From positions 1-49,191 of IMG/VR virus record IMGVR_UViG_3300025030_000156: 49,191 bases of DNA; one strand, written 5' to 3'. The notes beneath the pieces were generated by a model that did no database searches, was not told the origin of the DNA, and was given only the letters and a program-made list of their open reading frames with translations. Below are positions 1 through 49,191 of the stretch, one piece after another (position 1 is the stretch's first letter; the number at the start of each line of letters is the position of its first letter). A program made the position numbers and the translations under genes. This DNA is from a virus.

Positions 1-105
1 TATCCAAACCGTAGACAGGTCATAGCCGCGTTCTATAACCCATTCAATCGCAGGGTCACAGGCGTGATGCTTTTGCAACCAGGTTACGAATTGTTTGTGG
101 TCCAT
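1..105 (-). CDS. N-terminal part of Ala-rich Imm-5-like protein, cut by window edge
   Basis: An ATG at 105-103 preceded by GGAGGAGTAA opens a frame that runs off the left edge after 35 codons. The visible part contains a KHHACDPAIEWV stretch and ends STVWI. From memory, phage proteins annotated as putative immunity (Imm-5-like) begin with an Ala-Cys-x-x-x-x-x-Trp region, then a tryptophan-rich DWMLW-type segment, then a CxCARLALPxxPxGE segment and an Ala-rich tail. The last two parts are present at the right edge of the window (48651-49190). I infer that this is the first exon-like piece of the same gene, split by the choice of ends. The gene sits just after the 106-291 gene, with the same ribosome-binding cassette that follows 48651. 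Confidence 0.7.
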   Translation of the reverse strand, partial: MDHKQFVTWLQKHHACDPAIEWVIERGYDLSTVWI

Positions 106-291
106 TTACTCCTCCTTGCCCGCCGCGGCGTCGCGGCGTTCACGATGCGCAACCACACGTTCAAGCGCATCAAAGGCCAACTCAATAAGTTTGTCCCGTC
201 CTTGATCTTTTACCGTCACGAGTGCCACTCTCAATAAGGCATCTGATTGTTTAATCATCTGGCACAAGAGAAGAAGTTTCTTATCCGTCAT
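106..291 (-). CDS. Hypothetical 61-residue protein
   Basis: Short soluble protein, predicted mostly helical, starting at an ATG preceded by AGGAGGGACT. I do not recognise a family. It lies directly downstream of the DnaB-type helicase gene and upstream of the edge-split Ala-rich gene, so it belongs to the replication operon. Its last residues (AAAGKEE, stop) and the following ribosome-binding site are almost identical to the end of the gene at 48651, which suggests a small duplication of a gene end plus Shine-Dalgarno unit. Confidence 0.7.
   Translation of the reverse strand: MTDKKLLLLCQMIKQSDALLRVALVTVKDQGRDKLIELAFDALERVVAHRERRDAAAGKEE
108..127. repeat. 20-nt gene-end and ribosome-binding-site repeat
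   Basis: ACTCCTCCTTGCCCGCCGCG is identical at 108-127 and 48653-48672. Both copies are the last codons (AGKEE) and stop of a gene plus the Shine-Dalgarno of the next. Confidence 0.8.
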
Positions 292-299
292 AGTCCCTC

Positions 300-1583
300 C
301 TAATAGTCCGAAAATTTCGTCATGTTCTTGTAGAATTTTAACGTCGCTATCCCCGTCGGCCCCTGCCGCTGTTTCGCTATGATGATCTCCGCGTTGCCGT
401 CGTGTTTGCTTCTGTCCTGTTCATAGTAGTCCTGCCTGTAGAGGAGGATGATAAGGTCCGCATCCTGTTCCAGGTTTCCGCTCTCACGCAGGTCAGACAT
501 TTTGGGGCGCTTGGATTTTCTGTCCTTGTGTTCCACGTCCCTGTTGAGTTGCGCAACGGCGATGACAGGGCAGTTCAATTCTTTGGCAGTGAGTTTCAAC
601 CCTCTGCTGATTTCCCCAAGTTCATCATTCCTGTTCTGCCTCGCTCGCACGGACCGCATGAGGTGAACGTGGTCAACGATTATCACGTCCAGCCCCTGCT
701 CCATTTTTAGACGACGGCATTTCCCCCGCACGTCCAGTGCAGTCATGGAAGGCGTATGGTCAATCATGACCGGAAATTCTTTTGTGGTGTCCTCGATGCC
801 AAGCGCCGCCATTTCGTCCGTTGAGAGATTGTGTTTCAATGCCGCTTGGAGATTGATACCGCAGGAAACGCAGATCATCCGCAGGACCAGCTCCTTTGCG
901 CTCATTTCCAAACTCATGAACCCCACGCGCTTCCGCACCTTTGACAGATTCATCGCAATCGCCACGGCCAGGGCGGTTTTTCCCATCCCGGTCCTGCCGG
1001 CGAGGTAGCACAGATTCCCCGGCCGCATGCCAACCAGGAGTTCATCCACGGCGCGGAACCCGGTATAAATCGCATTTGGGCCCGTCCCACGGGGCGTCTC
1101 CTCGAGCTCCCGCGTGATAGTTTCCCTCAAGACCGCGCCGTCATGGAAGCCGCCATGGCGGGAGCGACCGGCAAGGGCCGTGACTCCGGCATCGAGGGCA
1201 TCCAACACGGCAGCAGGATCTGCGCCGGCGGCATTCGCGGCCTTAATGGCCCCACCGGCGGCGTCCAGCACTCCTCTCAGGACCGCGAATTTCCGCACGA
1301 TGGCCGCATAGTTTTCGACGTGTAAAAAATCCGCCATGCCGTCGGCCAACGCGGCGAGGCTCATGATGTCCCCTTGATCCGTAAGCCCGGCTCCAAGGAC
1401 GGTCAGGTCAATCGCCGTCCCCGCCTCCGCCAAGAAAAGCATGGCGGCATAGATGCGTTGGTGAATTGCGAGGTAAAAATCTTCCGGCCTCAACTCCGCA
1501 ATGACGCGGTAGAGGCAGGAAGGCTCGGCCAGGATGGAACCCAGGACCGCCCGCTCGGCGGCGGGGTCGTAAAGGACCTTCAC
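300..1583 (-). CDS. dnaB-like: Replicative DNA helicase, DnaB family
   Basis: Hexameric 5'-3' helicase that unwinds the phage replication fork and would recruit host primase and polymerase. 427 residues, close to the usual DnaB length. Residues 1-135 match the DnaB N-terminal helical domain (PAAERAVLGSIL at the start). The RecA-like motor has Walker A GRTGMGKT at 196-203, the SLEM glutamate near 225, Walker B IIVDHVHLM at 301-309, and the typical DLRESGNLEQDADLI segment at 364-378. The GTG start at 1583 overlaps the stop of the upstream gene (GTGA), so translation is coupled. An in-frame upstream ATG at 1685 lies inside the neighbour and gives a non-DnaB extension, so it was not used. No primase or polymerase was recognised in the window. 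Confidence 0.95.
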   Translation of the reverse strand: MKVLYDPAAERAVLGSILAEPSCLYRVIAELRPEDFYLAIHQRIYAAMLFLAEAGTAIDLTVLGAGLTDQGDIMSLAALADGMADFLHVENYAAIVRKFAVLRGVLDAAGGAIKAANAAGADPAAVLDALDAGVTALAGRSRHGGFHDGAVLRETITRELEETPRGTGPNAIYTGFRAVDELLVGMRPGNLCYLAGRTGMGKTALAVAIAMNLSKVRKRVGFMSLEMSAKELVLRMICVSCGINLQAALKHNLSTDEMAALGIEDTTKEFPVMIDHTPSMTALDVRGKCRRLKMEQGLDVIIVDHVHLMRSVRARQNRNDELGEISRGLKLTAKELNCPVIAVAQLNRDVEHKDRKSKRPKMSDLRESGNLEQDADLIILLYRQDYYEQDRSKHDGNAEIIIAKQRQGPTGIATLKFYKNMTKFSDY

Positions 1584-2470
1584 CCCCGGCCCTCCATGCG
1601 CTCCCGCTCGAACTCCGCCCGCATGGCATCGAATCCCCCGGCGCGGATGCAGTCCCCCGGCGTGGGGTACTTGCGGTCCTTCCACTCCTCAAAGAGGGCG
1701 GGGATGTTTTCGCAGGGTGGGGCGGGTGGGGGTGGGTTTTCCTCCCCGTCCTTGTCCCGGAAGCGTCGCCAGGTCCGGACCACGGCTTTCCAGTCTTTGA
1801 TCGGTTTCCCTTTTTTCAGTTCCCAGCCTTGCGCGTAGGCATCCACAAAGGCCTCACTATCGAAACGCCTCTCCCCGATTTCGTCCAGGTATGACTGAAC
1901 CTCGGCGGCGGTTGGCGGGATGAAATCCCCTTGCTTCTGCTTCTTTTCTTTTAGAGCGGGAGCGGGAGCGGGAGCGGGAGCGGGAGCGGGAGCGGGGGTT
2001 ATCCCCGTTGCATGCAAATGATTGCCACTTGCAGCCGTTTGCATATCAATTGCAGTAGTGTGCTTCTGTTTGCGCCGCTCGTGCATGGCCTTTGCGGCTG
2101 CTCGCCGTAGATCGGATATCGTCTCCCCTCGGGCTTGTCGCTCGAATTCCCGCTCCATCCTTTTCCGCACATAATCAGGCGCATGATCATAAAGGTCGTG
2201 GATTTGGTATAGCCCGGAGTCTGCCTTTTCGATGAATCCGGGCTGTCCGACCCCGCCACAGGACGCCAGGGCTTCGGCAAGTTCGCCAGGGCCTCCTTGC
2301 CACTGGCAACGGGCTTCAACGTCCACGGCGTCGCCTATGAGGGCATCGCCGCTTTCATACGATGGCTCCCATAGATATTCCAAATATCCCCGGATGAACG
2401 GCTCTGGCAATCGGAGCATCCGAACGAGGCGGCTAAATTTTCGGTGCAGCCGTAGGTTGGGCCTGCCCAT
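1580..2470 (-). CDS. Replication initiator or helicase-loader-like protein
   Basis: 296 residues. The N-terminal part (MGRPNLRLHRKFSRLVRMLRLPE and on) resembles winged-helix phage replication proteins. The middle is a low-complexity linker with a (Pro-Ala)n tract encoded by seven AGCGGG units, and the C-terminal part (about 190-296), with its ELKKGKPIKDWKAVVRTW segment, resembles the DnaD/DnaB-like region found in phage replication proteins. The start at 2470 follows AGGAGGTAGA; an upstream in-frame ATG at 2506 lacks such a site. It is coupled to the DnaB gene by a GTGA overlap, which supports a role as origin-binding or helicase-loading partner. The family assignment is by pattern only. Confidence 0.8.
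   Translation of the reverse strand: MGRPNLRLHRKFSRLVRMLRLPEPFIRGYLEYLWEPSYESGDALIGDAVDVEARCQWQGGPGELAEALASCGGVGQPGFIEKADSGLYQIHDLYDHAPDYVRKRMEREFERQARGETISDLRRAAAKAMHERRKQKHTTAIDMQTAASGNHLHATGITPAPAPAPAPAPAPALKEKKQKQGDFIPPTAAEVQSYLDEIGERRFDSEAFVDAYAQGWELKKGKPIKDWKAVVRTWRRFRDKDGEENPPPPAPPCENIPALFEEWKDRKYPTPGDCIRAGGFDAMRAEFERERMEGRG
1955..1996. repeat. Hexanucleotide tandem repeat (AGCGGG)x7
   Basis: Seven perfect AGCGGG units on the + strand. Read on the coding (-) strand they give a Pro-Ala linker between the two domains of the replication protein. Because the unit is a multiple of three, slippage changes linker length without breaking the frame. Confidence 0.9.
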
Positions 2471-2471
2471 T

Positions 2472-2597
2472 CTACCTCCTAAAAAATGCGCCCCCCAGGG
2501 TGTCATGAAAACAGCATCGTGGCCGGGCGGCCAAGAGACGATCTTCCCCTGGGAGGCGCAATCTGAAATGGCATGGATGGGATAATGCTATTTTCAT
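2472..2597 (-). CDS. Possible 41-residue leader peptide (doubtful)
   Basis: ATG at 2597 lies about 3 nt inside the transcript predicted from the promoter at 2607-2635, and the frame ends at a TAG that overlaps the Shine-Dalgarno sequence of the replication gene at 2470. There is no ribosome-binding site of its own and the composition (Arg, Cys, His rich) is not typical. It could be a leaderless leader peptide or chance coding within a structured RNA. Confidence 0.2.
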   Translation of the reverse strand: MKIALSHPCHFRLRLPGEDRLLAARPRCCFHDTLGGAFFRR

Positions 2598-2600
2598 GAC
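2502..2600 (-). promoter_or_regulatory. Structured leader RNA upstream of the replication genes
   Basis: Arms 2502-2517 (GTCATGAAAACAGCAT on +) and 2585-2600 (ATGCTATTTTCATGAC on +) pair in the minus-strand transcript over 16 positions with a single G-U pair. The outer arm begins at the predicted transcription start (about 2600). The enclosed loop of about 67 nt holds a second small hairpin (TGGCC-GCCC-GGCCA, 2520-2533). The stem ends about 30 nt before the ribosome-binding site of the gene starting at 2470. This is a plausible translational or stability control element; the inverted repeat could also act at DNA level as a binding site or origin element. Confidence 0.6.
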
Positions 2601-2606
2601 GCTCCC

Positions 2607-2635
2607 ATCCTAAACCCTTCCGCCGGGCTTGTCAA
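2607..2635 (-). promoter_or_regulatory. Sigma70-type promoter for the replication genes
   Basis: On the minus strand, a consensus -35 TTGACA (2635-2630), a spacer of 17 bp and a -10 TAGGAT (2612-2607, four of six matches). The predicted start is near 2600, at the edge of the long inverted repeat. It lies in the gap between 2470 and 2690. Confidence 0.6.
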
Positions 2636-2689
2636 GCGGATATTAGGCGCCATCATGCCCCCCCCGTGCAATCGGGAACGCCTCATGCT

Positions 2690-2800
2690 TCACACCGTCC
2701 AGGAGGCCGCCAAGTTCCCCGCCGCATCGTATGGGATCAGCGTGGCGGTGTAGCGGGCGTCGTCCTCAATCTTTGTGATTGCCTTCTCCAGTTCGCTCAC
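2690..2800 (-). CDS. Small 36-residue protein
   Basis: A GTG start at 2800-2798 overlaps the TGA of the RlpA-like gene (GTGA) and is preceded by AAAGGAGGTGGCACC, an excellent ribosome-binding site. The product begins MSELEKAITKIEDDARYTAT and ends AASWTV. The amphipathic, acidic start and strong site argue that it is translated. No family is recognised. It is the last gene before the intergenic leader and promoter of the replication genes. Confidence 0.65.
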   Translation of the reverse strand: MSELEKAITKIEDDARYTATLIPYDAAGNLAASWTV

Positions 2801-3207
2801 GGTGCCACCTCCTTTGATTTGTAAATCCGCACATCAGCTACACCCGCTGAGACCATCCCCAGGGCCACCGCCGCCGCGTAGGACAGGTCCAGGACCCGGC
2901 CCGCGATGTAGGGGCCACGATCCGTGATTTCGACCACCACGGCCCGCCCCGTGGCCTCGCAGACCACCTCCACGACGGACCCCATGGGCAACGTCCTTGA
3001 CGCGGCGGTCATGGCGTGCATGTCGAACGGCTCCCCCGAGGAGGTCAAGCGTCCGTGATGCCACGCTCCGTACCATGAGGCGATGCCGCTCTCGGCTACC
3101 GGGGGCCGCCATGGGGTCCCCCAGCCGTCCGGGATTACCGGACGACTGCCCGGTGCCCAGGCGATGCAGGGCGCGAACAGCAGGGCGGCGAGGAGGAGGC
3201 GCGTCAT
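2797..3207 (-). CDS. RlpA-like secreted double-psi beta-barrel protein
   Basis: 136 residues. Residues 1-17 are a signal peptide (MTRLLLAALLFAPCIAWA). The rest carries the RlpA/double-psi beta-barrel hallmark GIASWYG (near 42-48), the following HGRLTSSGEPFDMHAMTAASRTLPMGSVVEV block and the ITDRGPY motif (about 94-100). RlpA proteins bind or cleave denuded glycan strands of peptidoglycan; expansin-like relatives share the fold. There is no lipobox cysteine, so it would be periplasmic or secreted rather than lipid-anchored. In the phage it might modify the host wall during infection or aid lysis, but it sits in the operon of small early genes and far from the endolysin. It overlaps the upstream gene by ATGA. 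Confidence 0.88.
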   Translation of the reverse strand: MTRLLLAALLFAPCIAWAPGSRPVIPDGWGTPWRPPVAESGIASWYGAWHHGRLTSSGEPFDMHAMTAASRTLPMGSVVEVVCEATGRAVVVEITDRGPYIAGRVLDLSYAAAVALGMVSAGVADVRIYKSKEVAP

Positions 3208-3428
3208 ACGGGATTGCGGCGGTGCATCCCGAAGCCCCGCGTCCCGTATTGGGATTTTTTACGCTCAGAACGCGCCCTCACTTGTGCACAGAAGTTTGCG
3301 TTAGACGGGATGTGCCCCGGTCCGCTGTGCGCGGATTTCCATTCGGCCTCCAAAGGCGCGATCTCTGCGGCGGTTGCACACGATATGCACCACGTTGCGC
3401 CACAAGAGCAATACCATTTTTTATTCAT
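3204..3428 (-). CDS. Small Cys-containing hypothetical protein
   Basis: 74 residues with an N-terminal CSCGATWCISC cluster that could bind zinc or a metal, followed by a basic tail. The start at 3428 follows GGAGGTGAGCT. It is coupled to the RlpA-like gene by an ATGA overlap. No family is recognised. It is one of at least ten small Cys-rich proteins in the minus-strand operons. Confidence 0.7.
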   Translation of the reverse strand: MNKKWYCSCGATWCISCATAAEIAPLEAEWKSAHSGPGHIPSNANFCAQVRARSERKKSQYGTRGFGMHRRNPV

Positions 3429-3441
3429 AGCTCACCTCCAG

Positions 3442-3600
3442 TCATTTCTCCGGCTCCCCCAGGGGGTCGCCCGGATGCCACACGCCCTTGTACCATGTGC
3501 AATTATCCGCGCACCATTGCGCCCGCTCCTTGGCGTTATTACAGATCGAGCATGGGAATTGCATATCAATGCCTGCGGTAATTTGGAAACTGTCTTTCAT
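3442..3600 (-). CDS. 52-residue zinc-ribbon-like protein
   Basis: The ATG at 3600 follows GAAAGGAGGAGAGTT. The sequence holds PCSICNN and WCADNC, giving CxxC and CxxxC pairs about 10 residues apart, a likely zinc site, then a WYKGVWHPGDPLGEPEK tail. The stop is 13 nt before the start of the next gene. Function unknown; by its position it is a host-takeover or accessory early gene. Confidence 0.75.
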   Translation of the reverse strand: MKDSFQITAGIDMQFPCSICNNAKERAQWCADNCTWYKGVWHPGDPLGEPEK

Positions 3601-3878
3601 AACTCTCCTCCTTTCAGATTAGAAAACGGGGCGCGGGCCAGGAATCCCATTGACGGCGGCATGCGGCATGAAGGCGTCTCTGCCGCCATATGTTCCGCCA
3701 ATCGGTCCTGATTTCCCGCGCCCCAAACTACAATCGCCCCGTGGCCGGAATTGATACCGGCTGCCGGGATACACTGTTTCCAGTGCTCGCTTCTCCGCCT
3801 AATAGACGGAAGGCTACATACTCGCACCGGCGGTAGCCTAACAGCGTGTCCTTCCACGCCGCACGGGGCGAAAATCAT
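3597..3878 (-). CDS. Hypothetical 93-residue protein
   Basis: The ATG at 3878 overlaps the stop of the preceding gene (ATGA) and the frame ends with another ATGA overlap at 3600. Its final codons supply the Shine-Dalgarno of the next gene. A longer version from 3935 would lie inside the upstream gene, so the overlapping start is preferred. Composition is not strongly diagnostic (a GHGAIVVWGAGNQDRLAEHMA stretch is visible) and no family is recognised, so coding status rests mainly on the two couplings. Confidence 0.5.
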   Translation of the reverse strand: MIFAPCGVEGHAVRLPPVRVCSLPSIRRRSEHWKQCIPAAGINSGHGAIVVWGAGNQDRLAEHMAAETPSCRMPPSMGFLARAPFSNLKGGEL

Positions 3879-4156
3879 GGTTTTATGATCGTACCAGCCG
3901 GCAGGATGCCAGACTGGAGGCTGGAGACCATCCAATGCTCGACGTGAACCAGGATGATCTTGTCCCGGCGTCCGGGATCCCCGCGGAGGTTCTTCACGAT
4001 GTTGTCGGGAACGGCCAGGTGCAGCTTCCCGGGCCCGCCGTCCCGCCCACGGGCGCTGTCATAGACGAGACCGGAAGCGTCCAGCACCGTCACGGCAGGA
4101 TGACCAAGGAACTTCCCGAGGGTATCCTTCTGCTGAGCGTTGAACTTGGCGATCAC
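3875..4156 (-). CDS. Hypothetical 93-residue protein
   Basis: Begins MIAKFNAQQKDTLGKFLGHP and includes a beta-rich middle. No family is recognised. It is linked upstream to the 65-residue gene and downstream to the 93-residue gene by 4-nt ATGA overlaps, which supports real translation as part of the operon started at 5260. Confidence 0.65.
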   Translation of the reverse strand: MIAKFNAQQKDTLGKFLGHPAVTVLDASGLVYDSARGRDGGPGKLHLAVPDNIVKNLRGDPGRRDKIILVHVEHWMVSSLQSGILPAGTIIKP

Positions 4157-4350
4157 CGCTCCTTCTCCTTCTTGTCCTCAAACCAGATGGTGATAAAGGA
4201 GTCCTGCACACTTGAAACGGCCATTCCTGGGTCAATGAGGATGGATATCCGGTCGGGGTAGAAGAACGCGGTGCCGACCGTACGTTGCTTGTAGTGTCCA
4301 TCATTTTCCTTGAATGAGTGTGAGATTGGTCGAACTTTCTCTACGGGCAT
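4153..4350 (-). CDS. Hypothetical 65-residue protein
   Basis: Start at 4350 preceded by GTAGGAGTACTC. The product is mixed beta (FYPDRISILIDPGMAVSSVQ, FITIWFEDKKEKER) and soluble, the type of short beta sheet protein often found in single-strand or DNA-metabolism accessory proteins of phages, but no family can be named. It overlaps the downstream gene by ATGA. Confidence 0.7.
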   Translation of the reverse strand: MPVEKVRPISHSFKENDGHYKQRTVGTAFFYPDRISILIDPGMAVSSVQDSFITIWFEDKKEKER

Positions 4351-4358
4351 GAGTACTC

Positions 4359-4595
4359 CTACATGATTTCGTCAATGTTGAGGCCATCGAGACTTCGGAA
4401 CGGCGTCACGATGCCGATCTCGGCGCAGTTTCGATGGCACAGTGGGCAATGGTGGTTGCGGATTGAGAGTCCAATGATGTTCTTCTTCTTCGCGGGGGGT
4501 TCAAAGCGGTAAATGCCGGTGATCTTGAGTGTCTTTTTGCAGTCTGGACACACCGGTCGGAACTGGGTGCCGCGGCGGGTCTTGGGGAATTTCAT
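4359..4595 (-). CDS. Zinc-ribbon protein
   Basis: 78 residues with CPDCKK (about residues 16-21) and CPLCHRNC (about 50-57), forming a two-knuckle zinc ribbon separated by about 30 residues. Such ribbons in phages act in nucleic-acid binding or as adaptors; no specific role is visible. The start at 4595 overlaps the stop of the 222-residue gene by ATGA. Confidence 0.75.
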   Translation of the reverse strand: MKFPKTRRGTQFRPVCPDCKKTLKITGIYRFEPPAKKKNIIGLSIRNHHCPLCHRNCAEIGIVTPFRSLDGLNIDEIM

Positions 4596-5260
4596 CGTTC
4601 TTTGCCCTCCCTGGCCACCAAGAGTTTCTTGATTTCGCGCCGGGCGGCCCTGTAGGCGTCCATGGCGCTTTCTCCGAGATCCATGTTTTCGATGGGCGCC
4701 GCGTTCTGGTAGAACATGCCGGCGAGGAGTTTGAAGAGGACATCACCCTCTGGCTGAACGCCGCCGAAACTTCCACAGTGAATACGCAGGCGAAGATCGT
4801 GGGCGAAAAAGTCGCCCTCGAAGACGCAGTCCACGGTGTAATTTGGGAAAAATACCACACAATCCCACACACCTGAGAGTCCGACATGTTGCAGTTGCCC
4901 GCCATCAAAGAGAAGTGCGTTTTCCACGTCCTCCGCGGGCTTGAACGAACAATTTTTGAGGGTGCAGTCCGTGAAGTGCAAGATTCCTCCTGGGAAAATG
5001 CAGTCCTCAAAGACGACATTCTTCCAAAAGATGCCCATGGATGGGAAAACGCACTCCTTGAAGCGCGTCACCCGACTCAGGACGCTCGGGAAATACTGGA
5101 TGCGGCCGGTGAGCATCAGCGGCTGATGGTCGGCGTAGTGCTGGAGCGCGTACTCCATGGTAACGAAGTCCGTTATTGGGTTGAACGGCACTTTTGAAAG
5201 AATCGTGGATGATCCCAACGAGGCTGCGCACACTGAGGTAGTCCGGTTTTGGTCATTCAT
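4592..5260 (-). CDS. Beta-helix-like (pentapeptide-type) protein
   Basis: 222 residues. From about 60 to 135 it shows regularly spaced aromatic and Cys positions (VTRFKECVFPSM, WKNVVFEDCIFPGG, FTDCTLKNCSFKP) as in right-handed beta-helix or pentapeptide-repeat proteins, some of which mimic DNA or protect gyrase. The repeat is degenerate, so the fold is an inference. It is the first gene of the leftward operon. The ATG at 5260 lies about 7 nt from the predicted -10, so its mRNA would be leaderless; an alternative start is ATG at 5158, which would leave a leader of about 100 nt. The first 30 codons overlap, antisense, a DNA segment resembling the end of the FmdB-like gene. Confidence 0.72.
   Translation of the reverse strand: MNDQNRTTSVCAASLGSSTILSKVPFNPITDFVTMEYALQHYADHQPLMLTGRIQYFPSVLSRVTRFKECVFPSMGIFWKNVVFEDCIFPGGILHFTDCTLKNCSFKPAEDVENALLFDGGQLQHVGLSGVWDCVVFFPNYTVDCVFEGDFFAHDLRLRIHCGSFGGVQPEGDVLFKLLAGMFYQNAAPIENMDLGESAMDAYRAARREIKKLLVAREGKER
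5193..5234 (+). repeat. Diverged copy of the 3' end of the FmdB-like gene
   Basis: This 42-nt segment matches 15457-15498 at 38 of 42 positions. Read on +, both encode FERIV(N/D)DPN(Q/E)AAHT. Here the + strand frame (ATG at 5155, stop at 5271) is short and antisense to the beginning of the 222-residue gene. Confidence 0.75.
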
Positions 5261-5266
5261 GCCTAT

Positions 5267-5295
5267 AGTTTAGGCCAAGATGTGGGCTTTGTCAA
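5267..5295 (-). promoter_or_regulatory. Leftward promoter with leaderless start
   Basis: Minus strand: perfect -35 TTGACA (5295-5290), 17-bp spacer, -10 TAAACT (5272-5267). Six bases (ATAGGC) separate the -10 from the ATG at 5260, so the expected start of transcription is at the start codon itself. It drives the leftward early operon. Confidence 0.65.
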
Positions 5296-5324
5296 GGGGA
5301 TGTTGGAGTAGTGGGGCATTTTGC

Positions 5325-5353
5325 TTGACAATCTACTGTAGATTGCCCATATT
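5325..5353 (+). promoter_or_regulatory. Rightward promoter with leaderless start
   Basis: Plus strand: perfect -35 TTGACA (5325-5330), 17-bp spacer, -10 CATATT (5348-5353). The ATG of the SSB-like gene is at 5361, seven bases after the -10, so the message is predicted to be leaderless. The spacer holds a perfect palindrome, so the promoter is likely repressed. Confidence 0.65.
5329..5345. promoter_or_regulatory. Palindromic operator inside the rightward promoter
   Basis: CAATCTACTGTAGATTG is a perfect inverted repeat with 8-bp arms about one central base, lying exactly between -35 and -10, where a bound dimer would block RNA polymerase. A close relative (AATCTGCTGTAGATT) is at 44813-44827 and its right half recurs at 45093-45101, which suggests one regulator acting at both loci. 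No repressor gene could be identified. Confidence 0.65.
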
Positions 5354-5360
5354 GTAGGGG

Positions 5361-5714
5361 ATGCCAGTCTACTGCATTGCAGACGGCGAAATCTTTAAAC
5401 TACAGTCCGTGGTTGTGCCCAGGGACGATGAAGAGAAGGCTTTTTGGCGATTCACGCTGTCGTCCCCCCACACGCTCGGGAGGTCCAAGGGCCTGCCCGT
5501 GTTGCTGTTTTGGCCCTGCGTTCTCTACGACTGGAAGCTGGGCCAGAAACTTTTGGAAGGCGATTACCTGGAAGTGGCAGGGGAACTGTCGAAGAAATGG
5601 CACGGGCCTGAGCGCCAAAAGCGCTGGTCAACCTCCTTGGTGGTCACGGAGATTAAGGCCCACACCCGCCCGGCGGATCCCGCGGCGGCATCTGACCCAG
5701 GAGGTCTACCGTGA
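5361..5714 (+). CDS. Single-stranded DNA-binding (SSB-like) OB-fold protein
   Basis: 117 residues. The central part shows the SSB pattern of hydrophobic strands, then LLEGDYLEVAGELSKKW and QKRWSTSLVVTEIKAH, matching the KGD-x-V-x-V-x-G-x-L and sugar-strand region of bacterial SSB, followed by a Pro/Ala-rich tail with no clear acidic DDDIPF-type tip. It would coat single-stranded DNA in replication and recombination and partner the RecT-like protein. It is the first gene of the rightward operon and its start codon is close to the predicted transcription start. Assignment is by pattern; a generic OB-fold is the alternative. Confidence 0.65.
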   Translation: MPVYCIADGEIFKLQSVVVPRDDEEKAFWRFTLSSPHTLGRSKGLPVLLFWPCVLYDWKLGQKLLEGDYLEVAGELSKKWHGPERQKRWSTSLVVTEIKAHTRPADPAAASDPGGLP

Positions 5715-6154
5715 AAATTTTAGGAATCTTTTTGCTGGCTCTGTTGACGATCTTCGCCGTCGCGTGTTTTCTTGACGACGATCCCACCAAGCCCGATCCG
5801 TTGCCCGTCAAAGACAATTTTTATGATGCTGAACTGGTCGCTGATGGGGTATTGGGCTGGGAGACAATGGTCGAATACCCGGGCATGTATGTCGGCTATT
5901 ATGGGGATTATGTTGTTGGCACACAAGATCATTATGTTCGTTGGGCGTCCGAATATGACATTACCGAGCGTGTAGATGGACAAGATAAGCCAGTGATCGT
6001 GCAGACACGTTTCACCGTAAGGGATGCCACACAAAAGCCAATATTTGTTTTTTGGATTGATAAGGATAAAACCACCCGTGAGGGTAGTACGTGGACTGGT
6101 AAGGGGTGGAAGAAACAGGGTGGACGTTATTTCGTCCAACTGGACTGCCGGTAA
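5711..6154 (+). CDS. Putative lipoprotein
   Basis: 147 residues. Residues 1-19 form a signal sequence ending in AVAC followed by FLDDD, a near-standard lipobox with acidic residues after the cysteine. The mature part is aromatic and beta-rich (MYVGYYGDYVVG, FVFWIDKD). The GTG start overlaps the SSB-like stop (GTGA) and follows GGAGGT. Phage lipoproteins can act in superinfection exclusion or as outer spanins; neither is shown here. It is next to a membrane protein gene, so a membrane-linked role is likely. Confidence 0.65.
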   Translation: MKILGIFLLALLTIFAVACFLDDDPTKPDPLPVKDNFYDAELVADGVLGWETMVEYPGMYVGYYGDYVVGTQDHYVRWASEYDITERVDGQDKPVIVQTRFTVRDATQKPIFVFWIDKDKTTREGSTWTGKGWKKQGGRYFVQLDCR

Positions 6155-6164
6155 GGAGGACATC

Positions 6165-6482
6165 ATGGAAAATTGGCTGGACTACATTGTTATCGCCGCG
6201 GCCCACATGGGCGCCTTGGGTGTTTTCGTCCAAAAGATCAAGCTCTTCTTTGAACTGCCTTGGGTGGTGTTCATCCTCAAGGCTGTGAAGCTCGGGTTCC
6301 TTGTGCCGTTCATCCCCATCATCATCAACGTCTGCGCTGGCATTCTCTCCGGCATTGCCCTGTACGGCGGCGACGGTTTAAGTGTGCGCGACGTTGGCCT
6401 CATCATCCTGGCCATCGTGGGCGCTGACGCCGGCCACAAGGCCGGCTGGCGGCCCTTGGTCGCCAAGCCCAACGGAGCCTAA
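6165..6482 (+). CDS. Small integral membrane protein, possible holin
   Basis: 105 residues, start ATG at 6165 after AAGGAGGACATC; an upstream in-frame ATG at 6024 lies inside the previous gene and is not used. Three hydrophobic segments are visible (about 6-22, 31-58 and 70-86), ending in HKAGWRPLVAKPNGA. Size and topology fit a class I holin, the membrane protein that triggers lysis, but the endolysin lies 31 kb away on the other strand, so this could equally be another phage membrane protein. Confidence 0.55.
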   Translation: MENWLDYIVIAAAHMGALGVFVQKIKLFFELPWVVFILKAVKLGFLVPFIPIIINVCAGILSGIALYGGDGLSVRDVGLIILAIVGADAGHKAGWRPLVAKPNGA

Positions 6483-6484
6483 GA

Positions 6485-6856
6485 ATGTTCAACGGGAAAT
6501 ATGTCCGTCTCGCTACAGGCGTCAACGCCGCGGCTGGTGTAACGGTCAGTTTTGCCGTTGACACCGCCGAAGTGCTGGGGTTGTACGTCTACTGTACACA
6601 CGGTGGAGCGGTAACACAGACCCTCACCTACACCGAGGACACTCATCTCCCCGACAATTCTTGGCGCAAGGGACCGGTTCAGACCTTGGCAGCGGCAGGA
6701 TCCACACTGACTTCCGCCGCCAGTGCAACCGTGTGGTCCCACCGCTACCCGTTGCAAGTCGTGGCGTGCAACCGGCTCAGTGTGACATTCCTGCCCTCCG
6801 GGGCCACCACGGCCTACGAGTTGGGCTACTTCACGGGGGCGCAACGTGAGCAATAG
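6485..6856 (+). CDS. Hypothetical beta-rich protein, probable virion component
   Basis: 123 residues, Ala/Thr/Val-rich with alternating strand pattern (GVTVSFAVDTAEVLGLYVYCTHGG), no signal peptide. It precedes two fibre-like genes and overlaps the next one by 11 nt. It may be a head decoration or appendage base protein. No family is recognised. Confidence 0.6.
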   Translation: MFNGKYVRLATGVNAAAGVTVSFAVDTAEVLGLYVYCTHGGAVTQTLTYTEDTHLPDNSWRKGPVQTLAAAGSTLTSAASATVWSHRYPLQVVACNRLSVTFLPSGATTAYELGYFTGAQREQ

Positions 6857-7634
6857 CTTTATCCCCGCGTGGCTACCCGTAGGTCTGATTGACGGCGGGT
6901 CCTACACCTATCCCTCCGGCGTTTCCCTCTTGGGTCCGAACACCATCCAGCTCGCGGGCGGCACTGCCGCCGCGCCATCATTGCGCTTTACCGGGGCCTC
7001 AGCCAACACCGGGTTTTATCTCTATGCGGATGATTCTATTGGAGTGTCCGTGAATGGCGTATATTCTACGAAGTTCGATTCTACTGGCATTATCACTACG
7101 TCCAATCTGGCGCTGACGGGTGCAAGCGGTGGCATCATAAACGCCACCCTTGGATCCCTGTACTTTCAAAATGGTGGGCAGACATTCGGTAACGTGATTA
7201 CGACAGGATTCAATACAGGGTATGCCTACAACATAAATATTGGCTATGGTGATTTGTACAAGATCGGATGGGTGCAGCAGGTCGTAGATTCTCCGAGCGG
7301 GGCGGCCTTTGCGGACACAGCCATAGACCTCCCAAACAACAGCATGATTGAAGCCGTTCTGTGCAGAATCAATACAGTGATTCCAGGCGGCAAGGTTTTA
7401 CAGGACGTAGGGACCCCTGCCGCCACCCAACGGTTTTATTCTGGCGGAGCATCAGGTGCGCAGGGTACGCAAATTTACGGCATGGCGCATTTAGACCCTG
7501 CCGCCCTTTCCCCTGGTCCAGTACAGGCGGCTACAGCCAAAGTGCGGCTGACGTTTGACGGCGACCCCGGAGCGACTACAGGGAAAATTCGCGTCCTCGT
7601 TTACTACCGTCGGTTTACGGCACCAACGAGCTAA
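6846..7634 (+). CDS. Tail-fibre-like appendage protein
   Basis: 262 residues starting at GTG 6846. Contains the sequence style of trimeric phage fibres: APSLRFTGASANTGFYLYADDSIGVSVNG followed by short beta repeats (TSNLALTGASGG, GSLYFQNGG), as seen in many host-recognition fibres. The C-terminal 120 residues form a different, beta-rich domain that may be the tip. It probably binds the host surface. The family is inferred from pattern only. Confidence 0.65.
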   Translation: MSNSFIPAWLPVGLIDGGSYTYPSGVSLLGPNTIQLAGGTAAAPSLRFTGASANTGFYLYADDSIGVSVNGVYSTKFDSTGIITTSNLALTGASGGIINATLGSLYFQNGGQTFGNVITTGFNTGYAYNINIGYGDLYKIGWVQQVVDSPSGAAFADTAIDLPNNSMIEAVLCRINTVIPGGKVLQDVGTPAATQRFYSGGASGAQGTQIYGMAHLDPAALSPGPVQAATAKVRLTFDGDPGATTGKIRVLVYYRRFTAPTS

Positions 7635-7726
7635 TGGCAACAACCCGGTACTCTGTGCATAGCCATGGTTCCACCTCCGAGGCCATCAGCCGGCAGCCGG
7701 TAGTTGCCGCAGCACAAACGGCCTAA
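7634..7726 (+). CDS. Possible 30-residue protein between the fibre genes
   Basis: ATG at 7634 overlaps the stop of the fibre gene (TAATG) and runs for 30 codons to a TAA just before the Shine-Dalgarno of the next fibre gene. The TAATG coupling is the pattern used elsewhere in this operon. The product (MATTRYSVHSHGSTSEAI start) is unrecognised. It might be only a coupling leader. Confidence 0.4.
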   Translation: MATTRYSVHSHGSTSEAISRQPVVAAAQTA

Positions 7727-7735
7727 GGAGGGTTT

Positions 7736-10174
7736 ATGTCATTCTACAAATCGCGGATTCGATCGTACCTGCTGTACCAGGCGGGGCAGGTGTCCCCGAC
7801 CTTCGCGTCGCTGCACTTGCAGTCCTCGTTGACGGTGGATGTCAACGCCACCATCGTCGGGGATGTGTCTGCCGCCAACGTCGTGGCCTCCGTCGGCATG
7901 AGTATGGCGTCGCTCACCACAACCGGCGCCGCGACCATCGGCACCACGCTGGACGTGACCGGGGCGGCCACTGTAGGCACCACGCTTGGAGTTACAGGAG
8001 ACGCCACACTAAGTGCTAACGCCAGTGTGGGCGGCCTTCTCAGTCTTGCGTCCGGTGCCGCTGGGGGGCTCAAGGTCGGAGCTGATACATATTTCACTCG
8101 GGGCGCTGCCGGTGCGCTGCATGTTGGAGCCAGCGCTGGTGGATACGACGGGAAGTTGAAGTGTAAGGAATATGAAGCAAACACGTTGGATGCTGGAACA
8201 AACGATGTTGTCAGGCCCATCATGAGCGTCCACACCACGACCGGATTGGCCGCGGCAGGCTTTGGGACTGGCTACAGTTTCTTCGCGGAGAATGCAAGCG
8301 GGACTGAATCTGAAATTGCGAGAATAGACGCAATATACACAGATACGGTCGTCGCAACCATGGGCGCAGACATTGTTTTTTATCCCGTGTCTTCCGTTAC
8401 TGGTGTCGCCTCTTTTGCGGAACGCCTTAGATTGACAAATCTTGGCGTTTTGAAAAGCTATTACAATTCAACGAATGCCAACAGTGCCGAGGAAATTCTT
8501 GTCCATCAACGGAATACAACCGGAGCGGCTGTAGTCGGAATAGGCATAGATGAAGTGTTCAAGGTGGAAAACGCCGCAGGGAACGCAGCGACTACGGCTA
8601 CTTGGCGGTACACGCTGACGGATGTGACTAATGGCGCTGAGTACGGCAAAGTTGAACTGTACGTTCCAATAAATAATTCGCAGGTTTGTATTGCTTCCTT
8701 CGACGCCAAGAACGACCCCAAGTGGAGCTTCTATGGAGGCATCAACCAGATCAGCGTCACGGACCTATTGATCTCAGACAAAACCGCCACGTTCAACGAC
8801 GGCGGTTTGGCCGGTTCCGGCGGAGGGTGTGGCATTCTGATCGAGGAGAACGCTGCCATCACCGCCTACTGGAAGCAGAACGCGGGCCGCACGGGTTGGG
8901 AACTCACGAGTTCCGCCGCGCCGACGCGCATCCTCAGCATCATCACCCCCACCGCCGCCTCGGAGTCCCTGACGATGAGCGGATCGCTCGACGTGGAGCT
9001 GGATAGCGTCATCAACCAGGATCTCTCGTCTGATTCCGCAACCGCCGCCTTCGCGGCCCTCAACGTCTCCGCTGCCGGCGGGTTGCTCCTCGGCACTGCG
9101 TCTTCTGCCGCCGGCCTCCTGAAGATCGCCAACGCCGCCAACGCCTTCCTTATCAACGTCACCGGCACTGCTACGGCGGCAGACAAGAACATTGCCTTCC
9201 CGGATGCCTCCGGCACGGTTGCGGTCTCCGCCTCCGGGGCTATGAACCTCAGCGCCGCGGGCGACATCACGGCGGACGATGCCGTGGCCGACGGGGCCAC
9301 CAAGGGCGTCGCGGCCTTCAACGCCACCAACTTCAGCGCCGCCGTTGGCGTGGTCAACACAATCCAGGGCATCAGCGCTGCCGCAACGCCGGAGTACGCG
9401 GGCCTCACCCTCACGGGTGCCCAGACCGGCACCACGGCGACCTTCTCGGGCGCCGTCCAGGGCCTCGTGCAGACTCAACTCGACATCATCAACGCCACCG
9501 CCGACACCGGTGCCCTAATCGTAGAGGATTGCGAAGCCGGCGACGCCGCGGCTTGGACCGAATCCCACGACACTTTTTGGGACATCGCCGACGATGCCGT
9601 GACCTACAAGGTCGGCACCGGGTCACTTAAGTTCACTTGCAGTGGGACAGCCGCCGACAACGATGTCTGCTACCTCCCGACGGCTTCCTTCGTCTGGACC
9701 GACATTGACCGTGTGGGGTTCTGGATTCGCCCGAGCATCGCTCTCGATGGTGGCGACATCCTTCTGTACTGCTACGATGGCGCCGGCGGGACCACCACCA
9801 ACGAACTGAGCCTCGGCGCCCTGGTGGCCAACACCTGGGTGTATCTCTCCATGGACATCTCGGGTTTTGTGAAGGGTGACATTGACCGCGTTGGATTCAG
9901 CCTATCGGCCGCCGGAGCCGCCAAGGCGTTCTACGTCAACGTGGACAACATCGCGGCCTGGGACGAGACCTACACCACGGCGCTTACTCAGGTCCCCCTG
10001 CTCGGCGGGTGGCGCGGCACATGGCAGTTTGGGGATCTCGCTGCGGACAACCACACTTCAGTCGCGGTTGCCGAGAACACCGACTTCATCCAGGATTACT
10101 CGGCGACCAAGAAATTCGTCCCCCTCACCGACTACAGCGGCAAGGTGCTGTTCCTCAACTACTGCTATGACTAA
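7736..10174 (+). CDS. Long tail-fibre or head-fibre protein with repeats
   Basis: 812 residues. Residues about 20-110 contain repeated units (GAATIGTTLDVTGAATVGTT, LGVTGDATLSAN), typical of phage beta-helical shaft repeats; further repeats occur near 420-600. The last about 150 residues (from IVEDCEAGDAAAW) read as a lectin or carbohydrate-binding-type jelly roll: a Trp-rich sandwich with DIDRVGFWIRPS and later DIDRVGFSLSAAG, a repeated strand motif. It would reach the host surface glycan. It begins after AAGGAGGGTTT. Both fibre genes lie upstream of the terminase, an unusual placement. Confidence 0.7.
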   Translation: MSFYKSRIRSYLLYQAGQVSPTFASLHLQSSLTVDVNATIVGDVSAANVVASVGMSMASLTTTGAATIGTTLDVTGAATVGTTLGVTGDATLSANASVGGLLSLASGAAGGLKVGADTYFTRGAAGALHVGASAGGYDGKLKCKEYEANTLDAGTNDVVRPIMSVHTTTGLAAAGFGTGYSFFAENASGTESEIARIDAIYTDTVVATMGADIVFYPVSSVTGVASFAERLRLTNLGVLKSYYNSTNANSAEEILVHQRNTTGAAVVGIGIDEVFKVENAAGNAATTATWRYTLTDVTNGAEYGKVELYVPINNSQVCIASFDAKNDPKWSFYGGINQISVTDLLISDKTATFNDGGLAGSGGGCGILIEENAAITAYWKQNAGRTGWELTSSAAPTRILSIITPTAASESLTMSGSLDVELDSVINQDLSSDSATAAFAALNVSAAGGLLLGTASSAAGLLKIANAANAFLINVTGTATAADKNIAFPDASGTVAVSASGAMNLSAAGDITADDAVADGATKGVAAFNATNFSAAVGVVNTIQGISAAATPEYAGLTLTGAQTGTTATFSGAVQGLVQTQLDIINATADTGALIVEDCEAGDAAAWTESHDTFWDIADDAVTYKVGTGSLKFTCSGTAADNDVCYLPTASFVWTDIDRVGFWIRPSIALDGGDILLYCYDGAGGTTTNELSLGALVANTWVYLSMDISGFVKGDIDRVGFSLSAAGAAKAFYVNVDNIAAWDETYTTALTQVPLLGGWRGTWQFGDLAADNHTSVAVAENTDFIQDYSATKKFVPLTDYSGKVLFLNYCYD

Positions 10175-10325
10175 AAAGACCATTGATATCAAGCCCTCGG
10201 GCAAGAAGCCCGGCCGAGTTTTCAAGAACCTCAGGGAGGCGCACATCGCCGCGCTTGCGACCAAACCCGGCCGCACAGAGAAAGAAGAGTGGGTACTCGC
10301 TGAGTTGCGCAAGAGAACAAAATAA
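10167..10325 (+). CDS. Small basic protein
   Basis: 52 residues, lysine and arginine rich (MTKKTIDIKPSGKKPGRVFK, ending AELRKRTK). The ATG overlaps the fibre stop by 8 nt. The basic N-terminus and helical C-terminus suggest a nucleic acid- or capsid-binding role, but nothing specific can be claimed. Confidence 0.65.
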   Translation: MTKKTIDIKPSGKKPGRVFKNLREAHIAALATKPGRTEKEEWVLAELRKRTK

Positions 10326-10343
10326 CCCAAAGGAGATAAGACC

Positions 10344-10634
10344 ATGACCGACAAAAACCTGACACCCGAAACCCCCGAAGCCGACATCCTTGCGATGCCG
10401 GCCAAGGACGCTCCCCCCGCCGCAGACACCACAGCGGAGATGGAGCAGGCATCCAAGATGTTATTGGAACTGGAACAGAAGGTACTCCAGCAGTACCAAG
10501 AGGAACTCAACGCCCTCAACGCGAAGCACAACGTCGTCCTGCACCCGGTCTTCATGGGCGACGTGAACCATGACGGCGAGTACCAGTTCAAGAAGTTCAT
10601 CAAGGCCGTCTGGGGAGGGCCGAAACGTGCCTAA
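10344..10634 (+). CDS. Hypothetical 96-residue protein
   Basis: Disordered acidic N-terminus (to about 30), then a heptad-like helix (MEQASKMLLELEQKVLQQYQEELNALN), then HPVFMGDVNHDGEYQFKKF. The DVNHDGEYQF loop resembles the start of an EF-hand or dockerin calcium loop but lacks the acidic twelfth position. Preceded by AAAGGAGATAAGACC. It lies before the gene next to the large terminase, where small terminase subunits often sit; a coiled-coil with a short helical domain would be compatible, but there is no direct evidence. Confidence 0.6.
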   Translation: MTDKNLTPETPEADILAMPAKDAPPAADTTAEMEQASKMLLELEQKVLQQYQEELNALNAKHNVVLHPVFMGDVNHDGEYQFKKFIKAVWGGPKRA

Positions 10635-11226
10635 ATCCGATGAATCCGAGCCCCAGCGCACCAGGCGCTATACGCGGCAAGAGAAGGCGGGACCGCCCAA
10701 GCGGCGGTCCCGCCGCGGATTCTCCATAGATCCGCCTCCCCGCAAGGTCGAACTCGACGAGGACTACCAGATCCGCGTCGGCATCTTCAAAGGGGATCGC
10801 TTCCACGAGGTGGACGTGACCGAGGCCAACCAGGATGGCTCCTGGCTGACGCTGGTCTGGAAGCGCAAGACCTTCATGAAGATTCAGAAAATCTTCCTCC
10901 AGCCCGAGGACAGCTATTACAAGATTCTGCCCATCAGCGAGGACGTCACCAGAGTCCCGGAGGGTGCGAGGATAGAGATGGCGCCCGGGCGGGTGCAACA
11001 GCCCATGCGGGCTCCCGCCGCGGCACTCCAGGGGGCGTCCGAAAACTACGACCCCTCGAAGTACAGGGAGCAAATGGCCCTGGATTTGGAAGATGCGGCG
11101 GTATCGCAAAAGGCCGACCTGAGATACCCGCGTACCCCAAGGGTGCCGCCTCCCGAAACCCTCATTCCAGTGATGCCGGCGACAGAGGCCATGCCAGACC
11201 TCCCGGATGTCGAGCAAGAACAATGA
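10627..11226 (+). CDS. Hypothetical protein upstream of large terminase
   Basis: 199 residues from GTG 10627, which overlaps the previous stop and follows GGAGGGCCGAAAC. N-terminus is very basic (about 1-40), then a beta-rich domain (YQIRVGIFKGDRFHEVDVTEANQDGSW), then a Pro/Ala-rich tail. Position directly before TerL (4-nt overlap) makes small terminase subunit or packaging cofactor possible, yet no helix-turn-helix is evident. Confidence 0.6.
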   Translation: MPKSDESEPQRTRRYTRQEKAGPPKRRSRRGFSIDPPPRKVELDEDYQIRVGIFKGDRFHEVDVTEANQDGSWLTLVWKRKTFMKIQKIFLQPEDSYYKILPISEDVTRVPEGARIEMAPGRVQQPMRAPAAALQGASENYDPSKYREQMALDLEDAAVSQKADLRYPRTPRVPPPETLIPVMPATEAMPDLPDVEQEQ

Positions 11227-12872
11227 GCGCCCTCCCGCAGGTTCAGGCCGCGCCCATCATTCTGAAGCACCAGTATCAGAAGGACAAGGCCTTTTATTTC
11301 AAGCCGACCGGAGAGAACTTTTTCGCGTTCTGTGTTGAAATCCTGAACATGCACTGGCTCAAGGAAAAACCAAACAAGGATATGGCGGACTTTTTGGCTT
11401 CGCCGGATTACTTGCCATGGCGCCTCATGGCTGTATGCCGGGACTCTGGGAAAAGCACGTTAAGCGTCAACGGCTTTCCGATATGGGACGTATGCCAGGG
11501 GATTCATGAAGGTGACAACGGCAGATGCCACTTGTTTGATAGCGCATCTATTGAGTTGGTGGCATTGCACCTGGAAGCAGTACAAAACCAATTACGATAT
11601 AATGAAAGACTCATAGAAATGTTCGGTGCGTTTTACAACCGTGAGGCCTGGACATTCAAGCGCTGTGTCGTGCTCCAACAGTGGGACCACAAGAACAAGA
11701 CTCGCCGGGAAGGCACATTCATGATTCGCTCGACAATGAGCGAAATCACAGGCCTGCACTTTACGCGGATCGAAGCGGATGATTGGGTCACGAAAATGAA
11801 CACCCGCACAGACCTTGGCATCCAAAGGGGCATTCAGCACTATCAGGAAATTATTAGCGTTCTGGATAAGGACATCGGGCAGATGCGCATCACCTGCACC
11901 TTCAAGCATTGGGCCGACGCCTACCAGCACATCATAAAGAATGTCGCGCAGAAGTTTTCTTTCTTCATCAAGGCCGTTGGGGTTGAGTACGAGCGCGGCA
12001 AATGGAAGGACCTGTTTTTCCCGGAGAAATTTTCCGAGGAAAAAATCAACGACATCAAAGACTCACTTTCAAAAACAATCGGGGGAGACCAAGAATTCGC
12101 AACCGAGTATTTACTCCAGCCCGTTGCGGAATCCACTAAGACCTTCGCAGATGAACATTATCAGGAGGTTGAGAAGAAGGACCTCTTCCCCATTCGTTGG
12201 ACGTACATAGTCTATGATCCGGCAGGATCATCCGAGGACAAGTATAGTCGTTCTTGCGACTTCATCGGTGCCCTCGGCGTGGACCATTCGGGCAAGAATA
12301 TGGTGCTGACGGATGGCTACATGAAGCCGGCCATGCAGCCCGTTGATGTGTTGAACAGCATCGTATTTTTGTGGAAGATTCACAAAAGCAACTTGAGGGC
12401 CATCATCATTGAGGACGTAACATTCGGGAAGTTCATCTTAAAGATGTTGGATGATTATTGCCGCGAGCATAGCGTCTACATGCCGATTATAACGTCAAAG
12501 CCCGAGCGCAAGCACAACAAGATCGAGCAGCAAAAAATCCTGCAACCGCGTTGGATGGGCAAGGGTATGTGGTTTCTCAAGGAACTCCCGGAAGAAATCC
12601 GAGTCGAGGCCCGCGATGAATTCATGCACTACCCAAAGGCCTCTTATAATGATCTGCTTGATGGCATTGTAATGGTCGAACGCATGACGCGCTACATGCC
12701 CGACGAGATCGAAAAGGCCAAGGCGGAGACCAAGGCATATATCCAGGCCGCCAAGGATGGGATACTTCAGGTGAGCGCCGAAATGTTTTTCGACCAAAAG
12801 GACAAGCCCGAGGAAGACAAGCAGGACGACGACGAGATGACGGAGCAGGCGGATGTCGATCAGGTCTGGTAG
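11223..12872 (+). CDS. terL: Terminase large subunit
   Basis: 549 residues. Packaging motor ATPase plus endonuclease. An unusual Walker A, CRDSGKST, is at 72-79 with the lysine at 77; the Walker B-like RIEADDW has D186 and D187. The C-terminal RNase H-like nuclease shows YDPAGSS with D332, IIIEDVTFG with E397/D398, and NDLLDGIV with D477 and D480, fitting the metal ligands of TerL nucleases. It cuts concatemeric DNA and pumps it into the prohead through the portal encoded next. The start overlaps the previous stop by ATGA and the end overlaps the portal gene by 20 nt. Confidence 0.93.
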   Translation: MSALPQVQAAPIILKHQYQKDKAFYFKPTGENFFAFCVEILNMHWLKEKPNKDMADFLASPDYLPWRLMAVCRDSGKSTLSVNGFPIWDVCQGIHEGDNGRCHLFDSASIELVALHLEAVQNQLRYNERLIEMFGAFYNREAWTFKRCVVLQQWDHKNKTRREGTFMIRSTMSEITGLHFTRIEADDWVTKMNTRTDLGIQRGIQHYQEIISVLDKDIGQMRITCTFKHWADAYQHIIKNVAQKFSFFIKAVGVEYERGKWKDLFFPEKFSEEKINDIKDSLSKTIGGDQEFATEYLLQPVAESTKTFADEHYQEVEKKDLFPIRWTYIVYDPAGSSEDKYSRSCDFIGALGVDHSGKNMVLTDGYMKPAMQPVDVLNSIVFLWKIHKSNLRAIIIEDVTFGKFILKMLDDYCREHSVYMPIITSKPERKHNKIEQQKILQPRWMGKGMWFLKELPEEIRVEARDEFMHYPKASYNDLLDGIVMVERMTRYMPDEIEKAKAETKAYIQAAKDGILQVSAEMFFDQKDKPEEDKQDDDEMTEQADVDQVW

Positions 12873-14796
12873 CTACAGCCGCCACGCCAAGCAGTGGAAG
12901 ATCCGCCTCCAGGAGGCGAAATCCGCCATGGACTCCATGTCCGCGGGATGGTCGGAGAACGTGAAGCTCTACAACGGCAAGAAGAAGTTCAAGGGAAACG
13001 TGGCATACAAGTACTACATTCCGGCCGTGTACCAGAAACTCAAGATTCGTCGCGCCCAGGCCATTCCCGCCAGCCTTGATTTTGTGGCATCTGTGGTGGG
13101 CGAGAACGACCCCAACACCAATGCCCTCGTCACGGCCTTACTGAACTCGCAACTCCAGACCGAAGAGTTTATGGAGATCCTCAACAAGACCGACACCCAG
13201 ATATTTTGCAAGGGTTACGGTTGGATTCAGGCCGACATTGAGTACATCACCAACGAGGACGGCGAGGTCATTGTGGAACGCATCAAGCCGGTTTTCCACC
13301 GCACCGAGGACGTGCTCTACGACCCCAACGCAAGGCTCTTCAGCGACATTCACTGGATCGCCGCCGCCTATTGGATCACGGTCGAGGAGTTCCTTGCTGA
13401 CGATGGTTTGTTGGATGACGCAGTGTACAAGAAGAAGGACAAGATTCTGAAGGCACACAACATCAAGCGCACCGACGACGACGGCGTGGGTTGGATCGAG
13501 CCCGTGAACGTCGTCCCCACACACACCAAGCGGAGCCTGGGCAGTAAAGAGAACTCGGATGAGAATCTCTCCGCTGACCCGCGCTTCTATCGCTTAAAGA
13601 TTTGGGAAATATGGGATGCCGCGTTGCGGCAGAAAATCCACATGGAGGACATGACGCTTGCAATCTGCCTTGAAGAGGACTATCAGATCAAGAGCCAACA
13701 CTTCAAGTTTCCGATGGTCCCGCTCAGTTATACCGACGAGGATGACGAGGAACTGCCGCCGCACCCCGAGATCGATAACTGGATTGACTTCCAGAAGCAG
13801 AAAATCAGGCTCCGCCAGAACCAACTGGAGGACGCCACGAAGCGGGTGCGAGCCTTCTTGGCCCTCCCGGATGCTTTCAACAAGGAAGAACTGACCAAGG
13901 CTATTGCGGGGTCGCCGAAAAACCGCGTGGTATTCGCCAACGGCGAAGCCTTCGGCGCCATGGACACCAACCGGGACATCAGCCGCCTCATCATGCCCCT
14001 GCCGGAGAATTCAAGCCCACCGGATACCGAGTACATCTCCAGGGCCATTGACGCCGACTTCGACCAGACTTCCGGGATGGGGCCGGCTGGTCGCGGGGGT
14101 CTGCCTGTGGCTTCAAGCGCCACAGAAACCAATGCCATGATGGGCATGATGGGCGCCTCCGCGCAGAAGATCGGCATGAAGGTCATCAATGCCGCCAAGC
14201 GCTTCGCCGAAATGTCGCTCATCATGATGGCGGAACTCTTCGAGGAGGAGACCGTCGTCCAGATGTACGAAATCGGACGCCCGGCCGCGTGGTCCACGCT
14301 GAAGAAGCGCATCCTCAAGAAGGGTCGCTTTGCCGTGGAGGTCTACCCCGGGATCAAGGGCGTCATTGACCGCCAGAGCATGAGCATGGAGATCCTCAAT
14401 ACTATCAAGACGATCTTCCCCTTCGCGCAGGCCAACAACCTCGACCTGACGCCCATGGTGAAGCGCCTGATGTTCCTCCAGGGCATGAAGCCCTCGGAGA
14501 TTGAGTCCGTGTTTAGCGGCCGCACGGAACTCGCCAAGGCGGTCTTGACGGAGATCATGCAGTCCCTCCAGGACGGCAACGTGGATCAAAACGAGATGCA
14601 GGTCATCCTTGGCAAGGCGACGATGCTGGCTAAAGCCAACCTCGGGCCGGCGGACATCGCCGAATTGCAGGGCAAGTTCAAGGGCTCGGGCGGCCAGGCC
14701 CCCGGCCCGCAGTCGGCCGCGGGAGCCGGGTCTCAACGCACCGAGACGCCGGAACTCGCCCAACAGGACATGGGGCGTGGCCCCGGAGGCATGTGA
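12853..14796 (+). CDS. Portal protein
   Basis: 647 residues, a size typical of podovirus portals. It begins with a helical clip and wing region, contains VFHRTEDVLYDPNARLFSDIHW and the long acidic and basic stem-like helices (IDFQKQKIRLRQNQLEDATKRV), and ends with a Gly/Ser/Ala-rich tail. The gene follows TerL and precedes scaffold and capsid genes, the canonical order. The dodecameric portal forms the DNA entry vertex and the attachment site for the tail. The last 60 residues may be disordered. Confidence 0.88.
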   Translation: MSIRSGSYSRHAKQWKIRLQEAKSAMDSMSAGWSENVKLYNGKKKFKGNVAYKYYIPAVYQKLKIRRAQAIPASLDFVASVVGENDPNTNALVTALLNSQLQTEEFMEILNKTDTQIFCKGYGWIQADIEYITNEDGEVIVERIKPVFHRTEDVLYDPNARLFSDIHWIAAAYWITVEEFLADDGLLDDAVYKKKDKILKAHNIKRTDDDGVGWIEPVNVVPTHTKRSLGSKENSDENLSADPRFYRLKIWEIWDAALRQKIHMEDMTLAICLEEDYQIKSQHFKFPMVPLSYTDEDDEELPPHPEIDNWIDFQKQKIRLRQNQLEDATKRVRAFLALPDAFNKEELTKAIAGSPKNRVVFANGEAFGAMDTNRDISRLIMPLPENSSPPDTEYISRAIDADFDQTSGMGPAGRGGLPVASSATETNAMMGMMGASAQKIGMKVINAAKRFAEMSLIMMAELFEEETVVQMYEIGRPAAWSTLKKRILKKGRFAVEVYPGIKGVIDRQSMSMEILNTIKTIFPFAQANNLDLTPMVKRLMFLQGMKPSEIESVFSGRTELAKAVLTEIMQSLQDGNVDQNEMQVILGKATMLAKANLGPADIAELQGKFKGSGGQAPGPQSAAGAGSQRTETPELAQQDMGRGPGGM

Positions 14797-15038
14797 TGAA
14801 AAGATGGAAGTTTTTGCTTTTCATTTGGAGATGCAAGAAGAACACAATCGCTTCCATGAACATTTATAGATGGATCACTATATTTGCCATCTATCCATCT
14901 CAAGCGCTTGAACTTTACAGGGCATTGAAAAACCAGGAATCTGATGAGAACCAAATAAAGCGTTTTGGATTTAATGAATTCAAGAAGGCGCACATGAAAC
15001 TTTTATCAGTATTGGAGAGTAAGTATGCCCATCTATGA
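14796..15038 (+). CDS. AT-rich hypothetical membrane-associated protein (moron candidate)
   Basis: 80 residues from the ATG at 14796, which overlaps the portal stop (TGATG). The N-terminus is basic and hydrophobic (MKRWKFLLFIWRCKKN) and a second hydrophobic piece is WITIFAIYPSQAL. The gene is conspicuously AT-rich compared with the GC-rich portal and FmdB-like genes on each side, a sign of recent acquisition between the portal and the capsid region. No family is recognised. Confidence 0.55.
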   Translation: MKRWKFLLFIWRCKKNTIASMNIYRWITIFAIYPSQALELYRALKNQESDENQIKRFGFNEFKKAHMKLLSVLESKYAHL

Positions 15039-15522
15039 GTACAAGTGCCAGAGTTGCGGCCTGAAAATGGAACGGCTGATGGACCACTCCGAGCGGACCA
15101 TGGCCATCACCTGCGAGGACTGCGGGCACACCGCCCGCATGGTGCCGTCGCAGACTAGCTTTTCAATGCTGACCCGCAAGCGGGCGCAGATCCTCAGCAA
15201 GCAGTTCGGGCGCCCCATCGAGAGCGACCACGACCTCCGGGTGGCCCGGCAGATCACCAGCGTCAGCCCCCAGGGCACCACGATGGAGATGTCCGGCCGG
15301 GAGTTCGTCCGGCAGATTGATACCGGCGAGCACCGCCCCTATCAGTTGGACCGCAAGAAATTCAAGGACCGCGGGATACAGATCAAGAAGCGTCTTGACG
15401 AGGACGAGGAGTTCCGGCATCTTGCCATGCAGGTTGGGGAGAAGTCTACGCAAGAATTTGAAAGAATCGTTAATGATCCAAACCAGGCTGCGCACACTCT
15501 TGTGAACATGCCCAAACACTAA
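15025..15522 (+). CDS. FmdB-type zinc-ribbon protein
   Basis: 165 residues. The first 45 carry the FmdB/regulatory-protein zinc ribbon: MPIYEYKCQSCG and CEDCGHTARMV, two CxxC knuckles. The remaining 120 residues are unusual for the family and helical, ending FERIVNDPNQAAHT. FmdB ribbons in phages are common next to structural genes, but the exact role is unknown. The start overlaps the AT-rich gene by 14 nt and is preceded by GGAGAGTAAGT. Its tail coding sequence is partly repeated at 5193-5234. Confidence 0.85.
   Translation: MPIYEYKCQSCGLKMERLMDHSERTMAITCEDCGHTARMVPSQTSFSMLTRKRAQILSKQFGRPIESDHDLRVARQITSVSPQGTTMEMSGREFVRQIDTGEHRPYQLDRKKFKDRGIQIKKRLDEDEEFRHLAMQVGEKSTQEFERIVNDPNQAAHTLVNMPKH
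15457..15498 (+). repeat. Source copy of the 42-nt repeat shared with 5193-5234
   Basis: Coding for FERIVNDPNQAAHT near the end of the FmdB-like protein. 38 of 42 positions match the segment at 5193-5234, in the same orientation. Confidence 0.75.
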
Positions 15523-15534
15523 AGGAGAATGACC

Positions 15535-16497
15535 ATGAGCGAAAACGCACAGAAATCAGAACCCACACTCCACGACCTGCGGCAACGCATGAGGGAGCGT
15601 GGTTTGCAAGAGATTGAAGAAGCATCCAAGCCCCCCGATGAGAAGGGGGTGGACGATAAAGCATCCGCTTCACCCGCGAAGACTCCCGCACCGGAAGCCA
15701 CCGACCCCAAGGTAGGGGCAGAGGAGGCGAAAGCCCAGCCCACGCCCTACACCGCCGAGGAGTTTGACCAACTGGCCAAGGACCCGGAGTTTCTGGCGAA
15801 GCTCGACATGGAGCGCGTGAATTCCAAGGAGCTGCAAAAGAAGCTCGAGGCCGCCAATGCGTTTTTCGACCGGCGGGCTAAGGAATTAAAGCAACACGAG
15901 AGCACCATGATCGAGAAGGAGACGGCGTTACAGTCCACGCTGGCGCAGGCCACGGAACTCGTCAAGAAGGTCCAGGATCAGAATGAGAAGTACAAGGAGC
16001 AATACGGCGAAATTCCTGACGAGGATCCCACCATCAAGGCTCAAGCCGAGAAGCTGGCCACCTTGACCCGTCAGCAGAACGAGACCCAATCACTGCTGTG
16101 GGCTCAACAGCGCTACCAAGACTGGAACACCACTACGCCTCAAGAACGTATGGCTGTGGCTCAAGAAAACCCTCTCCTGGCGGAACTGGCCATGGAGCGC
16201 GACGGCAAGTATCTACCCATCGTTGCGGCGGCACTGCACATCGAGGCGCGGGAAAAGAAAGAGAACTTCGATGCCCGCGTGGAACGCGAGGTGCAGGCGA
16301 GGGTAAAAGTGCTGGTGGAAGCGGCCCGCAAAACCTCGGCCATCAAGCAGTCCGGCCTCAGCAGGGCGGCGCGAAGCGAGCCCCCGCCGAAGGTGGAAGC
16401 CAAGCCAAAGAAGGAAAACGAGGAGCCTCAGACATTCGGGGATTCCTTGCGCGAGCGGATGCAAGGCAAGTTGAAAGAAAATATTAAGGGAGGATAA
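15535..16497 (+). CDS. Capsid scaffolding protein
   Basis: 320 residues, charged and mostly helical, with a disordered acidic N-terminus, a long coiled-coil (about 85-190, AEELDQLAKDPEFLAKLDMERVN and beyond) and a basic C-terminal helix ending in KLKENIKGG. This composition and its position immediately before the capsid gene are those of scaffolding proteins that assemble the prohead. The second ATG at 15535 is chosen because it is seven bases from AAAGGAG; the first at 15529 is too close. Confidence 0.82.
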   Translation: MSENAQKSEPTLHDLRQRMRERGLQEIEEASKPPDEKGVDDKASASPAKTPAPEATDPKVGAEEAKAQPTPYTAEEFDQLAKDPEFLAKLDMERVNSKELQKKLEAANAFFDRRAKELKQHESTMIEKETALQSTLAQATELVKKVQDQNEKYKEQYGEIPDEDPTIKAQAEKLATLTRQQNETQSLLWAQQRYQDWNTTTPQERMAVAQENPLLAELAMERDGKYLPIVAAALHIEAREKKENFDARVEREVQARVKVLVEAARKTSAIKQSGLSRAARSEPPPKVEAKPKKENEEPQTFGDSLRERMQGKLKENIKGG

Positions 16498-16502
16498 CCC
16501 TA

Positions 16503-17558
16503 ATGAGTTCGATCTGGACCCAGAGCGGTACTTCGCTAAGCCTGGAACTAACCACGCTGGCGCAGTCCTGTCTCACGGACGAGTCTAAGAACATTTACGA
16601 ACAGTTTCTCAGGGACCATCCCTGGATCAGCTACTTAAACGCGAGAAATCGCGTCACCGAGGATGGCGGAGAGATCATTCTCCGCCATGCCAAGTATCGC
16701 AGTGGCCGAACCGGGGAATGGTTTGAGAGAAATGATACGCTTCACGCCGACTTCCAGGAAACCCGAGTGCCCTTCAGCACGACCTGGAAGAACTACGCCC
16801 AAGGCATCATCATCCCGCTGATGGACCTCATTGTCGCCAAGAACAATTCCTGGGGACCGGCGCTTGACGTGATCGCCGAGCAGACCGAGGATGCCGTCGC
16901 GGCCATGGAGGAAGGTCTCAACGCGGCCCTTCTTGGAGATGGCACAGGACACGGCAACAAGGTCTGCATGGGGCTTCAGGGCCTCGTGCGCCGCAGTCCG
17001 ACATCCGGGGCGCTCTTCGGCCTGGATTCCGCGTTGTGGTCGTTCTGGCGCAACGCCAGCTATAACGTGGGCACCTACGCCACAGCCGATGCCGCCACGG
17101 CTTCATGGCTCAACTACGGCTTCAATGGCCAAGAGGACGATCTGTACTCCATCGCCAAGACCGCCATCAGTGAAGGTTCCATGAAGCCGGACTTGCTCCT
17201 GAGCGGCCCCACGCTTCAGATGTACTACGGCCACCAGGTGCTCAATAATTTTGTCCAGGTGTCCAGGACCGACGCGGACATCGGCCGCATGGCCGTCATT
17301 CTGGATGGTATGACGTGGGTTACAGACAAGATGCTGGAAGACCTCCAGATTCACCCGGCGGGCAATCTCTACATGCTCAACTCAAAGACACTGGAACTCG
17401 TGGTGTCGAACGAGTGGAACATGAAGAACACCGGGTTCAAGGATCTCACGGCGAACCAGCGCCTGGCCATGATCTGCTTCATTCTGTTCCGGTGCAACTT
17501 CATCATCACCCAGCCGATGTTCAACGCCGTGATTCACGGCTACACGGCGGAACTGTAG
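16503..17558 (+). CDS. Major capsid protein
   Basis: 351 residues following the scaffold gene with a good ribosome-binding site (GGGAGGATAACCCTA). It shows an N-arm, a long spine-like helix (EQTEDAVAAMEEGLNAALLGDG), and a C-terminal beta region (NSKTLELVVSNEWNMK) ending HGYTAEL, as expected for an HK97-fold capsid of short-tailed phages. It builds the icosahedral head. No cleavage protease gene is seen nearby. The identity is inferred from context, length and pattern. Confidence 0.82.
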   Translation: MSSIWTQSGTSLSLELTTLAQSCLTDESKNIYEQFLRDHPWISYLNARNRVTEDGGEIILRHAKYRSGRTGEWFERNDTLHADFQETRVPFSTTWKNYAQGIIIPLMDLIVAKNNSWGPALDVIAEQTEDAVAAMEEGLNAALLGDGTGHGNKVCMGLQGLVRRSPTSGALFGLDSALWSFWRNASYNVGTYATADAATASWLNYGFNGQEDDLYSIAKTAISEGSMKPDLLLSGPTLQMYYGHQVLNNFVQVSRTDADIGRMAVILDGMTWVTDKMLEDLQIHPAGNLYMLNSKTLELVVSNEWNMKNTGFKDLTANQRLAMICFILFRCNFIITQPMFNAVIHGYTAEL

Positions 17559-17568
17559 GAGGTGGCCT

Positions 17569-18489
17569 ATGCCCAATACCTGGGCTCGTAACCGCTATCT
17601 CGATGCAATTTCCCTGGGCTCGAAGTACTCCGAGTACGACTGGCCCCATTTCCCCGCGACAGTGCTGAACAGCACTCAGCGTGAGTGGGAACCCGGCTTG
17701 CTGGTGGGGGACGGCTTCGGCAATATCTACAGCTACGTCAAGTATGTGGATACTACCGCGGCAGTAGCCGGCTGTTTGGTCGGCCTCTATCCGTTCGTCA
17801 CTGCGGAAAGTGAAGCCACCGCCATTCACTATGCAGCAGGCAGTTCTGTCGCCAGTGGCTACATTGACACAGACCTCGCCGGTCTCACGGAAAACCAACA
17901 TCAGAACAAGTATATCATTGTTGACGGCACGGATACCGGCGCTGGTGCAGTCGCAACCCAGCCGTTCATTGGCGAGATATTTTATCACTATGCCACCAGG
18001 ACTATCGCCGGTCCAGCGGACAAGACCCTATTCCAGGTCAAGCGGACGCGGCGCGCCGAAGTTGGGTCCCCCTTGGGACCCGGCTATCCCCAAAACGCTG
18101 CCGGCACCGCCACGCTTCCGAAGGACAACTGCTTTCTGCGGTTGCTGGAAGAGTCCATGTTCACCGTCAAAAAGTGCAAGATTGACGACACCGATCTTCA
18201 CGCTTATCCTGTCGGCGTTTGTCTTGGAGACGTGTCCATCGGCTCCACGACCGCCCGGTACACCTGGATTCAGGTGTTCGGGATTGCTCCCGTTTTGCTC
18301 AATGCAAACGCCACCGTGGCGACGGCCGGTCTGAACATCCTCGGCTCCACGACGGCCGGCGAGGCTGCTTCCGCGACTGGAAGCGAGACTGAGTTCTATC
18401 TTGGCAAGAGCGTTCTGCGCCACACGCAGGTCAACCTTGCCGGTCTCGGGTGCTGGGCTTTCATTGATCCGTACACGAAACTGCGGTAA
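17569..18489 (+). CDS. Capsid-associated protein of unknown function
   Basis: 306 residues, beta-rich, starting after AGGAGGTGGCCT. Contains alternating GSTTAGEAASATGSETEFYLG and aromatic strands and no signal peptide. It is between the capsid gene and the terminator. It is a candidate decoration (cement) or minor head protein. No family is recognised. Confidence 0.65.
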   Translation: MPNTWARNRYLDAISLGSKYSEYDWPHFPATVLNSTQREWEPGLLVGDGFGNIYSYVKYVDTTAAVAGCLVGLYPFVTAESEATAIHYAAGSSVASGYIDTDLAGLTENQHQNKYIIVDGTDTGAGAVATQPFIGEIFYHYATRTIAGPADKTLFQVKRTRRAEVGSPLGPGYPQNAAGTATLPKDNCFLRLLEESMFTVKKCKIDDTDLHAYPVGVCLGDVSIGSTTARYTWIQVFGIAPVLLNANATVATAGLNILGSTTAGEAASATGSETEFYLGKSVLRHTQVNLAGLGCWAFIDPYTKLR

Positions 18490-18498
18490 ACACACAAC

Positions 18499-18530
18499 CC
18501 CCCGGGGACGAGGGTCTCCGGGGGCTTTTT
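18499..18530 (+). terminator. Rho-independent terminator inside the late operon
   Basis: Stem of 11 pairs (CCCCCGGGGAC and GTCTCCGGGGG, one G-U), loop GAGG, then CTTTTT. It follows the capsid and capsid-associated genes and precedes the next gene by 12 nt. It may raise capsid messages over downstream ones by partial read-through. Confidence 0.85.
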
Positions 18531-18542
18531 GAAAGGATGACC

Positions 18543-18959
18543 ATGGAACCGACAAAAAATCCGCCGAGCAGGTACAGAGACTTCGTTCCAGCAGGGGAGG
18601 ATCCTGGCATCCCGCTGAACCGGTGCAGGCTGGAGAAGGACGCCAACGGGAACCCTGTTCTTTTGAGCGGCAGTCAGGACTTCATCCCGGGCCCTGACCA
18701 GATCGCCGAGAAGAAGGCGGCCGAGGCCGAAAAGGGTATCCTGGCAACACCCCCAGAGCCCGGCAAGAAGATCAGCAATGCCGACCGGCGCTTCATGCAA
18801 ATGGGGGTGCGGTTCGTCCAGCACTACATGCAACAGCCGCACAACGCCAGAAAGGGCATCATCAAGGCGCTGAAGAGCCAGGCTGCGCTATCCGCCCTGG
18901 CGGAGGTCGAGCGCATCCCGGCGTTGAAGCAAATCATTGAGGAGCGCATGAAGGCATGA
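18543..18959 (+). CDS. Hypothetical 138-residue structural-module protein
   Basis: The ATG at 18543 lies six bases from GGATGA-type ribosome-binding bases; the in-frame ATG at 18537 is too close to it. The N-terminus has a Pro-rich patch, the C-terminal 60 residues are helical (GVRFVQHYMQQPHNARKGIIKALKSQ) and it overlaps the next gene by ATGA. Position fits a head-completion or connector protein; no family recognised. Confidence 0.6.
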   Translation: MEPTKNPPSRYRDFVPAGEDPGIPLNRCRLEKDANGNPVLLSGSQDFIPGPDQIAEKKAAEAEKGILATPPEPGKKISNADRRFMQMGVRFVQHYMQQPHNARKGIIKALKSQAALSALAEVERIPALKQIIEERMKA

Positions 18960-19954
18960 TCTACCTGGACGATCTGCTGGCGGACGTACAACACGACCTC
19001 GGCAACCTCTGGAGGAACGTCGGGAACGAGTTTCTCCTGAAGGCGATGGATCGCGCCTGTAGGGAAATCCAACAGGAGAACAAGTTGTCTTTCCTTCTGG
19101 AGACCGAGGGGAAGATATTCGTCCGAGCGGCCTACGCAGCCACTATAGTTGCGGCGCCCAACAGCACCACATTGACCCTCAGCGGCAAATTCAGCGACTT
19201 GGCCCCGGTCTATTGGCAGACGATCTGCATGGTTTATCTGCCGGCCAACACGCAGGTATACCGGGTGGCCGATCTCGACACAGGTGGCTATATTGACGGA
19301 TGGCTCTACAGTAGCCCTAATACCAGCCTGAAGCTCCAGGATGCCTTAGAGAACAGCGACCTGACCGACCTCGTTGGCGCCACGGCGTACATCTATCAGG
19401 ACCGCTACGCCCTTCCGGCCGACTGTGGCTACAATGACGAACTGATCGTGAAGGACCGCAAGGCCGCGGTGAGGCTCAGGAAGTGCTCGGACCTCTTCCT
19501 GGAATACCGGACCAATGGGAGCTTCTACATCCTCGGCAACCCCCTTGCCTATCAGCCCGTGACGACCCGCTGGAGCGGTTCCACCTACCCTGACAACTAC
19601 GACCTTAACTGGGTCTCGTTCTGGCCTCCGATGTGTACCGACGACCGCTACCTGACGGTCCATTACTTCAAGTCTCTCTACACCCTGTCTAAGTTCCCGG
19701 GGGGGCTCTCCCGTCCCGTCATCCAGGCGCCGAAGGAGTTTCGGGACGTGTTCTACTGGAAGCTGATGAGTCTGGCCTACGAGAAGGCCGGCAGCCAACT
19801 CATGGGGCAGGCCGAGATCCGATATTCTCGATGGCTTCGCAAGATGGCCGCGCAGAACAACGCCGACCTGGCTTGGGAGGCCAACATCGAGGAATACCCG
19901 GAGGGCACCATTGAAAACGGACCCTATTTCAACGTCCAGGTGACGCTACCCTAA
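18956..19954 (+). CDS. Putative head-tail adaptor (neck) protein
   Basis: 332 residues. Begins with a helical region (MIYLDDLLADVQHDLGNLWRN) followed by an all-beta domain with many aromatic residues, a combination found in podovirus adaptor or tail tubular A-type proteins that ring the portal. The next gene starts by TAATG. Assignment is from size, order and composition. Confidence 0.6.
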   Translation: MIYLDDLLADVQHDLGNLWRNVGNEFLLKAMDRACREIQQENKLSFLLETEGKIFVRAAYAATIVAAPNSTTLTLSGKFSDLAPVYWQTICMVYLPANTQVYRVADLDTGGYIDGWLYSSPNTSLKLQDALENSDLTDLVGATAYIYQDRYALPADCGYNDELIVKDRKAAVRLRKCSDLFLEYRTNGSFYILGNPLAYQPVTTRWSGSTYPDNYDLNWVSFWPPMCTDDRYLTVHYFKSLYTLSKFPGGLSRPVIQAPKEFRDVFYWKLMSLAYEKAGSQLMGQAEIRYSRWLRKMAAQNNADLAWEANIEEYPEGTIENGPYFNVQVTLP

Positions 19955-20643
19955 TGGCCAGAATACTTAATTCCTATGCCGTGACGGAATTGTCGGGAAG
20001 AACACAGAACATCATCCCCGTGTCCTATGTTGACACGAATGCAGCGTTTGCGGCGCTTGACCGGGCCACCAGGACCATTGACGGCCTGGCCAGTTGGTCG
20101 TTCCTCCAGCGCATTGGAGTTGGTTTTACTGTCACGGGCAATAGCATCGCAGTCTCCAGTTTCATAACAGTTGGAGACATCTTGAGCGTCAACAAGGAGA
20201 TGAAGTTCTATGCGGCCGGGCGAGCCTATCAATTGGAACAGGTGCCGGTAGCAGAAATCAGAAAGAAGGCAACCACATGGCAGGATGCCATGCCTACAGC
20301 ATTCGCATATTATCGTGACGGGACTACAGAGAAGTTCTATTTCAATGGCGCACCTACGGAGCCACTTCCTGTCGTGTTGCAACTTTACTACAGCAAGCGT
20401 ATGGCATTGCCGTCTACGGATCTGGTTACAACTAACCAAATTGCTTGTGAGTTGCCGGATAATTACTCGGAACTTGTGGTAGATGTAGCCGTATGGCAGC
20501 AGAAGGAGAAGTATCTTTGCTCGCTGTCAGAAGTTGATAAATCGAACGTCATTGAATCGTTGAGGCGGTTCGCCCGCGAGTACAACGCTTCCGTGGAAGA
20601 GATTCAAAACATCAATGATGAAGCCATCCGGCGAGGACAGTAA
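19954..20643 (+). CDS. Putative adaptor or tail tubular-type protein
   Basis: 229 residues. N-terminal beta part (SYAVTELSGRTQNIIPVSYVDTNAAF), then a C-terminal helical part (WQQKEKYLCSLSEVDKSNVIESLRRFAREYN) that resembles the portal-contacting helices of neck proteins. Starts with TAATG coupling and precedes the large nozzle-like gene. Function is inferred from order. Confidence 0.55.
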   Translation: MARILNSYAVTELSGRTQNIIPVSYVDTNAAFAALDRATRTIDGLASWSFLQRIGVGFTVTGNSIAVSSFITVGDILSVNKEMKFYAAGRAYQLEQVPVAEIRKKATTWQDAMPTAFAYYRDGTTEKFYFNGAPTEPLPVVLQLYYSKRMALPSTDLVTTNQIACELPDNYSELVVDVAVWQQKEKYLCSLSEVDKSNVIESLRRFAREYNASVEEIQNINDEAIRRGQ

Positions 20644-20645
20644 GA

Positions 20646-23543
20646 ATGGCGCAACGCGACCCCCTGGTGTGGGGCTTCGAGGTACTCAGAGGTCTTTGGA
20701 GCAATAAGACCACATGGCATCCCGACAGGGAACACTTCATTGAATATAATAATTTGGAGAATGCCGGGGAGTTCAAGCATCTCCGGCGTGGAGGGGCGCA
20801 TACCGTAGGGTCGGTGGTGAGCGGGAGCAGTGCATATTCAACGAACATGCCGCGTACAGGTATGGATTTCAGCTATATGGATACCACCACTACGGGGACA
20901 ACCATCAGTCATAAGCTGGCCGTGATGCTTGGGAACTACAGCATGTACACAACTGAAACGGGTGCGTTGGTTAGTTGGAGTTCCGCATTCCCTGCACAGA
21001 ACGATAGCGTTAATTATACGGCAGAACCGAGTGCCGTATCTTTCAAAAACCGTTTGATAATCTGTACATCGGCTCGTCCGAAATTGGCCGATAACCTAAC
21101 GATGAATTTCAGGGTGGGAGGAATGCTTGAGAATCACATGCGATTTTCGGGGACGGCGGACAAGGATATCGCATGGAAATACCCGAGGGGAAGTGTGCTG
21201 ATAGCTGATGGCGGCAGGCATGTCGTCAAGGGCATAAGGACACTCCAACCGATCAGTTATTCCAGGACACCGCTGGGCGTCGTGACGGTAAATTTCTCGT
21301 CGACACACATTCTCCAGGCAGGGCAAAAAGTGAATGTCAGCGGTATTCCATTGGCCAACGGTGAGCGAACCCTGGTGACAGCGGCGGGCACTGCGATATC
21401 ATTCAATACCACGGAGTTGACAGCCCTCCTCACCACGACATTGAGTTCCGCCAGGCTCGAAGACTACAGAACCTTGGAATTAAAGGCAGATTATAGCGCC
21501 GTAAACTTAAGCCCGAGCAACAAAAGCATTTATGGCAATCGCAACGGCAACTTGCTCATATTTGATCCCAACGAGACGCGGACATCCGCAAGTCTAATAT
21601 CGGAAGCCGGCGCCATAGCGCCCGCCTCACAGGTAACGCTAACGCCCTACAACTATTATCATGATGACTCCACCAACGGATGGGTCTGGACGGGCGATAC
21701 CGAACTTGCGGCTGTTCTCTGTACTGTGATATCAGGAGATGCGACTGTGGGATTTTCTTCCGTGATCCCGGCAGGAGTGGACACTAATGCGGTGTTTTAC
21801 TTGGATGGAGCCGCCTACAGCATTCTGTCCATCGCAGCCAATCGGTTGAGCATGGAAGTCAAAGCGGAAGCATCTACCGGGACAACCGGGGTCTATGGTG
21901 GGCCTGGCGAGATCATAAACGTCGCTGCCGGCCTGAATGAGTTGGGTCTGTCCACGCATCGCTGGGCGATATTCTACGGCAAGTTGAAGTGTGACGTGGC
22001 CTACAACTACTCGTATGCCTACTACAACAGTCTCTCGGGGCATTTGTCTAATTTGGCGCCAACAACACAAATCATTGTGCCGGAGAAACGCTTCAACTTT
22101 CTGATCACAAACTGGCAAGATCTCGGCGGGGCTCACCCGCCAGTGAATCCATTGCACTATGACACCATCATTTTCTTCCGAAGTGCCGATGGTAGCTTGG
22201 CTATGCAGGAGATGAAGCGCATCAGCAGCACGGCTCTCAGCGCCGACATAGATATTGTGGATGCCGTGGAAGACACAGCCTTGGGCGCCATCACTGCTCC
22301 GACGGCCTTCAATGCTCCTCCCCCACTATTCCACCAGATTGCAGAATATCAGGAGCGGATATGGGGGATAGATGCCATTGATCGAACTAAGATATGGTTC
22401 AGCGCCGACGAGGGACAGATCGCAACCGTGGATGAAGACGGCATGGGTGTAGGCCGCGCCGAGGAATGCTTTCCGCCCACCAACTACATCATTGTGCCGT
22501 CGGTCGGTGGCATGGCGCATACCATAATCAAGGCCGGGAACATGTTGTTCGTCGGCACTGACTACGGGTTGTTCGTCGTCGTCGGTTCCAACGAATTGAA
22601 CTACGGGTTTGAACACATTTTCGGGGAGGACGGTGTGTACCCGGGGGCCATCACGGAATACCAAGGCCCTCTGAGCCGCGGGACCCCTGGAGCGTTCTTT
22701 GTGACACAAGGGATGCGGGCCTTCGTCATCGCAGCCGGTCTCGGGAAGCATGAGATCGGTATTCGCGTAGCTGATAAACTCGTAGGCTTTTCCAACCTAA
22801 TTGCAGACGAGCGGGGCCTGAAGATCCATGTGAAGCATGTCAATGGTTCAGCCAGGGGCACCAACCTGACCGTTGGCGCAGGAAGTTACCAGTCCGTCAA
22901 GGATCGTAATTACATCATGATCCATGGCTTCAAGGGTACCGGCCCAGGAGAATTAGACAAGGGGCAGATCGAAGCCCTGGTGTATGACATCGAACTCGAT
23001 GCCTGGTACTACCACACCCTGGAGCACAATATGGCCGGGACGTTGAACGATCAATCCACCGCACAATGCCCACTGGTCTTCCGATCATCCGTTTTTGGCT
23101 TGCCGGTCATTTTTGGTGGGCACATGGATATTGTTGGTGGGTTCTACTATTTCAGGATGGATTGCCTCTACAATGATTTGTTGACTACGGATGTTGGTAC
23201 GGCTTACAGCGCGAACCTAAAGAGTTCGTTCCTGGATTTCAAGGCGAGGAAAGACGTGAAAGTCTTATACAAGGCCAAAGTCTACACACCTTCGTCTGGA
23301 GCGTTTACATTGTCCATGTACCGGGATGAAAGTGTGATCTCTTCGATAGATAATTTACTCCTGGCCGCAGAGGGCGAACCTCTCCAGGAGGCCGATGGCA
23401 AGGAGAAAGTAGCGCACTTGATAGCGAATCGCGGCTTCCTCCAGGGTCATACATTCGCGTTGGTTATTAATTTCCCGGCGACGGCGGGATGCCATGTGGA
23501 ATATATTCAATTTGAGTATCAACTCGTGGCGAGGCCGGAATAA
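20646..23543 (+). CDS. Tail nozzle-like protein
   Basis: 965 residues and almost entirely beta. Its length and composition match podovirus nozzle or stabilisation proteins of the gp10/tubular B class, which extend the tail tube. It includes propeller-like repeats such as YQERIWGIDAIDRTKIWFSADE and GGMAHTIIKAGNMLFVGTDYGLFVVVGSNE, with characteristic turns. It is followed by the large tail protein via a TAATG overlap. The call is by order, size and fold pattern. Confidence 0.7.
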   Translation: MAQRDPLVWGFEVLRGLWSNKTTWHPDREHFIEYNNLENAGEFKHLRRGGAHTVGSVVSGSSAYSTNMPRTGMDFSYMDTTTTGTTISHKLAVMLGNYSMYTTETGALVSWSSAFPAQNDSVNYTAEPSAVSFKNRLIICTSARPKLADNLTMNFRVGGMLENHMRFSGTADKDIAWKYPRGSVLIADGGRHVVKGIRTLQPISYSRTPLGVVTVNFSSTHILQAGQKVNVSGIPLANGERTLVTAAGTAISFNTTELTALLTTTLSSARLEDYRTLELKADYSAVNLSPSNKSIYGNRNGNLLIFDPNETRTSASLISEAGAIAPASQVTLTPYNYYHDDSTNGWVWTGDTELAAVLCTVISGDATVGFSSVIPAGVDTNAVFYLDGAAYSILSIAANRLSMEVKAEASTGTTGVYGGPGEIINVAAGLNELGLSTHRWAIFYGKLKCDVAYNYSYAYYNSLSGHLSNLAPTTQIIVPEKRFNFLITNWQDLGGAHPPVNPLHYDTIIFFRSADGSLAMQEMKRISSTALSADIDIVDAVEDTALGAITAPTAFNAPPPLFHQIAEYQERIWGIDAIDRTKIWFSADEGQIATVDEDGMGVGRAEECFPPTNYIIVPSVGGMAHTIIKAGNMLFVGTDYGLFVVVGSNELNYGFEHIFGEDGVYPGAITEYQGPLSRGTPGAFFVTQGMRAFVIAAGLGKHEIGIRVADKLVGFSNLIADERGLKIHVKHVNGSARGTNLTVGAGSYQSVKDRNYIMIHGFKGTGPGELDKGQIEALVYDIELDAWYYHTLEHNMAGTLNDQSTAQCPLVFRSSVFGLPVIFGGHMDIVGGFYYFRMDCLYNDLLTTDVGTAYSANLKSSFLDFKARKDVKVLYKAKVYTPSSGAFTLSMYRDESVISSIDNLLLAAEGEPLQEADGKEKVAHLIANRGFLQGHTFALVINFPATAGCHVEYIQFEYQLVARPE

Positions 23544-26500
23544 TGTTTGTCGCTAATTCTGTAAGTTTAGTTGAGTCTGGGTATGGTAGTGGCGGCGGCA
23601 AGGAAAGCGGTGGAACTAATAACCCCCAGGGGTACGGAGCCACCACCCTGCCAGGGCATGATGTAAGTATTGTCCAGAAAAAAGGCGTGTGGTACTGGAG
23701 AATTAAGACCAGAACCGGGATTAAAGAACTTCCCGAGGAGAGTTTCATTAGCGTGTATTTCACGGAACATTTCATATTCACGTTCGACGCCCGCCACAAC
23801 GAAGACGTAGCTAAGGCTACAAAAGTATGGGAAGTACAACTCCTCAAGAGCAACAATATCAGCTTAAAAGGTGATTTAGTTGTATTTGAAAAGATCATAG
23901 ACGAGCAGTACCAGAAAGGCTGGTTCTTCGCCCGGTCACATGCCTGGTGGATAGAACCAGGTACGGGCGAGCGCAAGCTCCACGAGAGCGAAGCGTCAGA
24001 ACTGATGCCATTTCCTACCGAGAGCCGCTTTGTCATCCCCAAGGGCCTGCGCAGTTTTGAGATGTACGAGGACGGTGTATATCCACAAGGATACAGCAAG
24101 GCCGTGAGCCAAATAACCGTGACCTATACTCCTCCTGAAGACATGGACGGATTCTATGGCGTGATGCTCCTAATGGAGGGATATGATGGATATGATGGCA
24201 TTGAGACGGTAGCAACCCACAGATATCCCAAGGAAACTTTGACGGTAGGATCGCCTGCTACATTCGTGAAACGCTTGGAGCCCTATGCGCCAGTGGTTAT
24301 CCAGAATATTCCGACCGGGTTTATATCTACCGGGGGCACATGGACTCCTGGAACCACGCCATCCGCATCCTGCAACCGTAGAATCAAGAAGATGTTCGGG
24401 GACAGCGAATACTACGGGGAATTTTGGTCCCTCATGTCAACGCTGCCGAACTACCAGGCGCCCGTCCCTGGTTTCTACTCCCTTGAAGTGAAGCACGGTG
24501 ATACATTGGTGTGCAGCAACGAATGGGACCAGAGCAAGGAAGTCGCCACAGATTCAGTGGAGGCCATCGTTGACTTGCTGGGAGACTCCTCGGGACTGGA
24601 GCCGCAGGGCAAACTTATGGCATTCTGCAAAAATACGACGCATTCCTTCGCAAGCACCTACACTTATACATGGTGGCGCATCGTCAGGAGTTGCAAGTTC
24701 TACTTGGTGCCAATCAACGAGGCAGGCGTACACCCACCCTACGATACCGGTGGGCTCGTGCAATATTGCGCCCTTGATGGGATCGAGAGTGCGCCGCAGC
24801 CTCCGGCTTTTGTGAACGCTTATCAGTACGAGAACCAAAACAGCATTAAGTTCTACTACACGGCGGGCGCCGAGAACAACGTGACGCACTTCACGGTCTA
24901 CCGTAGGATATATACGATCGCGCAGAATGAGGAGTGGTTGAAGGTAGATAACGTCAAGGCGAAGGATTCGCTCTCCTATCAGACGAATATCACTGAAAAC
25001 GCCTACGAGTATGTCGATGCGAACATGAAGGGTATTGCCGGGAACACCTACGATTTCGACACGCTCATTCAGTACGGTGTTTCAGCCACCGACAAAGCTG
25101 GGATGGAGGGTCCGATTCGACTGGCCCAGCACTACAACATCTCCGGCTTAGCCGTCCCGGCCATCTCCTTCAGGCGAGGGGCCGGCATAGACCACAGCGT
25201 ATATGTCGTAACGCGCAACAACACATTTAATCTATTCTGGAATTCAAAATGCGATTGGGACTACCAGAACACCGGGAATAACAACGGCTGCGGGAATGCG
25301 CCATTCTTTGACATGTCTCCGAGAAACTTCACGGGGCATCCTATCGGAGATAGCGGTGCATTGGCCTGGGATCTCACCGGAGCCCAAGGCTGCTTTACCT
25401 TGACTTTCCCTGACACGGCGGCAGGCGTCACGGCTGCGAATAAATGGCAGAGCATCATCCTCCAGGAAAATGTCTCAGGCTCAGTGCTGATAACCCTCCC
25501 CCCGACACGCGGGGGTTTAGGACGCACCCGTTTGTGTATCCCGGGCGTAGGATACTATGGGATAATCATACGATATTCCAGCACGGTAGGAAATGCTGGG
25601 ACTGGCTTGAAAGTGTTGCGTCTCTACCCGAACACAACGACAAGCAACCGCTACAACCCCCCCGTCCTGGGTGACTACACCAATGGATTGACGGTCATTA
25701 CGGCCTACGCAATCCCCGCAGCCGATTACTTCATCTCAACCGGGATAGGCGATGACGGCGCGAACGTCGTAAGCATCACGCGCTTCAGAAACGGCTGGTA
25801 TTGGCCCAACACTGTACCGTCTGCATTCACGCAGGGAGAGATCCGTCTGTCTCGCCCTCTCGGGGCACCGTGGTCCTCGACTGTACTGCAACGCTACGAG
25901 GCCTCGCAGTTCTACTCCGGGCAGGCCGTGACGTTTAGCGCGATGCTCAAGGAAAATAATAACTGGTCAAATCGAACGGGCTACTTCACTTGTCGAGCGT
26001 ACCTCATCGGGACCGAGGACAAGTGGGCACCGCAAGCGGACATAACAGGCGGGGACATCCTGGGCTACAGCGCCGACATCCCCATAGACCTGAAAGACAT
26101 CATTGGAAACATCTACACCAAACAGATCATCTACATAACGCTCCCAACGTACACCTCATGGGCTAATGTGAAATTTGTATATGTTGAATTCGGAGCGTTC
26201 TATGCGGGAGCGAGTGACGTAGTGAGCGACTACAGCGTGATCGAGCCTATGCTGAACTACGGCTCAGAGGCGGCGCCCTACACGAACATGATGGGGTATA
26301 ACCTTCTGGACAAATTCGCTGCATCCCCCACCTCGGGGACCAACCCGCCGAACCCTCCCGACGAGGACCCGATGTGCTATGCCGTGGGTCAGGATGTGAT
26401 GCTCGCGGACGGTACCACCGTCAAGACGGAGGACCTGAAGGAAGGCATGATATTGAAGTCGAGGGGACGCTGGGAGAACGTCCTCGTGGAGGATTATAAT

Positions 26501-26773
26501 CTCGGGCAGAAAGACACACTGATCTTCTGTCTGGAGAACGAGGCCACCGTCGAGGTCTCGGAGTCTCAGTTCTGTGTGGTGGAACCCAACCACCGCTACG
26601 AGGTCGCCACCGCCATCCGCATCGGCGACACCATGTACTTCGGCGAGGCCCTGCACCCCATGCGCGTCCGGGAGATCCGCAAATCCCACAACACCGTGGT
26701 TCACATACGCACCACCTACCCCCACCTGTTTTTTGTCAACAACATCCTTTGCCACAACATGAAGAAGGGATGA
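23543..26773 (+). CDS. Large tail protein with C-terminal intein-like Hint domain
   Basis: 1076 residues. The first 940 are beta-rich, with a fibronectin-III-like stretch about 415-530 (PPAFVNAYQYENQNSIKFYYTAG then THFTVYRRI). Residues 945-1072 are a Hint-type self-cleaving domain: it opens with C945 in CYAVGQDVMLADGTTVKTED, has the LKEGMILKSR and block-B-like VEVSESQFCVV (S..Q where inteins have T..H), continues with a GDTMYF turn, and ends LFFVNNILCHN with C1070-H1071-N1072, followed by only MKKG. With no extein of size and no Cys/Ser/Thr after Asn, splicing is not expected; cleavage at one or both ends is possible. It follows the nozzle-like gene by TAATG and probably lies at the tail tip. 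Confidence 0.82.
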   Translation: MFVANSVSLVESGYGSGGGKESGGTNNPQGYGATTLPGHDVSIVQKKGVWYWRIKTRTGIKELPEESFISVYFTEHFIFTFDARHNEDVAKATKVWEVQLLKSNNISLKGDLVVFEKIIDEQYQKGWFFARSHAWWIEPGTGERKLHESEASELMPFPTESRFVIPKGLRSFEMYEDGVYPQGYSKAVSQITVTYTPPEDMDGFYGVMLLMEGYDGYDGIETVATHRYPKETLTVGSPATFVKRLEPYAPVVIQNIPTGFISTGGTWTPGTTPSASCNRRIKKMFGDSEYYGEFWSLMSTLPNYQAPVPGFYSLEVKHGDTLVCSNEWDQSKEVATDSVEAIVDLLGDSSGLEPQGKLMAFCKNTTHSFASTYTYTWWRIVRSCKFYLVPINEAGVHPPYDTGGLVQYCALDGIESAPQPPAFVNAYQYENQNSIKFYYTAGAENNVTHFTVYRRIYTIAQNEEWLKVDNVKAKDSLSYQTNITENAYEYVDANMKGIAGNTYDFDTLIQYGVSATDKAGMEGPIRLAQHYNISGLAVPAISFRRGAGIDHSVYVVTRNNTFNLFWNSKCDWDYQNTGNNNGCGNAPFFDMSPRNFTGHPIGDSGALAWDLTGAQGCFTLTFPDTAAGVTAANKWQSIILQENVSGSVLITLPPTRGGLGRTRLCIPGVGYYGIIIRYSSTVGNAGTGLKVLRLYPNTTTSNRYNPPVLGDYTNGLTVITAYAIPAADYFISTGIGDDGANVVSITRFRNGWYWPNTVPSAFTQGEIRLSRPLGAPWSSTVLQRYEASQFYSGQAVTFSAMLKENNNWSNRTGYFTCRAYLIGTEDKWAPQADITGGDILGYSADIPIDLKDIIGNIYTKQIIYITLPTYTSWANVKFVYVEFGAFYAGASDVVSDYSVIEPMLNYGSEAAPYTNMMGYNLLDKFAASPTSGTNPPNPPDEDPMCYAVGQDVMLADGTTVKTEDLKEGMILKSRGRWENVLVEDYNLGQKDTLIFCLENEATVEVSESQFCVVEPNHRYEVATAIRIGDTMYFGEALHPMRVREIRKSHNTVVHIRTTYPHLFFVNNILCHNMKKG
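26375..26761 (+). other. Hint (intein-like) domain coding region
   Basis: Encodes residues 945-1073 of the tail protein: N-terminal block A (CYAVGQDVML), a diverged block B, a GDTMYF strand and C-terminal block F/G (LFFVNNILCHN). Key Asn is retained, the block-B histidine is replaced by glutamine, and the residue after Asn is Met. Confidence 0.75.
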
Positions 26774-26777
26774 GCGC

Positions 26778-27242
26778 ATGACATACTTGGCAGGAGGAAC
26801 GAGCGGATACCGAGTCGAGGCACTGGCCCACGATAAGAAGAACTGCGGGGTCAGCCTTGTTGGGTCTTATCCTGACGGAGGATCTGAGCAACTGATCGTG
26901 ATGGACGTGAAGTTGACGGATAACATCAAGACGGCCTCAAGCGGCATGAACGCCGCGTTCTACGGCGTACAGTTTCAGGTCAAGACCCTGACGCCCTGGG
27001 CGACTGCCAAGAGCCTCACGATGGGAGGGATGAAGGTCCTGGATCTGATGAGCGGCACCACTTACCTCGTTCAGGTCCGGTTCTACAACGCCGCCGGGAA
27101 ATGCTACACCATGCAGATGAGAACGAACATCACCGAAGCGGAATTTGACGCCGAAGTTGTGAAGATGAACGACTGGTTTACCGCGAGGGGTACAGTCGAG
27201 CAGCAGCGCGACATCGTGACAGCGATGCAGGCGTTGCTCTGA
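26778..27242 (+). CDS. Hypothetical virion protein
   Basis: 154 residues, beta-rich N-terminus (GTSGYRVEALAHDKKNCGVSLVG), helical C-terminus (TEAEFDAEVVKMNDWFTARGTVEQQRDIV). It lies between the Hint tail protein and the ejection proteins, so a virion role is likely. No family recognised. Confidence 0.6.
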   Translation: MTYLAGGTSGYRVEALAHDKKNCGVSLVGSYPDGGSEQLIVMDVKLTDNIKTASSGMNAAFYGVQFQVKTLTPWATAKSLTMGGMKVLDLMSGTTYLVQVRFYNAAGKCYTMQMRTNITEAEFDAEVVKMNDWFTARGTVEQQRDIVTAMQALL

Positions 27243-27252
27243 GGAGGACCTC

Positions 27253-27891
27253 ATGGGATCTAACAAACGCGGGTGGGAACAGCAGTATGCACAGGCCATG
27301 CAGGGACAGGCCCAGATTGCCCAAGATCAGTGGAATCTCTATGAGCCCAACCTGAAATACCTCATGGGGCAGGCCAGAGAGCAGATGAACCAGGGCCTCG
27401 GGGCCCCCCCCCAGTACGTCCGGGAGGCATTCGACCGCATGGAGGGCCTCACCCGGGACGAGTACGCCAAGGCCGGCCTCAACGCCGAAGAGCAGATGAG
27501 CCAGCGGCTCAAGCAACAGGGGCTCAACGGCTTCGTCAACCCCAATGCGCGGGCCGAGATGTCCCGGCGCACACAGGTGGGCCTGGCGGGCCAGGAGGCC
27601 AACACCCTCGCGGGGATGCGCCTCCAGGAGGCCCAGATCGGGATGCAGCAGGTCCTCAGCATGGCCGACATTCTCCGTGGGGGCACCGGGCAACTGGCCG
27701 CGGGTGCCCAACAGGGCTGGGCCAACCAGATGCAGGGCCTCCAGTTCCTCATGAATAACGCCGGGGGCTCCCAGTGGGGCAACGCCATGGCCGGCGCCGG
27801 GCAGGGTGCCGCCGTGGGCGGGGCCTCGGGTTCAGGCTACGGCGCGGCCATCGGGGCGCTCATCGGCGGGGTTGCGGGGTATAACTCATGA
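27253..27891 (+). CDS. Ejection-type internal virion protein 1
   Basis: 212 residues. Gln and Met rich helices (LKYLMGQAREQMNQGLGAPPQYV, LNAEEQMSQRLKQQGLNGF) followed by a C-terminal glycine-zipper (GSGYGAAIGALIGGVAG), a membrane-active pattern found in phage DNA-ejection proteins that form a channel across the cell envelope. The gene starts with GAGGAGGACCTC and overlaps the next gene by ATGA. Confidence 0.75.
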   Translation: MGSNKRGWEQQYAQAMQGQAQIAQDQWNLYEPNLKYLMGQAREQMNQGLGAPPQYVREAFDRMEGLTRDEYAKAGLNAEEQMSQRLKQQGLNGFVNPNARAEMSRRTQVGLAGQEANTLAGMRLQEAQIGMQQVLSMADILRGGTGQLAAGAQQGWANQMQGLQFLMNNAGGSQWGNAMAGAGQGAAVGGASGSGYGAAIGALIGGVAGYNS

Positions 27892-29429
27892 GTTGGGAGG
27901 ACGAGTACCGCCGGCTGCGGGAGCAGCAAAACCTTGAGGCCATGGGGCAGTCCGGGGCCGGGGTGCTGAACGATCTCTCCTTCCTTCAGCGCCAACAGGA
28001 CGAGGAGCCCGTATTCAAGGCCGTCAAGATGGATGGCAAGGGGAACGTCAAAGTGGAGGGCAATATCGCCGCCCTCCAAGGCCTCATGGGCCGCATCCAG
28101 TCCCAGGACCCGGGCATGGTCGAGGCCCTGAACCCGGCGGCCGAGCAGGCCCAGCGCGACTCTGGCCCCCAACCTACCCTCGGCCAGGGGGCCCAGGCCA
28201 TAGCCGCGGCTGACGCCCAAGGCGGTTTCTGGGGCGCCCTCAAGGGCCTGGCCATGCGGGCGGGTCGCGCCGGGGGTGGCCTCCAGAACTTCGACCGCCG
28301 GCAGGGCATCGGGAACCTCCTGGGCCTCCTGGGCGCCGTGCCCCAGGGGGAGGCGATGTACCAGCAGGAGAAGGCCGGGTTCGAGGACCGACTGGCGGGG
28401 TACAAGATGCGCATGGCGCAACTGGAGGAGGGGATCCGGGATGGACGGTTGAACCGGCATGTTGCCACTCTTCGCGCAGAGAGAGAAACAATGGCCATCC
28501 GGAAAATGGCGCAAGAAGAGAAATGGAACAACACGGTCGTGCCTGAAGATCAGGCCATCACCAGTCTCTCGTACATTCCTGAAGAAGGTCGGGGATTGGC
28601 CAGGGATCTCATGCGGTCCATGGCTTGGTCTGTGAACGCATCAACTACTCCTGGCGTCGAGAGGTACTCTACAACAAACGCCGACATGAAGGCTTTTGCT
28701 GCATGGTACATGGAAACAACGGATTTCAGCGCCAAGGATAGAACGCGGGAGCAAGAGATGGCTCTTTCACAAGCAAGGGCCACACTGCAAATAAATGCAG
28801 ACAAACGCGCCGACGCCATCCAAGCGGAAATATTGAAACTCGGCGATCCCTCTGATGACAATGACGCAAAGAAAGCGAAACGGCAGAAGTTGCAAAAGGA
28901 GTTGGACCTTGCCACCAATATCACCAACAGAATCCGGGAAGGCGGGACGCAATGGGAGCGTGCCGTCTTGGCCAGTGAGACATCCTTGGAGAATACTGCA
29001 ACGCGGGTGGCGGCGCAAGATGCGGCCGTAGCGCGCAAGGCGGAGGCCAAGAATACTATCCCGAACGAGAAGATAGCCGGGAAGTTGCGCATTTTGAATG
29101 CCGCCAAGTTTGCGGCAAAGAACCGCGACAAGAATAACCCGGTGTGGGCATTACTCGCCAAAGAATACCCTGATCTGAAGATGGGGCCAGGAGCGGACCC
29201 GGACGAGTTGTTGGCGGCGATAGAAGACGAACGCGCCATCTACATCGGGAAGTCGGCAGACAACCTTGTGTCTGAAGGCCTGGACACTTATGGGCTACCT
29301 AAATCAAAAGAAGCTATAATGAGGCTTTCAGAAGATGAGGCCCGGAAGATCACACAGGCGATGCGGCGCAAAGGATACACCGAAGAAGCAATCAAGGAAG
29401 CCACACGCCGCTGGATGGCGGGTCAGTAG
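27888..29429 (+). CDS. Ejection-type internal virion protein 2
   Basis: 513 residues, almost entirely helical and charged with long coiled-coil-like regions (about 275-340, ADAIQAEILKLGDPSDDNDAKK). Its N-terminal 150 residues are Gln/Ala/Gly rich. In short-tailed phages this position is occupied by the second internal protein that enters the cell with the DNA. The final residues contact the next gene, whose start directly follows the TAG. Confidence 0.68.
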   Translation: MSWEDEYRRLREQQNLEAMGQSGAGVLNDLSFLQRQQDEEPVFKAVKMDGKGNVKVEGNIAALQGLMGRIQSQDPGMVEALNPAAEQAQRDSGPQPTLGQGAQAIAAADAQGGFWGALKGLAMRAGRAGGGLQNFDRRQGIGNLLGLLGAVPQGEAMYQQEKAGFEDRLAGYKMRMAQLEEGIRDGRLNRHVATLRAERETMAIRKMAQEEKWNNTVVPEDQAITSLSYIPEEGRGLARDLMRSMAWSVNASTTPGVERYSTTNADMKAFAAWYMETTDFSAKDRTREQEMALSQARATLQINADKRADAIQAEILKLGDPSDDNDAKKAKRQKLQKELDLATNITNRIREGGTQWERAVLASETSLENTATRVAAQDAAVARKAEAKNTIPNEKIAGKLRILNAAKFAAKNRDKNNPVWALLAKEYPDLKMGPGADPDELLAAIEDERAIYIGKSADNLVSEGLDTYGLPKSKEAIMRLSEDEARKITQAMRRKGYTEEAIKEATRRWMAGQ

Positions 29430-32400
29430 ATGCCCAACATCTTCGCCGATGCCTTGAAGGAAGAAGAGAAGAAGCCGGCGGCTTCTGGCAATATCTTCGC
29501 ACAGGCGTTGGCCGAGGAAGTTCCGGTCAAGCCCGAAGGCAAGCCCCCGCGCTTCGCCGCGGTGGCCGGAAAAACACTGCCCATGGGGCAATTCGACGAG
29601 ACCGCGGGGAGTGTGGCGGGGGACGCGCTCAAGGGGATGGGGCAAACCACGGCAGGAGTCTTCGTCCAAACAGGGAAGGATGTCCTCGGGCTCGCCGAGG
29701 GCGCAGCCGCCACCATCTCTGGCATCCCGTCCTTCCTCGGGGGCCTGGCCGCCACCACCTACGATGTCGTCAAGCAGACCGCCCCTCCGTTCGTCACCTT
29801 CGGCGTAGGGCCAGAATCCGAGCCCGGAGAGGGCAGGGATATCTTCCACATAGACTGGGGCCGCGCCAAGCGCGTCAAGGAGGAGGTCAACGCCTTCTTG
29901 GGGTACGAGCCCATGACCGAGGAGGGGGCCACCTACGCCTCCCTGCCGGCCGCTCCCTTTGAATTGTACGCCCAGGGCGTGTCGAAGGTGGGCGGAGTCC
30001 TCGAAGAGAAGGCCGGGATCCCCCAGGAGGCCACCGAGATCGCCGGAGAAGCCGCACTCCTTGGGATGGGCGCCGCCTTCAAGGGTGCCAAGGCCGCCAT
30101 CCCCAAAGGCCGCTCCCTGATCGCCTCCATCGTCGAGAAGGCCAAGCGCGACCGGCCCCCCGTTGTTACTCGCCCCGGGGACGTTGCCCCGGGGGTCGCT
30201 ACTGGCCCCCTGGAGCCTTCGCCCGAAGCGCCCAAGGCCCCCGAGGCTCCAAAACCCAAGGCGCCCGATGTTCAAAATATTGAACAACCTGCGAAAGCCT
30301 TGACATCGGAGACTCCGAAGCCCACAATAGAAGAGGGGATAACGGTAGCCCCCAATGGAAGCACGATAGTGGAGGTGCCTGCCAGTGAAGGCCCAGCCGT
30401 TCCTCCTAAAGCTCCTGCTCCAATCCCGGTCAAGCCCAAGAGGCTTAGTCCTCAAGAATGGGATGCCCTGTCCCCAGGGGAGAAGAGGGCATACCAGGAA
30501 GCCTATGCTGATTATGCCGAAGCGATGGAGCGTTACGGCAAGGAGAAGGAACTTCTCGCCAAGACGGACGATCTCACTGGAGCACAGAATGGACGCGCTC
30601 TCAAGGAAAGAATTGCACAATCCGAGGTGGCGGGGGAGGAAGTATATTATGCCTCCCTCGACATTGACAAATTCAAGAAAGTCCAGCAGAAGATTGGCAA
30701 CCGCGATGCTGGAGGGGACGCGGTTATTAAATCCATATTCAAAGAACTCAAGGAAGAACTGGATCCATCGGATATCTTCAGGAAGCGCGAGGGCGGCGAC
30801 GAGTGGGTGGTACGAGGGAATGATCCGGCCGCTCTGGAAACAATGCTGGGATGGGTGCGCAAGAGAACTCAAAAAGCGGTTATAGAATGGAGAGATGAAA
30901 ATGGACAAGTCCGAAAATACACAGGCGGTTTCGACTTTACCTTCGCCATTGACCGAGACCTCGCAAAGGCCGACGCCATCCGAGATCGAATCAAAGATTC
31001 AAGACCCGCTGAGCCCCCAACCGGGGGAGTCGGCCCTGGATTGGGTGAGACGCCTGCCGCAACGGGGGACGTTCCGGGTAATCCTCCCGCCAAAGGCGCT
31101 ACCGCCAAGCCCAAGAAAGCCGCAGTAGACAAGACCGCCGGCAACAGCATCTCGCAGGACGCCCGCAGTATCGGCTTCACGCGGGAGGCGGTCATGGGCG
31201 ACGGGCGGAAAGACCCGCGCACAGGGAAGCGAATCGAAACGGAGATCGGCACGCTGGCTGAGACGGGCAAGAGAACAAAGAAGGGAGCCAAGACCTTCGA
31301 CCTAAGCTGGATCAAAACCAGAGACGAGGCCGGAACCGTAGGTATGAAGGGTCTCGACCAGATGCGCGGCGCCCTCATTGAGAAGGGCTACAATCTCGAA
31401 GGCGTGTCCGATAGTCTGCTCCTCAAAATGCTCATCGAAGACGACACGGCCCGCAAACAAACAGGAAAGGGAAAGCATTACCGGGAGCTGGAGGAGGAGC
31501 GCCAAGCATCAGAGGCAGAGATGCCCCAACCCGAGGACCGCCGCGCCGCCGAGCGCCCCGAGGGGGCCCCGGTGTGGACAGAGGAGCAACGATCCAAGCC
31601 GGCCGAGGACGTGGTGGACAAGACCGCCCCTCTCACCCTCCAGCAGGAAGGCCCCGCCATGCCGACGACCCAGCAGGGGTTCGGGCAGGTGCAGGCCGAC
31701 ATGGTGGCGAAGGACGTAGCCAAGAAGGAAGTGGAAGCGGCCGCGGCGGCACCGAAGGCTGAGGACCTGCCGATGTTCAAGGAGAAGCCAAAGACCCCAT
31801 CCGGCGAGGCGGACGTTGGAGGATACGACCTCAGCGGCGTGTCTCCAGAGGCCGGCAAGGCGGCCACTACCGTTCTGAGGAACACGGCGCAAGCGGTAGA
31901 ACTCCCTGAGATCGTGAACATCTTCAAGCAGATCAGCGGGAAGTACCCCCAGGTGGTGCGGAAACTTCGGGGGGCCCTCGGACGCTTCACGCATGGCGCG
32001 AATGATATCAAGGTGCTGGCTGAACTGTCCGCCAATCCCGGGCTCATGGAGCGCGTCCTGGCCCACGAGGCAGGGCACTTCGTAGACACCCTCCCCAAGG
32101 ATGTGACTCGCGGTAATATCCTGGGGCACCTGGCGACCCTGTCCCACAACTTCAAGAAGCGTTACTGGCCGATGGGTGAGGAGTTGACCAAGGCGGACAT
32201 GCAGAGGATCTCGGCCGAGGCCAAGGCAATCACAGCCAAAGAGAAGGCTGGCGTGGTGGAGGAGGCGATCCCGGGCGTTACGCCAGACGACATCCGCGCC
32301 ATCTGGAACGATAATGCCGCCCGCGCCAAGTATCCCGACCTCTACAACTATATCGCTAACCTTTCGGGCCACAAGAAGGCTTCCATCCTGAAGGAGGCCA

Positions 32401-35240
32401 TGAAGGGTGTCGTGGACGCCAAGCTCGAAGAGCACTTTGCCCAGAAGAAGAACTATGTGGACTGGGCTGCCAAAGAGAAGGAAACATTTCATCGCCTCCT
32501 GGACGCCGAGCTCAAGAAGCGCCGGGTGTACGACGCCGGCGCCATCACAGAGGAACTCAAGAACCTTTCCATGAAGTGGAAGCCCTTCGACCCAGCGGCC
32601 AACGCCTCGATGACTAAGTACCGCTTCAGCGCCAAGGAACTCTATGCCGACGCCATGAGTGTTCTCTTCAACGACCCCAAGCTCCTGATGCAGGAGGCCC
32701 CACAGTTCTACGCCGGATTTCTGGAGTTCCTGCATCGCAAGCCGGAGTTCCAGAAGATCTACTCCGAGATGCAGGAGCGCATCATGTCTGGGCGTACATG
32801 GGAATACCGGGACGCTACGCTCGATGCCATGTTCGACCGAGGGGAAGAGGCGTGGAAGAACACAGCCATCACGGACAAGGAGAAACTGTGGCCCACCCTG
32901 AAGGATGAGTTGTGGAACGTCGCCTCCGTTCTGAAGGAGAAGTTCGGGAATATGTCGAAGGAGTACGTCGGCTGGGAGGAGATGATCTATGGGATGTCCG
33001 AAGCCGAGGCCCACATGTCCATCCTGAACGCCGGCGTCTTGGAGAAAATAAAGGAGCATGGGTTCACGGAAAAAGAGATCGGCAAGGCGTTGATGATGGA
33101 TCACATCGTCCTGGAGCGTAGCCACATCGCCAACCCCGGAGGGTTCACGAAGACTGCCGCCGAGGCCCACCTGGCCGGCATGGCTGAGCGCATGGGACCC
33201 GAGCGTTGGGCCGCCTTGGTGGACGTGGTCGAAAAGTTTAGAGAAGCGCGGAAGCCCCTATTTTCCAAGATGCGAGAATCGCAGATGTTCTCGAAGGAAT
33301 TGATGGACAAGATCGAAGACAATGTAGGCTATGCTACCATGCAAATAGTGAAGTGGATGGAAGAGAAGCACGGCTCAGGCGAGACGGCCCACATCTACCG
33401 GCAGTACGGCACCTTCGAGGATGCGGCCAACCCCCTGACCGCCACCATAATGAAGGACCTGAGCATAATCCATGCGATCAACAGGAACAAGGCCAAGGTG
33501 ACGGTCCTGAAGGGGATGCGCGAGATGTTCCCGCAGGAGATCCGGCCGGCCAAGACGAGGTGGGACGGAAAGCGCAACGCCATTGTCGAAAGCCGCGACC
33601 CGAAGTGGGAAACCATGATCTTCATGCGCGACGGCAAGACGGTCGGGTTCGATGTCACCAAGCGCGTCGCGCAGACGTTCGACATGTCTCCCTGGGAACT
33701 GTCCGGGCTGACGCGGATGCTGGCTGCGATGAATAAGCCGTTCCGGGACATCTTCATCAACTACAACCCAGGATTCACGCTGTTCAATGCCCTGCGTGAC
33801 TTCAGGAGTGGGCTCAGGCAACTTCCCGGCAAGACTCCTCTCGGAGCGCCGGGCCCTGGATTCGTCCAGCTCCTACCTTATTGGGGACGGGGGTACAAGG
33901 CCGCAGCCCGTAGCCTTTGGGGCAAGAAATTCGACCCCAAGGTGCAGATGATGTTGGAGGAGCATTCGCTCATCACCAGCCTGGACTACGCTGGGATGGA
34001 CAAGGCGGACACCCAGCTCAACAGGATGCTCTCCAGATTCGGGATGAGGAAACTGTACGACAAGCCCAACCACGTCGTCGTGAAGTTCCTGAAGGCGGTC
34101 CTGCCATTCTTGGAGCGCGTCAACCAGACGGTCGAGCGGGGTGGCAAGGTGGGCGCAGACCTATACCTCCGGGACAAGTTCCCCGGGATGCCGGCCGCGG
34201 AGCGGGCCCATCGCGTCAGGCGTGTTGGGAGTCCCCCGTTCCTCGTGAAGGGCCGGGCGACGCCGTTGACCAACAACCTTTTCCTGTTCGAGAACGCCTT
34301 CAAGCGCGGCTGGGAGGCTCAGTACGAGTCCTTCCGGGAGAGCCCCGCGGCCTACGCCTACAAGGTTGCGAAGTTCGACCTGGTGCCCAAACTCGTGCAG
34401 TACGGGATCACCGCCGGGCTCCTCGGCTGGGGGCTGAAGTCCATCATGGACGGCGCCAGTGAGTACGACAAGACCAACTACACCATCATCCCGCTGGGGA
34501 TGACGGAAAACGGGAAGTCGGTGTACTTCAGGATCCCGCACGATGAGACCGGCAGGGTGCTTGGTGGAGTCTTCTGGAAGGGCATGGTCGGGATTAAGGC
34601 TCCGAACTCACTGCCATCAATCTTGGACTACACTGCCGGCCAGATGCCAATGATTGCTCCTCCTATCGGCTTGGCGTCCGATGCCATCCAGTATTTCCTG
34701 TTGGGCCAGAATCCGCAGGACCGCTTCCGGGGCACCTCGGCGGTCCCCGAGACCATTTTTGACGCCCACGACTACCGGAGCGTCGCCGCGTTTGTGAAGT
34801 ACATGTCGCAGAAGGCCGGCCTGAACGCGGTCTACAAATTCAAGGCCGATGATGCCGGCCTGGTCGAATCCAAAATAGAAAAGGTCGTCGGATTGCCGAT
34901 CGCGTCCAACCTACTCGGTAGGTTCCTGCGAGTTTCCGACAAAGGTTTGCGCGAAGAACTCCAGAAACCCCTGGATGAACTCCGCGTGGACAAGGCCCGC
35001 CAGTCGCTCGACCTCAACGATGCGCTGGGCAAGTTGATCGCAGGGAAGACGCTCGATGTCCGCGACATTCAGGTGATGCTGGAGCGCAAGGATACCGTGA
35101 ACGACCGTCTCCTGAAGATGATGCAACGACGCTACGGCGACGCCTTTATGAAGGTGTTCTCGAAGGCCAAGACCAACGAGGAGATGCTGGTGGTGATCGA
35201 AAAATATCTGGACATTATGTCTAAGCGAAGGGAGAACTGA
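29430..35240 (+). CDS. Giant multidomain internal protein with GGDEF-like and zincin domains
   Basis: 1936 residues, the largest gene here. N-terminal 1-30 has two NIFA-type repeats (NIFADALKEEE, NIFAQALAEE) and a hydrophobic stretch near 85-115. Residues about 370-525 are GGDEF-like: TDDLTGAQNGRAL at 379-391, LDIDKFKKV at 410-418 with D411, and GGDEW at 455-459. No inhibitory RxxD site is seen. A zincin follows: HEAGH at 879-883, and KELYADAM with E1070 as a possible third metal ligand. From about 1434 the NYNPGFTLFNALRDFRSG block resembles the C-terminal LPD38-type domain of large polyvalent proteins. Such proteins are packaged and injected with phage DNA to modify the host. It is the last large gene of the late operon. 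Activities are inferred. Confidence 0.85.
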   Translation: MPNIFADALKEEEKKPAASGNIFAQALAEEVPVKPEGKPPRFAAVAGKTLPMGQFDETAGSVAGDALKGMGQTTAGVFVQTGKDVLGLAEGAAATISGIPSFLGGLAATTYDVVKQTAPPFVTFGVGPESEPGEGRDIFHIDWGRAKRVKEEVNAFLGYEPMTEEGATYASLPAAPFELYAQGVSKVGGVLEEKAGIPQEATEIAGEAALLGMGAAFKGAKAAIPKGRSLIASIVEKAKRDRPPVVTRPGDVAPGVATGPLEPSPEAPKAPEAPKPKAPDVQNIEQPAKALTSETPKPTIEEGITVAPNGSTIVEVPASEGPAVPPKAPAPIPVKPKRLSPQEWDALSPGEKRAYQEAYADYAEAMERYGKEKELLAKTDDLTGAQNGRALKERIAQSEVAGEEVYYASLDIDKFKKVQQKIGNRDAGGDAVIKSIFKELKEELDPSDIFRKREGGDEWVVRGNDPAALETMLGWVRKRTQKAVIEWRDENGQVRKYTGGFDFTFAIDRDLAKADAIRDRIKDSRPAEPPTGGVGPGLGETPAATGDVPGNPPAKGATAKPKKAAVDKTAGNSISQDARSIGFTREAVMGDGRKDPRTGKRIETEIGTLAETGKRTKKGAKTFDLSWIKTRDEAGTVGMKGLDQMRGALIEKGYNLEGVSDSLLLKMLIEDDTARKQTGKGKHYRELEEERQASEAEMPQPEDRRAAERPEGAPVWTEEQRSKPAEDVVDKTAPLTLQQEGPAMPTTQQGFGQVQADMVAKDVAKKEVEAAAAAPKAEDLPMFKEKPKTPSGEADVGGYDLSGVSPEAGKAATTVLRNTAQAVELPEIVNIFKQISGKYPQVVRKLRGALGRFTHGANDIKVLAELSANPGLMERVLAHEAGHFVDTLPKDVTRGNILGHLATLSHNFKKRYWPMGEELTKADMQRISAEAKAITAKEKAGVVEEAIPGVTPDDIRAIWNDNAARAKYPDLYNYIANLSGHKKASILKEAMKGVVDAKLEEHFAQKKNYVDWAAKEKETFHRLLDAELKKRRVYDAGAITEELKNLSMKWKPFDPAANASMTKYRFSAKELYADAMSVLFNDPKLLMQEAPQFYAGFLEFLHRKPEFQKIYSEMQERIMSGRTWEYRDATLDAMFDRGEEAWKNTAITDKEKLWPTLKDELWNVASVLKEKFGNMSKEYVGWEEMIYGMSEAEAHMSILNAGVLEKIKEHGFTEKEIGKALMMDHIVLERSHIANPGGFTKTAAEAHLAGMAERMGPERWAALVDVVEKFREARKPLFSKMRESQMFSKELMDKIEDNVGYATMQIVKWMEEKHGSGETAHIYRQYGTFEDAANPLTATIMKDLSIIHAINRNKAKVTVLKGMREMFPQEIRPAKTRWDGKRNAIVESRDPKWETMIFMRDGKTVGFDVTKRVAQTFDMSPWELSGLTRMLAAMNKPFRDIFINYNPGFTLFNALRDFRSGLRQLPGKTPLGAPGPGFVQLLPYWGRGYKAAARSLWGKKFDPKVQMMLEEHSLITSLDYAGMDKADTQLNRMLSRFGMRKLYDKPNHVVVKFLKAVLPFLERVNQTVERGGKVGADLYLRDKFPGMPAAERAHRVRRVGSPPFLVKGRATPLTNNLFLFENAFKRGWEAQYESFRESPAAYAYKVAKFDLVPKLVQYGITAGLLGWGLKSIMDGASEYDKTNYTIIPLGMTENGKSVYFRIPHDETGRVLGGVFWKGMVGIKAPNSLPSILDYTAGQMPMIAPPIGLASDAIQYFLLGQNPQDRFRGTSAVPETIFDAHDYRSVAAFVKYMSQKAGLNAVYKFKADDAGLVESKIEKVVGLPIASNLLGRFLRVSDKGLREELQKPLDELRVDKARQSLDLNDALGKLIAGKTLDVRDIQVMLERKDTVNDRLLKMMQRRYGDAFMKVFSKAKTNEEMLVVIEKYLDIMSKRREN

Positions 35241-35489
35241 ATGGGGCTGATGTACCAGATCTTCGACTGGATAATGCGCCTCCTGACCCTCGGGGTGGCG
35301 GTGTACGCGCTTCGGACGGCGCGACGGGACAAGGGGGCCGAGCACCATATGAAGGCCATGGCGGCCTTAGCGGACGACAAGATCAAGGATCATCGGTTGA
35401 TGGAGGATCCCCATTCACAGTACATGCAGAAGGACGACTGCCAGGAGTACCACGGTGCGGCGCCCTTCCCACATCCCAAGGGACAATAA
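35241..35489 (+). CDS. Small membrane-anchored protein
   Basis: 82 residues. N-terminal transmembrane segment (IFDWIMRLLTLGVAVYALRTARR) with positive residues after it, then a soluble acidic tail with a His-rich end. The start codon immediately follows the stop of the giant gene. It could be an inner spanin-like or virion membrane protein; no further evidence. Confidence 0.65.
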   Translation: MGLMYQIFDWIMRLLTLGVAVYALRTARRDKGAEHHMKAMAALADDKIKDHRLMEDPHSQYMQKDDCQEYHGAAPFPHPKGQ

Positions 35490-35516
35490 AAAGGCCCGGG
35501 CATCTTCACCCGGGCC
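35488..35516 (-). terminator. Terminator at the junction of converging operons
   Basis: On the minus strand the stem GGCCCGGG/CCCGGGCC (8 pairs, 8-nt loop) is followed by TTTTT. It lies between the last + gene (ends 35489) and the last - gene (ends 35544). On + the stem is preceded rather than followed by the T-rich side, so it mainly terminates the leftward operon. Confidence 0.85.
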
Positions 35517-35543
35517 GCGTACCCCACCGAAGGTTCCTTTTTT

Positions 35544-36110
35544 CTATACCACTTGGTCGGGATCTTCTGGATTGCCTTCGAAGGTGTCGCATTCCCTGCC
35601 CTCTTCTGGACGCCGGCCTCTGTCTATATCCGCTGAAGGTTTCTGAACCCAAAACGGGAGAGGGCAATAGCACTCGCCGATGATGCCTCCGCTTATGTGA
35701 TCCCCTGGTGGATCTTGCAGGTAGTGTTTGCAGGTGCCGCATTCCTTTCTGAACATAATCATATGATCGGCATCGGCTCGGCCGGTGGGTATGTCGAGTC
35801 CAAGGACTTTTGCAGTTTCCTTCGCCACCCAGACAGCTTGGGGATTGTGCGAGTCCAAGCTCGGCGTCCACAATGTCAGTGGGCGCCCTTCAAACAGATG
35901 CACGCTTTCACAAGTGTCCGAGACATGCTTGGTGCCGAATGTTCTGGATTCTGCGATCTTCCGACCCTTCATCTTGCGATAGTTGTCCTTTAAGGAGCAG
36001 ATCGCAAGGCCAGCATATGCCTTATCGGTATCGTAGGCGATAGTGCATCCCCCCTTGGCCTGGACCACGCCGGCCGCGTCCTTGTGCCTGATGTGGTAGT
36101 AGCGGATCAT
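35544..36110 (-). CDS. Hypothetical protein with C-terminal Cys cluster
   Basis: 188 residues from ATG 36110, which overlaps the previous stop (ATGA); an in-frame ATG at 36242 lies inside the neighbour. Contains CGTCKHYLQDPP and ECYCPLPF, two Cys pairs about 24 residues apart that may bind zinc. No family recognised. It is the last gene of the leftward operon that also encodes the endolysin. Confidence 0.65.
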   Translation of the reverse strand: MIRYYHIRHKDAAGVVQAKGGCTIAYDTDKAYAGLAICSLKDNYRKMKGRKIAESRTFGTKHVSDTCESVHLFEGRPLTLWTPSLDSHNPQAVWVAKETAKVLGLDIPTGRADADHMIMFRKECGTCKHYLQDPPGDHISGGIIGECYCPLPFWVQKPSADIDRGRRPEEGRECDTFEGNPEDPDQVV

Positions 36111-36526
36111 GGCTTCTTCTCCTTGGGTTTTGTGGCCTCTGCCTGGACGGCAAGGTCTGTTGGGATTGTCGGCGGGGGCATTTTCTTGAACATATGGCGC
36201 AATGAGTTGCTTCCATGCCTGGAATAAAAACAACAATGCCATTTCTTATTCTTAAAGTACGGCTTGCGGGTGACGGTGCGGAAGGAGAGGTCGAATCTAT
36301 GGCCATGAATCATGGATGAATGGCTCACACTTACACCATCCCCAGGCCAATCGGCGGCCTTCTGCCAAGAAAGTATTACTAAAACACCCGAGACACCGAC
36401 ATATGAAGCCATGAGGATTGAGCCGGGTTGGCCAAAAATGTACATCTTGTTCAATAATCCAAATAAGTACACAATCAAGCCCCACAGGAAGCACCCCCAG
36501 AAGCATACATGCAAATTGTGGATCAT
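36107..36526 (-). CDS. Two-helix membrane protein, possible holin or lysis accessory
   Basis: 139 residues from ATG 36526; an ATG at 36532 is too close to AAAGGAG. Two hydrophobic segments are at about 4-25 and 38-58 (WGCFLWGLIVYLFGLL, MASYVGVSGVLVILSW). The region 60-139 is soluble. Two short stretches duplicate DNA from the genes at 37377-37921: DLSFRTVTRKP in the same frame, and a 52-nt piece read here as WHCCFYSRHGSNSLRHMF but read as a zinc ribbon in the other gene. A two-helix protein near the endolysin could be a class II holin; this is a guess. It overlaps the next gene by ATGA. Confidence 0.6.
   Translation of the reverse strand: MIHNLHVCFWGCFLWGLIVYLFGLLNKMYIFGQPGSILMASYVGVSGVLVILSWQKAADWPGDGVSVSHSSMIHGHRFDLSFRTVTRKPYFKNKKWHCCFYSRHGSNSLRHMFKKMPPPTIPTDLAVQAEATKPKEKKP
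36191..36242 (-). repeat. 52-nt repeat shared with 37788-37839
   Basis: 51 of 52 positions identical to 37788-37839. Here it is translated in a different frame from the copy in the zinc-ribbon gene. Confidence 0.85.
36259..36292 (-). repeat. 34-nt repeat shared with 37427-37460
   Basis: 32 of 34 positions identical to 37427-37460. In both copies it encodes DLSFRTVTRKP in the same frame. The order of the two repeats is reversed between the loci. Confidence 0.85.
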
Positions 36527-36543
36527 GGTCATTTCTCCTTTCT

Positions 36544-36786
36544 TTATTTCTTTTTGGATGCCCGTATTTTATCGAATGTGCTATCCATAAATTCCCGGTA
36601 GATGGAAAGGATGTTGTAGTCATTTACTTCCCTGCCTGCCAGGAGTGCGTCACGCAGGAGAATGGCAAACTGTTGGGTGTTCGGGAAATCCATGTTTACG
36701 AGACACCTTTGGCAGATGCCATGGCCACAGATTGAGGCATTGGATTCGCCGGGATATTCCTTGTCGCAACCGTAACAATATCCCAT
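36544..36786 (-). CDS. RING- or zinc-ribbon-like protein
   Basis: 80 residues from the ATG at 36786. N-terminus MGYCYGCDKEYPG then SICGHGICQRC gives four Cys/His pairs in a RING- or ribbon-like order (CxxC, CxHGxCxxC). C-terminal helix-rich tail. An earlier ATG at 36975 lies inside the neighbouring gene. Function unknown. Confidence 0.75.
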   Translation of the reverse strand: MGYCYGCDKEYPGESNASICGHGICQRCLVNMDFPNTQQFAILLRDALLAGREVNDYNILSIYREFMDSTFDKIRASKKK

Positions 36787-36787
36787 T

Positions 36788-37003
36788 TCATCTCTCCTTG
36801 CTTGCCCCGCAACCGGGGCAGAATTGTTTGTCGTGGGCCGTCTTGCAGTACGAGCAGATGCACTGTAGCTTTGTCCCGAGGAATAGTAGCTGGCGTGCAC
36901 CTGTTTGAGAACAAAAACTTGAGAAATCGCCACGACTTCGTTGCAACTCGAAAGCGGACTGTTGCGCCATGTCATCCTGGAGTTTCCCTTCCCAGGAGAT
37001 CAC
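36788..37003 (-). CDS. Small protein with C-terminal zinc ribbon
   Basis: 71 residues from GTG 37003, which overlaps the endolysin stop (GTGA) and follows AAGGAGGACGAC. The C-terminus has CICSYCKTAHDKQFCPGCG, two Cys pairs of a zinc ribbon. Function unknown; coupled to the endolysin gene. Confidence 0.72.
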   Translation of the reverse strand: MISWEGKLQDDMAQQSAFELQRSRGDFSSFCSQTGARQLLFLGTKLQCICSYCKTAHDKQFCPGCGASKER

Positions 37004-37380
37004 GTCGTCCTCCTTCCCCGTGTCTCCGGGTTCACGGAGTCGCAGGAGAAGTGCACGAAGTCCGCGAAGCTCCAGTTGCCCCCCCAAGTGCAGGCGGGGT
37101 CGAGCGACTGCCAGTAGTCCCCGAGCGCCTGGTAGTCCGCCTTGGTGGCTTTGATGACGCCGTCGTCCTGGACATCGGACAGCAGGTAGAGGTCCATGGC
37201 GAGGCCCAGGCAGTGCTTGGACTTCAGAGTCTTGGACTTCCCGGTGCGGGATAGCATCTGCTGATGCTCCGGGGTGCGGTAGAGTTCGGCGATGAATACC
37301 TGCTTGCCGATACTCTCCGCGTGCAGGATGAGTCGTGCCAGGTTGCCGGCGAAGATGGCTTGGTTCTCCCTGAGGGTCAC
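37000..37380 (-). CDS. Endolysin, peptidase M15 (L-alanyl-D-glutamate peptidase type)
   Basis: 126 residues. Zinc peptidase that cuts peptidoglycan stem peptides and lyses the host. Motif order is that of M15C phage endolysins: FIAELYRTPEHQQML, then SKHCLGLAMDLYLL with zinc ligands H and D in SxHxxGxAxD, then W..DFVHFSCD with the final HF histidine. There is no signal peptide or TM segment, so export would need a holin. It is coupled to upstream and downstream genes by ATGA and GTGA overlaps. Length fits a single-domain enzyme without a wall-binding part. Confidence 0.9.
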   Translation of the reverse strand: MTLRENQAIFAGNLARLILHAESIGKQVFIAELYRTPEHQQMLSRTGKSKTLKSKHCLGLAMDLYLLSDVQDDGVIKATKADYQALGDYWQSLDPACTWGGNWSFADFVHFSCDSVNPETRGRRTT

Positions 37381-37730
37381 GGCTGCACCTCCTCCTTCAT
37401 CTCCTGCTGGGCGATCTTCTTCAGGGACGGCTTGCGGGTGACCGTGCGGAAGGAGAGATCCAAGGCCACGGCAGGAAAAACGGCGTCAGTTACGTAACTG
37501 AACACGCTCGTGGGGAGTTGGGCGGTAGAACTGAAGGAACCCAAGAATCCAAGAATCTTCTCCGCCGTCTTCCACGCGTAGTAATTGGATGTGAATTTTT
37601 TGAAGGCACCGAGGCGGCCTTGGGAGCGTTGGATTTCTAAATAAACTCTTTGGAACACCACGTGTGCCGCTTGGTTCTCGATGCGGTTCACGGTGCGTCG
37701 GAAGCAGAATCTCAACAGTTTTTCAGTCAT
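37377..37730 (-). CDS. Hypothetical protein upstream of endolysin
   Basis: 117 residues from ATG 37730 after AAAGGAGACCCC; an in-frame ATG at 37874 lies within the neighbour. N-terminal basic helical part (MTEKLLRFCFRRTVNRIEN), a weakly hydrophobic middle (LGFLGSFSSTAQ, VTDAVFPAVA), and a C-terminal DLSFRTVTRKPS block shared with the membrane protein at 36107. A lysis-associated role is suggested only by its neighbour. Confidence 0.6.
   Translation of the reverse strand: MTEKLLRFCFRRTVNRIENQAAHVVFQRVYLEIQRSQGRLGAFKKFTSNYYAWKTAEKILGFLGSFSSTAQLPTSVFSYVTDAVFPAVALDLSFRTVTRKPSLKKIAQQEMKEEVQP
37427..37460 (-). repeat. 34-nt repeat copy
   Basis: Partner of 36259-36292 (32 of 34 identical) encoding DLSFRTVTRKP. 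Confidence 0.85.
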
Positions 37731-37921
37731 GGGGTCTCCTTTTTGGGAATAATTATTGGAATATTCATGCGCAACCATTCGGCAAAACATTTGGCGCAAT
37801 GAGTTGCTTCCATGCCTGGAATAAAAACAACAATGCCATCTAGTCCCGGTGTTTCCCACCCGCATTTGGGGCAATAGTGTGTATTTTTAGATGGGGTTAA
37901 ACGTGGATCATCGCCGAGCAT
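37727..37921 (-). CDS. Zinc-ribbon protein
   Basis: 64 residues with YCPKCGWETPG then THCAKCFAEW, a two-knuckle zinc ribbon, after AAAGGAGGATACACT. Function unknown; overlaps the next gene by ATGA. Its middle is the source frame of the 52-nt repeat also found in the membrane gene at 36107. Confidence 0.75.
   Translation of the reverse strand: MLGDDPRLTPSKNTHYCPKCGWETPGLDGIVVFIPGMEATHCAKCFAEWLRMNIPIIIPKKETP
37788..37839 (-). repeat. 52-nt repeat copy
   Basis: Partner of 36191-36242 (51 of 52 identical), here in the zinc-ribbon frame (IVVFIPGMEATHCA). Confidence 0.85.
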
Positions 37922-38121
37922 AGTGTATCCTCCTTTCTGATAGCTTTCCTGAAAATTTTACATCTGCATAGATAGATCAATGTCCCAGCCATCATGCATT
38001 TGATTACCGCGGGGTGCTTCGGCCTATCATACATGTAAACCCAGTGATCCATCTCAATCTCTCTCAACACCTCAAATACGTTGAGCGCCTTCCCCTTGCG
38101 GAACATTCTTTTTCTCATCAT
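37897..38121 (-). CDS. Hypothetical basic protein
   Basis: 74 residues, lysine/arginine/Cys rich (MMRKRMFRKGKALNVFEVLRE and a CRCKIFRKAIRK stretch), with a weakly hydrophobic centre. Two adjacent ATG codons are possible starts (38121 and 38118). It is unusually basic for the operon. No family recognised. Confidence 0.55.
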   Translation of the reverse strand: MMRKRMFRKGKALNVFEVLREIEMDHWVYMYDRPKHPAVIKCMMAGTLIYLCRCKIFRKAIRKEDTLCSAMIHV

Positions 38122-38128
38122 GGTTTCC

Positions 38129-39394
38129 TCACAGTGGCGGCCAGCCGATCAGGTCCATGATGGGCTTGAGCCGGTCGGCGGGTTGGATGATGCCGGAACG
38201 GTTCTCATAGAGCCAGCGGGTGGTCAGCAGGCGGTTGTGGATACGCTCAAAAATGAGTTGGCCCTTGCGCTTCATCTTGCAGAAGCGCTTCATCAGTTCC
38301 CTGGAGTCCTGGACATCCTTCATGGCCATCATGAGGTAGAGATAGACATCATCGGGTGCCCCCCTGACGGCCAGGCGGAAGATCTCCTTGACGATGGCCG
38401 GGGTGACGGCTGGCTCCTCGCGCAGGATTGCCATGGCGGCCGCCAGGGTGCGGTACTGCTCGAACGCACGGCGCCAGAACTCCCGGCGCCCGCGGACCAT
38501 GTTGAGGCTGTAGGCCAGTTGGGCGCAGGTCTCGATCTCGGGGACGTAGGGGTTGGGGACCTCCTGGACGCTCGCCGGAGGGGTGATGGCGAGCATGTGC
38601 GCCGGCAAGTGGCTGATGGTGGCGAAGGTGGCCTCTGGCTGGTCCTGGGACTCCATGCGGTACCACAGGAACCGCTCCCCGAGGTCCTGGTACGACTTCC
38701 TGAAGCTGTGGCAGACCTGGGTCCCGGCCATGATCCAGCCGATTCGGCCCCGCCACCGGATGGCCGACCGGCCCTTGGCGATCACAATGTCTCCATCATA
38801 CACCTCCCTGAGTGTTTGCATGTTTTTCCTGAATGTCTGGATCCCATTGGCCAACAGTGCGCCGAAGTCGCGGACGATGATGGTGCCTCCGGTGCGCACT
38901 TGGTCCACTAAGCTGCTCTTTGTGCGGCTCACGATGTGCGAAGTGCGGAACTGGCCCTGGTAGCTGATGACGCGGTGCTCTTCCAGCGGTTGGAAAAGGT
39001 TGAGAGTGCTGGTCTTGCCGCAACCAGAGGCGCCGGTGATGATGAGCCAGACATGGCCGTCTTTCATCATGTTGCCGTAGATGGTTGCGGACAGCAATTC
39101 AGTTGCTTGTGGGTCTGGAGTGCCGGCGGTAAGCCTCGCCATGATGCCGTTGTCTCCGAGGGCGGTCCAAACGTCCTCCTCTCGGTAGCGGACATCCGTG
39201 TAGTGGATGATGCGTGTTTCATGTGAAACATCCGGGACTGGCACGTTGTCCGGCCAAGGGCGCTTGGTCTGCCGCTCCCACAGGTCCCAGCAGTAGTAGA
39301 GGGACTGCCCCTTTTGCAGGATACGGCTCGGCGGGAGCCTGTAGGCCCGGTGGGAGGGGAGCTTGTAGCAGACGGTGGCCAGGTAGTGGCTCAC
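38129..39394 (-). CDS. P-loop ATPase, putative helicase or DNA-metabolism protein
   Basis: 421 residues. A P-loop domain has Walker A GASGCGKTS at about 119-127, a Walker B-like TIIVRDFGALL near 172, and an Arg-rich sensor-like WRGRIGWIMAGTQ near 215-227. The C-terminal 150 residues are helical with a winged-helix feel. Its neighbours (RecT-like, RecB-like) point to recombination or replication; it may be a AAA-type helicase or loader. It overlaps the RecT-like gene by ATGA. Confidence 0.68.
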   Translation of the reverse strand: MSHYLATVCYKLPSHRAYRLPPSRILQKGQSLYYCWDLWERQTKRPWPDNVPVPDVSHETRIIHYTDVRYREEDVWTALGDNGIMARLTAGTPDPQATELLSATIYGNMMKDGHVWLIITGASGCGKTSTLNLFQPLEEHRVISYQGQFRTSHIVSRTKSSLVDQVRTGGTIIVRDFGALLANGIQTFRKNMQTLREVYDGDIVIAKGRSAIRWRGRIGWIMAGTQVCHSFRKSYQDLGERFLWYRMESQDQPEATFATISHLPAHMLAITPPASVQEVPNPYVPEIETCAQLAYSLNMVRGRREFWRRAFEQYRTLAAAMAILREEPAVTPAIVKEIFRLAVRGAPDDVYLYLMMAMKDVQDSRELMKRFCKMKRKGQLIFERIHNRLLTTRWLYENRSGIIQPADRLKPIMDLIGWPPL

Positions 39395-40374
39395 AGTTCC
39401 TTCAGCCGCTTCTCGATGGCCTGGAAAAACAGCGGCCCCAGGCCGGCCTCTTCCATGGCGTCGCCCTCGGTGAACCTCAGGGCGGCCAGGCCCTCGCTGG
39501 TGTCAGCGTGGTCTATGAGTGCCTCGATCTCGACCGGCAAGGCCAGTTTGTCGGTCAGGAGGGTCGCCTGCTTGCCGGGCTTGCGCCGCGCGGGGGGGGG
39601 AGGGGGTGGCGGCGGGGGGCCGTAGAGCGCCCCCGTGACGGAATCCTCGGCGAAGGTGATGTTGACCGGCGCGGAGGTCCCGGTGGGGGGGGAGGGGGGG
39701 GGTAGGCTGGGGGTGACGGCGAGCGGGCCTGGGACGACGGGGACGTGGATGTCGTCCATCTTCGCCACCACCTTCAGGACCTGGGGGGCCCCCGCGGTCT
39801 CGACTTCGGCTTGGGCGCCGAGGATCTCAGAGGTCTCGATCTCCTCGCGGAGGTAGATGTTCCCGGTCACGTCGGAGAAGATCTCTCGGGCGATCTCGGC
39901 CACCGCCCGCCATTTCAGCATCTCCATCAGGAACCGGGTGTAGGTGGGCTTGTCCTTGAAGACCTTCTTGTCGTGGTCATATTCCTTGGTGAGGCCGGAC
40001 TTGATGGCGCGGTCCTTGGTCCAGACTGCCTCTCGGGTGATCCTGGGGTGCGTCCGGGTCATGGTGATGGTGACAGAATCCTCCTCGTTGAGGATCTTGT
40101 AGTCCTCCAGGAGCCCGGAGCGCATGATGAGGGCCATGATGAGCGAGCCCTGGCAGGTCACGCGGCCCTTGACGACGTAGAGCTGGTCAATCGCCATCAT
40201 GGGGGGGATGTCGAGTTCCCGGGCCTTGAGCATGATCGCCAGGGCCTGCTCTGCGGTCTTGATGTGGGGCGGCAGGAATTGGGACTTGACGAGGATGGCG
40301 GCCTGCTCCCGCATCATAGCCAACTCCTCGGCCACCATCAGGGGTTTCGGGTCGAGTTTCGTGATTTCACTCAT
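39391..40374 (-). CDS. RecT-like single-strand annealing protein
   Basis: 327 residues from ATG 40374 after AAAGGAGAATGCA. The first 200 residues follow the RecT/Bet pattern: FLPPHIKTAEQALAIMLKARELDIPPM, then IDQLYVVKGRVTCQGSLI, TRFLMEMLKWRAVAEIAREIFSDV and YLREEI. The enzyme would anneal complementary strands in phage recombination with the nuclease at 40705. The C-terminal 120 residues are a Pro-rich linker with an uninterrupted run of prolines, then a small acidic domain, perhaps to contact SSB. It could be another annealing family, such as Sak-like. Confidence 0.68.
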   Translation of the reverse strand: MSEITKLDPKPLMVAEELAMMREQAAILVKSQFLPPHIKTAEQALAIMLKARELDIPPMMAIDQLYVVKGRVTCQGSLIMALIMRSGLLEDYKILNEEDSVTITMTRTHPRITREAVWTKDRAIKSGLTKEYDHDKKVFKDKPTYTRFLMEMLKWRAVAEIAREIFSDVTGNIYLREEIETSEILGAQAEVETAGAPQVLKVVAKMDDIHVPVVPGPLAVTPSLPPPSPPTGTSAPVNITFAEDSVTGALYGPPPPPPPPPARRKPGKQATLLTDKLALPVEIEALIDHADTSEGLAALRFTEGDAMEEAGLGPLFFQAIEKRLKEL

Positions 40375-40385
40375 TGCATTCTCCT

Positions 40386-40712
40386 TTATTCGATCACTAA
40401 TTTGAAGTTGTACTCTTTCCGCAACGCCAGTTCTATTGGTAGACCGTGCCACGTCTCCACGCTTTTATTCTCAGTTGGCAATGAACACACATGGCATAGA
40501 TTAAGTAGATGCTTCAAGAGTTCCTTATGGAACGTCCGTGACACTAACGCCTGGCCCTGGCAGCAAAAGAGAGGTTTCTTGCTCTTGTCGGCGTCATCAA
40601 TGGCAATGAAGTCCTGGAGGGCTTTTCTGAGAATATCCACATCGTGTGACGAATCTTGAGAATCAAAATAGTTCATAAGGGCATGCGCCGCGAAAGTATC
40701 AATGTTACTCAT
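40386..40712 (-). CDS. Hypothetical protein
   Basis: 108 residues with His and Cys residues (FCCQGQALVSRTFHKELLKHLLNLCHVCSLP) that could form a metal site. It starts with GGAGAAACCG and overlaps the nuclease gene by 8 nt. Located between the nuclease and the annealing protein, so probably part of the recombination operon. No family recognised. Confidence 0.6.
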   Translation of the reverse strand: MSNIDTFAAHALMNYFDSQDSSHDVDILRKALQDFIAIDDADKSKKPLFCCQGQALVSRTFHKELLKHLLNLCHVCSLPTENKSVETWHGLPIELALRKEYNFKLVIE

Positions 40713-41604
40713 CGGTTTCTCCTTCGTCGTCGGATTTGGGCTGGTACAGGGTGTACTCGCAGTGCTGGGACACTTCGCAGCCGGCGCAGGTCCAGGACAG
40801 GGCCGAATCCTGGCAGGCGATGTGGTAGTCCCCGGTGGTCAGCTCCTTGGCGATCTTCCACAGCAGGCGCATGAGGCGCTCCTCATGCCACGGGTCAATA
40901 GCGAAGTCCTGCACGACGGGCGGGTCGGCCTTCATGGGATTGATCTGCGTCATGCGCCCATTACAGGGGTGGTTGTTCCAGTTCTTCAGCAGGTAGGAGT
41001 ACACCAGGAATTGGATGTGGCGCCGGGGATCCGCGGCCTTCTGGCTTATTTTGTACTCCCAGAAGCCGTCCTCTGTGATGAGGTCGAGCGAGCCAGTCAC
41101 CAGGAGCCGGAGCCCCTTGGCGTATTCGACCGTCACCTCGATGGCCTGCTCGATGTGCTCGGGTCGGTAGTCGGGGCGGGTCCTGATGTGCATGGAGTAC
41201 AGGGTCAGGGCGTTCTTGAGGGTCTCCAGGGAGGTCTCGAAGCAATCCACGCGGCTCCAGGTGCCGTCGGTGCCTTGGATGGCCAAGGCCTGCATGAGCG
41301 GCGTTTTGGGCTTGGTTTTGTACACATAGGGCTTGTCGAAGCGGATGTTTCCTGTTTCGCTGGTAAATTCGGACTCCAGGTATTTCTCCGCGATGGCGTG
41401 GAGATCCTGAATGGGCGTCCAGAGCTTCTCGCCGGTGTCCCTCCACTCCTTGGCGTCGGTCGCCACCGTCAGATGGAAGGCTCGCCCCCTGAGCATCCGG
41501 GTCCAGACATTGCCCTTGAACGCCTTGCGGAGGCGGTACTGCTCGCCGCATCGCAGGAATGACTCCACGCTGGAGGCGCGGATTGAAACATCGCCTTGGT
41601 TCAT
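40705..41604 (-). CDS. RecB/Cas4-like PD-(D/E)XK nuclease
   Basis: 299 residues. Shows RASSVESFLRCGEQYRLRK at the N-terminus, LLVTGSLDLITEDGFWEYKISQKA in the middle with the GxxD and ExK catalytic residues, and QFLVYSYLL following. The C-terminal CAGCEVSQHC and an earlier Cys are suited to an iron-sulfur cluster as in Cas4 and AddB proteins. It would resect DNA ends to give RecT substrate. Coupled to the 24-residue membrane peptide by an ATGA overlap. Confidence 0.85.
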   Translation of the reverse strand: MNQGDVSIRASSVESFLRCGEQYRLRKAFKGNVWTRMLRGRAFHLTVATDAKEWRDTGEKLWTPIQDLHAIAEKYLESEFTSETGNIRFDKPYVYKTKPKTPLMQALAIQGTDGTWSRVDCFETSLETLKNALTLYSMHIRTRPDYRPEHIEQAIEVTVEYAKGLRLLVTGSLDLITEDGFWEYKISQKAADPRRHIQFLVYSYLLKNWNNHPCNGRMTQINPMKADPPVVQDFAIDPWHEERLMRLLWKIAKELTTGDYHIACQDSALSWTCAGCEVSQHCEYTLYQPKSDDEGETDE

Positions 41605-41675
41605 GCTTTTCTCCTTAATAGGGTTAGAATGCAGGCGAAGATCAGGAACGCCAGGAGCACCAGCGCGTGTCTCAT
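41601..41675 (-). CDS. 24-residue single-helix membrane peptide
   Basis: Starts at ATG 41675 overlapping the upstream stop (ATGA) and ends with an ATGA overlap onto the nuclease gene. The product starts MRHALVLLAFLIFACI and ends LLRRKA: one transmembrane helix with a basic end. The AGGAG before the nuclease gene lies in its last codons. Double coupling suggests it is translated, although it might serve chiefly to couple translation. Confidence 0.6.
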   Translation of the reverse strand: MRHALVLLAFLIFACILTLLRRKA

Positions 41676-42001
41676 GCCCCGGGTCTCACGCAGGGGTTGC
41701 CGGCATTGCACGGGCAGGCGTAATCCTCGCCGTTGGCGCGGACGTAGTGGCCCTCCCCGCGGCGGTAGTCGGTTGTGATTTGCTCCGGGTCGCCTGCGAA
41801 AATTCGTAGCCGCTGGGCTGAGCGCTCCAGGTTAGCAAAAAACCGTTGCAGCCGGGCTGAAAGGTCGCAGTGCGGCGGGGCCTTCATAGAGATGCCCTCC
41901 CAGTCTAGGATGAGCCAGGAGGGCTGGACGTGCAGAGTGAACGTCTTGATGATGCCGCTCTCTTTGGGGTTCGTCATTCTGATTTTGATCTTGTCTGCCA
42001 T
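41672..42001 (-). CDS. Hypothetical protein
   Basis: 109 residues from ATG 42001. Contains beta strands (TFTLHVQPSWLILDWEGISM) and ends with a Cys-rich tail (DYACPCNAGNPCVRPG). Its N-terminal ATG alternatives at 42022 overlap the previous gene. No family recognised. Confidence 0.6.
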   Translation of the reverse strand: MADKIKIRMTNPKESGIIKTFTLHVQPSWLILDWEGISMKAPPHCDLSARLQRFFANLERSAQRLRIFAGDPEQITTDYRRGEGHYVRANGEDYACPCNAGNPCVRPGA

Positions 42002-42008
42002 ACTCGTT

Positions 42009-42257
42009 TCATGCCTCCTCATTAAGATGGAAATAGGCGTTTATACAATTTTCGCGCCAATCTTCGCGCCCTGCAAACTTTGCGGCCATTCTCCAAATTC
42101 TGGCATAATTTTCGCTGCCCTCCTGAAATTCAGGATCTTTGTAAACATGCACATGGAGCCATGCGGAGGCGGTCCCCTTGCCATGTTTTACATTGGCGAT
42201 AATTCCAGCCGCCTTTAGTCCTGATTTTACTGCCCTCGTTTCCTCGATTCTTTTCAT
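42009..42257 (-). CDS. Hypothetical small protein
   Basis: 82 residues. VKSGLKAAGIIANVKHGKGTASAWLHVHV and ARIWRMAAKF suggest a small alpha-beta fold reminiscent of short polyvalent-protein-associated domains, but this is weak. Start after AAAAAGGAGACCGGCC. It precedes the 42001 gene by 7 nt. Confidence 0.6.
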   Translation of the reverse strand: MKRIEETRAVKSGLKAAGIIANVKHGKGTASAWLHVHVYKDPEFQEGSENYARIWRMAAKFAGREDWRENCINAYFHLNEEA

Positions 42258-42278
42258 GGCCGGTCTCCTTTTTTTATT

Positions 42279-42527
42279 TTAGAGCAGGAACATCCCGCAC
42301 GTGATCAGCCAACCGACCACCAGCAGGGCGAGGCCGCCCAGGAGGAGCCGGAGGCCCTCCCGGACGGCGGACCAGGTGCGGCGGGTCACAGCGTCACCCA
42401 CGAACGGTTGCCGGGTCATTTCCTCGGCCATGATGCGGCGTGCTTCCGGTGTGGCCTCAAAGTAGAGGTCGCTTTCGTGGTGGTCCAGCTTGGCACCGGT
42501 GGCTTTTATGCGGTCGTACAGTGTCAT
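42279..42527 (-). CDS. C-terminally membrane-anchored protein
   Basis: 82 residues from ATG 42527; an ATG at 42533 forms an ATGA overlap with the previous gene but is too close to GGAGGGA. The acidic N-terminal half is helical and the C-terminus is a transmembrane segment (LLLGGLALLVVGWLITCGMFLL). Tail-anchored; function unknown. Confidence 0.65.
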   Translation of the reverse strand: MTLYDRIKATGAKLDHHESDLYFEATPEARRIMAEEMTRQPFVGDAVTRRTWSAVREGLRLLLGGLALLVVGWLITCGMFLL

Positions 42528-42529
42528 GG

Positions 42530-42816
42530 TCATTCCCTCCCTTCGGCCTCGAGTATTGCCCAGGAGGCGTCGAGGGCTTGGCAGTAGGAGCATTCGGCCG
42601 GGTCGTCCCCGCCGTGGCTCTCCTCCAGCCCCCCCTCCGCCGTGTTGTGCGCTTCTTTGAGACTGCATCCCAGAAGGGTTGGTAGTGGAAGGGGATATCG
42701 ACCCAGATTTCCCCGGTCTGCTGGTCGATAAAATAGGTAGCCGTGGCGAGATAGTTCTGTAGTGTTTCGATGAAGTCCAAGAGTTCGGCGCGCTTGGCGC
42801 GGGTCGGTTTAGGCAT
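42530..42816 (-). CDS. Gene with apparent frameshift (hypothetical Cys-pair protein)
   Basis: Starts at ATG 42816 (after AGGAGGACGCC) and reads convincingly for about 54 codons (LLDFIETLQNYLATATYFID, IPFHYQPFWDAVS). After that the same frame becomes Arg-rich and low quality, running past 42457. A -1 frame from about TCAAAGAA near 42655 instead reads KEAHNTAEGGLEESHG, then AECSYCQALDASWAILEAEG, with high third-position GC and a stop that overlaps the next start (ATGA at 42533). The likely product is therefore about 95 residues, ending in a CxxC. Either a real frameshift mutation, a sequencing indel or a -1 programmed shift. Confidence 0.6.
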
Positions 42817-43105
42817 GGCGTCCTCCTTCTAATTGCAGTTCGGTGGCGGCTTCAGCGTCGAGGTGCTGGCGGCCGGCGCGGGTCTGGTAGGCGTACTCGG
42901 AGCGGCTCAGGTCCCCGCTCCGGGCGTTCAGGTTGTCCCCACAGCGGCAATCGAGGGGGCCATAGGGGCAAAGGGCGCGCCGTGCGCGGTCAAGCGCCCT
43001 TTGCCGCTTCCCCTCCCCCTCCAATAGGAGGAGGGTTTGCAGCTTGGCGGGGGAGCATCGCAGGGTGTAGGTGGTGCCGTGGAAGAAATTGTGGAGGAGT
43101 ATCAT
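42809..43105 (-). CDS. Hypothetical protein with Cys pair
   Basis: 98 residues from ATG 43105. Begins MILLHNFFHGTTYTLRCSPAKL and has CPYGPLDCRCGDN as a possible metal site, with a helical C-terminus. It overlaps the upstream gene by ATGA and the downstream start by 8 nt. No family recognised. Confidence 0.65.
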   Translation of the reverse strand: MILLHNFFHGTTYTLRCSPAKLQTLLLLEGEGKRQRALDRARRALCPYGPLDCRCGDNLNARSGDLSRSEYAYQTRAGRQHLDAEAATELQLEGGRHA

Positions 43106-43419
43106 GCTGTCCTCCCCTCGGCCTTGGCGATGGCGGATCGAGCTTGCGCGATTTCCACCACCATGCAGGGGCAAAGATCGGCCGAGTTTACCCCGTTCTG
43201 CTTGGCAACGGCGTTGATATGTGCCTCCAATGCCCGTAAGGCATTTTCCAGGGCGGCCAGCAGGTCCGGGGCGGCGGCTATCAGGCGGGAGTCGTACACT
43301 GCATCAGCTTTTTTTCCGGGCCTGAAATGCGGGCCGGATACCAGGAAGTGGAATGCCCCACGGCCTTCCGCGTATCCATCGGCGGTACAGGTCCAGGGTC
43401 CGGGTGTATGGGCGTTCAT
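43102..43419 (-). CDS. Conserved phage hypothetical (TPGPW ... LIAAAPDLLAAL family)
   Basis: 105 residues. N-terminus MNAHTPGPWTCTADG, and DSRLIAAAPDLLAALENALRALEAHI with AIAKAEGRTA at the end, a sequence signature that I recognise from many phages and prophages, where it is annotated as hypothetical. Role unknown. It is coupled by ATGA at both ends. Confidence 0.75.
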   Translation of the reverse strand: MNAHTPGPWTCTADGYAEGRGAFHFLVSGPHFRPGKKADAVYDSRLIAAAPDLLAALENALRALEAHINAVAKQNGVNSADLCPCMVVEIAQARSAIAKAEGRTA

Positions 43420-44039
43420 AGTCTCCTCCGTTCCGCATAGGAAAACCAGCCCTCGGATCCCACGACGATGTGATCCACTACGGGCACTTGCAGGCGGGCG
43501 CCGAGATCCTTCATCTTGGCTGTGTAGGCGTCATCTTCGGCCGAGGGGGAGGGGGCGCCGGACGGGTGATTGTGGTAGAGAATGAGCTTAGCGGCCTTGC
43601 TTACGAGTGCAGGGCCGAAAATCTCCCGCGGCTCCACGGCGGCATAATTGGAGGTGCCCCGGTAGGGTCTCCAATCGCGGATTAGGCGGTTGCGCTCGTC
43701 GAGGAGGAGGACGCCCAGAAGCTCCTGCCGCTCGTTGGCAAGGGCCGCTTGGAGGTAGTCTCCAGCGGCTTTCTGGTTGTGTAGCAGATCCCCGCCGGGT
43801 TTGGGGGCGGCCGTTCGGCGTCCCAATTCCACGGCGGCGGCGATGCGTTCGGCGTGCAGGGGCGGAACCCCTGCGGATAGAAGGCCGTCGTACGAGCCCC
43901 ATGCGTCCGATGGCATCTCGTGGACAGTTTGCGCGGTCCGCCAAGCGGCGCCACTACCCCCCAAGGTTGCGGCGATTAGGTCGGCCGTTGACTGTGTGCA
44001 GGGGCCGGTCGTGAGCATTTGCAGGGCGGTGGCGTTCAT
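43416..44039 (-). CDS. RadC-like JAB/JAMM domain protein
   Basis: 207 residues from ATG 44039, which overlaps the upstream stop (ATGA). The C-terminal domain has the JAB signature with HNHPSGAPSPSAEDD (zinc-binding His-x-His and the downstream Asp), preceded by helix-hairpin-like QMLTTGPCTQSTADLIAATLG of RadC N-termini. RadC-type proteins in mobile elements are linked to DNA repair or antirestriction, though the chemistry is uncertain. In-frame longer starts lie inside the neighbouring gene. Confidence 0.86.
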   Translation of the reverse strand: MNATALQMLTTGPCTQSTADLIAATLGGSGAAWRTAQTVHEMPSDAWGSYDGLLSAGVPPLHAERIAAAVELGRRTAAPKPGGDLLHNQKAAGDYLQAALANERQELLGVLLLDERNRLIRDWRPYRGTSNYAAVEPREIFGPALVSKAAKLILYHNHPSGAPSPSAEDDAYTAKMKDLGARLQVPVVDHIVVGSEGWFSYAERRRL

Positions 44040-44314
44040 TTTGCGCCCCCCGCCGGGAGAATACAGCGGATCATATCCGGCGTGCCGCAATACCCACATC
44101 CCCCGATCCAATAGGGGAATTCGAGGGATTTCATCCGGCGCTCTGCGTGCTCCCAGTCCCCGGAGGGGGCGATTATCCGGCGACTGCCTCCGGCTGGCCA
44201 ATCGGAGGGGGCGGTAATCGAGATCCCGTCATCGCGAATTTCGTAATCCCGCCATTGCCCGTCCGGGGATTTCAGGCTCGGGAAAGGGATGTGCATCCTA
44301 TATATTCTGGTCAT
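44036..44314 (-). CDS. Hypothetical protein
   Basis: 92 residues. Has WRDYEIRDDGISITAPSDWPAGG and CGYCGTPDM near the C-terminus. Coupled at both ends by ATGA overlaps. No family recognised. Confidence 0.65.
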   Translation of the reverse strand: MTRIYRMHIPFPSLKSPDGQWRDYEIRDDGISITAPSDWPAGGSRRIIAPSGDWEHAERRMKSLEFPYWIGGCGYCGTPDMIRCILPAGGAK

Positions 44315-44541
44315 TTTGAGCCTCCCAGGTCAACCCCACCGCACAGGGTCGCGAAGTGAAATTTCCCCTCCTCCTCGCTGATCTCCACGCGGGCCGCACG
44401 GCATACGGTTAGCGCCTGCTCCTCCGTCTGGAGCTGTCCCCCAAACAGGGGGAGCGGTTCCGGCGTGACTTGGGCCAGGGCGGGGAGTAAGTCCCCCATT
44501 CTGGCGGTTTGGGTGTCTCGGTCGAAGCGATGCTTTTTCAT
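44311..44541 (-). CDS. Hypothetical 76-residue protein, first gene of the recombination and lysis operon
   Basis: Starts at ATG 44541 after TAGGAGGCACCAA. Soluble, with basic N-terminus (MKKHRFDRDTQTARMGD) and a small beta part. It is the first gene after the palindrome-rich region, so it is the first product of this operon. No family recognised. Confidence 0.65.
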   Translation of the reverse strand: MKKHRFDRDTQTARMGDLLPALAQVTPEPLPLFGGQLQTEEQALTVCRAARVEISEEEGKFHFATLCGGVDLGGSK

Positions 44542-44812
44542 TTGGTGCCTCCTATTATTAGGGCCTGCCGGTTGCCCGGTCAGGGTTTGCCAACTTCAGC
44601 ACGGCCGCTCAATCCTGCCTCCCCCTGTGGGGGTGAGGGCTTATAGACGGAACGTATGCTGTGTCGCGGATGTGCTCGTGCTGTGTCTCATACCAATAGT
44701 ATGCACTTTTAATTCTACAATGCCGAAATGTTGCAAGTAGTCGCGCCTCCCATCTATAGTGCCGGGAATAAAGGCACTTAAGCATGCCGATAATTAGGCG
44801 AAAGTAAAAGCG

Positions 44813-44827
44813 AATCTGCTGTAGATT
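44813..44827. promoter_or_regulatory. Operator-like site related to 5329-5345
   Basis: AATCTGCTGTAGATT differs from the core of the operator at 5329-5345 at one position. The same right half recurs at 45093-45101. Confidence 0.5.
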
Positions 44828-44907
44828 TCCCCAAGTAGTAATATATTGATCGCACCAGGTCCTATTCATGCCGCCCGTCTCACTGCATCTATAGATTAAG
44901 GAGGGGG

Positions 44908-44988
44908 ATGTGTGTTAGTGTCTGTCCCTCTGTCTGCCCTTTTCTACTTCTTGCTGTATTCAATGCTTTGAATATCTTGTTCAATTAA
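44908..44988 (+). CDS. Possible 26-residue plus-strand peptide (doubtful)
   Basis: ATG at 44908 follows AAGGAGGGGG and the frame of 26 codons is Cys and hydrophobic rich (MCVSVCPSVCPFLLLAVFNA), ending inside a palindrome. The strong Shine-Dalgarno is suggestive, but no plus-strand gene follows and it may be chance. Confidence 0.25.
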   Translation: MCVSVCPSVCPFLLLAVFNALNILFN

Positions 44989-44993
44989 TTGAA
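44957..44993. promoter_or_regulatory. Tandem TTCAA-N4-TTGAA operators
   Basis: Two sites, TTCAA-tgct-TTGAA (44959-44972) and TTCAA-ttaa-TTGAA (44980-44993), start 21 bp apart, two helical turns, so two dimers could bind on one face of the DNA. Confidence 0.6.
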
Positions 44994-45022
44994 TATGGGG
45001 ATAAGGAGTCGCGCGTTTCGTC

Positions 45023-45038
45023 ATCGCGGCGCCGCGAT
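45023..45038. promoter_or_regulatory. Perfect 16-bp palindrome (GC-rich)
   Basis: ATCGCGGCGCCGCGAT, self-complementary over all 16 bases. It lies 21 bp before another 16-bp palindrome. Confidence 0.8.
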
Positions 45039-45059
45039 TGGGTCAAATGCCCCAACCAT

Positions 45060-45075
45060 TGTCGGCATGCCGACA
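45060..45075. promoter_or_regulatory. Perfect 16-bp palindrome
   Basis: TGTCGGCATGCCGACA, self-complementary over all 16 bases, close to the related operator half-site at 45093. Confidence 0.8.
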
Positions 45076-45306
45076 TTTTCGCCTATGTTTCGCTGTAGAT
45101 TCGGCCCAATAATTTTACATAATCCTGGTATCATACCGCGAGGCGCATAGAGTGAGGACACGCTCGACTGGTGTTGCAGGGGTAAGTTGTCATCGCCATG
45201 TGGTAATGTCCGATAAGAGCCGTTATGTAAAGCGGGATCAGGGGCGCGCAGGGGCTGACCGCGTAGGGCGCCCCAGGATCAACGATCTCCGCGCCTCCTG
45301 CTGTTC

Positions 45307-45666
45307 CTACCCTCGGGAGTGGGCGATGGAGGGCAGGTGATGGCAATGCGCCAGCAGGGCGATGGGCACGGCAGGGCGGACAGGGCATAGACGCGGCGGG
45401 CGGACGAAAGCGCACGCCGACCCCCATGCCCCCCCCCAGCACCCTTCCCACCGCAGGGGGACCACTACCCATATTGACCCTCCGTCTTCGGATTTCTTCT
45501 CATTTTTGAGAATTTTTGCGAAAGAAGGCGGGCGCCTAGTCGCGGCGTTCAAATTGGTGGTGTACCCGTTGGGGCCGAATGCCCATGGGATCACTCGCGC
45601 GGGGTGCCATCCCTTGAGTTCACAGAAGCGTCGGGCTACTTTTTCGAGGACTTCTTCGTTGAACAT
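45307..45666 (-). CDS. Hypothetical protein, C-terminal part uncertain
   Basis: 119 residues from ATG 45666 after AAAAGGAGTACCACC. The first 70 residues look real (MFNEEVLEKVARRFCELKGW, IPWAFGPNGYTTNL). The rest is Cys/Trp/His/Pro rich and of lower quality, so the frame could be extended by chance past a true end. It overlaps the end of the previous gene by 31 nt. It is the last gene before the gene-poor region. Confidence 0.55.
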   Translation of the reverse strand: MFNEEVLEKVARRFCELKGWHPARVIPWAFGPNGYTTNLNAATRRPPSFAKILKNEKKSEDGGSIWVVVPLRWEGCWGGAWGSACAFVRPPRLCPVRPAVPIALLAHCHHLPSIAHSRG

Positions 45667-45899
45667 GGTGGTACTCCTTTTGTTTTGGGGTAGTTGTCTT
45701 TGACGGAGTATGATCTCCACCAGAACTCCGGCTTTCCTCGCTTTTGGATGACGACGAGGCCCCTCCGGACGGCACAGGAGAGGCAGTAGGAGCGGCGGCC
45801 GGTGCGGTAGTAGTAGTCGCCGCCGAACATGGAGGCGTAGCAACGTTCGGAGCAGTCGTGTTTTTGGCCGTTGCGTGTTTTGACGATGCCTTTGGTCAT
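45636..45899 (-). CDS. Zinc-finger protein
   Basis: 87 residues. CSERCYASMFGG then SYCLSCAVRRGL give two CxxxC/CxxC pairs of a likely zinc site, between basic segments. It follows GAAAGGAGACGCC. Function unknown. Confidence 0.72.
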   Translation of the reverse strand: MTKGIVKTRNGQKHDCSERCYASMFGGDYYYRTGRRSYCLSCAVRRGLVVIQKRGKPEFWWRSYSVKDNYPKTKGVPPCSTKKSSKK

Positions 45900-45926
45900 G
45901 GCGTCTCCTTTCGATTGTGATTCCTT

Positions 45927-46124
45927 TCAGTTGAGGTTGGTGATTGCGCCTTCGTGGCTTGGGAAGGGCGTGTCGGGCTCGCCTTCGACGGTGATGGGGT
46001 GCCCACAGAAGGGGCAGTGGGAGATGGGCTTGGCGGGGATGAAGCCGGCTTTGGTAAAGGCCTCGTCCATTTTCTGCATGATGGGGTAGAAGTCGTCGCA
46101 GCATTTGATCCAGCGTAGGGTCAT
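45927..46124 (-). CDS. Zinc-ribbon protein
   Basis: 65 residues from ATG 46124 after AAGGAGAAGCC, which overlaps the TGA of the read-through extension of the upstream gene. Contains CPFCGHPITV near the middle and WIKCCDDFYP near the N-terminus. Function unknown. Confidence 0.72.
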   Translation of the reverse strand: MTLRWIKCCDDFYPIMQKMDEAFTKAGFIPAKPISHCPFCGHPITVEGEPDTPFPSHEGAITNLN

Positions 46125-46276
46125 GGCTTCTCCTTGCGCGGGCATTCATCCCCGCATCTGGGGCAGAGTCATACGGGGTTACCGCCGGAGTCCACGTCGG
46201 GGCGCATGGCGACGAAGGCGCAGTAGCAGATCATGGAGGGCAGGGGGCCGAAGAGGTCTTTTTGCTTTTCGCTCAT
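46121..46276 (-). pseudogene. Zinc-ribbon gene interrupted by an in-frame TGA
   Basis: ATG at 46276 opens a frame that stops at TGA (46171-46169) after 35 codons. In the same frame, 15 further codons read LCPRCGDECPRKEKP and end at a TGA that overlaps the next ATG (ATGA). The full 51-codon frame would have CYC and CPRC pairs, a zinc ribbon, and the overlap used by almost all its neighbours. A nonsense change (CGA to TGA, for instance) or TGA read-through are both possible; without read-through the product is only 35 residues. Confidence 0.6.
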
Positions 46277-46290
46277 TTCAGGTATCCCTT

Positions 46291-46596
46291 CTATTTGCAC
46301 CACAGCCACCATTTGGCCACAGTGTCACAGGGATTGCCGTCCCATGCCAGCAAACTCATGCTTGTTGTATATTCAATACCCTCTTGGCCTTCGATGTGAA
46401 CATTGCGGAGCGCCTCCAGCAGTTCGGTGAGGATGGGGGCGGAATAGAATGGGGGGTGTAGGGGGTGGGCCGTAAATCTGGTAATCAAAGACTGATTGCT
46501 GTCATACATGGGGAATATTGAAGTCGCGCTTTCCCTTTGCGGCCACCCCGCCTCTTTAAGCCGCTTCGCCATCTCGAAACTGACGGTGTGGTTCAC
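46291..46596 (-). CDS. Conserved phage hypothetical protein
   Basis: 101 residues from a GTG at 46596 that overlaps the upstream stop (GTGA). N-terminus FEMAKRLKEAGWPQ and a central APILTELLEALRNV, a pattern that I associate with short phage proteins of unknown function. Coupled to its upstream gene. Confidence 0.65.
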   Translation of the reverse strand: MNHTVSFEMAKRLKEAGWPQRESATSIFPMYDSNQSLITRFTAHPLHPPFYSAPILTELLEALRNVHIEGQEGIEYTTSMSLLAWDGNPCDTVAKWWLWCK

Positions 46597-46760
46597 TTTG
46601 GCGCCTCACATTCTTTGCATTTGGGCCATACGATTTTACTGTCTATGTATTTCCATACTTGGGCGTACTTGTCCATTTTCTTGCCGCACTCTGGGCAATA
46701 GCACCACATGCTTCCGGCGGTTTGCTCGCTTACGCTTTCCATTGCCTCGTACAGGTTCAT
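46593..46760 (-). CDS. Zinc-ribbon protein
   Basis: 55 residues from ATG 46760 after CCAGGAGGTGCCGAA. Contains CYCPECGKKMDK and WPKCKECEAPK, two Cys pairs. It overlaps the lipoprotein stop by ATGA. An alternative ATG at 46790 lies inside the lipoprotein gene. Function unknown. Confidence 0.72.
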   Translation of the reverse strand: MNLYEAMESVSEQTAGSMWCYCPECGKKMDKYAQVWKYIDSKIVWPKCKECEAPK

Positions 46761-46927
46761 TTCGGCACCTCCTGGGTTTTGGTTTTGCACTCCGCCTCCA
46801 GTGTGACAATCCAGCTATGCTCTGTCTCTACCACGCGGCTGACATGCGCGGGCGGGCATACGGCGCGGCGGAGCGTGGAGCATCCGCAGAGGGCGATGCA
46901 CAGCAGGGCGAGGGTGAGGCGCTTCAT
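46757..46927 (-). CDS. Small lipoprotein
   Basis: 56 residues: signal peptide MKRLTLALLCIALCGC with the lipobox LCGC, so the mature protein begins at Cys 16. The mature part is short and has Cys/Pro-containing CPPAHVSRV. It resembles small outer-membrane spanins of the Rz1 type in size, but no partner inner spanin is next to it. It overlaps both neighbours by ATGA. Confidence 0.75.
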   Translation of the reverse strand: MKRLTLALLCIALCGCSTLRRAVCPPAHVSRVVETEHSWIVTLEAECKTKTQEVPK

Positions 46928-47106
46928 GGCGCTATCCCCGGTTCAAAGTCATAACCTTCTGCGGCCAGTTTGGTTATCGCATCTTCTAATTTTGCGCCGG
47001 TTGCCCCCAAGATTTGCTCCAAGAACCATTGCTTATGATGCACTCCATCTGTCAACAATCCACAAATTGCAAGTCCGCATATTTTTCCCATGCGTTCACT
47101 ACTCAT
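46924..47106 (-). CDS. Hypothetical 60-residue protein
   Basis: Starts at ATG 47106 after GAGGAGGTGCCGC and ends with an ATGA overlap. WFLEQILGATGAKLEDAITKLAAEGYDFEPG suggests a short helical protein. No family recognised. Confidence 0.65.
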   Translation of the reverse strand: MSSERMGKICGLAICGLLTDGVHHKQWFLEQILGATGAKLEDAITKLAAEGYDFEPGIAP

Positions 47107-47233
47107 GCGGCACCTCCTCATGCTGGTTGCATCCCGTCCACTGCGGTTCCACGCAGGCATTTATGCGGCGGCATACCCGCGTGCCCGGGCTGTAGAATCT
47201 GCATTCCGAGCATGGGCGTTGAGTGGGCTTCAT
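47099..47233 (-). CDS. 44-residue Cys-rich protein
   Basis: ATG 47233 overlaps the upstream stop (ATGA). Cys pattern CSECRFYSPGTRVCRR...CVEPQWTGC may form a metal site. An upstream in-frame ATG lies in the neighbouring gene. Function unknown. Confidence 0.65.
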   Translation of the reverse strand: MKPTQRPCSECRFYSPGTRVCRRINACVEPQWTGCNQHEEVPHE

Positions 47234-47412
47234 GGCCGCCTCAATTCCGCGAGACATCTGGACAGGTCCAATGATGCGCGTTCGGCGGTTGCCGCCTCTG
47301 TGCAACGGTAACTTGCCATCGGATCAGTTTTCATTTTCGCCAAGGCGATTTCGGCGCGCTTCAAAAAGCGCTTGGCCTCATGGATGGCTTCCTGTAATTT
47401 TTTGTCGTTCAC
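47230..47412 (-). CDS. Hypothetical 60-residue helical protein
   Basis: GTG start at 47412 overlaps the upstream stop (GTGA). MNDKKLQEAIHEAKRFLKRAEIALAKMK is a basic amphipathic helix. No family recognised. Confidence 0.65.
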   Translation of the reverse strand: MNDKKLQEAIHEAKRFLKRAEIALAKMKTDPMASYRCTEAATAERASLDLSRCLAELRRP

Positions 47413-48080
47413 GGCTTGCTCCCGTCGGGGCGGGCGATGGTTTTGTAATATTCAATCTCCCCGTGTTTAGTGGTGAACTCATGCATGCTACAAATCGCCT
47501 CCCCATCCCCGAGGGCTTGGAGGGCGGCGTGGATAAGATCCAGCGACCGTCTCGCTTCTCGCTCCGAAGCACACGGGATTGTCAGATACCATTTGCCGAA
47601 AGTCTCTCCCACATTCCCGAATGATATTTGTACTGTGGCCGCCTGCGGCCACACCTTCACCGGCTCCGGCACCGGATAGCGCACATGGGTAAACGTCCCT
47701 GTGAAGGCAAACGTTCTGTCGCAACCGTCGCAATGAAAAGTAGATTCCGCCGACTTCGGCTTTTTGCAGTCATCACACAGTATTTTTCCATCGGGCATGA
47801 CGGTAAGGTTCACTATGGCGCTCCTGCAATTCTCGCACCGTGCGGGACTTTCCTGCTCTGGCTCCGGCACCCAGCGGAAGATGTCGGGGTTACGCTCCAT
47901 AACGTATGTTGAATGCCTGTGGCATGTTCGGCGAGTTGCAAACTCTGGTATTTCCGGAGATAAAAATTCCCACCATTGCGCGTTATTTGACATGTTTCGC
48001 AAAATTCCTTTCGTCCCCACCGGACAATCCGGCAGTGGTGATACCAGTTCCCAATAGCCTTGCTCGTTTTGCTTAGTCAT
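47409..48080 (-). CDS. Hypothetical protein with two zinc knuckles
   Basis: 223 residues from ATG 48080 after GAGGAGGATCGT. N-terminal 75 residues include CHRHSTYVM; then CENCRSAIVNL, CDDCKKPKS and CDGCDRTFAF give CxxC pairs of one or two zinc sites; the C-terminal 100 residues are beta-alpha (VQISFGNVGETFGKWYLTIPC). Upstream and downstream couplings are by ATGA and GTGA overlaps. Function unknown. Confidence 0.65.
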   Translation of the reverse strand: MTKQNEQGYWELVSPLPDCPVGTKGILRNMSNNAQWWEFLSPEIPEFATRRTCHRHSTYVMERNPDIFRWVPEPEQESPARCENCRSAIVNLTVMPDGKILCDDCKKPKSAESTFHCDGCDRTFAFTGTFTHVRYPVPEPVKVWPQAATVQISFGNVGETFGKWYLTIPCASEREARRSLDLIHAALQALGDGEAICSMHEFTTKHGEIEYYKTIARPDGSKP

Positions 48081-48376
48081 ACGATCCTCCTCAATAGGGC
48101 GAACATTTCATCCGCCTGTTCGGGCGCAAACTGGAACACGCGCCAGCCTAACTCCTGAGCCGCGTTCATTTTCTCCATGTCGCGGTAGTGGCCCTTGCCT
48201 TGATGCCCGCTTCGGGCGCGGCTCCAGATTGAGCCCTGAATTTCGATTGCGATTTTCCATGGGGGGAGCGCATAGTCGAATCGCCAACGGCGCGCGGCAT
48301 GGAATTTGTATTCTTGTTCCCATGAGGCGTTAAGGTTTTTCAGCATGGAGAAAATCATGCCTACGGGAATTTTCAC
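48077..48376 (-). CDS. Vsr/DUF559-like PD-(D/E)XK endonuclease
   Basis: 99 residues. From GTG 48376, which overlaps the upstream stop (GTGA). Shows RRWRFDYALPPWKIAIEIQG, then GHQGKGHYRDMEKMNAAQELGWRVFQF, the order D, ExxG and D-x-x-K-x-N of the Vsr/DUF559-like family, in a compact size. In phages such enzymes may process branched DNA or help with recombination or host DNA damage. A longer in-frame start at 48436 lies inside the neighbour. Confidence 0.78.
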   Translation of the reverse strand: MKIPVGMIFSMLKNLNASWEQEYKFHAARRWRFDYALPPWKIAIEIQGSIWSRARSGHQGKGHYRDMEKMNAAQELGWRVFQFAPEQADEMFALLRRIV

Positions 48377-48504
48377 CTGAACGCCCCCCATGCCAGCGCC
48401 CCGCAGATCAAGCCCATGAGGGTGACGAGCCCCCATGCAATCCTGCCCAGGACGCGAGCCCTCCGCGTTGCGGGGGCGCGGTCAATCACGATCCGGAGTT
48501 CCAC
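48373..48504 (-). CDS. Small membrane protein
   Basis: 43 residues from GTG 48504 after GGGGAGGTGCCCT. One transmembrane segment (GRIAWGLVTLMGLICGALAWGAF) behind a basic N-terminus. It overlaps its neighbours by 23 nt and by GTGA. The longer in-frame ORF from 48624 is not supported. Function unknown. Confidence 0.6.
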   Translation of the reverse strand: MELRIVIDRAPATRRARVLGRIAWGLVTLMGLICGALAWGAFR

Positions 48505-48649
48505 AGGGCACCTCCCCCTCGACGTGCAACCGCGTGCACAGCGGACGCGGGTACTGGCGACGGCGGTAGTCGCCGCGCAGGATGAGCCCGAGCGCAAGCG
48601 CGGCAGCGCCGCAGATGAAGCCAATGGCGAAAATGATTAGCTCCGGCAT
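48482..48649 (-). CDS. Small membrane protein
   Basis: 55 residues from ATG 48649 after AAGGAGGAGTGAA. N-terminal transmembrane helix (MPELIIFAIGFICGAAALAL), then a basic soluble tail. It may be paired with the 43-residue membrane protein downstream. Function unknown. Confidence 0.62.
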   Translation of the reverse strand: MPELIIFAIGFICGAAALALGLILRGDYRRRQYPRPLCTRLHVEGEVPCGTPDRD

Positions 48650-48650
48650 T

Positions 48651-49190
<540 letters not shown>

Positions 49191-49191
49191 A

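What the first reader, a model, noticed from the sequence alone, without database searches (positions are those of the whole stretch)
30561..31010. GGDEF-like domain inside a giant phage internal protein
Residues about 370-525 of the 1936-residue protein match diguanylate cyclase blocks: TDDLTGAQN, LDIDKFKKV with D411, and GGDEW at 455-459 instead of GGDEF. The I-site RxxD is not visible. If the domain is active, injected virion protein could raise c-di-GMP in the infected cell and switch it from motile to sessile; if not, it may bind GTP or c-di-GMP. I know of no common phage structural protein with this domain.
Basis: partly seen in the sequence, partly recalled or inferred. Interest (0 to 1): 0.85.

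Follow-up and report, generated by a model that had tools for sequence, protein, structure and literature searches.

The report
Virion polyvalent protein carrying atypical GGDEF
A giant phage protein, probably packed in the virus particle and injected into the bacterium, carries a bacterial signalling-enzyme (GGDEF) domain as an apparently acquired, exchangeable module; [quoted passage not shown]

Summary
Residues 377-525 of the 1936-aa ORF (29430-35240, +) are a GGDEF domain: Pfam PF00990 scores 28.1 bits (33.4 excised; cut-off 23.8), the AlphaFold2 model has pLDDT 92, and all 50 listed PDB matches are GGDEF/diguanylate-cyclase structures (best E 5e-9). The protein's last ~1130 residues (HEAGH zincin-like motif plus C-terminal region) recur in over 70 viral contigs and in Pelagibacter phage Baldr. 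There the N-terminal half carries other polyvalent-protein cargo: ART-PolyVal, ddrB-ParB, Strawberry-notch helicase, SLT. No GGDEF occurs in 50 whole scaffold-bearing records. The GGDEF module lies in a GC3-poor island (aa 273-557; 0/2000 permutations), consistent with acquisition. So this is a polyvalent protein with exchangeable cargo, a kind in which GGDEF was reported as rare by Iyer et al. 2017. The site is atypical. Metal/phosphate residues (D411, K416, D457, E458, K522) remain; guanine Asn (Q419), cross-dimer Arg/Asp/His/Tyr (G388, Q420, N424, D519), GGDEF Phe (W459) and I-site Arg are lost. It deviates at 10 of 30 conserved columns (49 other GGDEFs: median 1, maximum 4). Most likely an injected nucleotide-binding effector, not an efficient canonical diguanylate cyclase. 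Activity and virion presence are untested.

The parts
29430..35240 (+). 1936-aa polyvalent-type giant protein
   Evidence: scaffold homology
30558..31010 (+). GGDEF domain (aa 377-527)
   Evidence: Pfam/NCBIfam/PDB/AF2
30567..30590 (+). DxLTGxxN turn, DDLTGAQN aa 380-387 (kept); next residue G388 replaces the conserved cross-dimer Arg
30660..30677 (+). DIDKFK aa 411-416, metal/phosphate loop, kept
30684..30689 (+). Q419-Q420 in place of the invariant guanine Asn and following Asp
30717..30719 (+). D430, equivalent of the guanine-binding Asp, kept
   Evidence: residue roles from PMC8041772
30792..30806 (+). GGDEW signature, aa 455-459
30993..30995 (+). K522, equivalent of gamma-phosphate Lys, kept
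30246..31100 (+). GC3-poor island aa 273-557 (GC3 0.52 vs 0.76 gene-wide) enclosing the GGDEF domain and linkers
   Evidence: 0 of 2000 permutations reach it
31800..35195 (+). conserved scaffold aa 791-1922 (zincin-like region plus C-terminal region)
32064..32078 (+). HEAGH zincin-like motif, aa 879-883; H, E, G, H invariant in 31 aligned sequences
32637..32651 (+). ELYAD aa 1070-1074, conserved, candidate third metal ligand (inference)
27253..27891 (+). 212-aa protein with weak C-terminal glycine-zipper match, upstream in the same operon
27888..29429 (+). 513-aa protein directly upstream, overlapping previous ORF and abutting the giant ORF
11223..12872 (+). terminase large subunit
   Evidence: phrog_38 7.9e-32
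12853..14796 (+). portal protein
   Evidence: phrog_12082 2.8e-5
16503..17558 (+). major head protein
   Evidence: phrog_9953 7.3e-35; Mx8/Mx9-like

Best explanation
The 1936-aa protein is a polyvalent protein. A conserved zincin-like protease plus virion scaffold (aa ~791-1936) is carried in the particle and passes into the host with the DNA (inferred). Its N-terminal half holds exchangeable effector cargo. In this phage the cargo is a GGDEF domain gained by horizontal transfer (supported by a composition island and absence from relatives). After ejection the domain acts in the host cytoplasm, possibly released by the protease (inferred). It most likely binds a purine nucleoside triphosphate with Mg2+ (inferred from retained metal/phosphate residues) and interferes with nucleotide signalling as a binding or weakly catalytic module. 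It is probably not an efficient canonical diguanylate cyclase, because most guanine-reading and dimer-forming residues are lost.
For: GGDEF identity by profile and fold. Scaffold shared with Baldr and >70 contigs, homology never extending N-terminal of aa 791. Relatives carry other polyvalent domains: ART-PolyVal 8e-23 and Radical_SAM 8.6e-10 (L102), Strawberry-notch helicase 5.5e-21 (L145); ddrB-ParB 5.5e-36 (L173) and 2e-35 (L138), SLT 1.7e-20 plus MutS_I 9e-26 (L129). GGDEF absent from 50 whole scaffold-bearing records with control ringing. GC3-poor island aa 273-557, z -7.5 for aa 365-530. Conserved-column test: kept D380 L382 T383 G384 N387 D411 D413 F415 K416 G423 G429 D430 R453 G455 G456 E458 D515 K522; lost R->G388, N->Q419, D->Q420, H->N424, F->W459, Y->D519; window 10/30 deviations against median 1, maximum 4. 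Residue roles from DgcR, PMC8041772.
Against: No proteomics: virion presence and injection are inferred. The zincin fold was not confirmed by fold search (best E 0.35, although the top hits are metallopeptidases). No second copy of this GGDEF variant was found in viral contigs, so selection on the domain cannot be measured. The AF2 model was built on an alignment of canonical DGCs, which favours that fold. GGDE, D430 and K522 are intact, so activity is not excluded.
Confidence: 0.5

Rival explanations
1. Active canonical diguanylate cyclase: after injection it makes c-di-GMP and shifts the host from motile to sessile.
For: GGDE, DID, the FK lysine, the guanine Asp D430 and gamma-phosphate Lys K522 are retained; the missing I-site would free it from feedback inhibition; Iyer et al. 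propose cyclic-nucleotide production by GGDEF in polyvalent proteins.
Against: Invariant guanine Asn, cross-dimer Asp, His and Tyr, and the conserved Arg are all replaced; 10 of 30 conserved columns deviate. The closest cellular relatives found keep N, D and H. A canonical cyclase must homodimerise and no dimerising input domain was recognised (above its cut-off Pfam finds only GGDEF).
Confidence: 0.18
2. Passenger: the domain was captured recently and is decaying, or serves only as a structural spacer in the giant protein.
For: GC3 island indicates acquisition; unique among scaffold relatives; loss of conserved active-site residues; no other copy to show maintenance.
Against: Frame is open and the domain is predicted to be well folded (pLDDT 92). 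Metal and phosphate residues survive while guanine and dimer residues are lost, a non-random-looking pattern (judged after the fact).
Confidence: 0.22
3. Non-canonical nucleotidyl cyclase making another signal, for example to flood or mimic cyclic-dinucleotide defence signalling (CBASS, Panoptes).
For: Metal and phosphate site kept with base-reading residues altered; in the related mCpol fold the base-contact residue sets the product (PMC12657218); Hypr GGDEFs change substrate through base-contact residues and often lack the cross-dimer Arg (PMC6456294).
Against: The Hypr signature (Asp to Ser) is not present, D430 is kept; known GGDEF cyclases still need a dimer; no direct evidence.
Confidence: 0.08
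4. Assembly chimera or annotation artefact joining a bacterial GGDEF to a phage gene.
For: Abrupt GC3 change at aa 273-557.
Against: One open frame of 1936 codons, the domain flanked by proline-rich linkers in the same composition island, composition returning to phage values on both sides, divergent residues unlike the cellular relatives found.
Confidence: 0.02

Closest known systems
Polyvalent proteins with GGDEF, e.g. Acetonema longum prophage WP_004096050.1 (Iyer et al. 2017, PMC5512222)
   Same: Giant prophage/phage protein combining GGDEF with a zincin-like peptidase, in a virion-gene context.
   Different: That one also has SWI2/SNF2, methyltransferase and ART domains; this one sits on a scaffold shared with Pelagibacter phage Baldr and its GGDEF lacks the guanine and dimer residues. 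The Acetonema sequence was not compared here.
Pelagibacter phage EXVC032P Baldr giant protein WDQ27601.1 (OQ414636)
   Same: aa 791-1922 homologous (23%, E 2e-57), HExGH conserved; gene lies between tail tubular protein B and tail fibre genes.
   Different: N-terminal ~1060 aa unrelated and without GGDEF.
Diguanylate cyclase DgcR of Leptospira (6zxm/6zxb), SiaD (7e6g), PleD
   Same: Fold and the metal/phosphate residues.
   Different: No Rec, coiled-coil or other known activating input domain recognised; guanine Asn and most cross-dimer residues replaced; GGDEW; no I-site.
Stand-alone phage GGDEF proteins: Bacillus phage G gp350, Bacillus phage SP-15, Bordetella phage CN1; prophage dCache-GGDEF genes
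   Same: Phage-encoded GGDEF.
   Different: Separate small or sensor-linked genes, not cargo of a giant virion-type protein.
BFVD A0A516M277_1
   Same: Best viral fold match (E 1e-9) lies in a 1143-residue piece of what appears to be a longer, unnamed viral protein.
   Different: Sequence and context not available here.

Membership tests
GGDEF domain (PF00990) | Profile match above curated cut-off | tested here: met
   28.1 bits whole protein, 33.4 excised, cut-off 23.8
GGDEF domain (PF00990) | GGDEF (group III nucleotidyl cyclase) fold | tested here: met
   AF2 pLDDT 92; the 50 listed PDB matches are GGDEF/DGC structures
GGDEF domain (PF00990) | GG[D/E]E[F/Y] signature | tested here: inconclusive
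   GGDEW: four of five residues kept, Phe replaced by Trp
Catalytically active canonical diguanylate cyclase | Metal and phosphate residues (DxD, FK, GGDE, AxK) | tested here: met
   D411, D413, K416, D457, E458, K522
Catalytically active canonical diguanylate cyclase | Guanine-binding Asn and Asp (DgcR N182, D191) | tested here: not met
   Asn is Q419; Asp kept as D430
Catalytically active canonical diguanylate cyclase | Cross-dimer residues (DgcR R147, D183, H187, Y286, D282) | tested here: not met
   G388, Q420, N424, D519 replace four of five; D515 kept
Catalytically active canonical diguanylate cyclase | c-di-GMP synthesis | not testable with these tools
   needs biochemistry
Hypr GGDEF (cGAMP synthase) | Asp to Ser at the guanine-reading position | tested here: not met
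   D430 kept; definition from PMC6456294
Polyvalent protein | Unrelated domains in one giant polypeptide | tested here: met
   GGDEF plus zincin-like HExxH region and a long C-terminal region
Polyvalent protein | Homologous scaffold with other polyvalent cargo | tested here: met
   ART-PolyVal, ddrB-ParB, Strawberry-notch helicase, SLT in relatives
Polyvalent protein | Late or virion gene neighbourhood | tested here: met
   terminase, portal and head genes on the same strand upstream; Baldr homologue among tail genes
Polyvalent protein | Packaged and transferred into the host | not testable with these tools
   needs virion proteomics and injection assay
Zincin-like metallopeptidase | HExxH motif conserved across relatives | tested here: met
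   H879, E880, H883 invariant in 31 of 31
Zincin-like metallopeptidase | Zincin fold | tested here: inconclusive
   model pLDDT 74; best match jannalysin metallopeptidase but E 0.35

The most novel reading that the evidence does not exclude
The virion delivers a GGDEF-derived enzyme that has changed base specificity and oligomeric mode and makes a nucleotide signal other than c-di-GMP, arriving before any phage gene is expressed, to pre-empt or saturate host cyclic-nucleotide defences.
Probability: 0.08. Interest if true: 0.85.

Novelty: new variant of a known kind. Interest (0 to 1): 0.45.

Why it matters
Polyvalent proteins were predicted from domain architectures to carry nucleotide-signalling enzymes. 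This case gives a compact, well-folded GGDEF cargo on a defined scaffold whose relatives carry other cargo, so the predicted delivery of a signalling domain with the phage genome can be tested with one purified domain. If the domain only binds nucleotides, it would be a virion-delivered reader or sponge; if it makes a product, phages would be shown to set a host second messenger at time zero of infection.

Tried and rejected
Single-protein search of the giant in IMG/VR found nothing. INPHARED tblastn hits of the domain are unannotated human-fecal scaffolds and contigs carrying ordinary bacterial genes with full-length DGCs, so they were not used as phage relatives. 80 viral-contig loci with GGDEF gave no giant virion-type protein (longest frame 1247 aa, none a scaffold relative), only sensor-linked, GGDEF-EAL-like or small stand-alone proteins. 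PHROG matches were not counted as virion GGDEFs: from profile lengths and positions they look like stand-alone phage DGC families (inference). Other window structural proteins had no blastp match in scaffold relatives. Zincin fold search was inconclusive. No exact terminal repeat was found in the window, so completeness is unknown; the host is unknown, one scaffold relative being in a Gemmatimonadales MAG. A search of 150 genomes around that MAG for the domain found GGDEF proteins in ordinary-sized frames; those read keep the canonical N, D and H.

Full report
OBSERVATION. The GGDEF match is well beyond chance: Pfam PF00990 E=2e-6 in the whole protein and 4.8e-8 for the excised domain, over the curated cut-off both times; NCBIfam TIGR00254 just over its cut-off for the excised domain; best PDB sequence match DgcR 6zxm, 1.5e-7. 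An AlphaFold2 model of aa 365-530 (50-row alignment, pLDDT 92, pTM 0.83) has the strand-helix order expected of GGDEF, and the 50 best PDB fold matches listed are GGDEF/diguanylate-cyclase structures (SiaD 5.1e-9, DgcB, DgcR, PleD). Caveat: the alignment consists of canonical cyclases, which favours that fold.

CONTEXT. The window is a 49191-base virus record with terminase, portal and major head genes on the + strand upstream of the giant ORF, and DnaB-like helicase, RecT-like annealing protein and exonuclease genes on the - strand. The head protein is distantly Mx8/Mx9-like. The giant ORF directly follows a 212-aa protein with a weak glycine-zipper match and a 513-aa protein. This layout is compatible with an ejection-protein cassette, but that is inference.

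SCAFFOLD. tblastn against phage records finds one relative, the 2329-aa protein of Pelagibacter phage Baldr, aligned from aa 791 to 1922 (23%, 2e-57); that gene lies between tail tubular protein B and a tail fibre gene. A profile search of IMG/VR returned 74 loci. In blastp no match extends N-terminal of aa 791, so a ~1130-aa C-terminal scaffold is shared and the N-terminal half is not. The scaffold starts with HE[LA]GH; H879, E880, G882, H883, D886 and P889 are invariant in 31 of 31 aligned sequences and an ExxAD motif lies about 190 residues on. A metallopeptidase is the natural reading, but the predicted structure (pLDDT 74) matched metallopeptidases only at E 0.35 or worse, so the fold is not shown.

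CARGO. The N-terminal halves of scaffold relatives carry different domains: two ART-PolyVal matches and a radical SAM domain in the closest IMG/VR relative (L102, 34%, 4173-codon frame), a Strawberry-notch-type helicase (L145), ddrB-ParB (L138, and L173 in a Gemmatimonadales MAG contig), and SLT plus MutS domain I (L129). These are hallmark or compatible domains of the polyvalent proteins of Iyer et al. 2017 (PMC5512222). GGDEF was found in none of 50 whole scaffold-bearing records at E<=1 while the control genomes rang, nor by an unfiltered local profile search of the scaffold loci then held. In this gene, codons 273-557, enclosing the GGDEF domain and its linkers, form a GC3-poor island (0.52 against 0.76 gene-wide; 0 of 2000 codon-order permutations reach it; z -7.5 for aa 365-530 given the rest of the gene's codon usage). 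A similar GC3-poor stretch exists in the gene 7736-10174, so such islands are not unique in this genome. The simplest reading is a GGDEF module acquired from a lower-GC3 source into an exchangeable N-terminal half.

ACTIVE SITE. Among 49 GGDEF domains from viral contigs, 30 alignment columns are at least 80% conserved. The window deviates at 10; the others deviate at 0-4, median 1. The alignment of the S and G columns of the last strand is uncertain; on the AF2 strand they would be T505 and A507, also deviant. In DgcR (PMC8041772), N182 and D191 bind guanine, K289 and R293 bind the gamma-phosphate, K179 sits over the alpha-phosphate, E218 holds a metal, and R147, D183, H187, D282 and Y286 make or may make contacts across the dimer. 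The mapping rests, the alignment and the DgcR numbering inferred from them. Window equivalents: K416, E458, K522, D430 and D515 kept, as are D411 and D457 (metal ligands in PleD, from general knowledge); N182->Q419, R147->G388, D183->Q420, H187->N424, Y286->D519 and the GGDEF Phe->W459 changed; R293 ambiguous (R525 one residue out of register). The I-site Arg is absent. The closest cellular relatives found in 150 genomes around the Gemmatimonadales MAG keep N, D and H, and no other viral contig showed the QQ variant, so the replacements look derived. Loss is concentrated in guanine-reading and dimer residues; this grouping was made after seeing the data.

MECHANISM. Shown computationally: GGDEF profile and predicted fold; shared scaffold; variable cargo; composition island; loss of canonical residues. 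Inferred: packaging and injection; proteolytic release; Mg-NTP binding; interference with nucleotide signalling. I judge canonical c-di-GMP synthesis unlikely but not excluded, a nucleotide-binding or weakly catalytic effector most likely, and a decaying passenger a serious rival.

NOVELTY. GGDEF in polyvalent proteins was already reported as rare, with the proposal that it interferes with host nucleotide responses. Stand-alone phage GGDEF proteins are also known. What is added here is a new scaffold lineage for this cargo, evidence that the cargo is swapped, and an atypical site that argues against the obvious c-di-GMP interpretation. Hence: new variant of a known kind, moderate interest.

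Noticed in passing
L018:7020-8570, L020:1060-2571, L021:4185-5696, L023:7038-8525: dCache-GGDEF diguanylate cyclase genes sit beside or among phage structural genes in prophage-like contigs, which looks like lysogenic conversion by membrane sensor cyclases.
   Followed up: partly
L024:7614-8495 (209-kb contig), L034:7689-8564 (199 kb), L033:6457-7371 (169 kb), L053:7974-8408 (230 kb): Very long viral contigs carry small stand-alone GGDEF proteins; L053 is only 145 aa with a truncated domain.
   Followed up: no
window 29430-29530; L129:24-150, L138:3264-3360, L103:4866-5010: Giant scaffold proteins often begin with a short motif given twice, different in each lineage (window NIFADALKEE/NIFAQALAEE; L129 RMTREQYRQQFG/RMTRAQFAQQHG; L138 AIPFPGM/AIPFPDM; marine group LxQAGF/LxKAGF). 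It could be a packaging or docking signal.
   Followed up: no
L102 (contig IMGVR_UViG_3300035445_000017): A 4173-codon frame with two ART-PolyVal matches and a radical SAM domain on the same scaffold.
   Followed up: partly
L173:5294-13434: In the Gemmatimonadales MAG contig the scaffold protein is split into two frames (1747 and 961 aa) near the start of the conserved region, a frameshift or an assembly error.
   Followed up: no
window 7736-10174: 812-aa gene with a GC3-poor stretch as strong as that around the GGDEF domain; it may also contain acquired sequence.
   Followed up: no
BFVD A0A516M277_1: An unnamed viral protein piece of 1143 residues is the best viral fold match and may be a second giant protein with GGDEF.
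   Followed up: no
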